Shown piece after piece: positions 1 to 57,195 of a stretch of 57,195 nucleotides of DNA. The notes beneath the pieces are model-generated. The model was given only the letters and a program-made list of their open reading frames with translations. It did not search any database and was not told the DNA's origin. The translations under genes and the position numbers were made by a program. The DNA is from Bacteroidales bacterium. Lineage in GTDB: Bacteria > Bacteroidota > Bacteroidia > Bacteroidales > GWA2-32-17. Each line of letters starts with the position of its first letter. Positions within the stretch are counted from its first letter, which is position 1. The stretch is from assembly GCA_013314715.1 (NCBI GenBank), contig JABUFC010000018.1:1-57195 (forward strand), given 5' to 3'.

Positions 1-844
1 TTACTGTTATTGAAGCGGTGGATGCACCGGTACTCCAACTATAAGATGAACCACCACTCGCGGTTAAGGTGGTGCTTTGACCATTACATATCGTTGAAGT
101 GCCACTTATAGATGGAGTTGGTAAGGGATTAACCGTAACATTTATGGAGCCATGTCCCGTGGTACAACCTGTTGGACTTGTTACCGTAACAGTATAGGTA
201 CCACTAGAATTTACAGTTATTGTTTGACTTGTAGCCCCTGTATTCCAATGATAAGCGGGATAACCAGAGCCTGCATTAAGTGTTACACTGCCTCCAGAAC
301 AAAAAGTGGTGGGTCCACTTGCAGTAATAACAGGATTAATTACTTCTGCTGGTACATAAGTAATATATAAATCTGCTTTATTAATACACATAGCTGTTCC
401 ACTGCATATTTGAAAAGTATTAGTTCCACCATAAACATAACCTGGTAAACCGCAAATATATGAACCTGTTGCACCAACAGAAGTTGCACAAGGATTAACA
501 TCACAAAAACACCCTGAATTTCCATCATAAGCAGTAGATACTGGTTGACCATTAACATAACCATTTATTGAAGAGCCAACACAATTAGCTGTCCAATAAT
601 ATACTTGTATATTAGTAACTAAATTACCCGGTGGCACAGGGTCAACAAAAGTCATGTCCTTACATGGTGGAGTGTCTCCACAATAACTTCCCGGGGTATT
701 GGTACACCAATAATCGGCACCGCAAACAGCACATCCACCACAAGCTTGAAATCCACCATATGTAATGGTGGTCATAATCGTTGTTTGAGCCAAAACAAAT
801 AACGAATTAATCCCAAAAATTAATAGTAATATTACTTTTTTCAT
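1..844 (-). CDS. Secreted repeat protein with PKD/Ig-like repeats (3' end cut off)
   Basis: The minus strand is open from an ATG at 844 to the window edge (281 codons), so the C-terminus is missing. It starts MKKVILLLIFGINSLFVLAQ, a signal peptide. Residues about 20 to 165 form a Cys/Gly/Tyr-rich region with motifs such as CGGCAVCG and CINKADLYITY. At least two repeats of about 80 residues follow, each with an FCSGGSVTL- or ICNGQSTTL-like start, a YHWNTGATSQTITV- or YSWSTGAS-like core and a GTYTVTV strand. Such repeats are common in large Bacteroidota surface proteins exported by type IX secretion, whose sorting domain would be beyond the edge. A well-formed promoter lies just upstream. The role (adhesin or matrix protein) is inferred from the architecture only. 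Confidence 0.75.
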   Translation of the reverse strand, partial: MKKVILLLIFGINSLFVLAQTTIMTTITYGGFQACGGCAVCGADYWCTNTPGSYCGDTPPCKDMTFVDPVPPGNLVTNIQVYYWTANCVGSSINGYVNGQPVSTAYDGNSGCFCDVNPCATSVGATGSYICGLPGYVYGGTNTFQICSGTAMCINKADLYITYVPAEVINPVITASGPTTFCSGGSVTLNAGSGYPAYHWNTGATSQTITVNSSGTYTVTVTSPTGCTTGHGSINVTVNPLPTPSISGTSTICNGQSTTLTASGGSSYSWSTGASTASITV

Positions 845-859
845 GGTTTTCAATTTTAA

Positions 860-891
860 GCAAAATTACTTATTTTTACGACATAACCAAA
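860..891 (-). promoter_or_regulatory. Promoter of the secreted repeat protein
   Basis: On the minus strand TTTG (888-891) is followed by exactly 19 bases and then TAATTTTGC (860-868), the Bacteroidota -33/-7 pattern. It ends 15 bases before the ATG at 844. Confidence 0.75.
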
Positions 892-1095
892 AAAAAGTTT
901 AAAAATGTTAAAAAAATTAAATGTGCAATAAAATGCTAATAAACCCTGTAGTTGAGTATTATCAATTTACAGTGAATGAGGTATAAATTAGTTATTTTTT
1001 AACGTAAACTTAAAATAAAATTACTTAAATTTAATTTTAAAATTGGTCTAAAATCTTTCTCTGAAAAGAAAGTTATAGGATATTGAAATAATCCA

Positions 1096-1104
1096 TACCT
1101 TTGC
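1096..1104 (+). promoter_or_regulatory. -7 promoter element for the C1 peptidase operon
   Basis: TACCTTTGC matches TAnnTTTGC and lies 16 bases before the ATG at 1121. No good -33 TTTG is seen at the usual distance. Together with 860-891 it makes the 276-base gap a divergent promoter region. Confidence 0.6.
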
Positions 1105-1120
1105 AGTATATACTTAATGA

Positions 1121-2311
1121 ATGAAAAGTTTTTTATTTATTTTATTTGCTTTTTTGTCGATTGCTACATATGAACAAAATTTCGACAAAGCTGTTGTAAT
1201 TACCGAAAAAGATTCTACACAAATACATTCAAATATGTATAGGTACAATAAGCAGTTTAAAGCAGACCTTTCAAATTATTCATTCCCAACTGATACCGGA
1301 TTGTATAAAAAGGTATTTCATAATCCACCCGTTTGTCAGGGCAATACGGGGACATGCTGGTGTTTTTCTACCACATCTTTTTTCGAGAGCGAAGTTTTTC
1401 GCCTCACCGGCAAAAAAGTAAAACTATCTGAGATGTACGTTGTTTATTGGGAATATGTAGAACGAGCTATTGATTTTGTAAAAACTCATGGTAAAACTTA
1501 TGTCGATGAAGGTTCAGAAGCCTCAGCTTTACTTAGGATTTATCAAAAATATGGTGCTGTACCCCTTGCTGCATACGAAGGCAAACCTACATACCGAAAG
1601 CAGCATAGCCATAGAACAATGGTGAAAGAAATAAAGAATTTTTTAGCACAGGTAAAAGAAAATAATATCTGGAACGAAGTATATGTGGTGAATGTAGTTA
1701 AATCATTGCTCAATGCAGAAATGGGCGTTCCTCCCACCTCGTTTTTGTATGACGGAAAAGAATACACCCCCCAAGAGTTCTTAAAAGAATATTTGCAAAT
1801 AAATCCGGTTGCCTATTTCAATTTTATGTCAACCCTTACAGCTCGTTATTACGAAAAAAGCGAACTTATTGAAAACGATAATTGGTGGCACTGCAGAGAA
1901 TATTACAATGTTCCAATCGATACATTTGTTAAACTTATTAACAAGGCACTAGAAAATCAATACAGCGTGTGTCTATGTGGTGATGTAAGCGAAGCCGGCT
2001 ATGACCATAATGAATTAAAATTAGCGGCTATTCCAATTTTTGATATTCCTGAAAATCAAATAAACGAATCGTCAAGAGAAATGCGTTTACAAAACCAAAC
2101 AACCACCGACGACCATTGCATTCATATGGTGGGTTATTACTATAAAAATGGAAAGTATTGGTATTTGATAAAGGATAGTAATGGAAATACCTTTGATGGT
2201 CTATTCCCCGGATATCGCATTTATAGCGAGGATTACGTTAAATTAAAAATGATGAATATTTTGATTCATGGTAATGCCGCTCGATGGTTATTAGATAGAA
2301 TCGTGAAATGA
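1121..2311 (+). CDS. C1-family (bleomycin hydrolase/PepC-like) cysteine peptidase, exported
   Basis: The 396-residue protein has an N-terminal hydrophobic signal (MKSFLFILFAFLSIATY) and then the papain-type active-site region: Gln73 in VCQGNTG and Cys79-Trp80 in GTCWCF. The His is in the CIHMVGYY segment (His335). This arrangement, with the inserted sequence between Cys and His, fits the C1B aminopeptidase C/bleomycin hydrolase group seen in Bacteroidota. At the place of the usual catalytic Asn (papain NSWG) the sequence reads KDSNG, so Asp352 stands where Asn is expected. The stop overlaps the next start by 4 bases (ATGA), so it is the first gene of an operon. Peptide trimming in the periplasm is inferred; the substrate is unknown. 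Confidence 0.8.
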   Translation: MKSFLFILFAFLSIATYEQNFDKAVVITEKDSTQIHSNMYRYNKQFKADLSNYSFPTDTGLYKKVFHNPPVCQGNTGTCWCFSTTSFFESEVFRLTGKKVKLSEMYVVYWEYVERAIDFVKTHGKTYVDEGSEASALLRIYQKYGAVPLAAYEGKPTYRKQHSHRTMVKEIKNFLAQVKENNIWNEVYVVNVVKSLLNAEMGVPPTSFLYDGKEYTPQEFLKEYLQINPVAYFNFMSTLTARYYEKSELIENDNWWHCREYYNVPIDTFVKLINKALENQYSVCLCGDVSEAGYDHNELKLAAIPIFDIPENQINESSREMRLQNQTTTDDHCIHMVGYYYKNGKYWYLIKDSNGNTFDGLFPGYRIYSEDYVKLKMMNILIHGNAARWLLDRIVK

Positions 2312-3387
2312 ATGCGAAAGAGTTAATACGAAAAATGTTACCGGGCTTATTGCCCCTTCTTATTTTTATCATAGCCGATGAAGTTTTTGATACTGTAGTA
2401 AGTTTATCTATTGCAATTGCTGTTGGTATTTTTCAAGCGATATGGATTTTTATCAAAGAAAAAAGATTCGATTATTTTGTATTGCTCGACACCGGATTAA
2501 TTATAATTCTTGGTCTTATCTCCATCATATCGCACGATGAATTGTTTTTTAAACTTAAACCAGGAATCGTTCAGGTCATTATGTGCATCATGTTGCTATT
2601 TATAGCATTTGCACCTCCAACGTTTTTAGCAGCTATGATGGGACGTTATGGCTTAAACACAGAATTGAACGAAGAAAGTGTTCGTATTTTACGTAGAAAC
2701 ATGAAATTATTAAGCGTTTTATTATTACTCCATACCGGATTAGTTTTTTACTCTGCATTTTACATGTCAAAGGAGGCTTGGGGTTTTATAAGCGGCGTGT
2801 TACTTTATCTTATTTTTGGTGTATATTTTTTGGCTGAGTTTCTTCGTATGTATTGGAATAAAAGAAAATTTGCCAGCGAAGAATGGGTTCCACTGGTTGA
2901 CGAAGCAGGGAAAATTGTTGGCAAAGCCCCTCGCTCTATGGTTCATAAAGATAAAAATTTACTACATCCGGTTATTCATGTACACATATTTAATAAAGAA
3001 CGAAAATTATTTTTGCAAAAAAGAGCTTCAAATAAACTTGTACAACCTGGGAAATGGGATACTGCTGTAGGTGGACATATCTCATGGGGCGAAACCATTG
3101 AACAGACGATAAAAAGAGAAACATTCGAAGAACTTGGCATAGAATTACAAAAAACAATATTCATCGGAAAATATATTTGGCATTCCGAAATCGAAAGCGA
3201 ATTAATTTATGTATTCATAACCGAATATAATAACACTATATCTCCCAAAAACAACGAAATAGATGACGGAAAATTTTGGTCAAAAAAAGAAATTGAACTA
3301 AATTTGAACAAAGGAATATTTACACCTAATTTTGAACATGAGATTCCATATATAGAGCATTTTTTCGATAAAAAAAATAAATGGTAA
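2308..3387 (+). CDS. Nudix hydrolase with N-terminal VC0807-like membrane domain
   Basis: Residues 1 to about 190 hold five or six hydrophobic helices resembling the VC0807/septation-protein-A-type membrane family. Residues about 195 to 359 form a Nudix domain of the IPP-isomerase-like branch. The Nudix box is complete, with Gly-x5-Glu in GHISWGE and then REtFEELGI. The box predicts metal-dependent cleavage of a nucleoside-diphosphate-type or prenyl-diphosphate-type substrate at the inner membrane, but the substrate cannot be read from the sequence. The ATG overlaps the TGA of the peptidase gene by 4 bases, so they are translationally coupled. The fusion of the two domains is the odd point; no frameshift is seen between them. 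Confidence 0.8.
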   Translation: MNAKELIRKMLPGLLPLLIFIIADEVFDTVVSLSIAIAVGIFQAIWIFIKEKRFDYFVLLDTGLIIILGLISIISHDELFFKLKPGIVQVIMCIMLLFIAFAPPTFLAAMMGRYGLNTELNEESVRILRRNMKLLSVLLLLHTGLVFYSAFYMSKEAWGFISGVLLYLIFGVYFLAEFLRMYWNKRKFASEEWVPLVDEAGKIVGKAPRSMVHKDKNLLHPVIHVHIFNKERKLFLQKRASNKLVQPGKWDTAVGGHISWGETIEQTIKRETFEELGIELQKTIFIGKYIWHSEIESELIYVFITEYNNTISPKNNEIDDGKFWSKKEIELNLNKGIFTPNFEHEIPYIEHFFDKKNKW

Positions 3388-3388
3388 C

Positions 3389-4237
3389 ATGTTTATTTTA
3401 GCAGATAGCGGTTCAACTAAAACAACTTGGTCCATTGTTGACAAACATGGTCATATCATTGAAAAAGAAACAATAGGGCTTAATCCGTTGCATGTGAATA
3501 AAGAACTAATTAGCAACACTGTTTTTCATGTAACAAAAGACATCCCCTACCACGAAATTCAATATATTCATTTTTATGGTGCTGGCTGTGCGTCAAAAGA
3601 AATGCAAAAATTGGTTCAACTTGCTATAAAAGATGTTATTAATAACAATAATATTTTTGTTGACAGCGATATTTATGCTGCCGCTCATGCTTTACTCCAA
3701 AATCAAGAAGGTTGGATTGCTATTCTTGGCACTGGTTCTAATTTAGCTTATTACGATGGTAAAACTATTTTAAAACATACCCCATCGCTTGGATATATTT
3801 TAGGCGACGAAGGAAGTGGTTCATATTTAGGGAAAGAACTACTAAAACTATATGCTTATAAAAAAATAGATAAAGAGCTATGTAACGAATTTGAAAAGTT
3901 TTTAAACCTCTCATTAAACGAAATACTCGTAGAAATATACCATAAACCCAATGCAAATCGTTATTTAGCCAATTTTACGTATTTTATTAAAAAACATCGC
4001 CAACACCCCGATATACAAACACTACTCAACAATGCTTTTGAATTGTTTTTAAAAACTCACTTAGAACCTTTTATAGATAAATATTCACAAAACATTGCTT
4101 TTTGTGGATCAGTTGCTTCTATTTTTAAAGAAGAATTAATACAGGCTTGCCAATTTTATCATTTAAACATTCAAGCTATTGAATCGTCTCCCATGAAAAA
4201 GCTTATTCGCTATCATCTTAACAATAAACGTATATAA
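3389..4237 (+). CDS. BadF/BadG-family ATPase, N-acetylglucosamine kinase-like
   Basis: The protein has 282 residues with the ASKHA sugar-kinase layout. The phosphate-1 loop is LADSGSTKTTW (residues 4-14), the phosphate-2/linker region is IAILGTGSNLAYY, and LGDEGSGSYLGKELL is the characteristic BadF/GlcNAc-kinase motif. In this family such proteins phosphorylate N-acetylglucosamine, often recovered from cell-wall turnover. The start lies one base after the stop of the Nudix gene, so the gene is third in the operon beginning at 1121. The family is clear; substrate assignment to GlcNAc is from family knowledge. Confidence 0.8.
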   Translation: MFILADSGSTKTTWSIVDKHGHIIEKETIGLNPLHVNKELISNTVFHVTKDIPYHEIQYIHFYGAGCASKEMQKLVQLAIKDVINNNNIFVDSDIYAAAHALLQNQEGWIAILGTGSNLAYYDGKTILKHTPSLGYILGDEGSGSYLGKELLKLYAYKKIDKELCNEFEKFLNLSLNEILVEIYHKPNANRYLANFTYFIKKHRQHPDIQTLLNNAFELFLKTHLEPFIDKYSQNIAFCGSVASIFKEELIQACQFYHLNIQAIESSPMKKLIRYHLNNKRI

Positions 4238-4299
4238 CTAGTTTTCAGAAGTATTAACAAACTTAACAATTTCTTAACATACCTTCTTTTATAATATTC

Positions 4300-4308
4300 G
4301 ACCTTTGC
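4300..4308 (+). promoter_or_regulatory. -7 promoter element for the phosphate transport pair
   Basis: GACCTTTGC is one base off TAnnTTTGC and lies 23 bases before the ATG at 4332. It covers a possible upstream TTG start (4305), which argues for the ATG. Confidence 0.5.
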
Positions 4309-4331
4309 AAAAATATATAAAACATATAATT

Positions 4332-4979
4332 ATGGGACTTAATAGTTTTTTTCAAATTCTTGTGCCAAAAGACAAAAAATTTTATCCTTCGTTTAAAGAA
4401 GCAACTAGCAATTTAGTGGAAGTTTCAGAAGTGCTCATTTCACTAATGAAAACTGATAACTGGGATGACAGAATAAAACTCATATCAAAAATTAAAGAAT
4501 TAGAAAAAAAAGGTGATGATGTCACTCATAAAATGTTTGATATGCTCAACAGTTCCTTCATAACTCCATTCGACCGAGAAGATATTCACAATTTAATCTC
4601 ATCCATTGATGATGTAGTCGATTATATAAATGGTGCTGCTCAACGATTTTTATTATATAAACCCAAATCGAACTCTACCGATTTTTTAAAACTTGCTGAA
4701 TTAATTTTTGATGGTTCAAAATCAATTCAAAATGCCATTGAGCATATTGACAATTTAAAACATCCTCAACAAATAAAAGAAGCTTGCATTCACGTTAATG
4801 AAATTGAAAACCTGGCTGATGATGTTTACCACATTGCCATTTCACAATTATTTGAAAAGGAAACAGATACAATAGAATTAATAAAGAAAAAAGACATTCT
4901 TCAGATTTTAGAAAAAGCTACCGACAAACTTGAAGATGCTTCGGATGTTATTAAGTCTATTATGATAAAACAAGCTTAA
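4332..4979 (+). CDS. DUF47/PhoU-like phosphate transport regulator
   Basis: The 215-residue all-helical protein begins MGLNSFFQILVPKDKKFYP and contains the DUF47 signatures LEKKGDDVTHKMFDMLN, FITPFDREDIHNL and DDVVDYINGAA. DUF47 proteins are PhoU-like and are usually encoded directly before a Pit phosphate transporter, which is the case here (one base between genes). They are thought to regulate the transporter. An in-frame TTG nine codons upstream falls inside the promoter element, so the ATG at 4332 is chosen. The length matches the family. Confidence 0.88.
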   Translation: MGLNSFFQILVPKDKKFYPSFKEATSNLVEVSEVLISLMKTDNWDDRIKLISKIKELEKKGDDVTHKMFDMLNSSFITPFDREDIHNLISSIDDVVDYINGAAQRFLLYKPKSNSTDFLKLAELIFDGSKSIQNAIEHIDNLKHPQQIKEACIHVNEIENLADDVYHIAISQLFEKETDTIELIKKKDILQILEKATDKLEDASDVIKSIMIKQA

Positions 4980-4980
4980 T

Positions 4981-5973
4981 ATGAGTACACTTGTTATTAT
5001 TATTATAGCCATTGCCCTTATTTACGACTTTTTAAATGGGATGAACGATGCAGCAAACTCAGTAGCAACTATAGTAGCAACTAGGGTTTTATCTCCATTT
5101 ATGGCAGTTCTATGGGCAGCAATATTTAATTTTGCTGCTTATTTTATATTTGGCTTACATGTTGCCAATACGATGGGCAAAGGCATAGTAGAACCTCATG
5201 TTGTTGAACCTTGGTTTGTATTTTCTGCATTAGTTGGCGCTGCTGCATGGGTATGGTTATGCACTCAATTAGGTTTACCTATTAGTGTTTCGCATGCTCT
5301 TATTGGTGGTATGGTTGGACCTGCTTGGTTCGTTTTTGGACCCGATGCTGTTATAGGTTCAGGTATTATAAAAGTTGTAATTTTTATATTTGTTTCCCCT
5401 ATTGTAGGCTTTATTTTAGGTTATTTATTTATGATTTTAACCAAATTTATACTTAAAAAATCAAAACCAAATAAAGTAGATGCATGGTTTAGAATATTGC
5501 AGCTCTTATCTTCAGCTTTTTTTAGTCTAGGACACGGCAGCAACGACGCACAAAAAACTATGGGTATCATAGCAGTACTTTTATTTAGTACCGGATATTT
5601 GGGCACAGAATTTTATGTCCCAGAATGGGTCGTTATTTCGTGCTATGTAGCAATTGCATTAGGAACTTTAACAGGCGGATGGAAAGTAATAAAAACTATG
5701 GGTGTAAATTTAACAGACCTTAAACCAGTTCATGGATTTGCCGCCGAAACAGCAGGTGCTACTACATTAGCCATGTCTGCGTTTATGGGAATACCGGTAA
5801 GCACAACCCATACCATATCAGGGGCTATTATGGGAGTTGGCGTAACCCGAAGAGTATCGGCTGTACGTTGGAAAATTGCTCAAAATATTATTGGTGCCTG
5901 GATACTTACTATACCAACTACAATGATAGTTTCAGGACTTTTGTATATTTTAATACGAACCATTGTTTTTTAA
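4981..5973 (+). CDS. Inorganic phosphate transporter, PiT family
   Basis: The 330-residue polytopic inner-membrane protein carries the duplicated PiT signature: DFLNGMNDAANSVATIVATR near the N-terminus and LGHGSNDAQKTMGIIAVLL in the middle, plus ISVSHALIGG and IPVSTTHTISGA. PiT carriers import metal-phosphate with a cation symport and low affinity. The gene follows the DUF47 gene by one base and ends at a strong hairpin terminator, so the two form a closed transcription unit. About ten membrane segments can be counted. Confidence 0.92.
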   Translation: MSTLVIIIIAIALIYDFLNGMNDAANSVATIVATRVLSPFMAVLWAAIFNFAAYFIFGLHVANTMGKGIVEPHVVEPWFVFSALVGAAAWVWLCTQLGLPISVSHALIGGMVGPAWFVFGPDAVIGSGIIKVVIFIFVSPIVGFILGYLFMILTKFILKKSKPNKVDAWFRILQLLSSAFFSLGHGSNDAQKTMGIIAVLLFSTGYLGTEFYVPEWVVISCYVAIALGTLTGGWKVIKTMGVNLTDLKPVHGFAAETAGATTLAMSAFMGIPVSTTHTISGAIMGVGVTRRVSAVRWKIAQNIIGAWILTIPTTMIVSGLLYILIRTIVF

Positions 5974-5990
5974 AAGTACATCATAACCAT

Positions 5991-6024
5991 AAAAAAGCCT
6001 TTGTTCTGAACAAGGGCTTTTTTT
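5991..6024 (+). terminator. Rho-independent terminator after the Pit gene
   Basis: AAGCCTTTGTT (5995-6005) pairs with AACAAGGGCTT (6009-6019), leaving a tiny loop, and a run of seven T follows. A-rich sequence on the 5' side could make it work in both directions. Confidence 0.85.
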
Positions 6025-6041
6025 ATTCATATGTTTTTTCG

Positions 6042-6050
6042 TACTTTAGC
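6042..6050 (+). promoter_or_regulatory. -7-like element of TTAGC type
   Basis: TACTTTAGC resembles TAnnTTTGC with A in place of the third T of TTTG. It lies 28 bases before the ATG at 6079 and right after the terminator, whose T run sits at the -33 distance. Confidence 0.45.
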
Positions 6051-6078
6051 AAAATTTTTAGCTTAAATTACCAAACTA

Positions 6079-6837
6079 ATGAATAAATTTTGCTTTTTAA
6101 TAATTATACTAACCTACTGCTCACTTTCATTTGCTCAAAAAAATATCGATTCGTGCATTACATTTCCAATGTTTTCGGCTAACTATATGCTTCAAGTTCC
6201 TTCAGGCGATATGGCTAAACGTTATGGATTAAATTCAAATGTAGGTGGCTCTTTTATGATTAAAAATAAAAAAAATATCCTAATAGAATTAAATATCAAC
6301 TTCATTTTTGGAAATAATTTAAAAGGTGATGCCACTCATTTGTTCGATAGTATAAGTACTTCTAATAACCAAGCCATCATCAATGAAAATGGCGAATATG
6401 CTAAAGTCCGTACCTTTGAACGTGGTTTTTTTGCAGGAGCTAAAATAGGAAAAATTATTTCATTTGGAAAACCAAACACCAATAGCGGTATATTAGTTAC
6501 ACTAGGTAGTGGTTACTTACAACATAAAATTCGAATAGAAAATGATGGTAATAATGCACCTCAAATCTTAGGCGATTATAAATTAGGTTACGACAAACTA
6601 CGATATGGCTTAGCAATAAGCGAATTTATCGGATATGTTTATTTTAGCAAATCGCAAGCACTAAATTTTATGGCAGGTTTTGAATTTTATCAATCATGGA
6701 CAAAAAGTGGCAGAAGTTGGGATTTCAATTTAATGAAAAAAGACGACGGTCATTATTTAGACCTTTTACATTCGCTTAAAGTTGGCTGGATTATTCCTAT
6801 CTATCGAAAAGAACCTCAGCCTTATTATTTTTATTAA
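6079..6837 (+). CDS. Outer-membrane beta-barrel protein of unknown function
   Basis: The 252-residue protein has a signal peptide (MNKFCFLIIILTYCSLSFAQ) and then alternating polar/hydrophobic strands rich in Gly, Tyr and Phe. Examples are GGSFMIKNKKNILIELNINF and LNFMAGFEFYQSW. It reads as a small eight- to twelve-strand outer-membrane barrel. It ends two bases before waaA, so it is co-transcribed with a lipopolysaccharide gene. An envelope role is likely, but I do not recognise the family by name. Confidence 0.7.
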   Translation: MNKFCFLIIILTYCSLSFAQKNIDSCITFPMFSANYMLQVPSGDMAKRYGLNSNVGGSFMIKNKKNILIELNINFIFGNNLKGDATHLFDSISTSNNQAIINENGEYAKVRTFERGFFAGAKIGKIISFGKPNTNSGILVTLGSGYLQHKIRIENDGNNAPQILGDYKLGYDKLRYGLAISEFIGYVYFSKSQALNFMAGFEFYQSWTKSGRSWDFNLMKKDDGHYLDLLHSLKVGWIIPIYRKEPQPYYFY

Positions 6838-6839
6838 TT

Positions 6840-8075
6840 ATGCTTTGGATATATAGGTTTTCGTTATTCGCATATAAATTATTAATTCAAATTGCCTCAT
6901 TGTTTAATGAAAAAGCATCGCTTTGGATTAGCGGGCGAAAAAATATTTGGCAAAAAATATCGCAATTTCAAGTATTAGCTCAACATCAGGTTCTTTGGAT
7001 GCATGTATCGTCATTAGGTGAATTTGAACAAGGTCGCCCACTTATTGAACAAATAAAAAAAAACTATCATAATATTCAAATTATCATCACCTTTTTCTCG
7101 CCTTCAGGCTATGAAATTAGAAAAAATTATACTTTTGCTGATGCTATTTTTTATCTCCCCCTTGACTCGCCCAAAAATGCTCAACGGTTTTATGATATCA
7201 TAAAACCCAATTGGGTTATCTTTGTTAAATATGACTTTTGGTTTTTTTATATTCGCGAAGCATATTTACGTAAAATTCCTATTTTCCTTATTTCGGCCGT
7301 TTTTAAACCCAACCAGATATTTTTTAAATTTTATGGACATTTTTATAGAAAAATGCTTCGTTATTTCTCGCAAATTTATGTTCAAGACGATACATCCAAA
7401 TTATTACTTCAAAAAATAAATATTAATTCTATTGTAGCAGGCGACACTCGATGCGACAGAGTATTGCAAATAGCTCAAAGTCCCTTACCATTAAACAACA
7501 TAAGAGATTTTATTAAACAACGTGTTGTAGTTATTGTAGGAAGCGCTTGGGATAAAGACATTAAAATTCTTAAAAATATAATAGAACAAACTCAAAAAAA
7601 TAATGTTTTATGGATTATTGCACCTCATGTTGTTAATGAAGAACATATTCAAGACTTAATTCAAATAATCGACCTCCCAGCTATTCGCTATACTCAAATA
7701 AACGACATCAATAATAATATTAAAAATGGTGTTTTATGGATAGATACGATTGGAATTTTATCATCATTGTATCAATTTGCAACAATTGCATACATAGGAG
7801 GAGGATTCGGAAAAGGTATTCACAATACTTTAGAGCCTGCATCATTCGGAGTTCCAGTTGTTTTTGGTCCCAACTATCATAAGTTTAATGAAGCCGAAGA
7901 CATGATAAAACTGGGTGCTGCTTTTTCGATTAGTAATGCTGATGAAGCTTTTCAAATAATAAATCAATTAATTCAAAACGAAACATTTCGCTCAAAAGCT
8001 TCCATAAAAGCTCAAATGTACATTCAAAAAAGTGCAGGAGCCACACAAAAAATAATACAACAATTATTTCACTAA
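6840..8075 (+). CDS. waaA: 3-deoxy-D-manno-octulosonic acid (Kdo) transferase
   Basis: The 411-residue protein is a GT30-family glycosyltransferase that adds Kdo from CMP-Kdo to lipid A precursor at the inner membrane. It has one N-terminal membrane segment and the hallmark VSSLGEFEQGRPLIE with the proposed catalytic Glu61. DTRCDRV and the C-terminal YIGGGFGKGIHNTLEPASFGVPVVFGPNY donor-site region follow. Length is normal for KdtA/WaaA. It follows the barrel gene by two bases. Together with lpxB and lpxH in this window it shows a lipid A-based outer membrane. Confidence 0.95.
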   Translation: MLWIYRFSLFAYKLLIQIASLFNEKASLWISGRKNIWQKISQFQVLAQHQVLWMHVSSLGEFEQGRPLIEQIKKNYHNIQIIITFFSPSGYEIRKNYTFADAIFYLPLDSPKNAQRFYDIIKPNWVIFVKYDFWFFYIREAYLRKIPIFLISAVFKPNQIFFKFYGHFYRKMLRYFSQIYVQDDTSKLLLQKININSIVAGDTRCDRVLQIAQSPLPLNNIRDFIKQRVVVIVGSAWDKDIKILKNIIEQTQKNNVLWIIAPHVVNEEHIQDLIQIIDLPAIRYTQINDINNNIKNGVLWIDTIGILSSLYQFATIAYIGGGFGKGIHNTLEPASFGVPVVFGPNYHKFNEAEDMIKLGAAFSISNADEAFQIINQLIQNETFRSKASIKAQMYIQKSAGATQKIIQQLFH

Positions 8076-8145
8076 TCTTTAATCAACTATAATTCTTTTA
8101 CTTAAAAAGATAATTCCACGTCTATTTTATTTTTAGATAAAGTTG

Positions 8146-8154
8146 TACTTTTGC
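8146..8154 (+). promoter_or_regulatory. -7 promoter element for the TonB receptor
   Basis: TACTTTTGC matches TAnnTTTGC, 24 bases before the ATG at 8179. It lies inside a longer open frame that starts at a TTG (8143), which makes that TTG unlikely as a start. Confidence 0.6.
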
Positions 8155-8178
8155 GAAAATTATTGTTTAACTAAATCC

Positions 8179-10539
8179 ATGAAAATGAAAATTATTACAT
8201 TGCTTGTTGTTTCGGGATTAAATTTTTCGCTTTTTTCACAAAATGTACTTATTAGTGGATACGTAAAAGATAAAAAAACGCATGAACCACTACCAGGTGT
8301 TAACATTGTTCTCGACGATAATTCGGGTGCTGCTACCGACGTAAATGGTTTTTATTCTTTCAAATCGAATAAAGGAGGCTATCAAACTATAAAATTTAAC
8401 TTTTTAGGATATCAAACTTATTCTCAAACCATTAACTTATCAGACAAAGAACAACTTAATTTAAATGTCGAATTAGAAGAAAATATACAAGTAATTGACG
8501 AAGTAGTAGTAAGTGCTTCAAAATTTGAGCAAAAAATATCGGAAGTTACTGTTTCGATGGAAGTTATAAAACCTAAATTGCTCGAGAACAACAACGTAAT
8601 TTCAATGGAAACAGCTATAAATAAAATCCCTGGCGTTGATATTACCGGCGATCAACCTAGCATTCGTGGTGGTAGCGGATACAGCTATGGAGCAGGCACA
8701 AGAGTTATGTTATTGGTTGATGATATGCCCTTAATTTCACCCGATGCAGGTGATATAAAATGGAATTTTTTGCCTATTGAAAATGTTTCACAAATAGAAG
8801 TTATTAAAGGTGCAGCATCTGCATTATTTGGTTCATCGGCACTTAACGGAGTTATTAATGTGCGTACGGCCTATCCAAAGTTTGAACCCGAAACAAAGGT
8901 TACCATTTTTAATGGAATATATATGAATCCAAAACGCAAAGAACTTAAATGGTGGGGACAAACACAACCCTTGTTTGTAGGATCCAATTTATTTCACATG
9001 CAGCGTTACAAAAATTTAGATATTGTGCTGGGAGCTAGTGGCTACAGCGATAACGGATATCGTCAATCCGAAACCGAAGAACGCATTCGCGGAAATTTTA
9101 ACCTTCGATATCGATTTCCCAAAAAAGAAGGATGGGCAATTGGGCTTAATGGAAATTTAATGAATATAGATAAAACCGACTTCTTTTTGTGGCAAAATGC
9201 CGACTCCGGAGCATGGCGACAAGACCCTGCATCAGTAACTCGTAATATTGGAACACGTATTAATATAGACCCATTCTTTACATTCTATACCTCACCTAAC
9301 GATAAGCATAATATTCGTACCCGATACTTTTATGTTAAAAACAGAGTGCCCGGAGATTCTTCAAAAGATAGTCATTCGGGCTTATATTATGCAGAATATT
9401 TATTCCAACATCAGGTAAAAGACAATTTTACATATAGTTTAGGTGCATTACATGTTTATAGCGATATTCAGGGCAAACTATTCGACAAACACAATGCCAC
9501 CAATATAGCCATCTACGGACAAATGGACAAAAAAATAAATAAATTTAATCTATCAGCCGGGATTAGAGCCGAGTATTTTAGAATTGATAAAACAGAATCC
9601 AAATCGGTTATCAATGGTGATACTATTGTCGATATCCCTATCCAACCGGTAGCTCGTATTGGTGTAAACTATCAATTAGCCGAACATACTTTTATTCGTT
9701 CGTCATTTGGGCAAGGGTACCGTTTCCCTTCTATTGCCGAAAAATTTACTTATACCAATGTAGGTGCATTAAACATATTTCCCAACCCCAATCTAAAACC
9801 CGAAACTGGTTGGAGTGCCGAAATTGGCATTAAACAAGGAGTTAAAATTTCTAATTGGAATGGATACCTCGACGCATCAGCATTCTGGCAAGAATACAAC
9901 AAAATGATGGAATACACATTCGGCTTTTATGACCCTAAAACATATAGAGCTCTTGATATTCATAACCCAGATGACCTAACAATTATTGCAACATATGGAT
10001 ATAAAGCACTTGGTTTTCAATCACAAAATATTGGACACGCAAAAATTACCGGCTTTGATATAACCTTTACCGGAATGGGATCATTTTTTGGCATTCCTGC
10101 AACCTTATTGGCAGGCTATACCTATACCAATCCTATTGATTTAAACGATAAAGATTCGTCCAAGAGTACATCGTCTAATATGCTAAAATACAGGTATTAC
10201 CATTCATTAAAAGGCGATTTTCAGCTAGATTTTAAAAAGATTTCAACAGGCATCAGTTTGCTATATCAAAGTTATATGGTTAACATTGACAAAGCTTTTG
10301 AAGATTTAACCGGCGACGGTCCTGGAGTAGGAATTGAACTTTTACCCGGTTTATATGAATATAGACAAAAACACAACAAAGGCTACATAGTATTTGATTA
10401 TCGTATATCGTGGAATATTACAGAACAAAGTAAACTATCGTTGGTAGTAAAAAATATATTTAATAAAGAATACATGGGACGACCAGGCGACATTCGTCCA
10501 CCACGAAATGTTTCATTACAATATATTTTATCACTTTAA
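8179..10539 (+). CDS. TonB-dependent outer-membrane receptor
   Basis: The 786-residue protein has a signal peptide ending about FSLFSQ. A carboxypeptidase-regulatory-like beta-sandwich follows (ISGYVKDKKTHEPLPGVNIV, residues about 23-110), then the plug domain (DDMPLISPDAGDIKW, IEVIKGAASALFGSSALNG) and a 22-strand-type barrel. The barrel includes GYRFPSIAEKFTY and the NPNLKPETGWSAEIG segment, ending VSLQYILSL. Such receptors import siderophores, cobalamin or other ligands using TonB energy; no SusD partner or substrate enzyme is adjacent, so the ligand is unknown. The stop is followed closely by the surE promoter. Confidence 0.9.
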   Translation: MKMKIITLLVVSGLNFSLFSQNVLISGYVKDKKTHEPLPGVNIVLDDNSGAATDVNGFYSFKSNKGGYQTIKFNFLGYQTYSQTINLSDKEQLNLNVELEENIQVIDEVVVSASKFEQKISEVTVSMEVIKPKLLENNNVISMETAINKIPGVDITGDQPSIRGGSGYSYGAGTRVMLLVDDMPLISPDAGDIKWNFLPIENVSQIEVIKGAASALFGSSALNGVINVRTAYPKFEPETKVTIFNGIYMNPKRKELKWWGQTQPLFVGSNLFHMQRYKNLDIVLGASGYSDNGYRQSETEERIRGNFNLRYRFPKKEGWAIGLNGNLMNIDKTDFFLWQNADSGAWRQDPASVTRNIGTRINIDPFFTFYTSPNDKHNIRTRYFYVKNRVPGDSSKDSHSGLYYAEYLFQHQVKDNFTYSLGALHVYSDIQGKLFDKHNATNIAIYGQMDKKINKFNLSAGIRAEYFRIDKTESKSVINGDTIVDIPIQPVARIGVNYQLAEHTFIRSSFGQGYRFPSIAEKFTYTNVGALNIFPNPNLKPETGWSAEIGIKQGVKISNWNGYLDASAFWQEYNKMMEYTFGFYDPKTYRALDIHNPDDLTIIATYGYKALGFQSQNIGHAKITGFDITFTGMGSFFGIPATLLAGYTYTNPIDLNDKDSSKSTSSNMLKYRYYHSLKGDFQLDFKKISTGISLLYQSYMVNIDKAFEDLTGDGPGVGIELLPGLYEYRQKHNKGYIVFDYRISWNITEQSKLSLVVKNIFNKEYMGRPGDIRPPRNVSLQYILSL

Positions 10540-10544
10540 AAAAC

Positions 10545-10553
10545 TATCTTTGC
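10545..10553 (+). promoter_or_regulatory. -7 promoter element of surE
   Basis: TATCTTTGC fits the consensus and ends 10 bases before the ATG at 10564, so the leader would be only a few bases long. Confidence 0.65.
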
Positions 10554-10563
10554 AAAAAAAACA

Positions 10564-11343
10564 ATGACTCCTTCAGAACGATTAATTTTAGTTTGTAACG
10601 ACGACGGATACTTTGCTAGCGGTATTGCATCTCTGATTGAAGTTGTAAGACCTTTAGGCAGAGTAATTGTTGTTGCACCCGAAAAAGGCGAATCAGGTAA
10701 GTCGCATTCTATTACTATGACAACTCCCATTCGTTTAAATTTAATTAAAGAAGAAAAAAATCTATGCATATATGCTTGCTCAGGAACCCCTGTCGATTCA
10801 CTTAAGTTAGCATTACATCAGGTACTTGATAGAAAACCAGACTTAGTGGTTTCGGGCATCAATCATGGTAGCAATTCCTCCATTAGTGTAATTTATTCGG
10901 GTACTATGGGAGCTGTTATCGAAGCATGCCTTAATGGCATTCCTGCGGTAGGTTTTTCGTTACTCGACTATGCCACCCATCCTGATTTTACTGCTTCAAA
11001 ACATGTAGCTAAAATCATAGTTAATAATATTTTACAATTTGGACTTCCCAACGAAGTTTGTTTAAATGTCAATATTCCTAAATTGCCAATTAAAAAATTA
11101 AAAGGCATAAAATTATGTCGTCAAGCCAAAGGAGTTTGGAAAGAAGATTTTGTAAAACGTCTTGATCCCCATAATACACCCTATTACTGGATGACAGGGA
11201 ATTTTGATAATTTTGAACCAAACGCTACCGATACCGACGAATATGCACTTGCCAATGGATATGCTTCGGTAGTCCCTGTTAAAATTGATTTTACCGCCTA
11301 TCAAGCATATAACTTTTTAGAAAAATGGAATTATGAACTCTAA
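10564..11343 (+). CDS. surE: 5'/3'-nucleotidase SurE
   Basis: The 259-residue protein is the SurE nucleoside-monophosphate phosphatase, a metal-dependent cytoplasmic enzyme. The metal-binding NDDG (Asn12-Asp13-Asp14), the APEKGESGKSHSIT loop, SGTPVDSLKLAL and the VSGINHGSN ligand segment are all present. Its length is typical. It overlaps the next small gene by 11 bases, starting a surE / small membrane protein / lpxB / SpoIID operon. A surE-lpxB neighbourhood is familiar in Bacteroidota. Confidence 0.95.
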   Translation: MTPSERLILVCNDDGYFASGIASLIEVVRPLGRVIVVAPEKGESGKSHSITMTTPIRLNLIKEEKNLCIYACSGTPVDSLKLALHQVLDRKPDLVVSGINHGSNSSISVIYSGTMGAVIEACLNGIPAVGFSLLDYATHPDFTASKHVAKIIVNNILQFGLPNEVCLNVNIPKLPIKKLKGIKLCRQAKGVWKEDFVKRLDPHNTPYYWMTGNFDNFEPNATDTDEYALANGYASVVPVKIDFTAYQAYNFLEKWNYEL

Positions 11344-11644
11344 ATTTTCTAAATATAATCGAATTTGGGTTGGTTTAATTGTCGGTTTAATCTTTCCCAT
11401 TTTGGGGTTACTTGTTCTTTATTTATTTGACCGTTCTTATCATTCATTAAGAAACTTTTTGATATTATCTTATCAATTAGGAGTAATGTCTAACCTTTTA
11501 AGCATAAGTTTATTAGCGAATCTTGTAGGTTTTTATTTTTTTCTAAATAAAGAATGGTACTACGCCGTAAGAGGTGTAATGATAGCTGTTTTAATTTGGG
11601 GAGCTGTTATTTTATTTATACGTTTAACCATTCCAGAATTGTGA
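11333..11644 (+). CDS. Small membrane protein between surE and lpxB
   Basis: This 103-residue protein starts MNSKFSKYNRIWVGLIVG and has three hydrophobic helices (residues about 12-31, 45-70 and 80-98) and few charged residues outside the first 12. Its start overlaps the end of surE by 11 bases, and its TGA overlaps the GTG of lpxB (GTGA). It is therefore translationally coupled on both sides. I do not recognise a named family. Position suggests an accessory inner-membrane role near lipid A synthesis, which is inference only. Confidence 0.7.
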   Translation: MNSKFSKYNRIWVGLIVGLIFPILGLLVLYLFDRSYHSLRNFLILSYQLGVMSNLLSISLLANLVGFYFFLNKEWYYAVRGVMIAVLIWGAVILFIRLTIPEL

Positions 11645-12768
11645 AATATTATATCATCTGTGGCGAAACATCGGGCGATATGCATGCTGCTAATTTGGTC
11701 AAAGGATTAAAAAAATATGACCCAACTGCACAAATTAGAGCATGGGGAGGTAATTCGTTAATAGCACAAGGAGTAGAAGTAGTTAAGCATATTCGCGATT
11801 TGAGCTTTATGGGACTGGTCGAAGTCCTGCTTCATTTAAAAACAATCAAACATAATTTTAAATTTGCTTACAGCGATATTTTGAATTTTAATCCGGATGT
11901 GTTGATTTTAGTTGACTTTCCGGGATTTAATCTTCGTCTTGCTAAATGGGCAAAGAAAAATGGAATTAAGGTTTTTTATTATATTTCGCCTACTGTATGG
12001 GCATGGCACCAGTCTCGCGTATACCAGGTTCGCGACTATGTTGACAAAATGTTTGTTATACTGCCATTTGAAAAAGATTTTTACAAAAAATTTAATGTCG
12101 ATGTTGATTACGAAGGACATCCTATTTTAGACATCTTAGCATCCGAATTGAATAAAACAGAAACTTTTACCCATTTCTGTAACCGTCATCAATTAAATGA
12201 AAAAAATATCATAGCCCTCTTGCCCGGAAGTCGTAAACAAGAATTAACTCAAATGCTAAAGGTTATGACTTCAATCACCGCAGATTTTAAAAACTACAAT
12301 TTTGTTATTGCCGGTTTATCTTTTCTACCTAAAGACTTGTATTCGTTTGCATTAACATTACCTAATGTGCAAATTATATACGACGACACGTATGCTCTAC
12401 TAAAACAAGCTAAAGCAGCTATTGTTACCTCTGGAACAGCTACATTAGAAACTGCACTTTTTAAAGTACCACAAATAGTTTGCTACAAAACCAATCCAAT
12501 AACTTTTGCTATAGGTAAACGCCTTGTCAAGGTAAAATATATTTCGTTGGTTAATCTAATTTTAGGAAAAGAAGTCGTTAAAGAACTGATTCAATATGAA
12601 TTTAACCAACAAAACTTAAAAAATGAACTTCAAAAAATCTTAACCCCCGAAGAACAAAATAAAATCCTCGATAATTATAATCAATTACAACAACTCATTG
12701 GAACATATGGCGTTTCCGAAAGAATTGCTTTTAAAATGTTGGCTTATTTAAAAAATAATGAAATTTAG
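11641..12768 (+). CDS. lpxB: Lipid-A-disaccharide synthase
   Basis: The 375-residue GT19 enzyme joins UDP-2,3-diacylglucosamine and lipid X to make lipid A disaccharide. Motifs seen are CGETSGDMHAANLVKG at the N-terminus, IRAWGGNSL, SFMGLVEVL, VDFPGFNLRLAKWAKK, YYISPTVWAWHQSR, ALLPGSRKQEL and TSGTATLETAL. The GTG at 11641 is chosen because it puts the conserved N-terminus at residue 1 and overlaps the upstream TGA by 4 bases. An in-frame ATG farther upstream would add 29 unrelated residues inside the previous gene. Confidence 0.95.
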   Translation: MKYYIICGETSGDMHAANLVKGLKKYDPTAQIRAWGGNSLIAQGVEVVKHIRDLSFMGLVEVLLHLKTIKHNFKFAYSDILNFNPDVLILVDFPGFNLRLAKWAKKNGIKVFYYISPTVWAWHQSRVYQVRDYVDKMFVILPFEKDFYKKFNVDVDYEGHPILDILASELNKTETFTHFCNRHQLNEKNIIALLPGSRKQELTQMLKVMTSITADFKNYNFVIAGLSFLPKDLYSFALTLPNVQIIYDDTYALLKQAKAAIVTSGTATLETALFKVPQIVCYKTNPITFAIGKRLVKVKYISLVNLILGKEVVKELIQYEFNQQNLKNELQKILTPEEQNKILDNYNQLQQLIGTYGVSERIAFKMLAYLKNNEI

Positions 12769-13921
12769 ATTTATCATATTGTTTGTTTTGATAATTTCCA
12801 ATTCATTTGCCCAACGGTTAAAAATTGCAGTTTTTTACAATCAACATATTTCGTCTTGTATCTTAAGTGTTTATATTGGTTCATATAAGATTTTTTCAGA
12901 TACAAACTACATTACCACCATTCACCAAAACGAAACCTTTTTTATTACAGCCATGGGCGATTCTGTTGAATTAAAAAATGTTGCAGGACGAATAGGTTAT
13001 TACAAAAAATTACAATTCGTTGGAAACGAAATAAATAATATACTTAAATATAAACCTACTCGTCCATCATTAGGGCAACGATTTTACGATGATGATATGC
13101 TTGTTTCTGCTTCGAAAGGCTTATTATTTTTTATAAACCAAGTCGATATAGAAGATTATATTTGTGGTGTAGTAGAAAGCGAAAGCGGCTATCAACCTGC
13201 TATTGAATTCTATAAAACACAGGCTATTCTTTGTCGTACCTTTGCTTTAGAAAATATCGGTAAACATTACACAGAAGGATTTCATCTCTGCGATGGTGTT
13301 CATTGCCAGGCATATAAAGGCAAAAATTATAGCCTATCGTATCATAGTATTATTGCTCAAGCCGTTAACGACACCAAAGATCTAATTATTGTCGATTCGG
13401 AAAATAACGTGATAACAGCTACTTACCATGCCAACTGTGGCGGGCAAACTATGAATTCTGAAGATGTTTGGGGAAGAGCCAAATATTACTTACGTTCTGT
13501 AAATGATTCATTTTGTCAATATCAACGCAATACTACATGGGAAAAGAAAATTCCAATCACCGATTTCAAAACATTCCTCCGAACAAATAAGTTTTCGGAA
13601 CTTAGTATTCAAAGCGATTTGTCGTTTAACCAAGCTTTTCGAAAAGCTTATTATAAAATCAATAACGATAGTGTTTCACTTCGTAAAATTCGTGAGTCGT
13701 TTAATCTTAAATCTAGCTTCTTTTCTATTAAACCCGATGGTGATTCGTTGATTTTTAAAGGCAAAGGTTATGGACATGGCGTTGGCTTATGCCAAGATGG
13801 AGCTATACAAATGGCAAAAAAAGGCTATTCGTATGCCGATATTATCACTTTTTACTTCAAAGGTGTGCGTGTTGTAAGTTACAAATCGTTGCCTTTTTAT
13901 CAATCCATTCTAGGCGAATAA
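12758..13921 (+). CDS. SpoIID/LytB-domain protein, exported
   Basis: The 387-residue protein has a signal peptide (MKFRFIILFVLIISNSFAQ) and a SpoIID domain. The motifs are EDYICGVVESESG, KTQAILCRTFAL, CDGVHCQAYKG, TYHANCGGQT and the C-terminal GKGYGHGVGLCQDGAIQMA. In SpoIID the ESES-type Glu is the catalytic residue of a peptidoglycan lytic transglycosylase, and the paired Cys/His residues bind zinc. It overlaps lpxB by 11 bases. Non-sporulating Bacteroidota commonly carry this family, presumably for wall remodelling in the periplasm. Confidence 0.88.
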   Translation: MKFRFIILFVLIISNSFAQRLKIAVFYNQHISSCILSVYIGSYKIFSDTNYITTIHQNETFFITAMGDSVELKNVAGRIGYYKKLQFVGNEINNILKYKPTRPSLGQRFYDDDMLVSASKGLLFFINQVDIEDYICGVVESESGYQPAIEFYKTQAILCRTFALENIGKHYTEGFHLCDGVHCQAYKGKNYSLSYHSIIAQAVNDTKDLIIVDSENNVITATYHANCGGQTMNSEDVWGRAKYYLRSVNDSFCQYQRNTTWEKKIPITDFKTFLRTNKFSELSIQSDLSFNQAFRKAYYKINNDSVSLRKIRESFNLKSSFFSIKPDGDSLIFKGKGYGHGVGLCQDGAIQMAKKGYSYADIITFYFKGVRVVSYKSLPFYQSILGE

Positions 13922-13939
13922 ATCTTATTTCGTTTCTTT

Positions 13940-15877
13940 TTAATGATTCGCAATGGGTAAAGAAAGTAAATTTTCGTGCTTAAGCATGTATTGAAAAACC
14001 TGTAAATTACACTTTGCATAAAATTCCATTTCTTTTAGTTTATCCATTTTTTCATTAGAGTAATCGTGTAAATCGTTATTTCTATAATTATATAATTTTG
14101 AGTTTCCATTAGGATAAGAAATTAAAAGATATTCATTGTCAAAAACCCCTATTTTATCATCATTGTTAACAAAAATGTAGGGTCGTTTTTCTTTTAATAA
14201 ATCTATGCCTAAAGTATTATTGATGTATGGAAGTTTTAATACCCCCATAATTGTTGGGAATACATCTATCTGCCCGCCCACATTATCAAATTTTCTTGGC
14301 TTATCAATTATTTTAGGAGCATACATAATAAATGGTATATGATGATAATCGATAGATATTTCGTAATTTGTATGAATAGGTGCACCATGATCGGCTATAA
14401 AAACAAAGATAGTATTATCGAACCATTTTTTCTTCGATGCTGCATCTAAAAACAATTTGAGCGACCAATCGGCATATTCTACTATTTGCTTTTTAATATC
14501 TGTATTATGAGGATGATAATAGTCAGGAATTACATAAGGACCATGATCGCTAGCTGTTAAAAATGCTACAAAAAAAGGCCTTCCCCTTGAATAAAGTTTA
14601 TCAATAATCGGTAACGAGTATCGAAACATATAATCATCGGGAACACCCAATGTCGATTTTACTTCGTTAGTAGGGTAATCGGTTTGGCTTATTACCTGCT
14701 CAAAATCATTCGCCCTTAAAAAACCTTCAACATTATCAAACTGCCCATCGTGTGTAGTAAAGTAGGTTGTGCTGTAACCTTTAGATTTTAAAACACTTGC
14801 CATTCCGTAATAACGTACAATTGTTTTTAAATTATGACGATTAAAAATAGATGGAAACGAAAAAAGTGTTCCAAATATCCCATTATGTGTATGAATTCCA
14901 GCCGAATAAATATTCTCAAAAAAATAAGATTGTTGCGAAATGCTGTCAAGAAAAGGAGTCAAACCATCCTTATTTCCAAAACACCCCATTTTTGCAGCAC
15001 TCATGCTTTCCATTATAATAACAACAACGTTTGGTTTCGGTATTAGTAATGTATCGGGACAAATATTACGTGCAATAGGAGAAGAATAAGAGGTATTTTC
15101 AATATTCAGCCATTTTTGAACATTTTCAATAGCAATTTTATCGTCAATAAATTGATAAGTTCTATTTTTATTCTCTTCAATATAACTATGAACCAAGGTA
15201 AATGTAGGATTTAAGCCAAGTTGATTCAGAAATGCATTATTGCAAAAATAAGCAGTTCCAACCCTAATGGGTGATTTTAGTTGAATACGTCCACGAATAC
15301 CAAGAATAATAAGACTAATTGAAATTATCGCAATACTTAAATTCAAACCAAATTTTGCATAATAAATAGTTTTTTCTTGCTTAAAAATACGCTTCAATAT
15401 TTTATAAAAAGCTACTAATAAAACAATAAGCGGAATAGCAATTACAAAATAGCGGGGCTCTTGTATAATCATAGAAAACACAAATCGAGGATTATCCATC
15501 CAATCGAAAGCTCGCATCGAAAACCTTGCAAAAAACTGGTTGAAATAAGGTATATCAGCCGCACAAATAATAAATGCAAGACTGAAAAGTATAAATATCC
15601 AATAAAATAAAAACTTTTCTATCCAAATTAGCGATTTGCGAAACAATTCCATTGTAAAGAGTAGAACCGCAGGCAATATTATAATATATCCCGAAACAAC
15701 TAAATCAAAACGTACCCCCATAATAAATGCTTGAAAAATAGTCCATAAACTGTCATATTGTATATCAATACGTTTGATTTCAGATAAAAACAATATCATT
15801 CTGAAAATCAAAAATATGATTAGTACGGTTATATAAATTAAAACTATTCTCCGAAGTGTTTGCGAATGCTTAAACAT
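13940..15877 (-). CDS. LtaS-like membrane phosphotransferase/sulfatase-family protein
   Basis: The 645-residue protein has about five N-terminal membrane helices (residues 10-210) and an extracytoplasmic alkaline-phosphatase/sulfatase domain. The domain shows the metal-site VVIIMESMSAAKMG, the nucleophile region AGIHTHNGIFGTLFSFP (a Thr is expected to be the nucleophile), SDHGPYVIP and FIADHGAPI. The layout is that of lipoteichoic acid synthase. A Gram-negative cell makes no lipoteichoic acid, so it more likely moves phosphoglycerol or phosphoethanolamine onto an envelope glycan or lipid; this is inference. The ATG at 15877 is preferred over a TTG six codons upstream. It is convergent with the SpoIID gene, 18 bases apart. 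Confidence 0.85.
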   Translation of the reverse strand: MFKHSQTLRRIVLIYITVLIIFLIFRMILFLSEIKRIDIQYDSLWTIFQAFIMGVRFDLVVSGYIIILPAVLLFTMELFRKSLIWIEKFLFYWIFILFSLAFIICAADIPYFNQFFARFSMRAFDWMDNPRFVFSMIIQEPRYFVIAIPLIVLLVAFYKILKRIFKQEKTIYYAKFGLNLSIAIISISLIILGIRGRIQLKSPIRVGTAYFCNNAFLNQLGLNPTFTLVHSYIEENKNRTYQFIDDKIAIENVQKWLNIENTSYSSPIARNICPDTLLIPKPNVVVIIMESMSAAKMGCFGNKDGLTPFLDSISQQSYFFENIYSAGIHTHNGIFGTLFSFPSIFNRHNLKTIVRYYGMASVLKSKGYSTTYFTTHDGQFDNVEGFLRANDFEQVISQTDYPTNEVKSTLGVPDDYMFRYSLPIIDKLYSRGRPFFVAFLTASDHGPYVIPDYYHPHNTDIKKQIVEYADWSLKLFLDAASKKKWFDNTIFVFIADHGAPIHTNYEISIDYHHIPFIMYAPKIIDKPRKFDNVGGQIDVFPTIMGVLKLPYINNTLGIDLLKEKRPYIFVNNDDKIGVFDNEYLLISYPNGNSKLYNYRNNDLHDYSNEKMDKLKEMEFYAKCNLQVFQYMLKHENLLSLPIANH

Positions 15878-15929
15878 TATATCTTTTCTAATCAAATTAA
15901 AAAATAATACTATTTTTAATAATTAAAAT

Positions 15930-15938
15930 GCAAAAGTA
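15930..15938 (-). promoter_or_regulatory. -7 promoter element of the LtaS-like gene
   Basis: TACTTTTGC on the minus strand fits the consensus, 52 bases upstream of the ATG at 15877. Confidence 0.55.
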
Positions 15939-16025
15939 TAAAAATAATTCAAGCTGTAAATAATATAAAAGTTTAGTAAGATGATTTTTCAACACAAATA
16001 AATAATACTTTGCTATTATTAATAA

Positions 16026-16358
16026 TCAAGAATTTACCCTAAACTTTCGGGTAAGGTTAAAATGTGGATTACGAATAATTAAAATATAAACACCTGATTT
16101 TAGCCAAGTATTAAATTCAATCATTCTTCCATTGGGCTGAACAACTACAGATTGAATGGAAGTGCCCGTAATATCGTATAATTCTAAGCGATAATTTTCG
16201 TTTTCAAAAACAGGTCCTACTACTAAACGTGAGGAAATTTTATCATAATAAGCATTTGCAGCTTCGCTAGATATATTATTTTTCAAACTATCAACAGGTT
16301 GTTGAGCCCAAATAGTCGATGTAAAAAAAACAAATGATATGATAAAACATGTTTTCAT
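16026..16358 (-). CDS. Small secreted protein made mainly of a type IX sorting-like domain
   Basis: The 110-residue protein has a signal peptide (MKTCFIISFVFFTSTIWAQQ), a linker of about 30 residues, and then a C-terminal domain. That domain reads YRLELYDITGTSIQSV, a short gap, MIEFNTWLKSGVYILIIR, and LTRKFRVNS at the end. This is the pattern of the type A type IX secretion sorting domain (a strand with xxYDxxG, then sGxYixxI, then a basic last strand). No cargo domain lies before it. The gene starts 32 bases after the upstream kinase gene and may be co-transcribed with it. The resemblance is by eye, and a small periplasmic beta protein is the alternative. Confidence 0.65.
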   Translation of the reverse strand: MKTCFIISFVFFTSTIWAQQPVDSLKNNISSEAANAYYDKISSRLVVGPVFENENYRLELYDITGTSIQSVVVQPNGRMIEFNTWLKSGVYILIIRNPHFNLTRKFRVNS

Positions 16359-16390
16359 TCATCGTTTTTTACGCCAATATTTAAATTATG

Positions 16391-17365
16391 TTACATTTTT
16401 TTTGCCAATTCTATAACTTGATTTAACTTTTCTTGAGGAATTTTAGCTCCAATATGCTCTATAACATTACCAGCTAATAATGCAGCAATTTTTCCAGAAG
16501 TTTCTATTGGTAATTGATTGCAAAGCCCATATAAAAATCCGGATGCATACCAATCGCCTGCTCCTGTTGTATCAATAGCATTTGCTTTAATAGCCGGTAT
16601 TTTGTATGTTTGTCCATTATACTTTATGAGCGAGCCTTCTTTTCCTATCTTAACAATAGCATATGAACAATATTCGGCAAGTTCGTTGAGCGATTCTTCG
16701 GGCGACTTACCGGTGAAAGCTTTGGCTTCTTCTTCGTTGGCAAAAACAATGTCAACATATTTTTTCATAAACGCTTTGATAAAGTCGAGATTATCTGCAA
16801 CAATATTAAAACTTGCCAAATCGTAAGAAATAAGCATACCTTTTGCTTTTGCCATTTCTGCTACTTTCAACACCAAATCTCTATTAAAAATTAAGTATCC
16901 TTCAATGTGCATAATGGCATACGAATCGAGCCATGAATGATCAATTTCTTCAGGCTTAAGCTCAGCAGCTGCTCCTAAGTATGTAGCAAAAGTTCGTTCT
17001 GAATCGGGAGTAATCATAGCAATTGCTTTTCCGGAATTAAGTTCCGACATCGAAAAATAGCATTTAACACCTTGTTGTTCCATATCCGATTTGTAAAACT
17101 GGCCTATTTCGTCGTATCCAATTTTGCCAATATATGCCGTCGGAAAATTAAATGAAGCGATACCATACATTGTATTAGCTACACTGCCACCCGATTTTAG
17201 CGTTTTTGGAAATTTTTGAGTCAAATTTTCTATCTTTTTTATCGTTTCTTCATCAACTAATTGCATACTTCCTTTTGGAAATTGAATCGTGGTCAACAAA
17301 TTATCATCTGGCAATATTGTCATGATATCTGTTATTGCATTACCTATCCCTATGATTCCTTTCAT
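16391..17365 (-). CDS. PfkB-family kinase, probable adenosine kinase
   Basis: The 324-residue ribokinase-fold protein starts MKGIIGIGNAITDI. It has GGSVANTMYGIASF (substrate side), GKIGYDEIGQFYKSDM, and the PfkB signature DTTGAGDWYASGFLYGL with the catalytic Asp. FANEEEAKAFTG is also typical. The sequence resembles the adenosine/inosine kinase-like sugar-kinase group in Bacteroidota, which phosphorylates a nucleoside or sugar with ATP in the cytoplasm. The exact substrate is not certain from sequence. A consensus -7 element precedes it. Confidence 0.85.
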   Translation of the reverse strand: MKGIIGIGNAITDIMTILPDDNLLTTIQFPKGSMQLVDEETIKKIENLTQKFPKTLKSGGSVANTMYGIASFNFPTAYIGKIGYDEIGQFYKSDMEQQGVKCYFSMSELNSGKAIAMITPDSERTFATYLGAAAELKPEEIDHSWLDSYAIMHIEGYLIFNRDLVLKVAEMAKAKGMLISYDLASFNIVADNLDFIKAFMKKYVDIVFANEEEAKAFTGKSPEESLNELAEYCSYAIVKIGKEGSLIKYNGQTYKIPAIKANAIDTTGAGDWYASGFLYGLCNQLPIETSGKIAALLAGNVIEHIGAKIPQEKLNQVIELAKKM

Positions 17366-17401
17366 GTTACGTAAATTTTAATTTTTTTTTGAATTTTTTT
17401 T

Positions 17402-17410
17402 GCAAAAGTA
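17402..17410 (-). promoter_or_regulatory. -7 promoter element of the PfkB-family kinase
   Basis: TACTTTTGC on the minus strand, 36 bases before the ATG at 17365. Confidence 0.6.
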
Positions 17411-17434
17411 TTTCTTTTTTTCGAGAAAACATTA

Positions 17435-17443
17435 TATCTTTGC
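17435..17443 (+). promoter_or_regulatory. -7 promoter element of the tRNA-Asn gene
   Basis: TATCTTTGC fits the consensus and lies 12 bases before the mature tRNA 5' end. Confidence 0.65.
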
Positions 17444-17455
17444 ACTCGCAAAAAT

Positions 17456-17532
17456 TCCTCAGTAGCTCAGTTGGTTAGAGCACCTGACTGTTAATCAGGG
17501 GGTCCCAGGTTCAAGTCCTGGCTGGGGAGCCA
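17456..17532 (+). tRNA. tRNA-Asn (GTT)
   Basis: A full cloverleaf can be folded. The acceptor TCCTCAG pairs with CTGGGGA with one G-T wobble; the D stem is GCTC/GAGC; the anticodon stem CCTGA/TCAGG encloses CTGTTAA with anticodon GTT at 17490-17492; the T stem CCAGG/CCTGG encloses TTCAAGT. The discriminator is G and CCA is encoded. It has its own promoter and terminator. Confidence 0.97.
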
Positions 17533-17537
17533 AAAAT

Positions 17538-17577
17538 AACAAGGGCTTCAGACAATTTTTGTTTGAAGCCCTTGTTT
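17538..17577 (+). terminator. Terminator of tRNA-Asn
   Basis: CAAGGGCTTCAGACAA (17540-17555) pairs with TTGTTTGAAGCCCTTG (17559-17574), a 16-pair stem with a 3-base loop, followed by TTTCATTT. Confidence 0.8.
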
Positions 17578-17695
17578 CATTTGCACACGATTTGCAAAAA
17601 AAATATATCAAATGAAAAAGAATAAAATTCTTGAAATTAATCAAAAATAAATATTTATCATTCGTATTATTTTGTGTGCAAATTATATGTAAAAT

Positions 17696-17729
17696 AAAAA
17701 AAGGTTTCGGATGTTTATTATCCGAAACC
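17696..17729 (-). terminator. Terminator of tRNA-Met
   Basis: GGTTTCGGAT (17703-17712) and ATCCGAAACC (17720-17729) form a perfect 10-pair stem. On the minus strand it is followed by a run of T. Confidence 0.85.
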
Positions 17730-17740
17730 CTTGTTATGGT

Positions 17741-17817
17741 TGGTAGCGAGAGCCGGGATTGAACCGGCGACCTCATGATTATGAATCATGCGCTCTAACC
17801 AACTGAGCTACCTCGCC
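17741..17817 (-). tRNA. tRNA-Met (CAT), elongator type
   Basis: The minus strand folds as acceptor GGCGAGG/TCTCGCT (two G-T pairs), D stem GCTC/GAGC, and anticodon stem CATGA/TCATG around TTCATAA (anticodon CAT at 17781-17783). The T stem GCCGG/CCGGC encloses TTCAATC; discriminator A and encoded CCA follow. The base pair at 1-72 and the lack of the GGG/CCC anticodon stem exclude initiator tRNA. An Ile tRNA with a lysidine-modified CAT anticodon cannot be fully excluded. Confidence 0.9.
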
Positions 17818-17832
17818 ATCAAAAAATCGGGT

Positions 17833-17841
17833 GCAAAAATA
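17833..17841 (-). promoter_or_regulatory. -7 promoter element of tRNA-Met
   Basis: TATTTTTGC on the minus strand lies 15 bases before the mature tRNA 5' end. Confidence 0.6.
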
Positions 17842-17899
17842 GAAAAAAATTCTTTATTAAAAAATAACAAGCTTAATTTTGTTAATAATTTAAAACTTT

Positions 17900-17930
17900 T
17901 TTGGCTTTACTAACATATTCATTACCTTTG
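17900..17930 (+). promoter_or_regulatory. Promoter of the FKBP genes
   Basis: TTTG (17900-17903), 19 bases, TACCTTTG (17923-17930): a full -33/-7 match, 15 bases before the ATG at 17946. Confidence 0.75.
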
Positions 17931-17945
17931 TTCAAAAAATTGAGT

Positions 17946-18797
17946 ATGAGAAGCTATTTATTATTTTTATTGGCAATATTCTTCCTAAATGCCTGTAAAA
18001 ATGATAATTTCAAAAATGACGGTAATGGTTTAGAATATAAATTTATTATTTCTAACCCCAATAATCGAATAGCAACTCCTGGCGAAATTATGGAAGTTGT
18101 AATGTACTACACAACCGAAAAAGATAGCATTCTATACGATACGCGTGAATTTACCGACAAATTTAAAATTAAAATTAAAAATCCATCGGTTAATGGCGGA
18201 ACCATAGACGACGGTATTTTATTGATGCACGAAGGCGATAGTGCTATTTTCAAGGTTGATGCGATACGTTTTTATACCGAGACAAAACAAGAAGAAGTTC
18301 CAAGCTTTATCAAAAAAGGAGATAAAATCATTTTCTATATTAAAGCATTACAAATATATTCCGTTAAAGAATATTTTGAAAAGAATAAACAACAACAATA
18401 CATGAACGAAAAAGAAGAACTCGAAGGCTTACAAAATTATCTCAAAATTTCGAATATAAATGCTAAACCTACTGCATCTGGCATATATTATATCGAAAAG
18501 AAAAAAGGCTATGGTAAAAAGCCAACCGATACTTCTACAGTAAAAATTCATTATTTAGTTTCTTTTTTAGGAGGCGAAATTTTCGATAATACTTATGAAC
18601 GTAATGAACCTTTCGAATTTCAACTTGGTAAAAACATAGTAATTCCTGGATTAGAAGAAGGCATTAAACTCATGAACGAAGGAGGTGAAGCTACCTTAAT
18701 AATCCCTTCAAAATTAGCATACGGAAGTCAACAATACAAAATTATTCCTCCCTACTCTACTATTATTTTTGAAATCAATTTATTAGACGTAAAATAA
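17946..18797 (+). CDS. FKBP-type peptidyl-prolyl isomerase lipoprotein
   Basis: The 283-residue protein begins MRSYLLFLLAIFFLNAC, a lipoprotein signal with the lipid-modified Cys17. An N-terminal FKBP-like half (residues about 30-135) lacks many active-site residues. The C-terminal half (about 165-283) is a recognisable FKBP domain with VKIHYLVSFLGGEIFDNTY, PFEFQLGKNIVIPGLEEGI and ATLIIPSKLAYGSQ. These proteins catalyse cis-trans proline isomerisation and help envelope proteins fold. The ATG at 17946 follows a complete promoter; an earlier TTG at 17901 falls within the promoter. The next FKBP gene follows 40 bases downstream. Confidence 0.9.
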   Translation: MRSYLLFLLAIFFLNACKNDNFKNDGNGLEYKFIISNPNNRIATPGEIMEVVMYYTTEKDSILYDTREFTDKFKIKIKNPSVNGGTIDDGILLMHEGDSAIFKVDAIRFYTETKQEEVPSFIKKGDKIIFYIKALQIYSVKEYFEKNKQQQYMNEKEELEGLQNYLKISNINAKPTASGIYYIEKKKGYGKKPTDTSTVKIHYLVSFLGGEIFDNTYERNEPFEFQLGKNIVIPGLEEGIKLMNEGGEATLIIPSKLAYGSQQYKIIPPYSTIIFEINLLDVK

Positions 18798-18837
18798 AAA
18801 AACTATATAACAACATCGAACTTTAATTAAATTATAT

Positions 18838-20010
18838 ATGAAAACAACCATTTTATTTCTTACATTCAATTTATTAATTTTATTAACATTTGGTCAAATG
18901 GAAAATCTAAAAACAACAGCATCCGGATTACAGTATGCTATTTTACAAGAAGGTAAAGGTATTCAACCTCAATCAGGCGACAAGGTTGTGGTTCATTATG
19001 TAGGTAAACTAATGAACGACACTGTATTTGATAGCTCATACAAACGAGGCGAACCTTTTAGCTTTAATTTAGGCGAAGGTAGAGTTATTAAAGGCTGGGA
19101 CGAAGGCATTGCTCTATTACACGAAGGCGACTCTGCATTATTTATTATTCCCCCCCATTTAGGCTATGGCAATAGAGCGATAGGTCCTATTCCTGCAAAT
19201 TCAACCTTAAAATTTATTGTTCAGTTAGAAAAAGTAATCCCGGCTCCTAAAATCGAACCTTTTGACATAAAAGGAAAACCCGAAGAAACATCACCAAGCG
19301 GTCTAAAAATAATACGTATTAACAAACTAGATAAAAATGCCATCAAGGCACAAAGTGGAGACAACGTTGAAGTTCATTACACTGGTTATTTTGAAGATGG
19401 TAAAATTTTTGATTCATCGGTGCGTCGTGGCGAACCCATTCAATTTACACTTGGCAAGGGACAAGTAATAAAAGGATGGGAAGAAGGCATTTCAATGCTT
19501 TCGGTAGGCGAAAAAGCTCGTTTAATAATACCTTATCAACTAGCTTATGGCGAAAATGGTCGTCCTCCTGCCATTCCAGCTAAAGCTAATTTAATTTTTG
19601 ACGTTGAACTTATTAATGTTCATAAGCCTGTAACCCCTGTTGCTTTTGATACAAAAGGGAAAGACACTATTAAAACAGCTTCAGGCTTAAAATATATTAT
19701 TGTTCAAAAGGCAGATAAAAATGCACCACAAGCTCAAAATGGAAAAACAGTTAAAGTTCATTATACCGGATACTTTGAAGATGGAAAAATATTCGATTCG
19801 TCGGTACAACGCGGCACTCCTTTTGAATTTAAATTAGGTGCTGGCATGGTAATTAAAGGCTGGGACGAAGGTGTTGCTTTAATGCATGTGGGCGAAAAAG
19901 TTCGGTTTATTATTCCATATCAACTTGCTTATGGCGAAAATGGATATCCTGGTGCTATTCCACCTAGAACAAATCTTATATTTGATGTAGAATTAATTGA
20001 AGTTAAATAA
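18838..20010 (+). CDS. Triple-domain FKBP-type peptidyl-prolyl isomerase, exported
   Basis: The 390-residue protein has a signal peptide (MKTTILFLTFNLLILLTFG) and three complete FKBP domains in tandem (about residues 28-138, 155-260 and 282-390). Each has the VHYxG, FDSS, RGxPxxFxLGxGxVIKGWxEG and LAYGxxG-type motifs. Domains 2 and 3 are nearly identical (both VHYTGYFEDGKIFDSSV), so they arose from a recent internal duplication. It is probably a periplasmic folding helper. It follows the lipoprotein FKBP gene without a clear promoter and ends at a hairpin terminator. Confidence 0.92.
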   Translation: MKTTILFLTFNLLILLTFGQMENLKTTASGLQYAILQEGKGIQPQSGDKVVVHYVGKLMNDTVFDSSYKRGEPFSFNLGEGRVIKGWDEGIALLHEGDSALFIIPPHLGYGNRAIGPIPANSTLKFIVQLEKVIPAPKIEPFDIKGKPEETSPSGLKIIRINKLDKNAIKAQSGDNVEVHYTGYFEDGKIFDSSVRRGEPIQFTLGKGQVIKGWEEGISMLSVGEKARLIIPYQLAYGENGRPPAIPAKANLIFDVELINVHKPVTPVAFDTKGKDTIKTASGLKYIIVQKADKNAPQAQNGKTVKVHYTGYFEDGKIFDSSVQRGTPFEFKLGAGMVIKGWDEGVALMHVGEKVRFIIPYQLAYGENGYPGAIPPRTNLIFDVELIEVK

Positions 20011-20029
20011 TAAAATTCTAAATATAAAG

Positions 20030-20066
20030 AGCTAAACCATATAAATTGAAAGGTTTAGCTTTTTTA
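20030..20066 (+). terminator. Terminator after the FKBP genes
   Basis: AGCTAAACC (20030-20038) and GGTTTAGCT (20052-20060) form a perfect 9-pair stem followed by six T. Confidence 0.8.
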
Positions 20067-20075
20067 TTTATAAAC

Positions 20076-22214
20076 CTAATTATTTATACGAACACCCATT
20101 ACACAAATATCATCAATCTGCTCAAAGCTTCCTTTCCAATTATCAAAATAAAAGTGTAGATGTTTTTTTTGTTCTTCCATTGAATAGGTTTGAACGGATA
20201 AAAGCATCTTTTTAAAAGGTTTATATTTTAATTTTTTTCCATGTTCACCTCCAAATTGGTCGGCATATCCATCTGAAAATATATAAAGTGTATCTTCTGG
20301 CTCTAATTGTATTTCGTTACATGTAAAATTTTTATGCGAAATAAATGCCCCAATAGGTTGACTATCTCCTTTTATTTCAAACAAAATATGAGTATCAGAT
20401 TCTTCAAATTTATTAACTATAAATTCATTATTTTTATTTTTTTCTCTAATCACGTACAATGGATTATTAGCACCGGCATATTTGAGCATTCTAGTTTTTG
20501 TATTTAAAGCACATAAAGCAATATCCATTCCGTCTTTAATTTCTTGTTCGGATGTATGTAATGCTTGCTGAACCAAAATATTGAGTTTATCTAAAATTTC
20601 TCCTGGTTCGATTATATTATATTCCTTAATTACTTGATTTAAGCTATTATAACCCACAATACTCATAAAAGCACCCGGTACACCATGTCCGGTACAATCA
20701 ACCACAGCGAATAAAATAGTATCGCCTACTGGCATAAACCAATAAAAATCGCCCGAAACAATATCTTTAGGTTTATAAAACACAAACATTTCTTTAAGAT
20801 ACTTATTCATATATTGAGGCAAAGGCAATATGGCTTCTTGTATTCTCTTTGCATAAGTGATACTAGCTAAAATATCTTGGTTCTTTTGCTCAATAATATT
20901 TTTCTGATGTGTAATCTCCTCATTTTGTTCCGATAATAAAATATTAGCACGCTTTTTTTCTCGGTAGCTCCTTAAAATAACTACAGATAAACTTAAAATT
21001 AATAAAATAACAATTATGGCAGCATAAATAAGAATGGATTGTTGCTTAATTTTACTATTAGCTATTTGTATATCTTTTTCACGCTTTTCGGCTTGAAATT
21101 GCTCTTGAAGCTTTGCCACTATTTTTGCACTATTTTCATTAAATAATTTTTCACTCATAGCTTGATACTTACGAAAAGCTTCATAAGCTTGTTTATAATT
21201 TCCCATATCGGCATACAACTCTGACAATACATCGTAAGCCCTTATTAAACCTTCTTTATTCCCTAATTCATTAGCTAATTTAACAGCATTTAAGGCACTT
21301 TCAATAGCTAACTGATACATTTTTTTCTTTTGATATAAAACTGCTAAAGAAGTATAAGTACTTACTAAACCTATTTTATCATCTATTTCTTTTTTTATTT
21401 CAATCGATTTCAAATAATATTTTTCAGCAGTAGTAAAATCTTTTTTTCCATAATAACAATTAGCAATATTTAAATAAGAAGTAGATATTCCATATTGTGA
21501 TGCAAGTTCTTCATAGAATTTTAGCGACAAATTAAAGTAAATTAAGGCAGAGTCGTATTTTTTTTTATTTAAATCGGAAGCAGAATAAATTAAACCTAAA
21601 TTATTATAAACGGTAGCTAAACCCATAGGGTTGTTAAGTTCTTTAACCAGTGATAAAGAGTGCAAAAAATTTTTTAATGCCATTCCATAATTTCCCTGAT
21701 AGTAATATATTAATCCTATACTATTGTAACTAGAAGCAATTCCTTTTTTATCTTTTATTTTTTCTCTTATTTTAAGACTCTCTATATAATAACTTAAAGC
21801 TTTGTCATAATCTGAAGTCTTTTCATAAACTCTTCCTATGCTATTTTTAACATCTGCTATATTTTTAATACTATCTAAATTTTGATAATAATTAAGCGCT
21901 TCATTGTAATAATCAATTGCTTTTTTAAACTCACCCATGTATTCATATTTCTCTGCTAACACTAAAGAGTATTTTGCTGCAAATTTTTCGTTTTTTTGAT
22001 TTTTACTTCTATTTAATGCTTCTTTGGCAAATTTTATATAAAGTTTATCGTTTCTATCATAAAGTGCATTTAATAATTCTTCATAAGCTAATAAAGAAAC
22101 ACTATCATCTTTATGCTGAATAATAACCCGTAAAAGACTGTCAACTTTTACAGCATATGAATATGAAAATATGAGACAAACAAACAAACAAACAAAACTA
22201 AATCGCTTTAACAT
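20076..22214 (-). CDS. TPR sensor with SpoIIE/PP2C-type serine phosphatase output
   Basis: The 712-residue protein has a signal peptide. Residues about 40-370 hold seven or more tetratricopeptide repeats (for example AIDYYNEALNYYQNL, ALSYYIESLKIREKI). One membrane helix (about 385-410, IYAAIIVILLILSLSVVIL), a short coiled coil, and a C-terminal SpoIIE-type phosphatase domain (about 445-712) follow. The phosphatase metal ligands are in VVDCTGHGVPGAFMS and FSDGYADQFGG. The layout implies a periplasmic TPR sensor that controls cytoplasmic dephosphorylation of an anti-anti-sigma-like protein or other target. No partner is encoded nearby. It converges with the FKBP operon. Confidence 0.9.
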   Translation of the reverse strand: MLKRFSFVCLFVCLIFSYSYAVKVDSLLRVIIQHKDDSVSLLAYEELLNALYDRNDKLYIKFAKEALNRSKNQKNEKFAAKYSLVLAEKYEYMGEFKKAIDYYNEALNYYQNLDSIKNIADVKNSIGRVYEKTSDYDKALSYYIESLKIREKIKDKKGIASSYNSIGLIYYYQGNYGMALKNFLHSLSLVKELNNPMGLATVYNNLGLIYSASDLNKKKYDSALIYFNLSLKFYEELASQYGISTSYLNIANCYYGKKDFTTAEKYYLKSIEIKKEIDDKIGLVSTYTSLAVLYQKKKMYQLAIESALNAVKLANELGNKEGLIRAYDVLSELYADMGNYKQAYEAFRKYQAMSEKLFNENSAKIVAKLQEQFQAEKREKDIQIANSKIKQQSILIYAAIIVILLILSLSVVILRSYREKKRANILLSEQNEEITHQKNIIEQKNQDILASITYAKRIQEAILPLPQYMNKYLKEMFVFYKPKDIVSGDFYWFMPVGDTILFAVVDCTGHGVPGAFMSIVGYNSLNQVIKEYNIIEPGEILDKLNILVQQALHTSEQEIKDGMDIALCALNTKTRMLKYAGANNPLYVIREKNKNNEFIVNKFEESDTHILFEIKGDSQPIGAFISHKNFTCNEIQLEPEDTLYIFSDGYADQFGGEHGKKLKYKPFKKMLLSVQTYSMEEQKKHLHFYFDNWKGSFEQIDDICVMGVRINN

Positions 22215-22230
22215 ATACAGTTTAATTTTT

Positions 22231-22238
22231 CAAAAATA
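22231..22238 (-). promoter_or_regulatory. -7 promoter element of the TPR-phosphatase gene
   Basis: TATTTTTG on the minus strand, 16 bases before the ATG at 22214. Confidence 0.55.
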
Positions 22239-22312
22239 CAAATCTTTATTCATTTATTTGATTAAGTTTAAAATATTTTTTATTCCTATAATGTTTCTAT
22301 TTCTTTCTCATG

Positions 22313-22321
22313 TATATTTGC
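22313..22321 (+). promoter_or_regulatory. -7 promoter element of the PagL-like gene
   Basis: TATATTTGC lies only 6 bases before the ATG at 22328 and overlaps the alternative ATG at 22310, so the mRNA would be almost leaderless. Confidence 0.55.
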
Positions 22322-22327
22322 AAAAAT

Positions 22328-23428
22328 ATGAAAAGACAAATAAGGCTCATATGGTTTTTGCTTATCTTTTCGAATTTATTTTCGCAAACTAATTCTACTT
22401 ATTTGTATAGTTTTTCTTTTCATCGTGGTTTTATTTTTCCACATCGTCCTTCATTAGCATATTTTATTAACCAGCATATTTCAGAATATAATCTAGAATG
22501 CTTAAAACAATTAAACGATTCATCAAAATGGCACCTCCATTATCGTTTCCCTTATTGGGGTGGAGGTATTTATTATTCTAATCTCAAAAACGACTTATAT
22601 ACCGGAAAAGTATATGCCATCTATTCAAAAGTTGATATTTCAATATGGGCTAAGAAAAAATTTATGATTCACTACTCCATGGCTACTGGATTAGCTTATT
22701 TAACTAATCATTTTAATATATCCGACAATTATTATAACATTGCCATTGGCTCTTCATTAAATGCCTATATCAATTTTGGCATATACTACAGTCATAATAT
22801 TGAAAAATTCCGTTTTTCATCGGGTGTTTCATTTACGCACTACTCTAATGGATCATGGAAAAAACCTAATCTTGGTTTCAATATTCCGGCATTATTTATA
22901 AATATAGGATATCACTCCTCGCCACCACATGTATTTAATCATCAAATAAAATTAAAACAAAACTATAAATCGTTTTTACAATATGACATTATGCTTTCTA
23001 TTGGTAAAAGGCAAAACTATCCTGCCGATCCAAACCATTATATTGTTAACAATTTAGCATTTACACTCGAGAAAATGGTATCGAATAAAAGAAAATGGGG
23101 CTTAGGAATGGATATTTTTTACGATCCCTCTATTCCTATACGCCATCAAGAAATTCCTAATTTTAATCAATATACACCCTATATAAGAGGGGGTATAAGG
23201 TTATCGCACGACTTAATTTTAAACCAACTTTCAATCACTTTTCAAACAGGAAGCTATGTTTACGACCCTTTTTTACCCGACGGCTATATTTATAGTAAAG
23301 TAGGTTTAAGATATAATATTAATAGTTGGTTAAGAGCTAATTTACTCCTTAAATCTCATTTTTTTAAAGCCGATGTTATTGAATTTGGAATATCGACTTA
23401 CCATAACCTTAAAAACAAAAATCATTAA
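22328..23428 (+). CDS. PagL-like lipid A deacylase (acyloxyacyl hydrolase family)
   Basis: The 366-residue protein has a signal peptide (MKRQIRLIWFLLIFSNLFSQ) and a beta-barrel body. The PagL signature THYSNGSWKKPNLGFN contains His171 and Ser173, the expected catalytic dyad. In the known enzyme the third member, a Glu, lies 14 residues after the His; here that position is Asn185. PagL removes the 3-O-linked acyl chain of lipid A in the outer membrane. The chain is much longer than the classical PagL (about 150-170 residues), with extra sequence on both sides. The ATG at 22328 is chosen because an earlier ATG lies within the promoter element. Confidence 0.75.
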   Translation: MKRQIRLIWFLLIFSNLFSQTNSTYLYSFSFHRGFIFPHRPSLAYFINQHISEYNLECLKQLNDSSKWHLHYRFPYWGGGIYYSNLKNDLYTGKVYAIYSKVDISIWAKKKFMIHYSMATGLAYLTNHFNISDNYYNIAIGSSLNAYINFGIYYSHNIEKFRFSSGVSFTHYSNGSWKKPNLGFNIPALFINIGYHSSPPHVFNHQIKLKQNYKSFLQYDIMLSIGKRQNYPADPNHYIVNNLAFTLEKMVSNKRKWGLGMDIFYDPSIPIRHQEIPNFNQYTPYIRGGIRLSHDLILNQLSITFQTGSYVYDPFLPDGYIYSKVGLRYNINSWLRANLLLKSHFFKADVIEFGISTYHNLKNKNH

Positions 23429-23455
23429 TATAATTAACATTATTTCAATTATTTA

Positions 23456-23488
23456 AATAAAAAAACAGCGTATTAAAATACGCTGTTT
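23456..23488 (-). terminator. Terminator of the FadL-like gene, between convergent genes
   Basis: AAACAGCGTAT (23463-23473) pairs with ATACGCTGTTT (23478-23488), loop TAAA. On the minus strand a long T run follows. Confidence 0.8.
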
Positions 23489-23527
23489 GGTGTTTAATAA
23501 TTATTTTCAATTTTACATACAAAAATT

Positions 23528-25000
23528 TTAAAATCTAAAACCCAAAGTGGCAATCATGCCATAATTGTTATTAGTTAATGAAACAGCATTGTTTGTAACA
23601 ATGGATGGATCGTATAAATAATATTTTTCTTTTTGCGTAGAATACAAAAATCCTAAATCAAAATAACTATAATCTCCCTTTATACCAAATCCTATTGAAT
23701 ATATTGTTTTATCAGCATTGGCATTAACTTGATTAGATTCATAGGGGCTTTGATAGTAACTATACCCTCCCCTTATTAAAAAATCAGATAAACGTAACTC
23801 TACTCCAGCTCTAATATTTCCAACTGGTCTATATGCTTTTTCAATTACACTATTTTCAATATCAAAGCCATAAGAATTAGAATATAATCGTGCCATTGAA
23901 TAATCAACATATTCATATTCTAAAGCTACATTTACAAAAGGCACTTTTTGTTCATCAGTTGAATTATAAACTACAAATCCTATGCTCGCAATGGCTTTAA
24001 AAGGTGTTGTCAATTCATAATCAAACAAGCCTTGTTTAGATTTAATTTCCTTTCCATCGCCATGTAAATTATCATTAAATGATGACTTGATTGAACTACT
24101 ATAACTATCTGTCAAATTAAAGAATGTGGAAGTATGCATTGCTAATCCCAAACGGAACCAATGAACAGGAGTGTAAATCATTCCAAACTTAAAATTAAAG
24201 CCTGAGCCCGTAGTTTTTAGTTCTTTATTGAAATCGAAATAATTGAATGATGGAATGGTATCTTTATCGTCCTTTTCTGAATAATATGAAAATTCTCGAT
24301 AACGAACCGATTGAATACCCATGCTCATACCTATAAACAGTTGATCTTTATAATTTCCAGAAATAGCAAATAAATACTCACCCATTCCTCCTTTAGTATT
24401 AATGGTCTTTGTTTGCTTTTCGCCATAATTTGCGAATGCTGTTTTATATAAATTTGTTCCGTTAGTATCCGGATCAATAATATAAGCATCCCAAGCTAAT
24501 CCTTCGTTAAATCCATCTAATTCATCTACCTTCTTGCCATTTGCTAGAGCTGCAAAATAATCAGTCATCGAAGACTGATTATTATACCCATCAATACTTA
24601 CTATACGTGAAAAATCATTTAATCTATTGTATGCAAAAGCAAACGAAACCGACTTCCAATCTGTTTCTTGACCATTATTATGATTTAAAACAAAACCTAT
24701 ATTTCTTTGAAAATGATATCTGAAATTATCTCTTGTGGTATTATTATATAAGGCACTGGATCGATTCAAAGCAAAATAGGGTGATATTGTAATTTCAGAG
24801 CCTTTATATTTACCTAATACTGCTGGATTTATAGATATAGCCGACATATCAGCAGCTAATGAGCTAAAAGCCCCTCCTGTCGACATAAATCGTGCTGTAC
24901 CCATATAATAGTTCTGCGAATAACGCAAAGCATCAACTTCATTTTGAGCCACCATTGAAATTGATATGCTTATAAATAAAATTACCAATATCTTTTTCAT
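23528..25000 (-). CDS. FadL/OMPP1-family outer-membrane transport protein
   Basis: The 490-residue protein has a signal peptide (MKKILVILFISISISMVAQ) and the FadL-like N-terminal region TARFMSTGGAFSSLAADMSAISINPAVLG. A long beta-barrel ending in GMIATLGFRF (C-terminal Phe) follows. The family moves hydrophobic compounds across the outer membrane; the substrate here is unknown. It lies 26 bases after the Tyr-rich lipoprotein gene and probably shares its transcript. A strong terminator follows. Confidence 0.85.
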   Translation of the reverse strand: MKKILVILFISISISMVAQNEVDALRYSQNYYMGTARFMSTGGAFSSLAADMSAISINPAVLGKYKGSEITISPYFALNRSSALYNNTTRDNFRYHFQRNIGFVLNHNNGQETDWKSVSFAFAYNRLNDFSRIVSIDGYNNQSSMTDYFAALANGKKVDELDGFNEGLAWDAYIIDPDTNGTNLYKTAFANYGEKQTKTINTKGGMGEYLFAISGNYKDQLFIGMSMGIQSVRYREFSYYSEKDDKDTIPSFNYFDFNKELKTTGSGFNFKFGMIYTPVHWFRLGLAMHTSTFFNLTDSYSSSIKSSFNDNLHGDGKEIKSKQGLFDYELTTPFKAIASIGFVVYNSTDEQKVPFVNVALEYEYVDYSMARLYSNSYGFDIENSVIEKAYRPVGNIRAGVELRLSDFLIRGGYSYYQSPYESNQVNANADKTIYSIGFGIKGDYSYFDLGFLYSTQKEKYYLYDPSIVTNNAVSLTNNNYGMIATLGFRF

Positions 25001-25026
25001 ATTCGAAAGTTTTTAAAGGTTTATAT

Positions 25027-26571
25027 TTAACGACGACGACCACCACCTGAAGTACTACTTGAACTGCTACTTCTTGAATTACCAGAATTATGACTTGGTT
25101 GAGAGAACGAAGGCGTATGCGTTCTGCTGGGCTGAGAATACGAAGGACTGTGCGAAGGCTGAGAATGTGATGGAGCATTATTTCTTGAAGGTTGAGGAAC
25201 TACTTCACGATTATATGAATTATTTTCTGGTCTTCTATATTCGATAGAATTATTTTCTCTTTGCGGCTGAGAATAAGTAGGCCTACTATTATTGGGCATT
25301 TCGTTTATAGTGCGATTGGGGCGTTCGTTTGAAGGAGGAAACGATGATTGAGAAGGTCGACTTATGCCATCATTTGTTTCAGGACGTGAGTATGTTGGAC
25401 GAGCATTTGAAGGTTCAGCTAACTGGGGTCTATTATTTATGGGGCGATCGTCTAAATTATTTAATGAAGGTTGATTAGGACGAGAATTAGAAGGTTCGGA
25501 TATCTGTGGTTTATTGTTCAATGGACGATTATTCGATGGTTCTGCACCAACAGAAGGTTTAACTGGTCGTTTATTGCCATCAGAACCGGATTGCTCATTT
25601 ATAGTAGGGGTTCTTCCATTTAAAGGCTTCTGTTCAAAACCAGTTGAAGGTTGACGTTGTGCTGGTTCAATACCTTGATTAGTTGTTACGGGTTTTCTAC
25701 TATTATCTTGTATACCATTAGGATTTTGCTGAATATTTGCAGGTCTAGTTGAATTAGCAAAAGTTGGTCGACTTAATACTTCATTATGAGTTTGCTGATG
25801 ATAATTACTTACAAAACTATTGTAAGGATCTCTTCCTCTGGAACCACTCGATGAACCATCGCCTCTATGACCATAAAAAGTACCATCGTGACTATTGTAG
25901 TAGAAATTATGGGCATATGCATCGTAATATCCATCCCAATATCCATTCCAATAACCATCATGATAACCATTCCAATAGCCATGATGATAACCGTGATGAT
26001 AACCATACCATCCATAACCATAGTATCCTGCATAATAATAATATGGGTGATAGCCCCAAAAAGGATGATACCAAGGATAATAAAAACCTACTGCATAATA
26101 AGATGGATAATAATAATATTGATAAAAAGGCCACCAATGGAATCCAAAATAAATACTAATACCCCAATCCCAAGGGTCATAAGTATACCAATAAGTATTA
26201 GTATAATACGAATCGTAATAACCACAACCTATATAAGGATCGTGAAATCGGCGTAAACGAGCTGAATATTCATAATCATAATAATCATCCTTATCAAATG
26301 AATAATAATTATTCGTTACGTATTTTTCTTGCGAATCGCTGCTGGTATTTTTTTCAACATTGGCATCGCTGGTTGACATATTCGATTCATTATTTTGATA
26401 ATAAGCATCGCTTGAATTTGTTGTTTTTTCAGGAGTTGCAACAGTTTCATGCGATGAGACAGACGGCGAGCTATAAATATCGTCGCTGTATATAGCCGAT
26501 ACATGCTTTGTTGAAGAACAACTCATGAGTCCTAAGACTACGGCTGCCGATAATAATAATTTTGTTTTCAT
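25027..26571 (-). CDS. Low-complexity lipoprotein, Tyr/His/Gly-rich then Asn/Pro/Ser-rich
   Basis: The 514-residue protein begins with a lipoprotein signal (MKTKLLLSAAVVLGLMSCSS, Cys18). Residues about 100-150 carry a structured-looking segment (YDPWDWGISIYFGF). Residues about 150-215 are a striking Tyr/Trp/Gly/His array with GYHHGYW, NGYHDGYW and NGYWDGYY steps. The rest (about 225-505) is disordered and rich in Asn, Pro, Ser and Arg with repeated SRPxxxNRP and PSxSQPS units, ending in GGGRRR. No enzymatic motif is visible. A surface or matrix role is only a guess. An unusually good Shine-Dalgarno sequence precedes it. Confidence 0.75.
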   Translation of the reverse strand: MKTKLLLSAAVVLGLMSCSSTKHVSAIYSDDIYSSPSVSSHETVATPEKTTNSSDAYYQNNESNMSTSDANVEKNTSSDSQEKYVTNNYYSFDKDDYYDYEYSARLRRFHDPYIGCGYYDSYYTNTYWYTYDPWDWGISIYFGFHWWPFYQYYYYPSYYAVGFYYPWYHPFWGYHPYYYYAGYYGYGWYGYHHGYHHGYWNGYHDGYWNGYWDGYYDAYAHNFYYNSHDGTFYGHRGDGSSSGSRGRDPYNSFVSNYHQQTHNEVLSRPTFANSTRPANIQQNPNGIQDNSRKPVTTNQGIEPAQRQPSTGFEQKPLNGRTPTINEQSGSDGNKRPVKPSVGAEPSNNRPLNNKPQISEPSNSRPNQPSLNNLDDRPINNRPQLAEPSNARPTYSRPETNDGISRPSQSSFPPSNERPNRTINEMPNNSRPTYSQPQRENNSIEYRRPENNSYNREVVPQPSRNNAPSHSQPSHSPSYSQPSRTHTPSFSQPSHNSGNSRSSSSSSTSGGGRRR

Positions 26572-26579
26572 GGATAGAA

Positions 26580-26585
26580 CCTCCT
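26580..26585 (-). promoter_or_regulatory. Strong Shine-Dalgarno site
   Basis: AGGAGG on the minus strand, 8 bases before the ATG at 26571. Most genes in this window have no such site, so it stands out. Confidence 0.6.
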
Positions 26586-26586
26586 A

Positions 26587-26618
26587 TCTGTTTTATTGTG
26601 TAAAAATACTAATTTTGC
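26587..26618 (+). promoter_or_regulatory. Promoter of proS
   Basis: TCTG (26587-26590, one off TTTG), 19 bases, then TAATTTTGC (26610-26618). The proS ATG is 50 bases further on. Confidence 0.6.
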
Positions 26619-26667
26619 ATCAATTTTTTAATATGATTTACAAATACTATACCAAAACTAGAAAAAT

Positions 26668-28140
26668 ATGGCAAAAGTTTTAACTCCCAAAGAACAAGAT
26701 TATGCTCAATGGTACAACGATTTGGTACTAAAAGCAGACTTAGCAGAAAATTCGTCGGTACGTGGTTGTATGGTTATCAAACCCTATGGATATTCGATAT
26801 GGGAAAAAATACAACAAACATTAGATAAAATGTTTAAAGAAACAGGACATGTAAATGCCTATTTTCCACTATTTATTCCGAAATCTTTTTTTAGTAAAGA
26901 AGCCAGCCACGTAGAAGGTTTCGCAAAAGAATGCGCAGTTATAACCCATTATAGATTAAAAAACGATCCTAAAGGCAAAGGTGTAATTGTAGACGAAGGA
27001 GCTAAACTCGAAGAAGAGCTAATTGTTCGTCCTACATCTGAAACCATTATTTGGAATACTTATAGAAACTGGATACAATCATACAGAGACCTTCCATTAC
27101 TTATAAACCAATGGGCGAATGTAGTTCGCTGGGAGATGCGAACACGTCTTTTTTTGAGAACAGCTGAATTTTTATGGCAAGAAGGGCATACGGCTCATGC
27201 CACAAAAGAAGAAGCCATGGCAGAAGCTCAACAAATGATAAATGTTTATTCAAAATTTGCAGAAGAAACGCTGGCAATACCCGTAATAAAAGGAGCTAAA
27301 TCTGAGAATGAACGATTTGCTGGCGCACTCGAAACCTTTACAATTGAAGCAATGATGCAAGACGGCAAAGCCCTCCAAGCGGGCACATCACATTTTCTGG
27401 GACAAAATTTTGCCAAAGCGTTTGATGTTAAATTTCTTAGCTCTGAAGGCAAACAAGAATATGTTTGGGCAACCTCATGGGGTGTTTCGACTCGACTTAT
27501 TGGAGCCGTGATTATGGCCCATAGCGACAACAATGGTCTTGTTTTGCCACCTAAAATTGCTCCTCTCCAAGTCGTCATTGTACCCATATATAAAAGTGAT
27601 GAAGAACGCACTAAAGTTTGTCAAGAAGGCGAAAAAATTTTTAATGAAATTAAAGCTGCAGGAATTTCGGTAAAATTTGATGATAGAGATACCCACAAGC
27701 CAGGATGGAAATTTGCCGAATATGAATTAAAAGGAGTTCCTATAAGAATTGCCATAGGACCTAAAGATATTGAAAACAATACTATAGAAGTAGCTAGAAG
27801 AGACACCTTAGAGAAAAGTATTGTGAACAGAAATGAATTATTAAACCATATTACTTCACTCATCGAAGAAATTCAAAAAAATATCTACCAAAAAGCTCTA
27901 ACTTTTAGAAATGAACATACCTACCAAGTTGATACATATGAAGAATTAAAATCAAAAATTGAAAATGGAGGCTTTTTTATGGTTCACTGGGACGGCACAA
28001 AAGAAAGCGAAAAAGTATTAAACGAAGAGCTAAAGGCAACTATTCGTTGTATTCCTTTTGATTCTATAAAAGAAAATGGCAAATGCATTATTTCAGGAAA
28101 ACCCTCTACTCAAAGAGTATTAGTAGCTAAAGCCTACTAA
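26668..28140 (+). CDS. proS: Prolyl-tRNA synthetase, archaeal/eukaryotic type
   Basis: The 490-residue class II synthetase charges tRNA-Pro. Motifs seen are [24 protein letters not shown], class II motif 2 in [36 protein letters not shown], and motif 3 around [19 protein letters not shown]. The C-terminal [20 protein letters not shown] is the zinc-type tail of this subtype. It lacks the large editing insertion of the bacterial type. This ProS form is usual in Bacteroidota. Length is normal. It has its own promoter and is divergent from the Tyr-rich lipoprotein gene. Confidence 0.96.
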
Positions 28141-28232
28141 ATATAAGCTGAATATTTTTAATAACTAAATTGAATAGTTAAGTTTTTTTTTATTAACTTT
28201 ATGGCTTGAATAATTCTTAATCAAAAGACTTA

Positions 28233-28925
28233 ATGAGCTCAACCATTTCTAAAACCAAATCGTTAATAATTAACACTTTATCAGAAAAATCTCTGGTTAA
28301 GCGATTGGTTTTAGAAGCGTACAAAGAAAGCTTCGAATTATTCAAAAATGCTATAATTCAATTAACTCAAGAATTAAATTCTGAATTTAAAAACAAATCG
28401 GTAGAACATGAGATAGAATACAATATTGGAAATTCACACATTGAGCTATACTTTGGCACTGAAGTTATTGTATTTAGTTTTCAGAACTCAATTTTTGAAA
28501 TAGACAAAGGGCATTCTATCTGGTCTCATTCGTATATTCAAGACCACCCACTTAATTCATATGTTGGGATTATTCATGTTTATAATTTTTTACGCGATTC
28601 ATACAAAAACAATCAAAATGAAGATTTAGGCTATTTGATTGCTCGCATTTTCGTAAACCAAGAAAAACATTATTTTGTTGAAGGCAAACGACAATTAGGT
28701 TTTTTATATAACGATTTTTCAACCAATGTAAGCTCAACTGAAGATTTTAAAAAAATTATTGAATCGTCTATACTCTATTGCCTCGATTTTGATATGTTAG
28801 TTCCACCCTACGAAGACGTTAGCATTATTAGTGTAGAACAAATAAAAATGATTATTAGTAAAGCCAAATTTCAATCGGCGAAACGATTAGGATTTCAATT
28901 TTATAAAAATGACACCACAGTTTAA
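28233..28925 (+). CDS. Conserved-looking cytoplasmic protein of unknown function
   Basis: The 230-residue protein has no signal peptide or membrane helix. It is mixed alpha/beta, with an N-terminal helical part (residues 1-55) and a central strand region (HIELYFGTEVIVFSFQNSIFEI). A C-terminal helix-rich part has EDFKKIIESSILYCLDF and ISVEQIKMIISKAKFQSAKRLG. I do not recognise the family. Its last codons overlap the region just before the first M49-like gene (11 bases separate its stop from the ATG at 28936), so it leads a run of co-oriented genes up to 36050. Confidence 0.65.
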   Translation: MSSTISKTKSLIINTLSEKSLVKRLVLEAYKESFELFKNAIIQLTQELNSEFKNKSVEHEIEYNIGNSHIELYFGTEVIVFSFQNSIFEIDKGHSIWSHSYIQDHPLNSYVGIIHVYNFLRDSYKNNQNEDLGYLIARIFVNQEKHYFVEGKRQLGFLYNDFSTNVSSTEDFKKIIESSILYCLDFDMLVPPYEDVSIISVEQIKMIISKAKFQSAKRLGFQFYKNDTTV

Positions 28926-28935
28926 AAATATAAAT

Positions 28936-30606
28936 ATGAAAAAGATAAAAGTATTATTAGTAGTCGGGATGGTTTCAATTACCATGTTTTTTTCGTGCAC
29001 AAATACAACTACTGAAAACAATAGCATTTCAACCGATACTGTTAGTAAGCCTAAACTTACTATTAAAGATCGTTTAAATCAGTATGCAACTTTCCCACTT
29101 GTAGTAGATTTAAGTTCATATAGTGAGCAAGAAAAAGAAATGCTTAGTTATTTAATAGATGCTTGTAAAATTATAGATGAAATTTTCTGGCGTCAAGCCT
29201 ACGGCGATAAAGACACATTGTTTAAAAAAATTAAGACTGAAGAAGAAAAAGAATTCTGCATAATAAACTATGGACCATGGGATAGAATTAACGACAACGA
29301 ACCTTTTATTGAAGGAGTTGGCAAAAAACCTTTAGGAGCAGGTTTTTATCCTCCCGATATTAAATACTTCCCATTTATCGATATGAAATTTGAAGATAAA
29401 TTAAGTATGTACACCGTAATAAAACGTGCTGAAGATGGCTCATTATATACCGAGCCTTATCATGTAGCATACAAAGATTTACTTACAAAAGCCGCCGATT
29501 ATTTAAAGAAAGCTGCACAAAAATCACCCGATAAAGCTTTTGCAAATTATTTAAATAAACGAGCCGAAAGTTTACTTACCGATGATTATTATTCAAGCGA
29601 TATTTTGTGGGTTGATTTAAATTCAAAATACGATTTAGAAATAGGTCCCTATGAATTTGAAGAAGATAAATTTATTAATACCAAAGCTGCCTACGAAGCC
29701 TATTTAATGATAAAAGATATTGAATGGAGTAAAAAATTTGAATCCTATTCATCGCATCTGCCCGAAATTAAAAACAGTTTTTCTATTCCAGAAGACTATA
29801 AAAAACAAATTGTTTTAGCCAATACCAATATTGGTGTTTTTGATGCTATATACTATGCAGGATGGCCCAATGCCGGTCCTAAACAAATATCAACCAATCG
29901 CCCTAAAGATGGCAGAATTTTAATGGAAAAAGGTAGTCGAAAGCTACAGTTCAAAAACAGTATGAAAGCAAAATTTGATAAAATATTAAAGCCCATAGCC
30001 GATGTTATTATAGCAAAAGAACAACGTACTAATGTTAAATTTGAAGGTTTTTTTATTAACAATGTAACCTACGAAATTGCCGACGCTATAATGGTTAAAA
30101 CAACTGTAAATGGCAAAGGTCCTGTGAAAGATGCACTAAAAGATTACTTCCCTACCATAAATTCATTAAAAGCCGATATACTTAATATGTACATACTTTC
30201 AAAACTACAAGAGATGAAAGTTATAACAGATGCTACCTTAGAAGATAATTATGTTATTTTTGTTGCCAATATAATACGTTCTGTTCGTTTTGGTGCTGCA
30301 TTTGCTCAAGGTTCTTCAAACATCATTGCATTTAATATGTTATATAAAATGAAAGCTTTTGAACGCGATGATGCAACAGGTACATACAAAGTAAATTTAG
30401 AAAAAATGAAAGAAGTTATTGGCAAAATTTCAAAAGATATTCTTACCGTTCTTGCCGAAGGCGACTACCCCACTGCCAAATCTTGGATTGAAATTTATGG
30501 CACCATGTCGCCCGAACTTCAAAAAGATATTGAAAAAATCAGCAAATCTGGAATACCTATCGATATTAAATTTGAACAAGGTAAAGAAGTTTTAGGTCTA
30601 AAATAA
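28936..30606 (+). CDS. M49 (dipeptidyl peptidase III)-like lipoprotein lacking zinc ligands
   Basis: The 556-residue protein begins MKKIKVLLVVGMVSITMFFSC, a lipoprotein signal (Cys21). It aligns over its whole mature length with the next gene product (DILWVDLNS versus DMAWMDLKD, IEWSKKFE versus IEWSKKLA, GSRKLQFKN versus GSRKLQLKN). Where the neighbour has the metal site HEVAHG, this protein has YEIADA (Tyr379, Glu380, Asp383). Where the neighbour has LEEAKAD, it has INSLKAD. All three expected zinc ligands are therefore gone while the fold appears intact and the frame is open. It looks like a pseudoenzyme, perhaps a binding or regulatory partner. The ATG at 28936 puts the lipoprotein signal at the N-terminus; an ATG nine codons upstream is less likely. 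Confidence 0.8.
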   Translation: MKKIKVLLVVGMVSITMFFSCTNTTTENNSISTDTVSKPKLTIKDRLNQYATFPLVVDLSSYSEQEKEMLSYLIDACKIIDEIFWRQAYGDKDTLFKKIKTEEEKEFCIINYGPWDRINDNEPFIEGVGKKPLGAGFYPPDIKYFPFIDMKFEDKLSMYTVIKRAEDGSLYTEPYHVAYKDLLTKAADYLKKAAQKSPDKAFANYLNKRAESLLTDDYYSSDILWVDLNSKYDLEIGPYEFEEDKFINTKAAYEAYLMIKDIEWSKKFESYSSHLPEIKNSFSIPEDYKKQIVLANTNIGVFDAIYYAGWPNAGPKQISTNRPKDGRILMEKGSRKLQFKNSMKAKFDKILKPIADVIIAKEQRTNVKFEGFFINNVTYEIADAIMVKTTVNGKGPVKDALKDYFPTINSLKADILNMYILSKLQEMKVITDATLEDNYVIFVANIIRSVRFGAAFAQGSSNIIAFNMLYKMKAFERDDATGTYKVNLEKMKEVIGKISKDILTVLAEGDYPTAKSWIEIYGTMSPELQKDIEKISKSGIPIDIKFEQGKEVLGLK

Positions 30607-30616
30607 TAACAAGCTT

Positions 30617-32527
30617 ATGAAAAATATTGCACCTTTCGTTACTTTATTAGTAATGATACTATTTTCGTGTTCAGAAAATAAAAATGAATCGGTTGATATG
30701 AACCAAACATATTACGGTAGCTACTTTATCATGAATAATGATAATAAAATGATTGAAAATGATATAAATGTTATTATTCAAAAAGATAGCATCCAACTTT
30801 TTGAAAACGATTCTTTAATTCTTCATCAAAAATTCCAAATAAATAAACAAAACAACGATACTATTCAACTGAATATACCTCAACAGCCATTTGAAATAAA
30901 ATATATAAAATCGAACCATAGTTTAATTGTAAAAGGATACAACAACAATAATTTTACTCTTTTAACTTATTCTGACCTTATGAAGAAAAAAGTTGATGAG
31001 TATGCTGTAGTAAAGTTGACAGCCAATATTAGCCATTTAAGTGAAAAAGACAAAGCATTACTCAACAAACTTTTTGATATCGCCCCCATAATGGACGAAT
31101 TATTTTGGGAACAAGTTTGTCCACAAAAAGACAGTTTATTAAACTCCATTTCTGACGAAAATGCTAAACGCTTTTTTATTATCAATTATGGGCCATACGA
31201 ACATCTTCGAAATAATAAACCATTTATAGATGGTGTTCCTCCACATTCAGACAGAATGACTTTCTATCCACAAGATATGACCGTAGATGAATTTGAAAAA
31301 TGGAATAATCCCGATAAAACAAACTGGTACACTATTATTCGCAGAAACGACAAAGGCGAACTCATAAGCATACCTTATTCTGAATTTTATAAAGAAAAAT
31401 TAAGCAAAGCAGCACAAATGCTAGATGAAGCTGCAACACTTTCTGAGAATAAATTATTTGCTAATTACTTAAAAGAAAAAGCCCAATCGTTCCGCACCAA
31501 CAACTACTTTCCAAGTGATATGGCATGGATGGATTTAAAAGATAATACACTCGATTTTGTTATTGGTCCTACCGAAAGCTATAACGATGGATTGTTTGGT
31601 TATAAAACATCTTTCGAATCGTTTATACTTCTAAAAGATATAGAATGGAGTAAAAAGCTTGCTCATTTTGTTGAATTATTACCTCAAATTCAGTCAAATC
31701 TTCCTGTTGATGAAGCTTACAAACAAGAAAAACCAGCAAAGAACAACGATTTAGGTGTATATGAAGCATTGTATTACGCTGGCGATTGTAATGCCGGTAG
31801 TAAAACTATAGCCATAAATCTCCCAAACGACAAAAAAGTAAACGAATTGAAAGGCAGCCGAAAACTTCAACTAAAAAATATCATGCAAGCAAAGTTTGAA
31901 CATATACTAAAACCTATTGCACAACAAGTTATTGACGAAAGTCAATTAACTAATATTAATTTTGACGCTTTTTTTGAAAATGTAATGTTTCACGAAGTTG
32001 CTCACGGCTTAGGTATTAGTAAAACCATAAAAGATAAAAAATTAGTTACCGATATTTTAAAAGACACCCATACATCACTCGAAGAAGCAAAGGCCGATAT
32101 TGTTGGTTTATATATTGTAACATGGTTATACGACCATAAGCAAATAACCGAACATGCATTATTAGATAACTATGTTACCTTTTTAGCCGGCATTTTCCGT
32201 TCAGTTCGTTTTGGTGCATCGAGCGCCCATGGAAAAGCCAATATGATTGAATTTAATTATTTAAACGAAAAAGGTGCCTTTGTTTTTAATGAACAAAAAG
32301 GGAAATACACCGTTCAACTAAATAAAATGCGTGAAGCTGTGGCTAGCTTAGCTAATTTAATTCTCACCACTCAAGGCAATGGCGATTACATAGGTGCAAA
32401 AGAAATTCTAAAAAATATGGCAGTTGTAAAACCACAATTACAAAATAGTTTGTCTAAAATAGCAGCAGCTGGTATTCCACGTGATATTGTCTTTGAACAA
32501 GGTAAACATTTGCTTGGATTACAATAA
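30617..32527 (+). CDS. M49 (dipeptidyl peptidase III)-like zinc peptidase lipoprotein
   Basis: The 636-residue protein begins with a lipoprotein signal (MKNIAPFVTLLVMILFSC, Cys18). Residues about 20-115 are a beta-rich extension absent from its neighbour. The catalytic region has His459-Glu460-x-x-His463 in HEVAHGLG and a second acidic segment LEEAKADIVG (Glu489/Glu490, Asp494). The five-residue HExxHG form is that of the Nudix-associated M49 branch rather than classical DPP III (HELLGH). It probably removes dipeptides or cuts small peptides at the periplasmic face of a membrane. It starts 10 bases after the inactive paralogue and precedes a TonB receptor, suggesting linked uptake. Confidence 0.85.
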   Translation: MKNIAPFVTLLVMILFSCSENKNESVDMNQTYYGSYFIMNNDNKMIENDINVIIQKDSIQLFENDSLILHQKFQINKQNNDTIQLNIPQQPFEIKYIKSNHSLIVKGYNNNNFTLLTYSDLMKKKVDEYAVVKLTANISHLSEKDKALLNKLFDIAPIMDELFWEQVCPQKDSLLNSISDENAKRFFIINYGPYEHLRNNKPFIDGVPPHSDRMTFYPQDMTVDEFEKWNNPDKTNWYTIIRRNDKGELISIPYSEFYKEKLSKAAQMLDEAATLSENKLFANYLKEKAQSFRTNNYFPSDMAWMDLKDNTLDFVIGPTESYNDGLFGYKTSFESFILLKDIEWSKKLAHFVELLPQIQSNLPVDEAYKQEKPAKNNDLGVYEALYYAGDCNAGSKTIAINLPNDKKVNELKGSRKLQLKNIMQAKFEHILKPIAQQVIDESQLTNINFDAFFENVMFHEVAHGLGISKTIKDKKLVTDILKDTHTSLEEAKADIVGLYIVTWLYDHKQITEHALLDNYVTFLAGIFRSVRFGASSAHGKANMIEFNYLNEKGAFVFNEQKGKYTVQLNKMREAVASLANLILTTQGNGDYIGAKEILKNMAVVKPQLQNSLSKIAAAGIPRDIVFEQGKHLLGLQ

Positions 32528-32567
32528 TTGAACACATAACACGTTATTGCAAAATAATCAATCCATA

Positions 32568-35003
32568 ATGAAGCTTATTGTAAGCATTATTTTTATTTTA
32601 TTTAATATCGTTGTACTTGCCCAACCATATTTACTTAAAGGAAAAATAACAAACAAAGATTACCAAGCACTCGATAATGTAAACATATTTATAAAAGAAA
32701 CACCTAATGTAGGTACTAGCACTGACATAAAAGGTAATTTTGAACTTAAAATTAAAGATGCAGGCACCTATACATTAAAATTTTCACACTTAGAATATAT
32801 AGATACCACCATTATAGTTAACATTCCTAATATTACTTTTTTAAGATTAATTTTACAAGAAAAAATAGAAAATTTGCCACAGCTCACCGTTAATGCAAAT
32901 CAAAACAAAGAAAACAATATCGAAAAATTAAATCCTAAATTAGTAAACATTATACCCGACGCTTCAGGTGGTATTGAAGCTACACTAAAAACGATGCCAG
33001 GTGTTAGCAAAACCAATGAACTAAGTTCGCAATATTCGGTTAGAGGTGGTAATTTCGACGAGAACCTCGTTTATGTTAACCAAATAGAAGTATATCGTCC
33101 AACTCTTATTCGTAGCGGTCAACAAGAGGGTTTAAGTTTTGTAAACCCCGATATGGTATCAAATATCTACTTCTCAGCTGGTGGTTTCGATGCTAAATAT
33201 GGTGATAAAATGTCTTCGGTACTTGATATTCAATACAAAAAGCCCATTCAACACGGGGCACATTTTACTGCTAGCCTATTAGGCACATCATTTACTCTGG
33301 AAAACAGCAGTAAAAACCATCGTTTCACTCATATTAGCGGGTTTCGTTATAAAACTTCGCAATATTTATTAAATTCTCTTGACACAAAAGGCGATTATAA
33401 GCCACGTTTTTTTGACTATCAAACATATATTACCTACGACATAAACGAAAACAACGAATTAAGCTTTTTAGGCAACATTGCACAAAACCATTATCGCTTT
33501 ATTCCACAAACCCGCGAAACCTCGTTTGGTACAATCGACGAAGCATTAAAATTAAAAATCTATTTTGATGGCCAAGAAAGCGATAAATACACTACTTCGC
33601 TGGGAGCCATTTCGTTAACTTCACGCCCATCGGAAAAAACAAAGTTATCATATACAATTTCTGTCTATTATACAGACGAACAAGAACGATACGATATACT
33701 AGGACAATATTTTTTAAATGAGCTCGACAAACAACTAGGCTCTAATTCTATGGGCGATAGTTTGATGAATATTGGAGTTGGTACTTTTTTAAATCATGCA
33801 CGAAATTATTTAACATCAACTATTTTATCGCTTCAACATACAGGTTCTCAAAAGTTAGATGACAATAAAATAATTATATGGGGAATTAATGGACAACATG
33901 AAAAAACAAACGATAATTTACATGAATGGGTAATGATAGACTCAGCAGGGTACTCTATTCCTTATACCGACTCTATTGTGGGCATTTACTCATTAATTTA
34001 CGGGAAAAACCAACTTCAGCAAACAAAAGCTTCAGCTTTTGCACAATATTCAAATAAAATTAATTTCGACAGCACGTCTTTATCTTATACCTTTGGCATT
34101 AGAACAACCTACTCCAGTTATTCTGATCAAATTTTATTAAGTCCAAGAGCATCGTTTATATTTCATCCCAACTGGCGAAGAAACATAAATTTTAAATTTT
34201 CTACAGGATATTATTATCAACCACTTTCGTATAAGGAAGTTCGTTTAATCAATGGTGCTATAAATTATCATTTAATTGCACAACAAAGTATTCATTTTGT
34301 TTTAGGTAGCGACTATAATTTTACAGCTTGGAATCGTTCATTTCGTTATATCAGCGAATTGTTTTACAAACGATACAATCATTTAATTCCTTACCAAATC
34401 GAAAATGTACGAATTCAGTATTTAGGTCATAATAATGCGATTGGTTATGCTGTTGGCTTAGACATGAAAGTAAATGGTGAATTTGTTCCGGGTGTAGAAT
34501 CGTGGGTTAGTTTATCCTTATTAAAAACCCAAGAAGATATTATAGACGATTTTTATTACAAAAATATCGATGGTCAATTTACACGCGTTGAACCCGGTTA
34601 TATTCCTAGACCAACGGATCAACTCATCAATTTAGGTTTGTTTTTTCAAGATTACTTACCCATGGACCCTACTTATACCATGCAACTTAGTTTATTATTC
34701 GGCAGTGGGCTCCCTTTTGGACCTCCCAAATCTGAACGCTACGAAGCAACCTACCGTATGCCCCCTTATCGACGAGTAGATATTGGATTTTCAAAAATTT
34801 TAAAATCCCCAGAACAAGAAATAAATTATGGCATCCTAAAATATTTTGATAAACTCTGGATTGGTTTAGAGGTTTTTAATTTACTCGATATTGACAATAC
34901 CATTTCTTATCAATGGGTTAGCGATATCAGAGGGCACGAATACGCGGTCCCCAATTATTTATCATCTCGACGTTTAAATATAAAGATAATTGCATCTTTT
35001 TAA
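32568..35003 (+). CDS. TonB-dependent receptor with carboxypeptidase-regulatory-like domain
   Basis: The 811-residue protein has a signal peptide (MKLIVSIIFILFNIVVLAQ) and a beta-sandwich domain (LKGKITNKDYQALDNVNIFI, about residues 22-110). The plug has TMPGVSKTNELSSQYSVRGG and NVYFSAGG-like elements (NIYFSAGGFDAKYGDKMSS). The barrel ends RLNIKIIASF with a C-terminal Phe. This receptor type is widespread in Bacteroidota, and its ligand is not predictable here. Sitting 40 bases after the M49-like pair, it may import peptides or another product, which is inference. An upstream in-frame TTG (32547) is less likely than the ATG at 32568. Confidence 0.88.
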   Translation: MKLIVSIIFILFNIVVLAQPYLLKGKITNKDYQALDNVNIFIKETPNVGTSTDIKGNFELKIKDAGTYTLKFSHLEYIDTTIIVNIPNITFLRLILQEKIENLPQLTVNANQNKENNIEKLNPKLVNIIPDASGGIEATLKTMPGVSKTNELSSQYSVRGGNFDENLVYVNQIEVYRPTLIRSGQQEGLSFVNPDMVSNIYFSAGGFDAKYGDKMSSVLDIQYKKPIQHGAHFTASLLGTSFTLENSSKNHRFTHISGFRYKTSQYLLNSLDTKGDYKPRFFDYQTYITYDINENNELSFLGNIAQNHYRFIPQTRETSFGTIDEALKLKIYFDGQESDKYTTSLGAISLTSRPSEKTKLSYTISVYYTDEQERYDILGQYFLNELDKQLGSNSMGDSLMNIGVGTFLNHARNYLTSTILSLQHTGSQKLDDNKIIIWGINGQHEKTNDNLHEWVMIDSAGYSIPYTDSIVGIYSLIYGKNQLQQTKASAFAQYSNKINFDSTSLSYTFGIRTTYSSYSDQILLSPRASFIFHPNWRRNINFKFSTGYYYQPLSYKEVRLINGAINYHLIAQQSIHFVLGSDYNFTAWNRSFRYISELFYKRYNHLIPYQIENVRIQYLGHNNAIGYAVGLDMKVNGEFVPGVESWVSLSLLKTQEDIIDDFYYKNIDGQFTRVEPGYIPRPTDQLINLGLFFQDYLPMDPTYTMQLSLLFGSGLPFGPPKSERYEATYRMPPYRRVDIGFSKILKSPEQEINYGILKYFDKLWIGLEVFNLLDIDNTISYQWVSDIRGHEYAVPNYLSSRRLNIKIIASF

Positions 35004-35015
35004 AAAAGAATTATT

Positions 35016-36050
35016 ATGGAAAAAACTCCTATTTCTAAACTTGGCGAATTTAAATTGATTGAACATCTTACAAAAGACACACCCCATTTTCATAAAGAGA
35101 CCCTAAAAGGCATTGGCGACGATGCTGCTGTAATTTCGGTATCAAAAGGGAAAAAAATATTAGTTACTACTGATTTATTAGTAGAGGGCATTCATTTTAA
35201 TTTAGTATATACTCCATTAAAACACTTAGGCTATAAAGCTGTTGCGGTTAATTTATCTGATATTGCTGCCATGAATGGTACTCCTAAGCAAATAACAGTA
35301 TCGATAGCCATATCTTCTAAATTTTCAGTTGAATCTTTAGAAGAGCTATATGCTGGTATTTATGCTGCTTGTAATAAATATAATGTAGACCTGATTGGAG
35401 GCGATACTACTAGCAGCCTAACCGGCATGCTAATTTCGATAACTGCTATTGGTGAAGCATCAGAAGATGAAATTGTATATAGAAACGGAGCAAAAATAGA
35501 TGATATGATATGTGTTTCTGGCGATTTAGGTGCCTCATATTTAGGACTACAATTACTCGAACGCGAATATAAAATGTTTAAAGATAATCCTAAGGTTCAG
35601 CCCGATTTTAGTGGAAAAGATTATTTATTACAACGACAATTAAAGCCAGAGCCGCGTTTTGATATTTTAAAAATATTCAAAGAAGCTGGAATTAAACCCA
35701 ACTCAATGATAGACATTTCGGACGGTTTAAGCTCTGAATTAAATCATATATGCAAACAATCGAATGTGGGCGCTAAAATATATAATCATAAGATCCCTAT
35801 CGATGCTATAACAGCTTTAACTGCTGAAGAATTTAATATGTCGCCTGAAACAGCAGCATTACACGGTGGCGAAGATTATGAATTGTTATTTACCGTTTCG
35901 CCCGAACATCTTAATAAACTTTTAAATATAAAAGACATTAGCATATTAGGTCAAATAACCGAAGCACATGAAGGCATAAAATTAAAACTGCAAGGTGGTA
36001 GTGAAGTAGATTTAGCTGCAAAAGGATGGTTAGCATTTGGTGAACCTTAA
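35016..36050 (+). CDS. thiL: Thiamine-monophosphate kinase
   Basis: The 344-residue protein has the ThiL/AIR-synthase fold motifs: ISKLGEFKLIEHL, KGIGDDAAVI, TTDLLVEGIHF, AVAVNLSDIAAMNG, DLIGGDTTSS, SGDLGASYLGLQLL and IDISDGLSSELNHI. It phosphorylates thiamine monophosphate to thiamine diphosphate with ATP in the cytoplasm. No other thiamine gene or TPP riboswitch is visible nearby. It follows the TonB receptor by 12 bases and its stop overlaps the convergent ribF stop by 4 bases. Confidence 0.95.
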   Translation: MEKTPISKLGEFKLIEHLTKDTPHFHKETLKGIGDDAAVISVSKGKKILVTTDLLVEGIHFNLVYTPLKHLGYKAVAVNLSDIAAMNGTPKQITVSIAISSKFSVESLEELYAGIYAACNKYNVDLIGGDTTSSLTGMLISITAIGEASEDEIVYRNGAKIDDMICVSGDLGASYLGLQLLEREYKMFKDNPKVQPDFSGKDYLLQRQLKPEPRFDILKIFKEAGIKPNSMIDISDGLSSELNHICKQSNVGAKIYNHKIPIDAITALTAEEFNMSPETAALHGGEDYELLFTVSPEHLNKLLNIKDISILGQITEAHEGIKLKLQGGSEVDLAAKGWLAFGEP

Positions 36051-37021
36051 TCTAAACAATGAAACAAATTACTTTTAATATTTTCCCAAATAGTATGTTG
36101 TTCAAATAATCGAAGTGCATGTTTTATATCTTTTTCTATATGCTTTTTTAAAGTATCGAGCGAATCGAATTTAATATCGTCTCGTAATCGTTCCATAAAG
36201 AAAACTGTAATAACTTTATCGTATAAATTATCATTAAAATCAATAATATGTACTTCCATAGATAATTGTTTTTGCGAAATATTTAAAGTTGGGCGATAAC
36301 CAATATTTAATACGCCTTTATAAAAATGACCATTAATATCAACCCAAACTGCATATACCCCAGGCATGGGTATAATTTTTTCGCTCTCTGAAATATCTAA
36401 ATTTGCCGTTGGAAAACCTAATTTTCGTCCAATTTTTAAACCATCGATAACTTTAGCCATGTAAATATAAGGATAGCCTAACATTTTATTTGCTTCGTAT
36501 AAATTTCCATTTTCGAGTGCATTTCTGATTTTAGTTGAACTAATAGTAATTGTATTGATTTGTAAAGCATCTATACGATGTAAGTTAAAATGGTATTTCA
36601 ATGCTAATTGTTTTAAAACATCAAAACTACCTTCTCTGTCTTTACCGAACTGATGATCGTATCCAATTACAAGGTCTTTCAATGATAATTGTTTTAGCAA
36701 ATGTTCTTCAATAAACTCTTGAGCTGTTTTTTGAGCAAATTCTTTACTAAACTCTTGAATAAAAACATATTCTATTCCGTATTTTTCGAGTAAATATATT
36801 TTTTCGGCCTGACTATTTATATTTTTAAACTCGCCTTTGCCAAGCACTTTTCTTGGATGTGGAAAAAACGTATATACAACGGCCTGGCAATTATTACTTT
36901 TTGATAATTGTTTACAATATTCTAAAACCGCTCTATGCCCAGAATGAACTCCATCGAAAGTTCCTACCGTTACTACTGAACAATCGAGAAAAATATTATC
37001 GCTAGATTGAATAATCTTCAC
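36047..37021 (-). CDS. ribF: Bifunctional riboflavin kinase / FAD synthetase
   Basis: The 324-residue protein has an N-terminal nucleotidyl-transferase domain with VGTFDGVHSGHR (residues about 19-30) and a C-terminal flavokinase domain with GLKIGRKLGFPTANLD and PGVYAVWVDI. It converts riboflavin to FMN and then FAD. Length is typical. The start codon is GTG at 37021; no ATG lies nearby and the conserved N-terminus fits. A -7 element precedes it by 19 bases. Its 3' end overlaps thiL tail to tail. Confidence 0.95.
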   Translation of the reverse strand: MKIIQSSDNIFLDCSVVTVGTFDGVHSGHRAVLEYCKQLSKSNNCQAVVYTFFPHPRKVLGKGEFKNINSQAEKIYLLEKYGIEYVFIQEFSKEFAQKTAQEFIEEHLLKQLSLKDLVIGYDHQFGKDREGSFDVLKQLALKYHFNLHRIDALQINTITISSTKIRNALENGNLYEANKMLGYPYIYMAKVIDGLKIGRKLGFPTANLDISESEKIIPMPGVYAVWVDINGHFYKGVLNIGYRPTLNISQKQLSMEVHIIDFNDNLYDKVITVFFMERLRDDIKFDSLDTLKKHIEKDIKHALRLFEQHTIWENIKSNLFHCLD

Positions 37022-37040
37022 GTTAAAAATCTTTAAAAGT

Positions 37041-37049
37041 GCAAAGTTA
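37041..37049 (-). promoter_or_regulatory. -7 promoter element of ribF
   Basis: TAACTTTGC on the minus strand fits the consensus, 19 bases before the GTG at 37021. Confidence 0.6.
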
Positions 37050-37095
37050 GCATTAAAATAGTCTCATATATGTTAAAAACTCAAATTTTTTCATT

Positions 37096-37104
37096 TACTT
37101 TTGC
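37096..37104 (+). promoter_or_regulatory. -7 promoter element of the thioredoxin-like operon
   Basis: TACTTTTGC, 14 bases before the ATG at 37119. Confidence 0.6.
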
Positions 37105-37118
37105 TAAAATTTTAGGAT

Positions 37119-38303
37119 ATGCAAAAAACTGTACTAAGTTTATTTATTTTTATCCTATTTGTTTCATGCTCGTCAGATTTCGAAGGTTTTAAAATAAAAG
37201 GTAAAGTTAATGGTGGAAAAGGCAAAACTATATTTTTAAGTTACTCTGGCCAAACCGACTCTGTGAAAATAAACTCTGATAATGAGTTTGAATTTAATGG
37301 CACTCTATCGGAACCCGATTTTTGTAACTTATATTTAGATAGAACCAATCCTATCTTATTATTTATTGACTCTATTAACAACTTTACTATTGAGATTAAA
37401 ACCGATGCTGAAAATTTTGCACAAAATTACAGTGTAAGCGGTTCTAAAACATCGCAACAAATAAAAGAATTACAATCAAAACTCATACAAACGTTTCAAA
37501 ATGTTAAAAATTTATACAACACGATGATTGCAAATAACAACGATACACTCCATCGAGATTCCATTCAAAGTTTGTATGTAAAAAAAAGCAATGAAATTGT
37601 ACAACAGCACCGGCAATATGTATTTAATTTTATTAAACAAAATCCTTCTTCTTTTGCTTGTTTACCTGCTATTTATCAAGCTTTCGACAGTAGAAACCCT
37701 CTTTTTAATTATGAATGGGATGCTTATTATTTCAATTTTATAGATTCTGCTTTAAATACCTCTCATCCCAATTCAATGCATGCAAAAGAATTTCATGCAC
37801 AAGTATTACAATATAAACAGCAATTTGCTAATCTTCAATCTACACAATTAAACACTCAAATACCAACAGAAGCCCCTGACTTTCTGCTCAACACCTCTAA
37901 TGGTAATACCTTTCGCTTATCGTCTTTGCGAGGTAGCTTTGTTTTGCTCGATTTTTGGGCATCGTGGTGCAGTCCATGTCGTTACGAAAACCCCAATTTA
38001 GTTAATGCATATAAGAAATTTGCAAAAAAGGGGCTCCATATTGTACAAGTTTCTCTTGATAAAGACAGAAACGCATGGTTGCAAGCTATCGAAAAAGATA
38101 ACTTATCGGCTTGGACACATGTTAGCGATTTGCAATATTGGAACTCGCCTGTGGCTAAACTATATAACGTACAAGCAATTCCGGCTAACTTTTTAATTGA
38201 CCCCAATGGAAAAATTATTGCTCAAAATTTGCGTGGCGAACAATTATTTTCTACATTAGAACAAATTTTCTCGTCAGTAAAAAAACACAAAAAAAAGAAG
38301 TGA
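37119..38303 (+). CDS. TlpA-like thioredoxin-fold lipoprotein with N-terminal DUF4369-type domain
   Basis: The 394-residue protein has a lipoprotein signal (MQKTVLSLFIFILFVSC, Cys17). Residues about 20-120 form a DUF4369-like beta domain (KIKGKVNGGKGKTIFLSYSG). A helical linker and a C-terminal AhpC/TlpA-type thioredoxin domain (about 250-390) follow, with the redox motif WASWCSPC (Cys284, Cys287) and the cis-Pro segment NVQAIPANFLIDP. Such proteins reduce or isomerise disulfides in the periplasm and are frequent in Bacteroidota. It heads an overlapping operon with the M1 peptidase, lpxH and a GNAT gene. Confidence 0.9.
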   Translation: MQKTVLSLFIFILFVSCSSDFEGFKIKGKVNGGKGKTIFLSYSGQTDSVKINSDNEFEFNGTLSEPDFCNLYLDRTNPILLFIDSINNFTIEIKTDAENFAQNYSVSGSKTSQQIKELQSKLIQTFQNVKNLYNTMIANNNDTLHRDSIQSLYVKKSNEIVQQHRQYVFNFIKQNPSSFACLPAIYQAFDSRNPLFNYEWDAYYFNFIDSALNTSHPNSMHAKEFHAQVLQYKQQFANLQSTQLNTQIPTEAPDFLLNTSNGNTFRLSSLRGSFVLLDFWASWCSPCRYENPNLVNAYKKFAKKGLHIVQVSLDKDRNAWLQAIEKDNLSAWTHVSDLQYWNSPVAKLYNVQAIPANFLIDPNGKIIAQNLRGEQLFSTLEQIFSSVKKHKKKK

Positions 38304-41272
38304 AAAACTTATTTATTGTTGGACTACTTATTTTTAATTTTAACTTACTTGCACAACACTATTTTCAACAAAAGGTTGACTTTGATATTCGAGTTACATT
38401 AAACCCTTCACTCAAGGTTTTAAAAGGATACGAAAAAATAACTTACTATAATAATTCTCCTGATACACTTTATTATATTTTTTTTCATTTATACCCCAAT
38501 GCTACTAAAAGTAAGACCCAAACAGCATTAGCCAGACAAATGTTATATAATAAAAATTATTCACTATATCATCAACAAGAAGAACATCTTGGCTTTATAG
38601 ACAGTCTTGCATTCAAAATAAACGGGATGGAAAATAATTTTTCAATTTTAAAAGACTCACTCGACATAGGAATACTTCGCCTAAATAAACCTTTAGCACC
38701 CCACGAACATATTATAATAGAAACTCCTTTTTATGTTAAAATTCCTATTGCAGGATTAACACGTATGGGTTATTACGAATCTAACTTTGGCATTACCCAG
38801 TGGTACCCTAAACCTGCCGTATACGATAATAAAGGTTGGCACCCTTATCCTTATTTAAATGACGGTGAATTTTATAGCGAATTCGGGAACTATAACGTTG
38901 AGATTACTGTTCCTATTGAATATACCATTGCAGCGACAGGTAATTTAAAAGACACAAACGAACAAATACGATTAAATAATTTAATTTCATTATCTAAACA
39001 ATATTCGAGCAGTGAAGAATATATTAATGCTCTTTCAAAACTATCTTATACATCGCAAAAGTTTAAAACTCTTCGTTTTATACAAGATAGTATTCATGAT
39101 TTTGCTTGGTTTGCCAGTCCTTATTTTAAAGTTGCTAAAGACTCAGCTGTTATTAACGATAAAATTATTTATACTTACGCTTTTTATAGTCCTGAAAATC
39201 ATTTAATATGGCATAATGCTGCAAAATTTGTAAGCGATGCTGTTCAATATTACTCAAATAACGTAGGAATTTATCCCTACAAGCAATGCACAGCAGTAGA
39301 GATGCCATATATTACCGAAGGTGGTATGGAATACCCTACCATTACATCGATTGGTATTTACCATGACGAAAACAGCTTACAGAATGTAATATTGCACGAA
39401 GTTGGACATAACTGGTTTTATGGAATTTTAGCAAGTAATGAACGCAATGAACCTTGGATAGACGAAGGCATAAATAGTTTTTACGAATCTAACTATTACC
39501 CAACCATCCCATACAAGCCAAGAAATGATTGGGAAATACTCTTTAATTTACTAAACACTTCTAAATTTAATTCATTTTTATTAATAGATTATTTTTATTT
39601 TTCTGGAAATGCAAGACCGATAGGATTAAAGTCAGAATATTACAACCAAATAGAATATTATTTTAATGCTTATCATAATACAAAAACCGTCTGGCACTTC
39701 ATAAAAAACTATATGACGGATAGCATATTTAACAGAGCTATGCAAAGTTTTTATGCACAAAAAGCTTTTCAACATATACATTCACTCGATCTTAAAAATC
39801 ATTTCAGTACATTTACAAACAAATCGCTCAACTGGTATTTTAATGATTATTTGTATAATACTCATCGAAGCGATTATAAAATAAAACATATTACCTTCTA
39901 TGAAGATTCTATAGACATAAGTATAAAAAACAAAAATAAAACGGCCTTTCCATTTAGCCTTAGCCTTTATGATTTGAACAATCAAATCATTAAAGACACT
40001 CTATTAGAGGGAAATGTAAAAAATTTCAGCATTAACCTTAAATTTTCTCCCAAACATTTAAAAAAAATCATTATTAATTCTAATGAAAGCCATTTATCTT
40101 TTATTGAAAGCAATTATAGTAATAATTTATATAATCATCGAAAATTTTTACCACGACTCAAACCATTATCGATTCGACTAGCTGGATTTATTGATAAACC
40201 TCAACACTATGATATTTTAGTTTATCCCCTTAGTGGATTTAATTATATTGACAAAAACATGATTGGACTTGTCTTTTATGCTCCACAAATACCTTATCCG
40301 TCATTCCAATTCAGACTAATGCCAATGTACAGTATAAAAAACAAAAGCATACTGGGATCGTACTATGCTGAAAAATTTTGGAGCTTAAATAAAACCATAC
40401 GCTACATTAAAAGTAATATTTTATATCAATCATATTCATATCCTAACAATAAATATCAAAAACTCTGGCAAGACATACATTTTTCGACCGAAATTCCTTT
40501 AACTTTTTATAAAATGCTTGATAAGTGTAATATTACTTATCAATTAACCCTCGATTATGCGACCTTACCTTTTTATCCATATAGCCATGAATTATATTTC
40601 AAAAACAGTTTAAAAATTGAAAAACAATTTCAAATATATCAAACCCAATTTACAACAAGTTTAGAAAATCATTCCCATTTTGCAAAAGTAAAATTAAACG
40701 GTCACTTGTTTTTTCCATTTAAAAACCTTAAAAAAGGATTTGAAGCTGACTATTTTTTAGGATTCTTTATTTTTAATCGCAGTAATTATTTTATATATAA
40801 TTTATTTTTATCGGGTACAATTGGCATCAACGATTATTTATACCAAGATGTTTTTGTAGATAGGTTTTACGAATCAAATCACACTTTTTGGCAACATCAA
40901 TTTATTCAAAACGATGGAATGTTTAGTTCATTTATTCCAATAAGTTCGAATCATTGGATGACCAGTTTACGAACCACCCTTGCATTCCCTTTTCCGCCTC
41001 CTCTTTACCTATATGGAACCATGGGTACTTACTATCAAGCCAAAAATGCTTGGGTAGGTTCAACACAATTTCCTTGGGAAATAGGTTTTGAATTTAGAAT
41101 TATTAAAAATATATTTGCAGTCTATTTACCAGTAAAAATGTCTAAAGATATCTCCGAATTTCAAGATTTTATGTATGGTGATACTTACATAAGTCGAATT
41201 AGATTTATGTTTCGCCTATCGGCCTTAAATCCATTTAAATCAACTCAAAAAATACATACGTTTATTGAATAG
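38300..41272 (+). CDS. M1-family metallopeptidase fused to a predicted C-terminal beta-barrel
   Basis: The 990-residue protein has a signal peptide (MKNLFIVGLLIFNFNLLAQ). An aminopeptidase-N-like half has the substrate motif EGGMEYPTITS and zinc site HEVGHNW (His366, Glu367, His370), with Glu389 in WIDEG 18 residues on. From about residue 640 the chain becomes rich in Tyr, Phe, Asn and Ser with alternating strands (FQFRLMPMYSI, IRYIKSNILYQSYSY, and VFVDRFYESN later). This suggests an outer-membrane barrel rather than the usual M1 C-terminal helical domain. The start is a GTG overlapping the previous TGA (GTGA). The peptidase assignment is firm; the barrel is a reading of pattern. Confidence 0.85.
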   Translation: MKNLFIVGLLIFNFNLLAQHYFQQKVDFDIRVTLNPSLKVLKGYEKITYYNNSPDTLYYIFFHLYPNATKSKTQTALARQMLYNKNYSLYHQQEEHLGFIDSLAFKINGMENNFSILKDSLDIGILRLNKPLAPHEHIIIETPFYVKIPIAGLTRMGYYESNFGITQWYPKPAVYDNKGWHPYPYLNDGEFYSEFGNYNVEITVPIEYTIAATGNLKDTNEQIRLNNLISLSKQYSSSEEYINALSKLSYTSQKFKTLRFIQDSIHDFAWFASPYFKVAKDSAVINDKIIYTYAFYSPENHLIWHNAAKFVSDAVQYYSNNVGIYPYKQCTAVEMPYITEGGMEYPTITSIGIYHDENSLQNVILHEVGHNWFYGILASNERNEPWIDEGINSFYESNYYPTIPYKPRNDWEILFNLLNTSKFNSFLLIDYFYFSGNARPIGLKSEYYNQIEYYFNAYHNTKTVWHFIKNYMTDSIFNRAMQSFYAQKAFQHIHSLDLKNHFSTFTNKSLNWYFNDYLYNTHRSDYKIKHITFYEDSIDISIKNKNKTAFPFSLSLYDLNNQIIKDTLLEGNVKNFSINLKFSPKHLKKIIINSNESHLSFIESNYSNNLYNHRKFLPRLKPLSIRLAGFIDKPQHYDILVYPLSGFNYIDKNMIGLVFYAPQIPYPSFQFRLMPMYSIKNKSILGSYYAEKFWSLNKTIRYIKSNILYQSYSYPNNKYQKLWQDIHFSTEIPLTFYKMLDKCNITYQLTLDYATLPFYPYSHELYFKNSLKIEKQFQIYQTQFTTSLENHSHFAKVKLNGHLFFPFKNLKKGFEADYFLGFFIFNRSNYFIYNLFLSGTIGINDYLYQDVFVDRFYESNHTFWQHQFIQNDGMFSSFIPISSNHWMTSLRTTLAFPFPPPLYLYGTMGTYYQAKNAWVGSTQFPWEIGFEFRIIKNIFAVYLPVKMSKDISEFQDFMYGDTYISRIRFMFRLSALNPFKSTQKIHTFIE

Positions 41273-42041
41273 ATCGACTAAAATATATTTTGTGAGCGAT
41301 GCTCACTTAGGTTTTCCAAACGCTGCCGAAAGCTTAAAGCGTGAAAAACTTCTTGTACAGTGGCTTGACGAAGTTTCGCAAGATGCCTCAGAAATTTATT
41401 TATTAGGCGATATTTTTGATTTTTGGTTCGAATACAAGCGAGTTGTTCCTAAAGGTTATACTCGTTTTTTGGGTAAAATATCACAATTAACCGATCAAGG
41501 CATAAAAGTTCATTTCTTCACTGGCAATCACGATCTTTGGGTGTTCGATTATTTGCCCAATGAAATTGGGGTAGAGGTTCATCGCGATAGAGAAATACGA
41601 ATTATTGAGGGGAAAAAATTCTTTATCGCTCATGGTGATGGTTTAGGTCCTTCTGACATAGGATTTAAATATTTAAAAAAAATTTTTAAAAACCGTTTTG
41701 CCCAATGGTTATTTGCGCGTATCCACCCTAACTTTGCTGTAAGAATGGCTGTTCGATGGTCGCAACATAACCGATACCACGAAAATCCTAAAAATTTTAA
41801 CTTTTTAGGCGAAGATAAAGAAAGACTGATTCAATATGCTAAACGCAAAATTGAAAATGAACACTATGATTTCTTTATTTTTGGACATAGGCATTTGCCC
41901 ATTGAATTTATGCTTAATAAAAATACAAAATTTGTCAATTTAGGCGATTGGTTATTTCATTTTACTTATGCAATTTTTGATGGAAATAATGTAACTTTAC
42001 ATCAATATTTAAAAAAATCCGATAATGGAACACACCTATAA
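41265..42041 (+). CDS. lpxH: UDP-2,3-diacylglucosamine diphosphatase
   Basis: The 258-residue calcineurin-type phosphoesterase shows YFVSDAHLG, LLGDIFDFWFEY, FFTGNHDLWV, FIAHGDGLG and IFGHRHLPIEF, the LpxH metal-ligand set. It cleaves UDP-2,3-diacylglucosamine to lipid X, the step before LpxB. The only plausible start is a TTG at 41265, which overlaps the M1 gene by 8 bases; the next GTG falls inside the first metal motif. It overlaps the next gene by 17 bases. Confidence 0.93.
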   Translation: MNRSTKIYFVSDAHLGFPNAAESLKREKLLVQWLDEVSQDASEIYLLGDIFDFWFEYKRVVPKGYTRFLGKISQLTDQGIKVHFFTGNHDLWVFDYLPNEIGVEVHRDREIRIIEGKKFFIAHGDGLGPSDIGFKYLKKIFKNRFAQWLFARIHPNFAVRMAVRWSQHNRYHENPKNFNFLGEDKERLIQYAKRKIENEHYDFFIFGHRHLPIEFMLNKNTKFVNLGDWLFHFTYAIFDGNNVTLHQYLKKSDNGTHL

Positions 42042-42486
42042 ATATATTATTGTAAAAACTTTTGGCAATAAAAGCAGTGAGTTTTTAAAATGCTTGCTTA
42101 TACGTAGAAAAGTATTTATTGAAGAGCAATGTATAAGCGAAGATATTGAAGTTGATGACCACGATGAACATTCGTATCATTATCTACTTTTAATTAATGA
42201 ATCAAACGAGAAACAAATACCCATAGCAACAGGACGTTGGCGTATTACAGAAAAAGGCATCAAATTAGAACGTTTTGCCGTTTTGAAAGAATATCGCAAT
42301 CAAGGATACGGAAAGCATATTTTAGATAATATTTTAAGCGATACGATTCCATTTAACAAACCTATTTATCTACATTCACAAGAAACAGCAACAAACTTTT
42401 ACTTAAAAAACGGGTTTACAATAGAGGGTGAGTCATTTTTAGAAGCTAATATTAAACATTATAAAATGGTTTACAAAAGTAAATAA
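42025..42486 (+). CDS. GNAT-family N-acetyltransferase (ElaA-like)
   Basis: The 153-residue protein has the GNAT fold. The acetyl-CoA-binding segment is LERFAVLKEYRNQGYGKHIL (R/QxxGxG/A type) and the C-terminal LHSQETATNFYLKNGF is typical. The front part (LLIRRKVFIEEQCISEDIEVDD) resembles the ElaA/YjdJ-like group. The acetylated substrate is unknown. It is the last gene of the operon from 37119, overlapping lpxH by 17 bases. Confidence 0.85.
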   Translation: MEHTYKYIIVKTFGNKSSEFLKCLLIRRKVFIEEQCISEDIEVDDHDEHSYHYLLLINESNEKQIPIATGRWRITEKGIKLERFAVLKEYRNQGYGKHILDNILSDTIPFNKPIYLHSQETATNFYLKNGFTIEGESFLEANIKHYKMVYKSK

Positions 42487-42490
42487 TATA

Positions 42491-42528
42491 AAAAAGAAGC
42501 TGCCATTTCATGACAACCTCCTTTTTTA
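42491..42528. terminator. Possible imperfect terminator between convergent genes
   Basis: An imperfect hairpin (AAAAAG...CTTTTTT outer arms with inner mismatches, CAT/ATG at the tip) lies between the GNAT gene and the convergent winged-helix gene, followed by T-rich sequence on each strand. Confidence 0.4.
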
Positions 42529-42547
42529 TTATTAATAATTTAATTCC

Positions 42548-43294
42548 TTAAAAAGGGCGTGCATATTTCTTTAATAATTTACCTTCTTTGGTAAACCATT
42601 CTGCAAGTCCATAATAGCTAGTACGACTTCCTTTAATAGCGTAATTATTTATTGATTTTTGATTTCGCTTTAAGCGGAATAAAGATGAGTGAATGGCCGA
42701 AAATGAAGCCTGTTGTTCTTCTTTGTCTAATGATAATTCTTTAATGGCTCTTTCGTTAATTTCATTTACAGTTAAAGGATAACCTGTCAATCGAATAACA
42801 TCGTACACATAATCACTCCAAAGTATATTCTTCTTTCTACGATAATTTTCAGGAATGATTTGCGTTACTTCTGCTTTTACTTCTTCTTTTTTATTCTTTT
42901 TCGATTTTTTACCATAATCAAACTCTATTACGGGAATTGACTCATCGTTCATAATATCTAAGAACTCTTTTACTGCTGGGTCAGTTTGAGCTCTTTTTTC
43001 TATATCTTCCCAACGGGTCAACATTTTTTGCTGAGTAATAGTTTCTTTCTTTTTAGAAAATTTAAGTACTTTTTCTTCTTTTTCGGGTTTTACAACAATT
43101 TCTTTAGCGTATATTTCTTTTGGCATTAAAGGCTTTTTAAATTCACTGATATCTACATTGACAGGGTAACCAATTTTATCAAGTGTTCTTTTTATTTTTT
43201 CAACTTTTTTAATTAAAGTTTGAAGCTGTTCTAATAATACTTCGCGCATCGATTCAATATCTTCAGAAGCAAAATCTATTTTTTTCATATACAT
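42548..43294 (-). CDS. Coiled-coil protein with C-terminal winged-helix-like domain
   Basis: The 248-residue protein begins with a heptad-like coiled coil (residues about 10-45, MREVLLEQLQTLIKKVEKIK). A highly charged Lys/Glu linker (about 60-150) follows. The C-terminal domain of about 90 residues (ILWSDYVYDVIRLTGYPLTV to SYYGLAEWF) resembles a winged-helix or HARE-HTH module. No enzyme motif is present. DNA or protein binding is a fair guess; I do not recognise a name. The start could be the third codon Met at 43288. A complete promoter precedes it. Confidence 0.7.
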   Translation of the reverse strand: MYMKKIDFASEDIESMREVLLEQLQTLIKKVEKIKRTLDKIGYPVNVDISEFKKPLMPKEIYAKEIVVKPEKEEKVLKFSKKKETITQQKMLTRWEDIEKRAQTDPAVKEFLDIMNDESIPVIEFDYGKKSKKNKKEEVKAEVTQIIPENYRRKKNILWSDYVYDVIRLTGYPLTVNEINERAIKELSLDKEEQQASFSAIHSSLFRLKRNQKSINNYAIKGSRTSYYGLAEWFTKEGKLLKKYARPF

Positions 43295-43317
43295 TGTTAT
43301 TTATATTCATTGTTTTA

Positions 43318-43348
43318 CAAAAGTATATTTTTATTTTTCTCAAACAAA
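43318..43348 (-). promoter_or_regulatory. Promoter of the coiled-coil/winged-helix gene
   Basis: Minus strand TTTG (43345-43348), 19 bases, then TACTTTTG (43318-43325): a complete -33/-7 match, 23 bases before the ATG. Confidence 0.75.
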
Positions 43349-43542
43349 ACTTTTTGTCAAAATTTTTGTTAAAATATATTTTATTTTTATATATGATTTT
43401 CAAATAGTAAAACCTGCAAATAAAACATTATATTATAATATAAAAATAATTTTGTCAAAATACTATCTTCTTTTTATCTATTAACCATTACATAATTTCA
43501 AAAGCCTAATTTACCTATTTTGCCTATATAACATTTTGCACG

Positions 43543-45075
43543 CTATTCCCATTCAATGGTAGCAGGTGGTTTTGAGCTAATATCGTAAACCACTCTATTT
43601 ATACCTCTAACATTATTAATAATTTTATTTGATACTTCGGCTAAAAATTCATAAGGTAAGTGTACCCAATCGGCTGTCATGCCATCGGTACTATGAACAG
43701 CACGCAAGGCAACTACTTGATCGTAGGTACGCTCATCGCCCATAACACCAACAGAGTGAATAGGCAAAAGGATGGCACCCGCTTGCCAAATGCTATCATA
43801 CAAGCCTTTTTCTTTTAACATAGAAATATAAACATCGTCCACTTCTTGGAGCAAACGAACTTTATCTTTGGTAATATCGCCCAATATTCTAATGGCTAAC
43901 CCAGGTCCAGGAAATGGATGTCGTTTAAGAATATTTTCGGGTAAATGAAGCTCTGCTCCTACTCTTCTAACCTCGTCTTTAAATAAAAATTTGAGCGGCT
44001 CAATAATTTTCAGATTTAGTTTTTCAGGCAGTCCTCCAACATTATGGTGCGATTTTATGGTAGCCGAAGGTCCATTTACCGAAACCGATTCGATTACATC
44101 GGGGTAAATAGTGCCTTGAGCTAGCCAACGAACGCCCTCTATTTTTTTAGCTTCGCGTTCAAAAACATCAATGAACGTTTTACCTATAATTTTACGTTTT
44201 TTTTCAGGTTCTGAAACATGAGCAAGATTGGTTAAAAATTCGTCTGAAGCATCAACACCTATTACATTCAAATCAAGGCTTTTATAGGTATCGAGTACTT
44301 GCTCGTACTCATTTTTTCGAAGCAATCCATTATTAACAAAAATACAAGTAAGTTGTTTGCCTATAGCCTTGTTGAGCAAGAGTGCAGCAACCGAAGAATC
44401 GACCCCACCCGATATAGCAAGTATCACTTTATCATTTTTTACTGTATTTCGAATATCGGCAATAGTAGTCTCGATGTATGCAGCAGGAGTCCAGTTAGCA
44501 GAGCATCCGCAAATGTCAATCACAAAGTTTTTGAGCAATTCCTTGCCTTGTACGCTATGATATACTTCAGGATGAAATTGTATAGCAAATGTTTTTCTAT
44601 TTAAATCGGCAAAAGCTGCAACGGGTATATCTTTGGTTTTTGCAATAATCTCGAAGCCTTGAGGAAGAGTAATTACACTATCGGCATGCGACATCCAAAC
44701 TTGTGAACCTTCGTCAATTCCTTTAAAAAGTGGATTTTGCTTATTAAGATCAATGATGTGAGCACGACCATATTCTCTATGAGCCGAAGCATTAACAACA
44801 CCGCCATAATATTGTGCCAAATATTGGGCACCATAACAAATACCCAAAATAGGTACTTTGCCAATATATTCTTCCACAGGTAATTCGGGATGATTTGCAT
44901 CTCTTACCGAAAATGGACTACCCGAAAAAATAATTCCTTTAATTTCGGCTTCTAAATTGATTTTTTTATTAAAAGGAACTATTTCGCAATAAACATTTAA
45001 TTCTCTTATATTACGTGCTATAAGTTGGGTATATTGTGAACCCGAATCGAAAATAATAACCTTTTCGTTGTGCAT
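43543..45075 (-). CDS. guaA: GMP synthase (glutamine-hydrolysing)
   Basis: The 510-residue protein has a class I glutamine amidotransferase domain: Cys80 in GICYGAQYL, then [12 protein letters not shown] with the His and Glu. An ATP-pyrophosphatase domain ([17 protein letters not shown]) and a dimerisation domain ending [10 protein letters not shown] follow. It converts XMP to GMP with glutamine and ATP. Length and ending are normal. Its -7 element ends 7 bases before the ATG, leaving nearly no leader. It lies downstream of the purine-deaminase operon but has its own promoter. Confidence 0.97.
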
Positions 45076-45082
45076 TTTTTCT

Positions 45083-45091
45083 GCAAACTTA
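45083..45091 (-). promoter_or_regulatory. -7 promoter element of guaA
   Basis: TAAGTTTGC on the minus strand ends 7 bases before the ATG at 45075. Confidence 0.6.
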
Positions 45092-45147
45092 CATAATTAT
45101 TTGAATACATCCTATTAAGAAAAATGAAAATATATCAGATTTTAATA

Positions 45148-45693
45148 TTAGTCTATTTGTTTTATTATACTTTCTACATCAACATTTCTGATATAAGAGG
45201 GAATGTTAATAAATATATGATGAAAACCATAATTACCTTGTTTCAATTCTTCTAATGCTTGTTCTTTTGTCCATCCTTGAAAAATTATTCGATACATGGC
45301 AGCAATTAAGCCTGTCCTATCGCTTCCATGCTTACAATGAAAAAGCAACGGTTTAGGAGCTATTTTTAAGATTTTCAATGCTGCAATAACATCCTTGTCT
45401 TTTATGCAATATGCATTCATTTCTATTTCATATAAATTAAAGTCTTGTGAACGAAGAAAATCTATATCGTTATGAAATTTTCGAAAATTTAAAATAGACT
45501 TTATGCCCATTTGCTTTAAAAAATCAATATCTAAACTATCAGGCTGCTCACTTCTATATAAACTATCGTTTATTTTAAAAAGATTTGTAAAAGAATTAGC
45601 ATTTACTTTTTGGGCCCAAGCAGCATTTCTATTTTGTGCAATGGTAATTGTAAAAGTTATCAATAAAAAGAAAATAGAAAAAATTAGTTTCAT
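45148..45693 (-). CDS. Exported dual-specificity/tyrosine phosphatase-like protein
   Basis: The 181-residue protein has a signal peptide (MKLIFSIFFLLITFTITIAQ) and a DSP-type phosphatase domain. The Cys-based signature is HCKHGSDRTG, with the nucleophile Cys and the binding Arg. LYRSEQPDSLDIDFLKQMGI and SILNFRKFHND are typical of the Siw14-like DSP group. It probably removes phosphate from a protein, inositol or polyphosphate substrate in the periplasm; the substrate is unknown. The chosen ATG lies 5 bases after the ubiA stop, so it ends the overlapping operon. Confidence 0.82.
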   Translation of the reverse strand: MKLIFSIFFLLITFTITIAQNRNAAWAQKVNANSFTNLFKINDSLYRSEQPDSLDIDFLKQMGIKSILNFRKFHNDIDFLRSQDFNLYEIEMNAYCIKDKDVIAALKILKIAPKPLLFHCKHGSDRTGLIAAMYRIIFQGWTKEQALEELKQGNYGFHHIFINIPSYIRNVDVESIIKQID

Positions 45694-45698
45694 TTTTA

Positions 45699-46565
45699 TT
45701 AAATTAAAATATCTGTAATAACAGCTATTCCATAACATAAACCGGCGTAGCTATTTATAGTAGCAAAAGCCATATTTACTGTTTTTTTATTAAAATTTTT
45801 TCGTACAATAACCTGTTCCAAAAGAAGCATCAGCGAAAAAACAATAACCCCTATCCAATAAACAAAGTGCCATTCAAACAGAAATCCCGTGAACAAAACA
45901 GCAATAATAGCCAATAAATGCAGGCTTAAAGCAATATTTAAAGCCTTTTTAATCCCCCAAATCGATGGTATAGAATTTAACCCATGCTTTTTATCAAACT
46001 CGGCATCTTGTGTAGCATAAATCACATCGAAACCACTCACCCAAAAAATAACAATTAACGAAAAAGGAATAGGAATCCACGAAAACGAAGCCGAAAATAC
46101 CATAAACGCTCCAAGCGGAGCCAATGCCAAGGCAACGCCCAACCATATATGCGATAAATATGTAAAACGTTTGGCATAACTATAACCTAATATTATTATT
46201 AAAGCAACAGGCGATAGATAAAACACTAAAGAATTAACAAAATAAGTACATACAATAAACAAAAGTGCATTTAAAATGGTAAACATCAAAACCTGTTTAG
46301 GTTTGTAAATACCTTTAGGTATTTCTCTATTTTTAGTGCGAGGATTAAGTGCATCTATAGCAGCATCGGCATAGCGGTTGAAGCTCATAGCTGCACTACG
46401 TGCAAAAAACATACATAGTATTACCCATACAAACAATACCCAAGGCACTTGGTTGTAATGACCATATTTATAGCCCAATACTGCTCCAATTAAAGCAAAA
46501 GGCATTGCAAATATGGTATGCGAAAATTTAATGAGCGAAAAATAAGTACGTATCTTATTTAGCAT
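45699..46565 (-). CDS. UbiA-family polyprenyltransferase
   Basis: The 288-residue protein has about eight or nine membrane helices and the two aspartate motifs of aromatic prenyltransferases, NRYADAAIDA and DVIYATQDAEFD. It attaches a polyprenyl chain to an aromatic acid in the inner membrane, as in quinone synthesis. In Bacteroidota it may be the futalosine-pathway (MqnP-like) enzyme for menaquinone; this is inference. The ATG at 46565 lies 2 bases after the macro-domain stop. An upstream in-frame ATG (46598) inside that gene is less likely. Confidence 0.85.
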   Translation of the reverse strand: MLNKIRTYFSLIKFSHTIFAMPFALIGAVLGYKYGHYNQVPWVLFVWVILCMFFARSAAMSFNRYADAAIDALNPRTKNREIPKGIYKPKQVLMFTILNALLFIVCTYFVNSLVFYLSPVALIIILGYSYAKRFTYLSHIWLGVALALAPLGAFMVFSASFSWIPIPFSLIVIFWVSGFDVIYATQDAEFDKKHGLNSIPSIWGIKKALNIALSLHLLAIIAVLFTGFLFEWHFVYWIGVIVFSLMLLLEQVIVRKNFNKKTVNMAFATINSYAGLCYGIAVITDILI

Positions 46566-46567
46566 GA

Positions 46568-47092
46568 TTAACGCAATAATTTGGTATAAATATTCCAATT
46601 TTCTTCGTCAAAAACTACAAAATAAAGTTTTTCAAGAAACGAATCTTTTTCAAGTATTTCTCTACAAGTATGTATGGCTATAATACCGGCTCTATCTTTA
46701 GGAAAGCGATACACCCCTGTACTTATATTAGGGAATGCCATCGTTTTTATATTATTTTCTTTAGCTACTTTTAACGACTGTATGTAACAAGAAGCCAATA
46801 GTTTATCTTCATTATTTTTTCCATTATTCCAAATTGGTCCAACCGTATGAATAACATACTTAGCTGGCAATTTGTAACCTTTAGTTATTTTAGCCTCACC
46901 AGTTGGACAACCATTTAAGGTTCGGCATTCTTCGAGCAATTCCTTACCGGCAGCTCTGTGAATAGCACCATCTACTCCACCACCTCCAAGCAAGGTAGTA
47001 TTCGCAGCGTTAACAATAGCATCAACTGCTAAAGTAGTAATATCTGCTTTTAAAAGATAGATTTCGGTATTTCCAAACTTAGTCTGCAACAT
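46568..47092 (-). CDS. Macro-domain O-acetyl-ADP-ribose deacetylase-like protein
   Basis: The 174-residue protein is a macro domain of the YmdB type. It has [34 protein letters not shown], the [23 protein letters not shown] segment and the ISTGVYRFP phosphate loop. It binds ADP-ribose and probably hydrolyses O-acetyl-ADP-ribose or removes ADP-ribose from proteins. It overlaps the upstream glycosylase gene by 14 bases and precedes ubiA. Confidence 0.9.
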
Positions 47093-47603
47093 AACGCCAA
47101 GGTTTTAATGCCCACTCTTTAGCGTAAGCAACGCCAATTCGTGGAGTTGTTTTGTAATTCAATTTTATACCACTCTCTTCAAGCCACAAACCATTGTCGG
47201 GAATAAGTAATTTTGCATTGAGTGTTTTATCTATTTGAAGATATTTAGTAAGTCTTCCCGGTCCTGATATTTCTTGTGTTCCTCGTATCAAAATTGCTTG
47301 TGGGTGGTCTTTTTTTCCCGTTACAATATTAAGCATAAAATACATACCGTATATTAAGTAAATGTAAATATGTCCACCCTCTAAATACATAACTTCTGTT
47401 CTGGGTGTTCGTCCCTTGCTTGCATGACAGGCAAGATCTTCTTCACCATAATAAGCTTCGACTTCATTAATAACTAAACGGACAATGTTGCCTTCGTGTT
47501 TTCGCACTAAATACTTACCAAGCAACATGGGAGCTAATTGTAAGGCATCTGCCTTAAAAAAATCTAATGTTAATACTCTATTTTGTCTTCTTTGTCCTGC
47601 CAT
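47079..47603 (-). CDS. DNA-3-methyladenine glycosylase (AAG/Mpg family)
   Basis: The 174-residue protein carries the AAG signature: [33 protein letters not shown] with the catalytic Glu, [20 protein letters not shown] and [15 protein letters not shown]. It excises alkylated purines and hypoxanthine from DNA and starts base-excision repair. It is slightly short at the C-terminus (about 175 against 190-205 in many homologues) but ends in the family's usual [19 protein letters not shown]. It overlaps the purine-deaminase gene by 34 bases. Confidence 0.92.
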
Positions 47604-48043
47604 TTTTTAAATGCTTCTAGTGCTTCTTCTCTCATCATTTGAATAAATGGCGTATGACGTTCTTTCATTGGGCGCTGAATTTCTTCGTAAATAAAAGCGT
47701 CGTCAAAGTCGATAGCTCTAGCATCATCTTTGGTATTGGCAAAATAAACTTTATCAAGATGTGCCCAATATATCGCTCCAAGGCACATAGGACAAGGCTC
47801 ACACGAAGTGTAAATTTCGCATCCCGATAAATCGAAAGTTCCTAATTCTTTAGCAGCCAGACGAATGGCATTAACTTCGGCATGAGCAGTTGGATCGTTA
47901 GTTAAAGTTACGCTATTAGCCGCTTTAGCAATAATTTTGCCATCTTTAACAATAACTGCACCAAAAGGACCTCCACCTTTATCAACATTTTCGGACGATA
48001 AGCGAATCGCTTCGCTCATAAATTCATTGTGTTTTTCGCACAT
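47570..48043 (-). CDS. Nucleoside/guanine deaminase (CDA-fold, GuaD-like)
   Basis: The 157-residue deaminase has the zinc motifs HAEVNAIRLA and EPCPMCLGAIYWA and the ends FMSEAIRLSSENVDKGGGPFGAVIVKDG and KDDARAIDFDDAFIYEE, matching the guanine deaminase group. It would convert guanine to xanthine. A tRNA-adenosine deaminase is the alternative but fits less well. The ATG at 48043 is chosen, since the upstream ATG lies in the promoter element. It is the first gene of the overlapping operon. Confidence 0.88.
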   Translation of the reverse strand: MCEKHNEFMSEAIRLSSENVDKGGGPFGAVIVKDGKIIAKAANSVTLTNDPTAHAEVNAIRLAAKELGTFDLSGCEIYTSCEPCPMCLGAIYWAHLDKVYFANTKDDARAIDFDDAFIYEEIQRPMKERHTPFIQMMREEALEAFKKWQDKEDKIEY

Positions 48044-48056
48044 ATTCTTTTTTCTA

Positions 48057-48064
48057 CAAAAATA
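48057..48064 (-). promoter_or_regulatory. -7 promoter element of the deaminase operon
   Basis: TATTTTTG on the minus strand, 13 bases before the ATG at 48043. Confidence 0.6.
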
Positions 48065-48135
48065 CAATTTAATTTCGATAGTAATGACTTTAATTCATAA
48101 ACATCAATTAAAAATATTGAATTATTTGAGATTTT

Positions 48136-48166
48136 TCTGACTTTTCTCTTCTTTTGTTTACCTTTG
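48136..48166 (+). promoter_or_regulatory. Promoter of the CPBP-protease gene
   Basis: TCTG (48136-48139, near TTTG), 19 bases, then TACCTTTG (48159-48166), 22 bases before the ATG at 48189. Confidence 0.6.
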
Positions 48167-48188
48167 AGTAAATTTTACACATAGATGA

Positions 48189-49118
48189 ATGGATAAGGAG
48201 CTGCCTTTTTTAGTTTTTATTCGACAAACTATAGCAGAGCATTACAAAAATGGATATTTTTTTGTGTTGCTTGGTTTCCTATCGTTGACCATTTTTTTCA
48301 ATTTTTATTTTCGGCTCGAAAAATCGTTGATGTATCCACTTGCAAGTCATGTTTCCGGTATTTTTATTTATATTTTATTTTATGGTTTTGCTTACTTTTC
48401 GATGTTGTTACTTGTTCTTAAGAATAAAAAAGCATTATGGAAATCGAAGCGTTTATGGTTTTTGAGTTTAGGTGTTATCGTTTCGCTGTCGGTTTCGGCG
48501 ACCTATTTTTACATAACACCTATCATTCACAGTGTAGAAAACCCAGAGCATCGTTATTTGGTACGCAAAATTCTGGTTAATAGCAGGAATATTTTTTTTG
48601 TTGCTTTTCCTGCTTTGCTTTTATGGAGATATATTAAAGACAAAGAGGATGCTTTTTTTTGGTTTTCGTTTAAAAAAATAAAATTAATTCATTACGTACT
48701 ATTTCTATTGCCGGTGGTTTTCTTAGCTTATTTAGCCTCCTTTTCCGATTCATTTTTAGTTACCTACCCTACATTTAAAACGCATCTTGCATCTAACATG
48801 TTAGGTATTGACAAATGTATATGGAAGTGGATTTACGAAGGGTTATATGCTTTTGATTTTGTTTGGGTTGAATTTTTATTTAGAGGGCTATTAGTGATAG
48901 GTCTTTTTCAGGTTTTAGGAAGAGATGCGGTTATTCCTATGGTGAGCATGTATTGTTTTCTGCATTTTGGCAAGCCATTAGGCGAAGCTATTAGTAGTAT
49001 ATTGGGCGGATATTTTTTAGGACTATTGGCTATTTACTCGCGATCTATTGTTGGCGGATGTTTTTTACATATAGGTGTTGCACTTTCGATGGACATTTTT
49101 GCAACTTTAAGATTATAA
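48189..49118 (+). CDS. CPBP-family (CAAX-type) intramembrane protease
   Basis: The 309-residue protein has about seven or eight membrane helices and the CPBP C-terminal core: VEFLFRGLL, CFLHFGKPLGEA and CFLHIGVALSMD. In Rce1-type enzymes the first motif is EExxxR; here the first Glu position is Val and the second Glu and Arg are kept (VEFLFR). The family cleaves peptides or modifies membrane-embedded substrates; the target is unknown. A promoter precedes it and it is alone as a transcription unit. Confidence 0.8.
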   Translation: MDKELPFLVFIRQTIAEHYKNGYFFVLLGFLSLTIFFNFYFRLEKSLMYPLASHVSGIFIYILFYGFAYFSMLLLVLKNKKALWKSKRLWFLSLGVIVSLSVSATYFYITPIIHSVENPEHRYLVRKILVNSRNIFFVAFPALLLWRYIKDKEDAFFWFSFKKIKLIHYVLFLLPVVFLAYLASFSDSFLVTYPTFKTHLASNMLGIDKCIWKWIYEGLYAFDFVWVEFLFRGLLVIGLFQVLGRDAVIPMVSMYCFLHFGKPLGEAISSILGGYFLGLLAIYSRSIVGGCFLHIGVALSMDIFATLRL

Positions 49119-49184
49119 TCTAGATTAAATCATTATGTAATTTACTTTTATCAATTTGTTATATGTAATAACTTATAAAATACA

Positions 49185-49193
49185 TATCTTAGC
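49185..49193 (+). promoter_or_regulatory. -7-like element of TTAGC type
   Basis: TATCTTAGC lies 15 bases before the ATG at 49209. No TTTG is found at the -33 distance. Confidence 0.4.
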
Positions 49194-49208
49194 ACAATTT
49201 ATTTTTTT

Positions 49209-51605
49209 ATGAAGTTCGGATTATTACTTTTTATTTTACACTGGTGGCTATTTACTTTTGCTCAGCAATTAAATGTCCAGATTTTGGTCAAAGACCAAAA
49301 AAAAGAATTGCTTTACGGAGCTCATGTTCAACTAACTTCAATCAATACGGGCAAAACATTGAATGGCATTACCAACGAGCAAGGCAAGGCTGTTATCGAA
49401 AACGTGAATGAAGACTTATATCGCTTAAAAATAAGTTATGTGGGTTATAAAACCTTAGAGACAACTGTAAAAGTGAATGCTCAGGCACGTTATTTTGAAT
49501 ATAAATTGCAATCGGATGCCATTTCGTTAAACGAAGTAACCGTATCAGCTCCTAAACCCATCATTAAGCAAGAAGAAGACAAAACTATCATCGACCCTGA
49601 GCCGGTCGCAAATACGAGTACCAATACCATGGAAGTGATTGAGAGCACACCCGGTTTATATGTCGATCAGGATGGCGGAGTGTTTATTTCGGGAACCACG
49701 CCGGCTGCTATTTACATCAATGGGCGTGAGCAAAAGCTAAGCAGCCAAGACATTGCTACTATTTTGCGAAGTTTACCTCCCAATAGTGTAGAAAGAATTG
49801 AGGTGATGCGAGCTCCATCAACAAAATACGATGCAGCTACATCGGGTGGCATTATCAATATTATTTTAAAGAAAGGAGTTCGCATTGGTCGTTTTGGCTC
49901 ATTCAATATAGGAGCTAACCAAGGAAATATGGGAAACCGATTTGCGGGTTTTACCTTCAACAATAGCTTAGACAAAACCAATTTATACCTGAACTTTAAT
50001 TATAACTACGATGGTCGTTTAGACGAACTAAATATTAACCGTGTTTTAAAAAACGATACTTTGTTAAGTCAATCGACATTAACCAAGAACGCTGCACACC
50101 AGTTTTATTTGGGTTACGGTGTGAATTATGAAACCGCCGATAGTTTAAGCTTTTCGTACGATGGCAGAATCAATGCAGGTTTAAGAAACCTTATTGCCGA
50201 AAACAAAAATTCAATTGAAAATCAATATGACTTTTTATTATCCGATAGCAGAAATAATACCGAAACAGAATCGAGCTTTTTTAATTTGCAGCAAGATTTT
50301 GGAATGATTAAGAAATACGACACATTAGGTTCGCAATGGGAGAATAAATTGAGTTATAGTTTAAATTTAAGTCCTGCTCAGCAAAACTTTTATATTCATT
50401 ACTTTTACCCTCTGGTTTTTGATGGAGAAGGTAGAGCCAATAATACACAAAACAGGCATTTTATCGTTGCTCAATCAGATTTAACATACACTTTACCTTT
50501 TAAAATAAAAATGGAAACCGGACTTAAAGGGTCTTTTCAAAATTTAACCAGCCAATCGAACTATTTTAATTTGACGAATGGAGAAGAGATAAAAGATACC
50601 ATACGTACAAAAGCATTTATCTACAATGAATTGATCAATGCTGCTTATTTGCAAGGCTCCAAAACATTATGGGCTGGCATTATTTTAAAAGCCGGTATTA
50701 GGGCAGAGCACACCTATATGCATGGTAAACAAACTATTCCAACAGATACTTCGTTTACTCAAAACCGAATAGATTTTTTTCCTTACATATATTTAAGCCG
50801 ACGAATCATAAAAATGATGGGCATAGAGCTCTTTTCCTATGTTATTTATCGTAAAACCATTACGCGTCCCAATTATCAAGATTTGAGTCCGGCTATTCGT
50901 TATATCGACGAGTTTACATACGAAACCGGAAATCCCTTATTGAAACCACAATATACCGATAACATTGAATGGAATATTAGCTACAACGATATGCCGATTT
51001 TTGCTTTTGGTAAAAATTATACACGAAATATTTTTTCGTCGGTTGTTTATCAAGACACTGCTCATCCACAAATTGTTATTCGCACATTAGATAATTTAGG
51101 TTCTAACGAACAGACTTACTTCAGAGGAATGGCTGGTATTCCTCCGGGTGGAGTTTATTTTTTCGGCATAGGGGCTCAATATAATTACGATGTTTACGAT
51201 GGATCATATCAAAATCAGCCTTTTCATTACCAAAGAGGCAGTTGGCGTTTTTTTACGTTTCATCAATTGAAGCTTACAAAAGAAACAAAATTGACAGTAA
51301 GTGGTTTTATGATGACCAGCGGCATGTGGAATTTTTATGAATTAAAAAACTTCGGACAAATAAATATTGGATTGAGTCAAAACTTTTTTAATCGTAAACT
51401 AACAGTAACTATCAACATGCGCGATGTTTTACATACCAACGTCAATAAATTTACCTTCAATGTTGGTGGAATATACAGCTATGGCGACCGTTACACCGAT
51501 AATCAGCGTATTGGCATTAACATACGATATAATTTTGGCATTAAAACAAAAGAAGAGCGTAAGGCAATGCTAAAAATGAATGAAGAAGAAAGTTCTGAAA
51601 ATTAA
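49209..51605 (+). CDS. TonB-dependent-receptor-like outer-membrane barrel
   Basis: The 798-residue protein has a signal peptide (MKFGLLLFILHWWLFTFAQQ) and a carboxypeptidase-regulatory-like domain (LLYGAHVQLTSINTGKTLNG, about residues 30-115). A plug region with IESTPGLYVDQDGGVFISG and VERIEVMRAPSTKYDAATSG and a long barrel follow. This fits the group of receptor-like proteins with an outer-membrane-barrel-3 end found in many Bacteroidota. The chain ends in a charged tail (EERKAMLKMNEEESSEN) rather than a C-terminal aromatic residue. The ligand is unknown and no partner gene is adjacent. Confidence 0.88.
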   Translation: MKFGLLLFILHWWLFTFAQQLNVQILVKDQKKELLYGAHVQLTSINTGKTLNGITNEQGKAVIENVNEDLYRLKISYVGYKTLETTVKVNAQARYFEYKLQSDAISLNEVTVSAPKPIIKQEEDKTIIDPEPVANTSTNTMEVIESTPGLYVDQDGGVFISGTTPAAIYINGREQKLSSQDIATILRSLPPNSVERIEVMRAPSTKYDAATSGGIINIILKKGVRIGRFGSFNIGANQGNMGNRFAGFTFNNSLDKTNLYLNFNYNYDGRLDELNINRVLKNDTLLSQSTLTKNAAHQFYLGYGVNYETADSLSFSYDGRINAGLRNLIAENKNSIENQYDFLLSDSRNNTETESSFFNLQQDFGMIKKYDTLGSQWENKLSYSLNLSPAQQNFYIHYFYPLVFDGEGRANNTQNRHFIVAQSDLTYTLPFKIKMETGLKGSFQNLTSQSNYFNLTNGEEIKDTIRTKAFIYNELINAAYLQGSKTLWAGIILKAGIRAEHTYMHGKQTIPTDTSFTQNRIDFFPYIYLSRRIIKMMGIELFSYVIYRKTITRPNYQDLSPAIRYIDEFTYETGNPLLKPQYTDNIEWNISYNDMPIFAFGKNYTRNIFSSVVYQDTAHPQIVIRTLDNLGSNEQTYFRGMAGIPPGGVYFFGIGAQYNYDVYDGSYQNQPFHYQRGSWRFFTFHQLKLTKETKLTVSGFMMTSGMWNFYELKNFGQINIGLSQNFFNRKLTVTINMRDVLHTNVNKFTFNVGGIYSYGDRYTDNQRIGINIRYNFGIKTKEERKAMLKMNEEESSEN

Positions 51606-51732
51606 ATTTGTATTTTTTTTTAAAACATTTCTATCAATTATTTCTTCAATCTTAAAAAATCAATAAATAAAAGCTACTTTGTTTTATAGTTATCATAAAA
51701 TTTACCTTAAATACTATTTTAAAATTATTTTG

Positions 51733-51740
51733 TACTTTTG
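51733..51740 (+). promoter_or_regulatory. -7 promoter element of the DUF5362-like gene
   Basis: TACTTTTG, 28 bases before the ATG at 51769. Confidence 0.55.
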
Positions 51741-51768
51741 TTGAATCTTAAATCAAAATTTTTTAATT

Positions 51769-52218
51769 ATGGAAGAAAATTCAATGGTTTTAAACAAGGA
51801 AATAAAATCGAACCTTTTGTCTATTTCAAAATGGTTAAAGTTTTTTTCAATTTTAGGACTTGTAGTTATAGGCATGATGTTTATTTCATCGATTTTTTTG
51901 CTTATAACACAAAAAGTTCTAAACCCCATATTTGAAAATTATGAATATAATAGCAATTATTTTATGCCCAATATTTTTATTTTTATGTCTATTTTTTATC
52001 TTTTTCTTTCTATTATTTATTTATTTCCAATAATATATTTATTAAAAGCTTCAATAAAATTAGAAAAAGGGCTCAAAGAGAACCAACAAGAAACAGTATC
52101 GAACGGAATTTATAATTTAAAGCTTCATTTTAAATATATGGGGATACTCACTATTGTTTTAATATCTCTTTATCTATTATTTATATTAGGAATTATATTA
52201 CTTGTTTCTTTCCAATAA
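51769..52218 (+). CDS. Small membrane protein, DUF5362-like
   Basis: The 149-residue protein has four hydrophobic helices (residues about 24-47, 70-92, 95-105 and 120-147). The N-terminal part reads LLSISKWLKFFSILGLVVIG, and the middle AIKLEKGLKENQQETVSNGIYNLK is typical of the DUF5362 group in Bacteroidota. Its function is unknown. It is convergent with trmD 10 bases away. Confidence 0.65.
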   Translation: MEENSMVLNKEIKSNLLSISKWLKFFSILGLVVIGMMFISSIFLLITQKVLNPIFENYEYNSNYFMPNIFIFMSIFYLFLSIIYLFPIIYLLKASIKLEKGLKENQQETVSNGIYNLKLHFKYMGILTIVLISLYLLFILGIILLVSFQ

Positions 52219-52228
52219 TATAAATTTA

Positions 52229-52930
52229 TTACTGGTCTTCCTTTTCGGTTTCCTTCAATAATTCAGGTCTGAGGCGTTTTGTACGTTCTATCGCTTGTTC
52301 AAACTTCCATTTATCAATTTCTTTTTCGTTGCCCGAAAGCAAGACTTCGGGCACACGCCAACCGTTAAATTCGGCTGGTCTGGTATAAACCGGAGGAGCC
52401 AATAAGTTATCTTGAAACGAATCTGAGAGCGCCGACATTTCATCGCCAATGGCTCCGGGCAAAAGCCGCACTATGCTATCGACCATCACCGCTGCTGCCA
52501 GTTCGCCACCAGTTAGCACATAATTGCCAACACTAATTTCGCGTGTAATTAAATGCTCGCGTACACGATGATCGATACCTTTGTAATGACCACAAAGAAT
52601 AAGAATATTTTTCTTTAGTGAAAGTTCATTAGCCAACTTCTGATTGAAAAGCTCACCATCGGGCGAAGTGTAAATAATTTCATCGTACTCGCATTGCTTT
52701 TTTAAATGCTCAATAGCGTTAAATATAGGCTCTACCATAAGCACCATTCCACCCTTGCCGCTATAAGGATAATCGTCCACCTGACGATGCTTATACGGAC
52801 TAAAATCGCGTAAATTGTGAACGTTAATCTCCACTAATTTTTTTTCTTTTGCCCGTTTAACGATAGAATGGTTCAGCGGACTTTCAAGCAACTCTGGCAA
52901 TACAGTGATAATATCGAAACGAAGACTCAT
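52229..52930 (-). CDS. trmD: tRNA (guanine37-N1)-methyltransferase
   Basis: The 233-residue SPOUT enzyme has the TrmD hallmarks [43 protein letters not shown], the knot segment [15 protein letters not shown], and [24 protein letters not shown]. It methylates G37 of tRNAs that read CNN and some other codons. Length is normal. It is not clustered with rimM or rplS here. Confidence 0.96.
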
Positions 52931-52945
52931 TTTTGAATTATAAAG

Positions 52946-53379
52946 TTAGAAGTTTGATTTATTGATTGATAAACTTTTTGATGATTTTGCAAAGATAGCA
53001 GTAAGCTCTGAAGATTCATTTATTAAAATTTATAATTCTTTAATCAGGTCCAAATCTTTAATAAAGTTAAGCCAGAAATTTGTTTCATGTGTAATTATTT
53101 TTTAATTTTTAAATTAAGGTTCTCGTCATTCTGACGAGATGAATTTATTCTCATGGCTATTTCATCTGTTTCTTCAAGTACAATTTTAATTTTATTGGTA
53201 AAGTCTGCTCTTGATTTAGCTCTCGTACATGCACTAAAGTTAGCAGCAACTGAAGAAGCTGACCGTAAATTTTGGTAAGAGATAACTTCAGAAGCTTTTG
53301 TTTTAGGTAATAATTCAATAAGCTTGAAAACTTTTATTGCAAAATCTTTAGTCCTTAAAGTTAAATCTCTTTTTTCCAT
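52946..53379 (-). pseudogene. Four-helix-bundle (IVP-like) protein gene broken by an insertion
   Basis: Residues 1-73 (MEKRDLTLRTKDFAIKVFKL ... KIKIVLEETDE) match the four-helix-bundle family named for 23S rRNA intervening sequences. The frame then runs into foreign sequence and stops at 53095 after 94 residues. Downstream, 53083-52946 on the same strand reads TNFWLNFIKDLDLIKEL, one stop, then ILINESSELTAIFAKSSKSL, which is the missing second half. Joining the halves by removing 77 bases (53084-53160) gives 118 codons, the normal family length, with one internal TAA at codon 91. The gene is therefore decayed. The remaining 94-residue ORF is unlikely to be functional. Confidence 0.82.
53084..53160. 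other. 77-base insertion inside the IVP-like gene
   Basis: Bounded by the direct repeat TTCAT (53084-53088 and 53161-53165), as if by a target duplication. It contains the perfect palindromic stem CTCGTC ATTCT GACGAG, is A+T-rich elsewhere, and has no ORF or obvious transposase ends. Confidence 0.6.
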
Positions 53380-53441
53380 GATTATCTAACTTGTTTATCT
53401 TTATTAAATTCTGACTTTCAACTTCTCACTTCAAACTTTGA

Positions 53442-55583
53442 TTATTTTATTACTTCCATTTCTTTTATGAGTCTTTCATTTTCTGCGTACTTATCGATAA
53501 TAAACAAAACATAACGTATATCGAGTACTACATTGCGGCAACGTTGTGGATCGTATTGAATATCGCTCATTGTGCTTTCCCATGTTCGGTCGAAGTTAAC
53601 ACCAATTAACTCACCATTGGCATTTAACACAGGACTTCCGCTATTACCACCTGTTGTATGATTATTGGCAATAAAGCAGGTATGCATAACTCCCTTTTCG
53701 GCATAAGCCCCAAAATCTTTGTTTTTCCAAAGTGTTTTTAATTTAGTAGGAATGGCATAATCATAAATCGTAGAATCTTCTTTTTCCATCACACCATCAA
53801 GGGTTGTAAACCAATCGTATCGGATGCCATCTTGAGGTTCGTACGAGGCTATGTTTCCATACGACAATCGAAGGGTTAAATTAGCATCGGGATAGAAATT
53901 TTTATCGGTCAACATTTCTTTCTGTGCTTTTATAAATATGCGATTTAAGCTATCTATTTTTATATTGAGCTTAGAACTTAATGGTTCTATCTGACTTTGA
54001 TATAACAAAGCGGTTTCATTCCATATCTTAAAAAACACCTCGTTTGCCAACATTTTTTTAACTTTATTGGGCGAAAAAGTTTTCAATATTTCTATTTTTT
54101 TTATATCGGTCAAAAACGATTGTTTATAGATGTTTTCAGCACATTTATCCCAGTTGTTTTTATATTTTTTCTTTAAATACAAAAGTGTTTTAGGTGTATA
54201 TTTTGCATCTACATTTTGCATAAACTCACCTATAAGTCTGGCAAATATTTTTTTATCAATCACCATGTTAAAATTCTTAAAAAATCCTTCTGCCGATGAA
54301 TAAAATTGGTTAAGGTTTGTTTTTATTTCGTCTTCGTTTGCCGCCGACACTATTTTTTTCAGATTCTTGGCAAAACTAATCATCTCGACTCCCATCAATC
54401 CTTCAAAATAATAAGTTTCGACAAAGCTCAATGGGCTTAATTTTTCGTAAGTATTTTTGTATTCTTTAATTATGTTTCCATATTGCAACGAACGCTCATA
54501 TTCGATATTCGCCCAATTATCAAATTCAACTTCAAAAGCTCGTTTGTGTTCTATAGTGCGAAGTCTTTTTAATCCATTATTTTCGCCAATCCACTTTTTC
54601 CATGCATTGGCTATACCTGCTTGCTTATTGGCATATTGAATACGAATAAATCGGTTGGTATCCATAGCTGCCTTAATTACCTGTAAACGCAAATCGCGTA
54701 ATCTGATTTGGTGAGGATTTTCAACATTTTGTATCATTTCCACAGCATACGAAGGTATATATTCTTGTGTAGTTCCGGGAAATCCGAATACCATTGTAAA
54801 ATCACCTTCTTTTACACCTGCAATATTAATTTTAAAATGCTTTTTGGGTTTGTAAGGCACATTATCGGGTGAATAATCTGCCGGTTCGTTATCTTTATTA
54901 GCATATACACGAAAAACAGAAAAATCGCCAGTGTGTCGAGGCCACATCCAGTTGTCGGTATCGCCACCAAATTTCCCTACCGACGAGGGTGGAGCACCCA
55001 CTAAACGCACATCACGAAATACTTGATAAACAAACATAAAATACTGATTGCCATAATAAAAAGGCTTAACTTCGACGCTATATTTTTTATTCTCCGCATG
55101 TTTGTTTTTTAACTCCTCTATAGCCTTAGCAATTATAGAACCACGTTGCATTTCAGTTGCATGGTCAGGAATATTTTTAAGTACGTAATCGGTAACATCT
55201 TCCATTCGCACCAAAATGGAAACGGTCAAACCCTGATTAGGCAATTCGTCTTTAAGCTCTTTTGCCCAAAAGCCATCGGTTAGGTAATCGTGCTCAAGCG
55301 TGCTGTGACGCTGTATTGAACCATATCCGCAATGATGATTCGTAATTAACAAGCCATGTTCAGATACAAATTCACCGGTGCACCCTCGACCAAACAAAAC
55401 TACAGCATCTTTCATACTTGCTTTATTGATACTGTATATATCTTCGGGAGATAATTTAAAGCCCTTTTTCTTCATTGCTTCGTAAGTCTGATTCCCTAAA
55501 AGCATCGGAATCCACATTCCTTCATCGGCAAGTGTTTTAAGAAAAACAGTTAATGCCATGCCGAATAATAAAAAATACTTCAT
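53442..55583 (-). CDS. S46-family dipeptidyl peptidase, DPP11-like
   Basis: The 713-residue protein has a signal peptide (MKYFLLFGMALTVFLKTLA) and the S46 trypsin-like halves: TNHHCGYGS (His84 or neighbour), GGDTDNWMWPRHTGDFSVFR (metal/Asp side) and GGNSGSPV (Ser648). The residue 18 after the serine is Arg666 in NFDRTWES. In P. gingivalis enzymes Arg at this place (Arg673) marks DPP11 (cuts after Asp or Glu), whereas Gly marks DPP7. It would remove dipeptides from the N-terminus of peptides in the periplasm. Length is the family norm. A complete promoter precedes it. Confidence 0.92.
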   Translation of the reverse strand: MKYFLLFGMALTVFLKTLADEGMWIPMLLGNQTYEAMKKKGFKLSPEDIYSINKASMKDAVVLFGRGCTGEFVSEHGLLITNHHCGYGSIQRHSTLEHDYLTDGFWAKELKDELPNQGLTVSILVRMEDVTDYVLKNIPDHATEMQRGSIIAKAIEELKNKHAENKKYSVEVKPFYYGNQYFMFVYQVFRDVRLVGAPPSSVGKFGGDTDNWMWPRHTGDFSVFRVYANKDNEPADYSPDNVPYKPKKHFKINIAGVKEGDFTMVFGFPGTTQEYIPSYAVEMIQNVENPHQIRLRDLRLQVIKAAMDTNRFIRIQYANKQAGIANAWKKWIGENNGLKRLRTIEHKRAFEVEFDNWANIEYERSLQYGNIIKEYKNTYEKLSPLSFVETYYFEGLMGVEMISFAKNLKKIVSAANEDEIKTNLNQFYSSAEGFFKNFNMVIDKKIFARLIGEFMQNVDAKYTPKTLLYLKKKYKNNWDKCAENIYKQSFLTDIKKIEILKTFSPNKVKKMLANEVFFKIWNETALLYQSQIEPLSSKLNIKIDSLNRIFIKAQKEMLTDKNFYPDANLTLRLSYGNIASYEPQDGIRYDWFTTLDGVMEKEDSTIYDYAIPTKLKTLWKNKDFGAYAEKGVMHTCFIANNHTTGGNSGSPVLNANGELIGVNFDRTWESTMSDIQYDPQRCRNVVLDIRYVLFIIDKYAENERLIKEMEVIK

Positions 55584-55605
55584 CTTTTTTTAATTTTATT
55601 ATCGA

Positions 55606-55636
55606 CAAAGTTAACGGAAAGGAGCGATTTTTCAAA
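55606..55636 (-). promoter_or_regulatory. Promoter of the S46 peptidase gene
   Basis: Minus strand TTTG (55633-55636), 19 bases, then TAACTTTG (55606-55613): full consensus, 22 bases before the ATG at 55583. Confidence 0.75.
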
Positions 55637-55649
55637 ACTCATTTTTGGA

Positions 55650-55885
55650 ACAAAAAAATAGAAATAATTAAAAAAGAAAGTATGGGTTCAATCAATATAC
55701 CCATTCTTTCTACAGATGATGATGCAGAAATTATTTGGAAAGCCGTAAAAGAAATTACAAGTAATCTATTAGAAAATTACTCAAAAAAAGGTATTTTACA
55801 ATTTATACCTTTTCATCGTTCTACTTATGATTGGAAAAATGAAATTTTAGAAGCGGGAACAGAGATGGAAGTTTATTATTATCAT
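55650..55885. repeat. Direct repeat copy 1 (truncated gene copy)
   Basis: About 236 bases nearly identical to 56475-56713, differing by a few substitutions and one 3-base gap. The similarity stops abruptly at both ends. Confidence 0.9.
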
Positions 55886-55981
55886 GAGACCTTTGCAAAA
55901 CTAAAAAACGTACTCGTTTATTGTGATAAAAATTTCAAATTTATTTTAATTATTTGTATTGTTTTTTATCTATTACATTAG
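55682..55981 (+). pseudogene. Truncated copy of the downstream unknown gene
   Basis: An open frame from ATG 55682 reads MGSINIPILSTDDDAEIIWK ... EMEVYYYH and then departs from its partner (ETFAKLKNVLVYCD..., ending at 55981). The partner at 56321-56848 has the same segment inside an intact 175-residue protein. The true 5' end is missing here: upstream bases belong to the S46 promoter. The C-terminal 48 residues of the partner (from SKDFYEQKF) are replaced. I read it as a partial duplication; whether anything is translated is unknown. Confidence 0.65.
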
Positions 55982-56049
55982 AATAATCTAAATGAAAAAA
56001 AAGCAATGTGTAACTCTCACGTCATGGCAAGCAAACGTATCCCCTAACT

Positions 56050-56192
56050 GTCATTGCGATTCTTCTCTTAAAAAAGAGAAGAAGAAGCAATCTCCACCAC
56101 ACACATATCACAATGGTAACGAGCATCAGTAAGATTGCTTCTCCCGATTTCTCGGGATCAAAACACCATGCCAACCCTTCATTCGCAATAAC
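56050..56192. repeat. Nested inverted-repeat element (MITE/REP-like)
   Basis: GTCATTGCGA (56050-56059) is mirrored by TCGCAATAAC (56183-56192) with one mismatch. Inside are AGAAGCAATCT (56083-56093) and AGATTGCTTCT (56132-56142), a perfect 11-base inverted repeat. There are also two hairpins: TCTTCTCTT/AAGAGAAGA (56061-56082) and TCCCGA/TCGGGA (56142-56157). The GTCATTGCGA core and AAGCAATCT arms are of the kind found in dispersed non-coding repeats. No transposase is present. The rest of the 339-base gap 55982-56320 holds nothing else I can name. Confidence 0.75.
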
Positions 56193-56320
56193 GGGAAGGG
56201 ATGGCAATAACAAAAAAGAGTTTTGCAAAGGTCTTATTTTATTATTTTCTAAACATTTTGGCATATAATTTGATAAATCAATAAGTTATTTAAATAAATA
56301 ATAATCAATAAATCATATTA

Positions 56321-56848
56321 ATGAAATCATTTTTTTCTAAAATCCTAAAAAGGACAGGAAAAACTCAAGCAAATCATAAAGAAACTACTCATTATTCAAC
56401 AAGTATAAAAACACCTAAGCATCCTGGTCATGTTAAAGTAAATGCCTTTTTTTTGATATGTCAGACATCGCAAGACAAAAAAATAAAAATAATTAAAAAA
56501 GAAAGTATGGGTTCAATCAATATACCCATTCTTTCTACAGATGATGATGCAGAAATTATTTGGAAAGCCGTAAAAGAAATTACAAGTAATCTATTAGAAA
56601 ATTACTTAAATAAAGAAGGTATTTTACAATTTATACCTTTTCATCGCCCTACATATGATTGGAAAAATGAAATTTTAGAAGCGGGATCAGAGATGGAAGT
56701 TTATTATTATCATAGCAAAGATTTCTATGAGCAAAAATTTAAGTTATATAATGAAGGTTATATTAAACAAATCAATGATCCTAATGTTTTAAAAAAACTT
56801 GAAGATTTATGTAAATTCTATAATTTAGATCCTGCTAATTATTTGTAA
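56321..56848 (+). CDS. Protein of unknown function (intact copy of a duplicated gene)
   Basis: The 175-residue protein has a Lys/Thr/His-rich N-terminus (MKSFFSKILKRTGKTQANHK), no signal peptide and no membrane helix. A mixed alpha/beta part from residue about 50 includes ILSTDDDAEIIWKAVKEITSNLLENYL, then GILQFIPFHRPTYDWKNEIL. It ends in a helical tail (IKQINDPNVLKKLEDLCKFYNLDPANYL). I do not recognise a family. A 236-base piece of it is copied 825 bases upstream. It lies in a patch with a palindromic element, away from housekeeping genes, so transfer or recent rearrangement is possible. Confidence 0.65.
   Translation: MKSFFSKILKRTGKTQANHKETTHYSTSIKTPKHPGHVKVNAFFLICQTSQDKKIKIIKKESMGSINIPILSTDDDAEIIWKAVKEITSNLLENYLNKEGILQFIPFHRPTYDWKNEILEAGSEMEVYYYHSKDFYEQKFKLYNEGYIKQINDPNVLKKLEDLCKFYNLDPANYL
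56475..56713. repeat. Direct repeat copy 2 (inside the intact gene)
   Basis: Partner of 55650-55885, one codon longer (NYLNKEG against NYSKKG), otherwise nearly identical. Confidence 0.9.
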
Positions 56849-57166
56849 AAAATCATAGTCAACAATAGTTTACTACAAAATTATTTTCAAAATATCTGAA
56901 AATTTATCACTGTTTAAAGGTTAAATCCTTAAAACACATAATTGCTTTAATTATATTATCAAAATTAATACTCAAACAAAATATAATAAATAAAAATAAA
57001 ATATAATCTGATGTTTTGACTTTATATATTTTTATACAGATTAAAACATGTAAAGAATATAACACTATGAGTCCTTTGCAAGGCTATTAACATGCAAATA
57101 TGTGATTGTTAATAACTTATTGATGTTTTTATTTAAAATTCCAGAAATAATGGTTATTTTAGCGTT
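56849..57166. other. Non-coding A+T-rich gap
   Basis: About 318 bases. It holds an imperfect inverted repeat (GTTTAAAGG / CCTTAAAAC near 56917-56940) without a T run, and a GTCCTTTGC -7-like site at 57071-57079 about 90 bases before the next start. I see no gene here. Confidence 0.6.
57155..57163 (+). promoter_or_regulatory. -7-like element of TTAGC type before the last gene
   Basis: TATTTTAGC lies 3 bases before the ATG at 57167, with TTTA at the -33 distance (57132-57135, 19-base spacer). This would give an almost leaderless mRNA. Confidence 0.4.
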
Positions 57167-57195
57167 ATGAAATTAGAAAAATCAGGAAATATGAC
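57167..57195 (+). CDS. Start of a gene cut by the window edge
   Basis: An ATG at 57167 opens MKLEKSGNM to the end of the window. The -7-like element just upstream supports a real start, but nine codons say nothing about function. Confidence 0.35.

Follow-up and report, generated by a model that had tools for sequence, protein, structure and literature searches.

The window, a stretch of 57,195 nucleotides from a Bacteroidales genome, contains two neighboring genes that had been predicted from the sequence to encode tandem M49-like lipoproteins, with a TonB receptor gene behind them. We found both frames open where they had been placed, on the forward strand and separated by a 10-base gap. Both products carry a lipobox (FFSC in P0001 and LFSC in P0002), and the receptor gene directly follows that of P0002. 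The features of the locus are given below, where DPP III stands for dipeptidyl-peptidase III.

28233..28925, + strand: hyp230, a conserved protein; ends 10 bases before the P0001 gene
28936..30606, + strand: P0001, inactive M49 lipoprotein with the DPP III fold; 556 aa, open frame, lipobox C21, homology to 6eom, AlphaFold model
30617..32527, + strand: P0002, active-type M49 lipoprotein; 636 aa, PF03571, homology to 6eom, all catalytic residues present
30689..30967, + strand: extra N-terminal domain of P0002 (residues about 25-117), with strands in the model
32568..35003, + strand: TonB-dependent receptor with CarboxypepD-reg and plug domains; next gene in 7/8 readable genomes of the window's family

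No terminator-like site was detected across positions 28100-32700, which span the P0001-P0002 region. For hyp230, we obtained no Pfam match above the cut-off and no usable family from a PDB profile search. The order prolyl-tRNA synthetase, hyp230, M49 recurs in some families besides that of the window.

Homology and active-site residues

Both proteins belong to M49, the dipeptidyl-peptidase III family, by homology, and P0001 does so by fold as well. They share 42% identity across 515 aligned residues, with P0002 carrying ~85 additional residues at its N terminus. In phmmer searches, each matched the DPP III of Caldithrix abyssi, 6eom (P0001, E = 4.1e-93; P0002, E = 5.6e-119). P0002 also matched PF03571 (E = 8.8e-18); for P0001, a Pfam search that allowed E values up to 0.1 gave no family. 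The AlphaFold model of P0001 (pLDDT 92.5) aligned with 6eom over 509 residues (VIA-align Z = 47.3, 37% identity). The additional N-terminal residues of P0002 were present in 5/9 genomes of the window's family and in genome G155 and absent from the other four; a Foldseek search with this domain returned only lipocalin-like rows with E above 1.

We then compared catalytic positions, using alignments of active-type copies and of inactive copies from 25 genomes. Residue equivalents, including those of Tyr318, Glu451, Asn394, and His568, are given in human numbering, and we take His450, His455, Glu507, and Glu508 to be the human numbers for the equivalent M49 positions. The positions that distinguish the two proteins are as follows.

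29659..29661, + strand: Glu242 of P0001, replacing the Tyr318 equivalent; from the alignment of 18 inactive rows
30070..30087, + strand: YEIADA of P0001 (residues 379-384), replacing HEVAHG; from the alignment of 25 inactive rows
30157..30177, + strand: INSLKAD of P0001 (residues 408-414), replacing LEEAKAD; zinc-ligand Glu changed to Ser410
30307..30309, + strand: Gln458 of P0001, replacing the catalytic His568 equivalent
31991..32008, + strand: HEVAHG of P0002, zinc motif of the active copy
32078..32098, + strand: LEEAKAD of P0002, second motif of the active copy

The two motif replacements agree with the original prediction. Its further claim, that both His and both Glu had been lost, was correct for the His and only in part for the Glu, because the general-base Glu of HExxH is kept (Y-E-I-A-D). 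It had also missed two losses, the changes of the His568 equivalent to Gln458 and of the Tyr318 equivalent to Glu242. Neither zinc His is present in P0001, nor are the third zinc ligand and the catalytic His, and of HExxH only the general-base Glu is left. Judged by these residues, it would fail as an active M49 peptidase at the zinc motif, the third ligand, and the His568 and Tyr318 equivalents. P0002 has every residue sought (HEVAHG, EEAKAD, His538, Tyr322, Asn401, and Asn404); it is by its residues an intact M49 enzyme, with dipeptidyl-peptidase activity predicted. The losses in P0001 are not due to chance, since no active-type row out of 107 departs from expectation at any of the ten positions compared (E, Y, N, N, H, E, H, E, E, H).

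The same losses run through the 25 inactive rows. Each has an aromatic residue at the first-His position, the kept Glu, and a replacement of the second His (D in 12, E in 5, N in 4, and S in 4), so that neither zinc His of HExxH/HExxGH is found in any member. One row (L184) holds a chance HExxH elsewhere in its sequence. The third zinc-ligand Glu, which is the second Glu of EExxA(D/E), is gone in 18 rows and kept in 7. At the His568 equivalent, Gln stands in 25/25 inactive rows versus His in 107/107 active rows. The Tyr318 equivalent is retained in just 3/25 rows, the Asn391 equivalent in 15/25, and the substrate-anchoring Asn394 equivalent in none, with Lys in its place in 10/25. Glu316 and Asn391 are residue numbers of human DPP III, as used in the available part of PMC5805324.

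Glu380, Arg451, and Gln458 are invariant (25/25). Their conservation would fit a fold retooled for another reaction, in which the kept Glu and the aromatic, polar, and Gln replacements form a different active or metal site. There is a precedent in PolE (DUF6421), described in the accessible portion of PMC12614342 as an Fe/pterin desaturase with the DPP III fold, which came up in both of our structure comparisons. However, the metal ligands retained in PolE are two His and a Glu, and none of the 25 rows has a His at any of the three catalytic His positions. Positions 383, 409, and 410 also vary across the clade, and the neighboring genes suggest no reaction. We consider retooling quite unlikely.

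Distribution and ancestry of the inactive copies

Inactive copies were found in 25 genomes from eight families, with an open frame in every row. A Cys lies near the N terminus in 25/25; the residue before it is Ser, Ala, or Gly in 22 rows and Gln or Asn in the other 3. Within the order, at least 22 of 393 genomes hold an inactive copy; this is a lower bound because motifs were read in fetched loci only, and it leaves out several genomes with two matches (e.g., G045, G074, G178, and G270). A strict-threshold search of 395 genomes of the phylum added nothing further, at a threshold that would miss divergent inactive copies. In a search at E up to 1e-170, 42/385 genomes matched; the best 29 besides the window's own were all of the active type, and the remaining 12 were left out of motif reading.

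To place the inactive copies, we built a tree of 25 inactive, 34 active, and 2 outgroup rows from which the active-site columns had been removed. The inactive rows formed one clade (bootstrap/SH-aLRT 100/100), recovered in 100% of 200 bootstrap trees. The two copies fell in different parts of all three trees, among them an earlier one with the first 18 inactive rows and 107 active rows. A family-specific, local tandem duplication was rejected (AU test, P = 0.00119), as was an inactivation unique to the window genome, since the same inactive copy is present in 9/10 genomes of the window's family. P0001 is a member of an ancient Bacteroidales M49 branch and not a local duplicate, and its catalytic loss is common to its orthologues (25/25 rows, a single clade).

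Gene order is more restricted. The pair stands in the order inactive-active in 9/10 window-family genomes, the tenth being 74% complete. Outside this family, the copies are not adjacent in any of the 13 genomes that hold both, as far as contigs show; the assemblies are fragmented (the inactive copy of G391 lies at a contig start), and G289 alone has both on a single contig, about 1 Mb apart. Adjacency is thus restricted, as far as contigs show, to the window's family. An active copy was also present in 22/25 genomes with an inactive one. In the other three, G097 (98% complete), G198 (88%), and G018 (88%), no active copy of the subtype was found at E up to 1e-5.

The original prediction had also linked an active/inactive pair to uptake. 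The inactive-active-TonB order does recur in 7/8 readable window-family genomes, G004 having other genes after the pair, and a related TonB receptor adjoins the active copy of G155, which lies apart from the inactive one. The 13 genomes with separated copies and the three with an inactive copy only argue against a fixed partnership between the two. The recurring order could also mean that P0001 is the substrate-capture subunit of the adjacent receptor. Against this, the receptor in G155 lies away from the inactive copy, and no published surface-export signal follows the lipobox Cys. Acidic export signals described in the available part of PMC5080379 for Bacteroidota lipoproteins are K-(D/E)2, Q-A-(D/E)2, SDDDD, and SDDFE after the +1 Cys. 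The sequences here, C-TNTTTE in P0001 and C-SENKNE in P0002, match none of these. The absence of K-(D/E)2, Q-A-(D/E)2, and SDDDD from both would favor the periplasmic side, with the reservation that the signals were defined in other Bacteroidota and may differ here. A receptor subunit seems to us improbable.

Selection on the inactive gene

The inactive gene is under purifying selection where this is measurable. Because dS was saturated in most compared pairs, usable values came from three overlapping pairs within one genus (G007, G008, and G009), with a dN/dS of 0.055, 0.071, and 0.079 for the inactive copy and 0.066, 0.089, and 0.095 for the active gene. A recent tandem copy in neutral drift would account for the lost catalytic residues and the missing Pfam match. 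Such decay, with an expected dN/dS near 1, is refuted for the window's family by the dN/dS values, the open frames, the single ancient clade, and the AU test, and we give it almost no weight. The proposal that the upstream gene is a kept pseudoenzyme is supported by the inactivation common to 25 genomes and eight families and from the constraint.

In two pairs of family f97 (G351/G289 and G105/G205), dS of the inactive copy was saturated (pS above 0.75), while the active copy had a dN/dS of 0.092 and 0.057. There, pN was higher in inactive than in active copies (0.146 versus 0.116 and 0.139 versus 0.097, respectively), which speaks against equal constraint of both copies. The former HExxH and EExxAD stretches ranked at the 28th and 23rd conservation percentiles of windows across all 25 rows and at the 82nd and 95th inside the window's family.

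An inactive copy that is conserved beside an active one could be its regulatory or assembly partner, forming a heterodimer in the window's family much as the inactive alpha subunit of mitochondrial processing peptidase (MPP) does (PMC11266112, in the part available). This would suit the same-strand tandem with its short gap and no terminator-like site, the pair kept in nearly every family genome, the similar length of the family subtrees (3.20 inactive versus 3.55 active), and the active copy that usually accompanies the inactive one. However, an MPP-like inactive subunit should always occur with an active one, and 3/25 genomes have the inactive copy only. Two of these (G097 and G198, same genus) gave a dN/dS of 0.164. 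Because the inactive copy is constrained where the active one is absent, its role probably goes beyond that of a subunit of the latter. The copies also lie apart, as far as contigs show, in the 13 non-family genomes, and in 4/9 family genomes the active protein starts with an ordinary signal peptide and has no lipobox. On balance, we regard a partner role as rather unlikely.

A candidate binding protein and its known relatives

We tentatively favor, at a probability of roughly 45%, a conserved pseudopeptidase: a membrane-anchored, periplasm-facing DPP III clamshell that would bind a ligand but leave it uncut. It would descend from an ancient duplication of an M49 dipeptidyl-peptidase in Bacteroidales, after which this copy lost zinc and catalysis and retained the fold. 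Its cleft appears remodeled, with an aromatic-Glu-x-x-polar motif, Gln where the catalytic His had been, and the Asn394 equivalent replaced in every member. The two-lobed, lipid-anchored protein would probably be located on the periplasmic side of the outer membrane. The putative cleft ligand is most likely a peptide, held otherwise than by the old anchoring of its N terminus; it may not be a peptide, since the substrate-anchoring Asn394 and Asn391 equivalents are partly lost. In the window's family, probable cotranscription with the active M49 and TonB receptor genes may reflect a shared peptide-handling step. Against the binding reading stand the seven rows that still hold the third zinc-ligand Glu, the greater change of inactive copies in the two f97 pairs, and former zinc-motif stretches whose conservation falls below that of most of the protein (25 rows). 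The tandem order in 9/9 window-family genomes would also be expected if P0001 were a partner of P0002.

A bolder version is rather doubtful. The DPP III clamshell could have given rise to a new protein of the periplasm, for binding or catalysis, that no longer depends on the parent peptidase and has a zinc-free site built on the invariant Glu and Gln. The window's family would then combine receptor-type and peptidase-type copies and a TonB importer, side by side, in one unit that binds, cuts, and imports.

The retention of the intact gene in several families, long after its catalytic loss, points to a real non-peptidase job for the dead copy. The old, constrained branch supplies ready controls, since the two copies are adjacent in some genomes and separated in others and a few genomes carry only the dead one, and so makes the role of dead peptidases testable in one family: does the dead copy need a live partner? 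It also cautions that M49 homology by itself is insufficient to annotate dipeptidyl-peptidase activity in Bacteroidales.

Among characterized proteins, Caldithrix abyssi DPP III (6eom; M49, with the pentapeptide HEISH) has the same fold and length as P0001. P0002 keeps all of its catalytic residues that we checked; P0001 has neither zinc His and is also without the zinc Glu, the catalytic His, and the Tyr. In molecular dynamics described in the available part of PMC5805324, Asn324 of 6eom anchors the substrate N terminus; this residue is Lys in P0001. Corallococcus DPP III (5zum; HELMH, EEAKAD) also shares the fold, and P0001 lacks both of its His and the second-motif Glu. This enzyme is catalytically active, and its mutagenesis is said to confirm four key residues. 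According to the accessible text of PMC9820243, it was solved as a closed dimer, so dimers exist in the DPP III subtype. The fold also occurs in an enzyme that is not a peptidase, the Fe- and pterin-dependent oxidase PolE (9j2e and 9j3g; Z = 20.0 over 337 residues). PolE has a His-based iron motif, HE/DxxH...E (PMC12614342, available part), whereas the inactive clade has no His at the HExxH positions (25/25).

DPP III enzymes have been studied extensively, and pseudopeptidases are already known as a kind; in the literature searched, no conserved inactive M49 branch was found. The nearest case is a single fungal gene listed in a degradome, An01g02980 of Aspergillus niger, whose M49-homologous product lacks HEXXXH (PMC7804941). 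It is likened here by description only, and the available part of that paper states no conservation or role for it. The main text of a pseudopeptidase review (PMC11266112), as available, contains neither "M49" nor "dipeptidyl." In MPP, too, whose family (M16B) differs from M49, a catalytically dead paralogue, the alpha subunit, has been retained alongside its live counterpart.

Two M49 proteins and their gene neighborhood

The two M49 proteins of the window are encoded in tandem on the forward strand, in the following gene order:

26668-28140, +, prolyl-tRNA synthetase
28233-28925, +, 230-aa conserved protein (hyp230); no Pfam family, invariant core around VEGKRQ
28936-30606, +, inactive M49 protein (P0001)
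30617-32527, +, active-type M49 protein (P0002)
about 32568-35003, +, TonB-dependent receptor
35016-36050, +, gene that we take, from its sequence, to be ThiL-like

Gaps of about 10, 10, 40, and 12 bases separate the genes from hyp230 through the ThiL-like gene, and a terminator scan of 28100-32700 found none, making a single transcript from hyp230 through the ThiL-like gene plausible. On the reverse strand, 25027-26571 encodes a 514-aa protein with a lipobox and extreme richness in Tyr, Gly, and His, followed by Ser, Asn, and Pro; a relative adjoins prolyl-tRNA synthetase in 9/9 genomes of the window's family. In several Bacteroidales families, too, hyp230 comes after prolyl-tRNA synthetase, and it often lies immediately upstream of an M49 gene. 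Besides the window (28233-28925), relatives were found in fetched loci L105, L106, L107, L108, L110, L111, L163, L160, L157, L010, and L011.

P0001 and P0002 share 42% identity across 515 residues, and both match the Caldithrix abyssi DPP III structure 6eom (E = 4.1e-93 and 5.6e-119, respectively). Their AlphaFold models were good (mean pLDDT, 92.5 and 90.4), and 509 residues of the P0001 model could be superposed on 6eom at 1.9 Å (Z = 47.3). All catalytic residues checked are present in P0002. P0001 has Y-E-I-A-D where H-E-x-x-H is expected, retaining the general-base Glu, and Ser in place of the zinc Glu; the equivalents of human His568, Tyr318, and Asn394 are Gln, Glu, and Lys. Since the DPP III reaction requires zinc held by two His and the second Glu (PMC5805324), catalysis of the known kind would not be expected of P0001. 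P0002 carries an extra N-terminal domain (30689-30967), modeled with strands and present in the window's genus. The active M49 of family genome G004 has a similar extension and that of G155, from another family, a long N terminus (670 aa); the domain is absent from four family genomes whose active M49 has a plain signal peptide.

An old clade of inactive copies

Both copies occur in 9/10 family genomes, the exception being 74% complete. In all nine, the inactive copy lies directly 5' of the active one, and prolyl-tRNA synthetase and the 230-aa gene precede the pair. The TonB receptor comes next in 7/8 family genomes where the contig continues; G004 has other genes instead. Order-wide searches and motif reading identified inactive copies in 16 further genomes from seven other families (G269, G073, G165, G331, G391, G261, G155, G349, G198, G285, G097, G351, G289, G105, G205, and G018). 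With the six window-family members in the order sample, at least 22 of 393 order genomes carry one. Of 385 genomes searched across the phylum, 42 gave a match, and the best 29 besides the window's own were all of the active type.

The residue signature was scored over 25 inactive rows and compared with 107 active rows, all of which have the full catalytic set. Among inactive rows, the first zinc His is replaced by Tyr (22), Phe (2), or Trp (1), and the second by Asp (12), Glu (5), Asn (4), or Ser (4). The Glu of the former HExxH is kept and the catalytic His is Gln in every row. The Tyr318 equivalent is retained in 3/25, the Asn391 equivalent in 15, and the Asn394 equivalent in none (Lys in 10). 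Because the third-ligand Glu survives in seven members, loss looks ordered, with both zinc His and the catalytic His going before the third ligand.

In trees built without active-site columns and rooted on two solved DPP III proteins, the 25 inactive rows formed a single clade (100/100, 100% of 200 bootstrap trees). Constraining the two kinds of copy from this family to group was 79 log-likelihood units worse (AU p = 0.00119, 18-row set). Together these results make the window's tandem pair two old paralogues rather than the product of a recent copy. The slot that directly follows prolyl-tRNA synthetase and the 230-aa gene is occupied by the inactive copy in G155 and by an active copy in G165 and at locus L011; in G349 an active copy is nearby, with two other frames between. 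These differing contents suggest an old tandem at this site, resolved differently per lineage. In the 13 non-family genomes with both copies, these lie on different contigs, except in G289, where they are about 1 Mb apart.

Constraint and possible function

Purifying constraint was estimated as dN/dS (Nei-Gojobori), for which pairs beyond the combinations of G007, G008, and G009 were saturated. Inactive/active values were 0.055/0.066 (G008/G009), 0.071/0.089 (G007/G009), and 0.079/0.095 (G007/G008). Family subtree lengths (3.20 inactive, 3.55 active) and core conservation (0.65 and 0.66) were close; in another family, f97, inactive copies changed somewhat more than active ones. Within the window's family, the former HExxH, EExxAD, and NLPND stretches rank at the 82nd, 95th, and 95th conservation percentiles and the remaining two stretches reach the 65th and 52nd. 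When all 25 inactive rows are taken, HExxH and EExxAD drop to the 28th and 23rd, and the other three range from the 52nd to the 81st. Glu380, Arg451, and Gln458, and mostly Tyr379, are fixed amid varying neighbors.

Constraint extends to genomes without an active copy: G198 versus G097 gave 0.164 for the inactive copy. This argues against a P0001-type protein being purely a subunit or regulator, as judged from the one genus with a measurable pair. Because the two-lobed fold is kept, the Glu and Gln are fixed, and the N-terminus anchor is lost, the cleft may instead hold something without cutting it.

All 25 inactive rows have a Cys close to the N terminus, and in 22 of them Ser, Ala, or Gly precedes it, as is usual. 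Of the nine family genomes, five encode the active copy as a lipoprotein and four as a plain secreted protein. Because P0001 and P0002 carry no published surface-export signal, a signal that may differ here, both would be placed on the periplasmic side. Gene order in the window's family suggests that the inactive protein could share a peptide-handling step with its active neighbor and with the TonB receptor. At loci from outside the family (L200, 7072-11754; L157, 29-4285), the active M49 gene and a receptor with CarboxypepD-reg domains are divergently oriented neighbors; this receptor shares 50% identity with the TonB receptor of the window in G155 and only 19% in G349.

Comparison with known systems

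Dead metallopeptidases, to which the inactive clade would belong, are already a known kind. The main text of a review of them (PMC11266112) does not mention M49, and our literature searches for an inactive M49 family found no paper about one. A paper on the Aspergillus niger degradome records one M49 homologue that lacks the zinc motif (PMC7804941). The nearest known proteins are active DPP III enzymes, and PolE, a DUF6421 Fe/pterin enzyme, has the same fold as DPP III but different chemistry.
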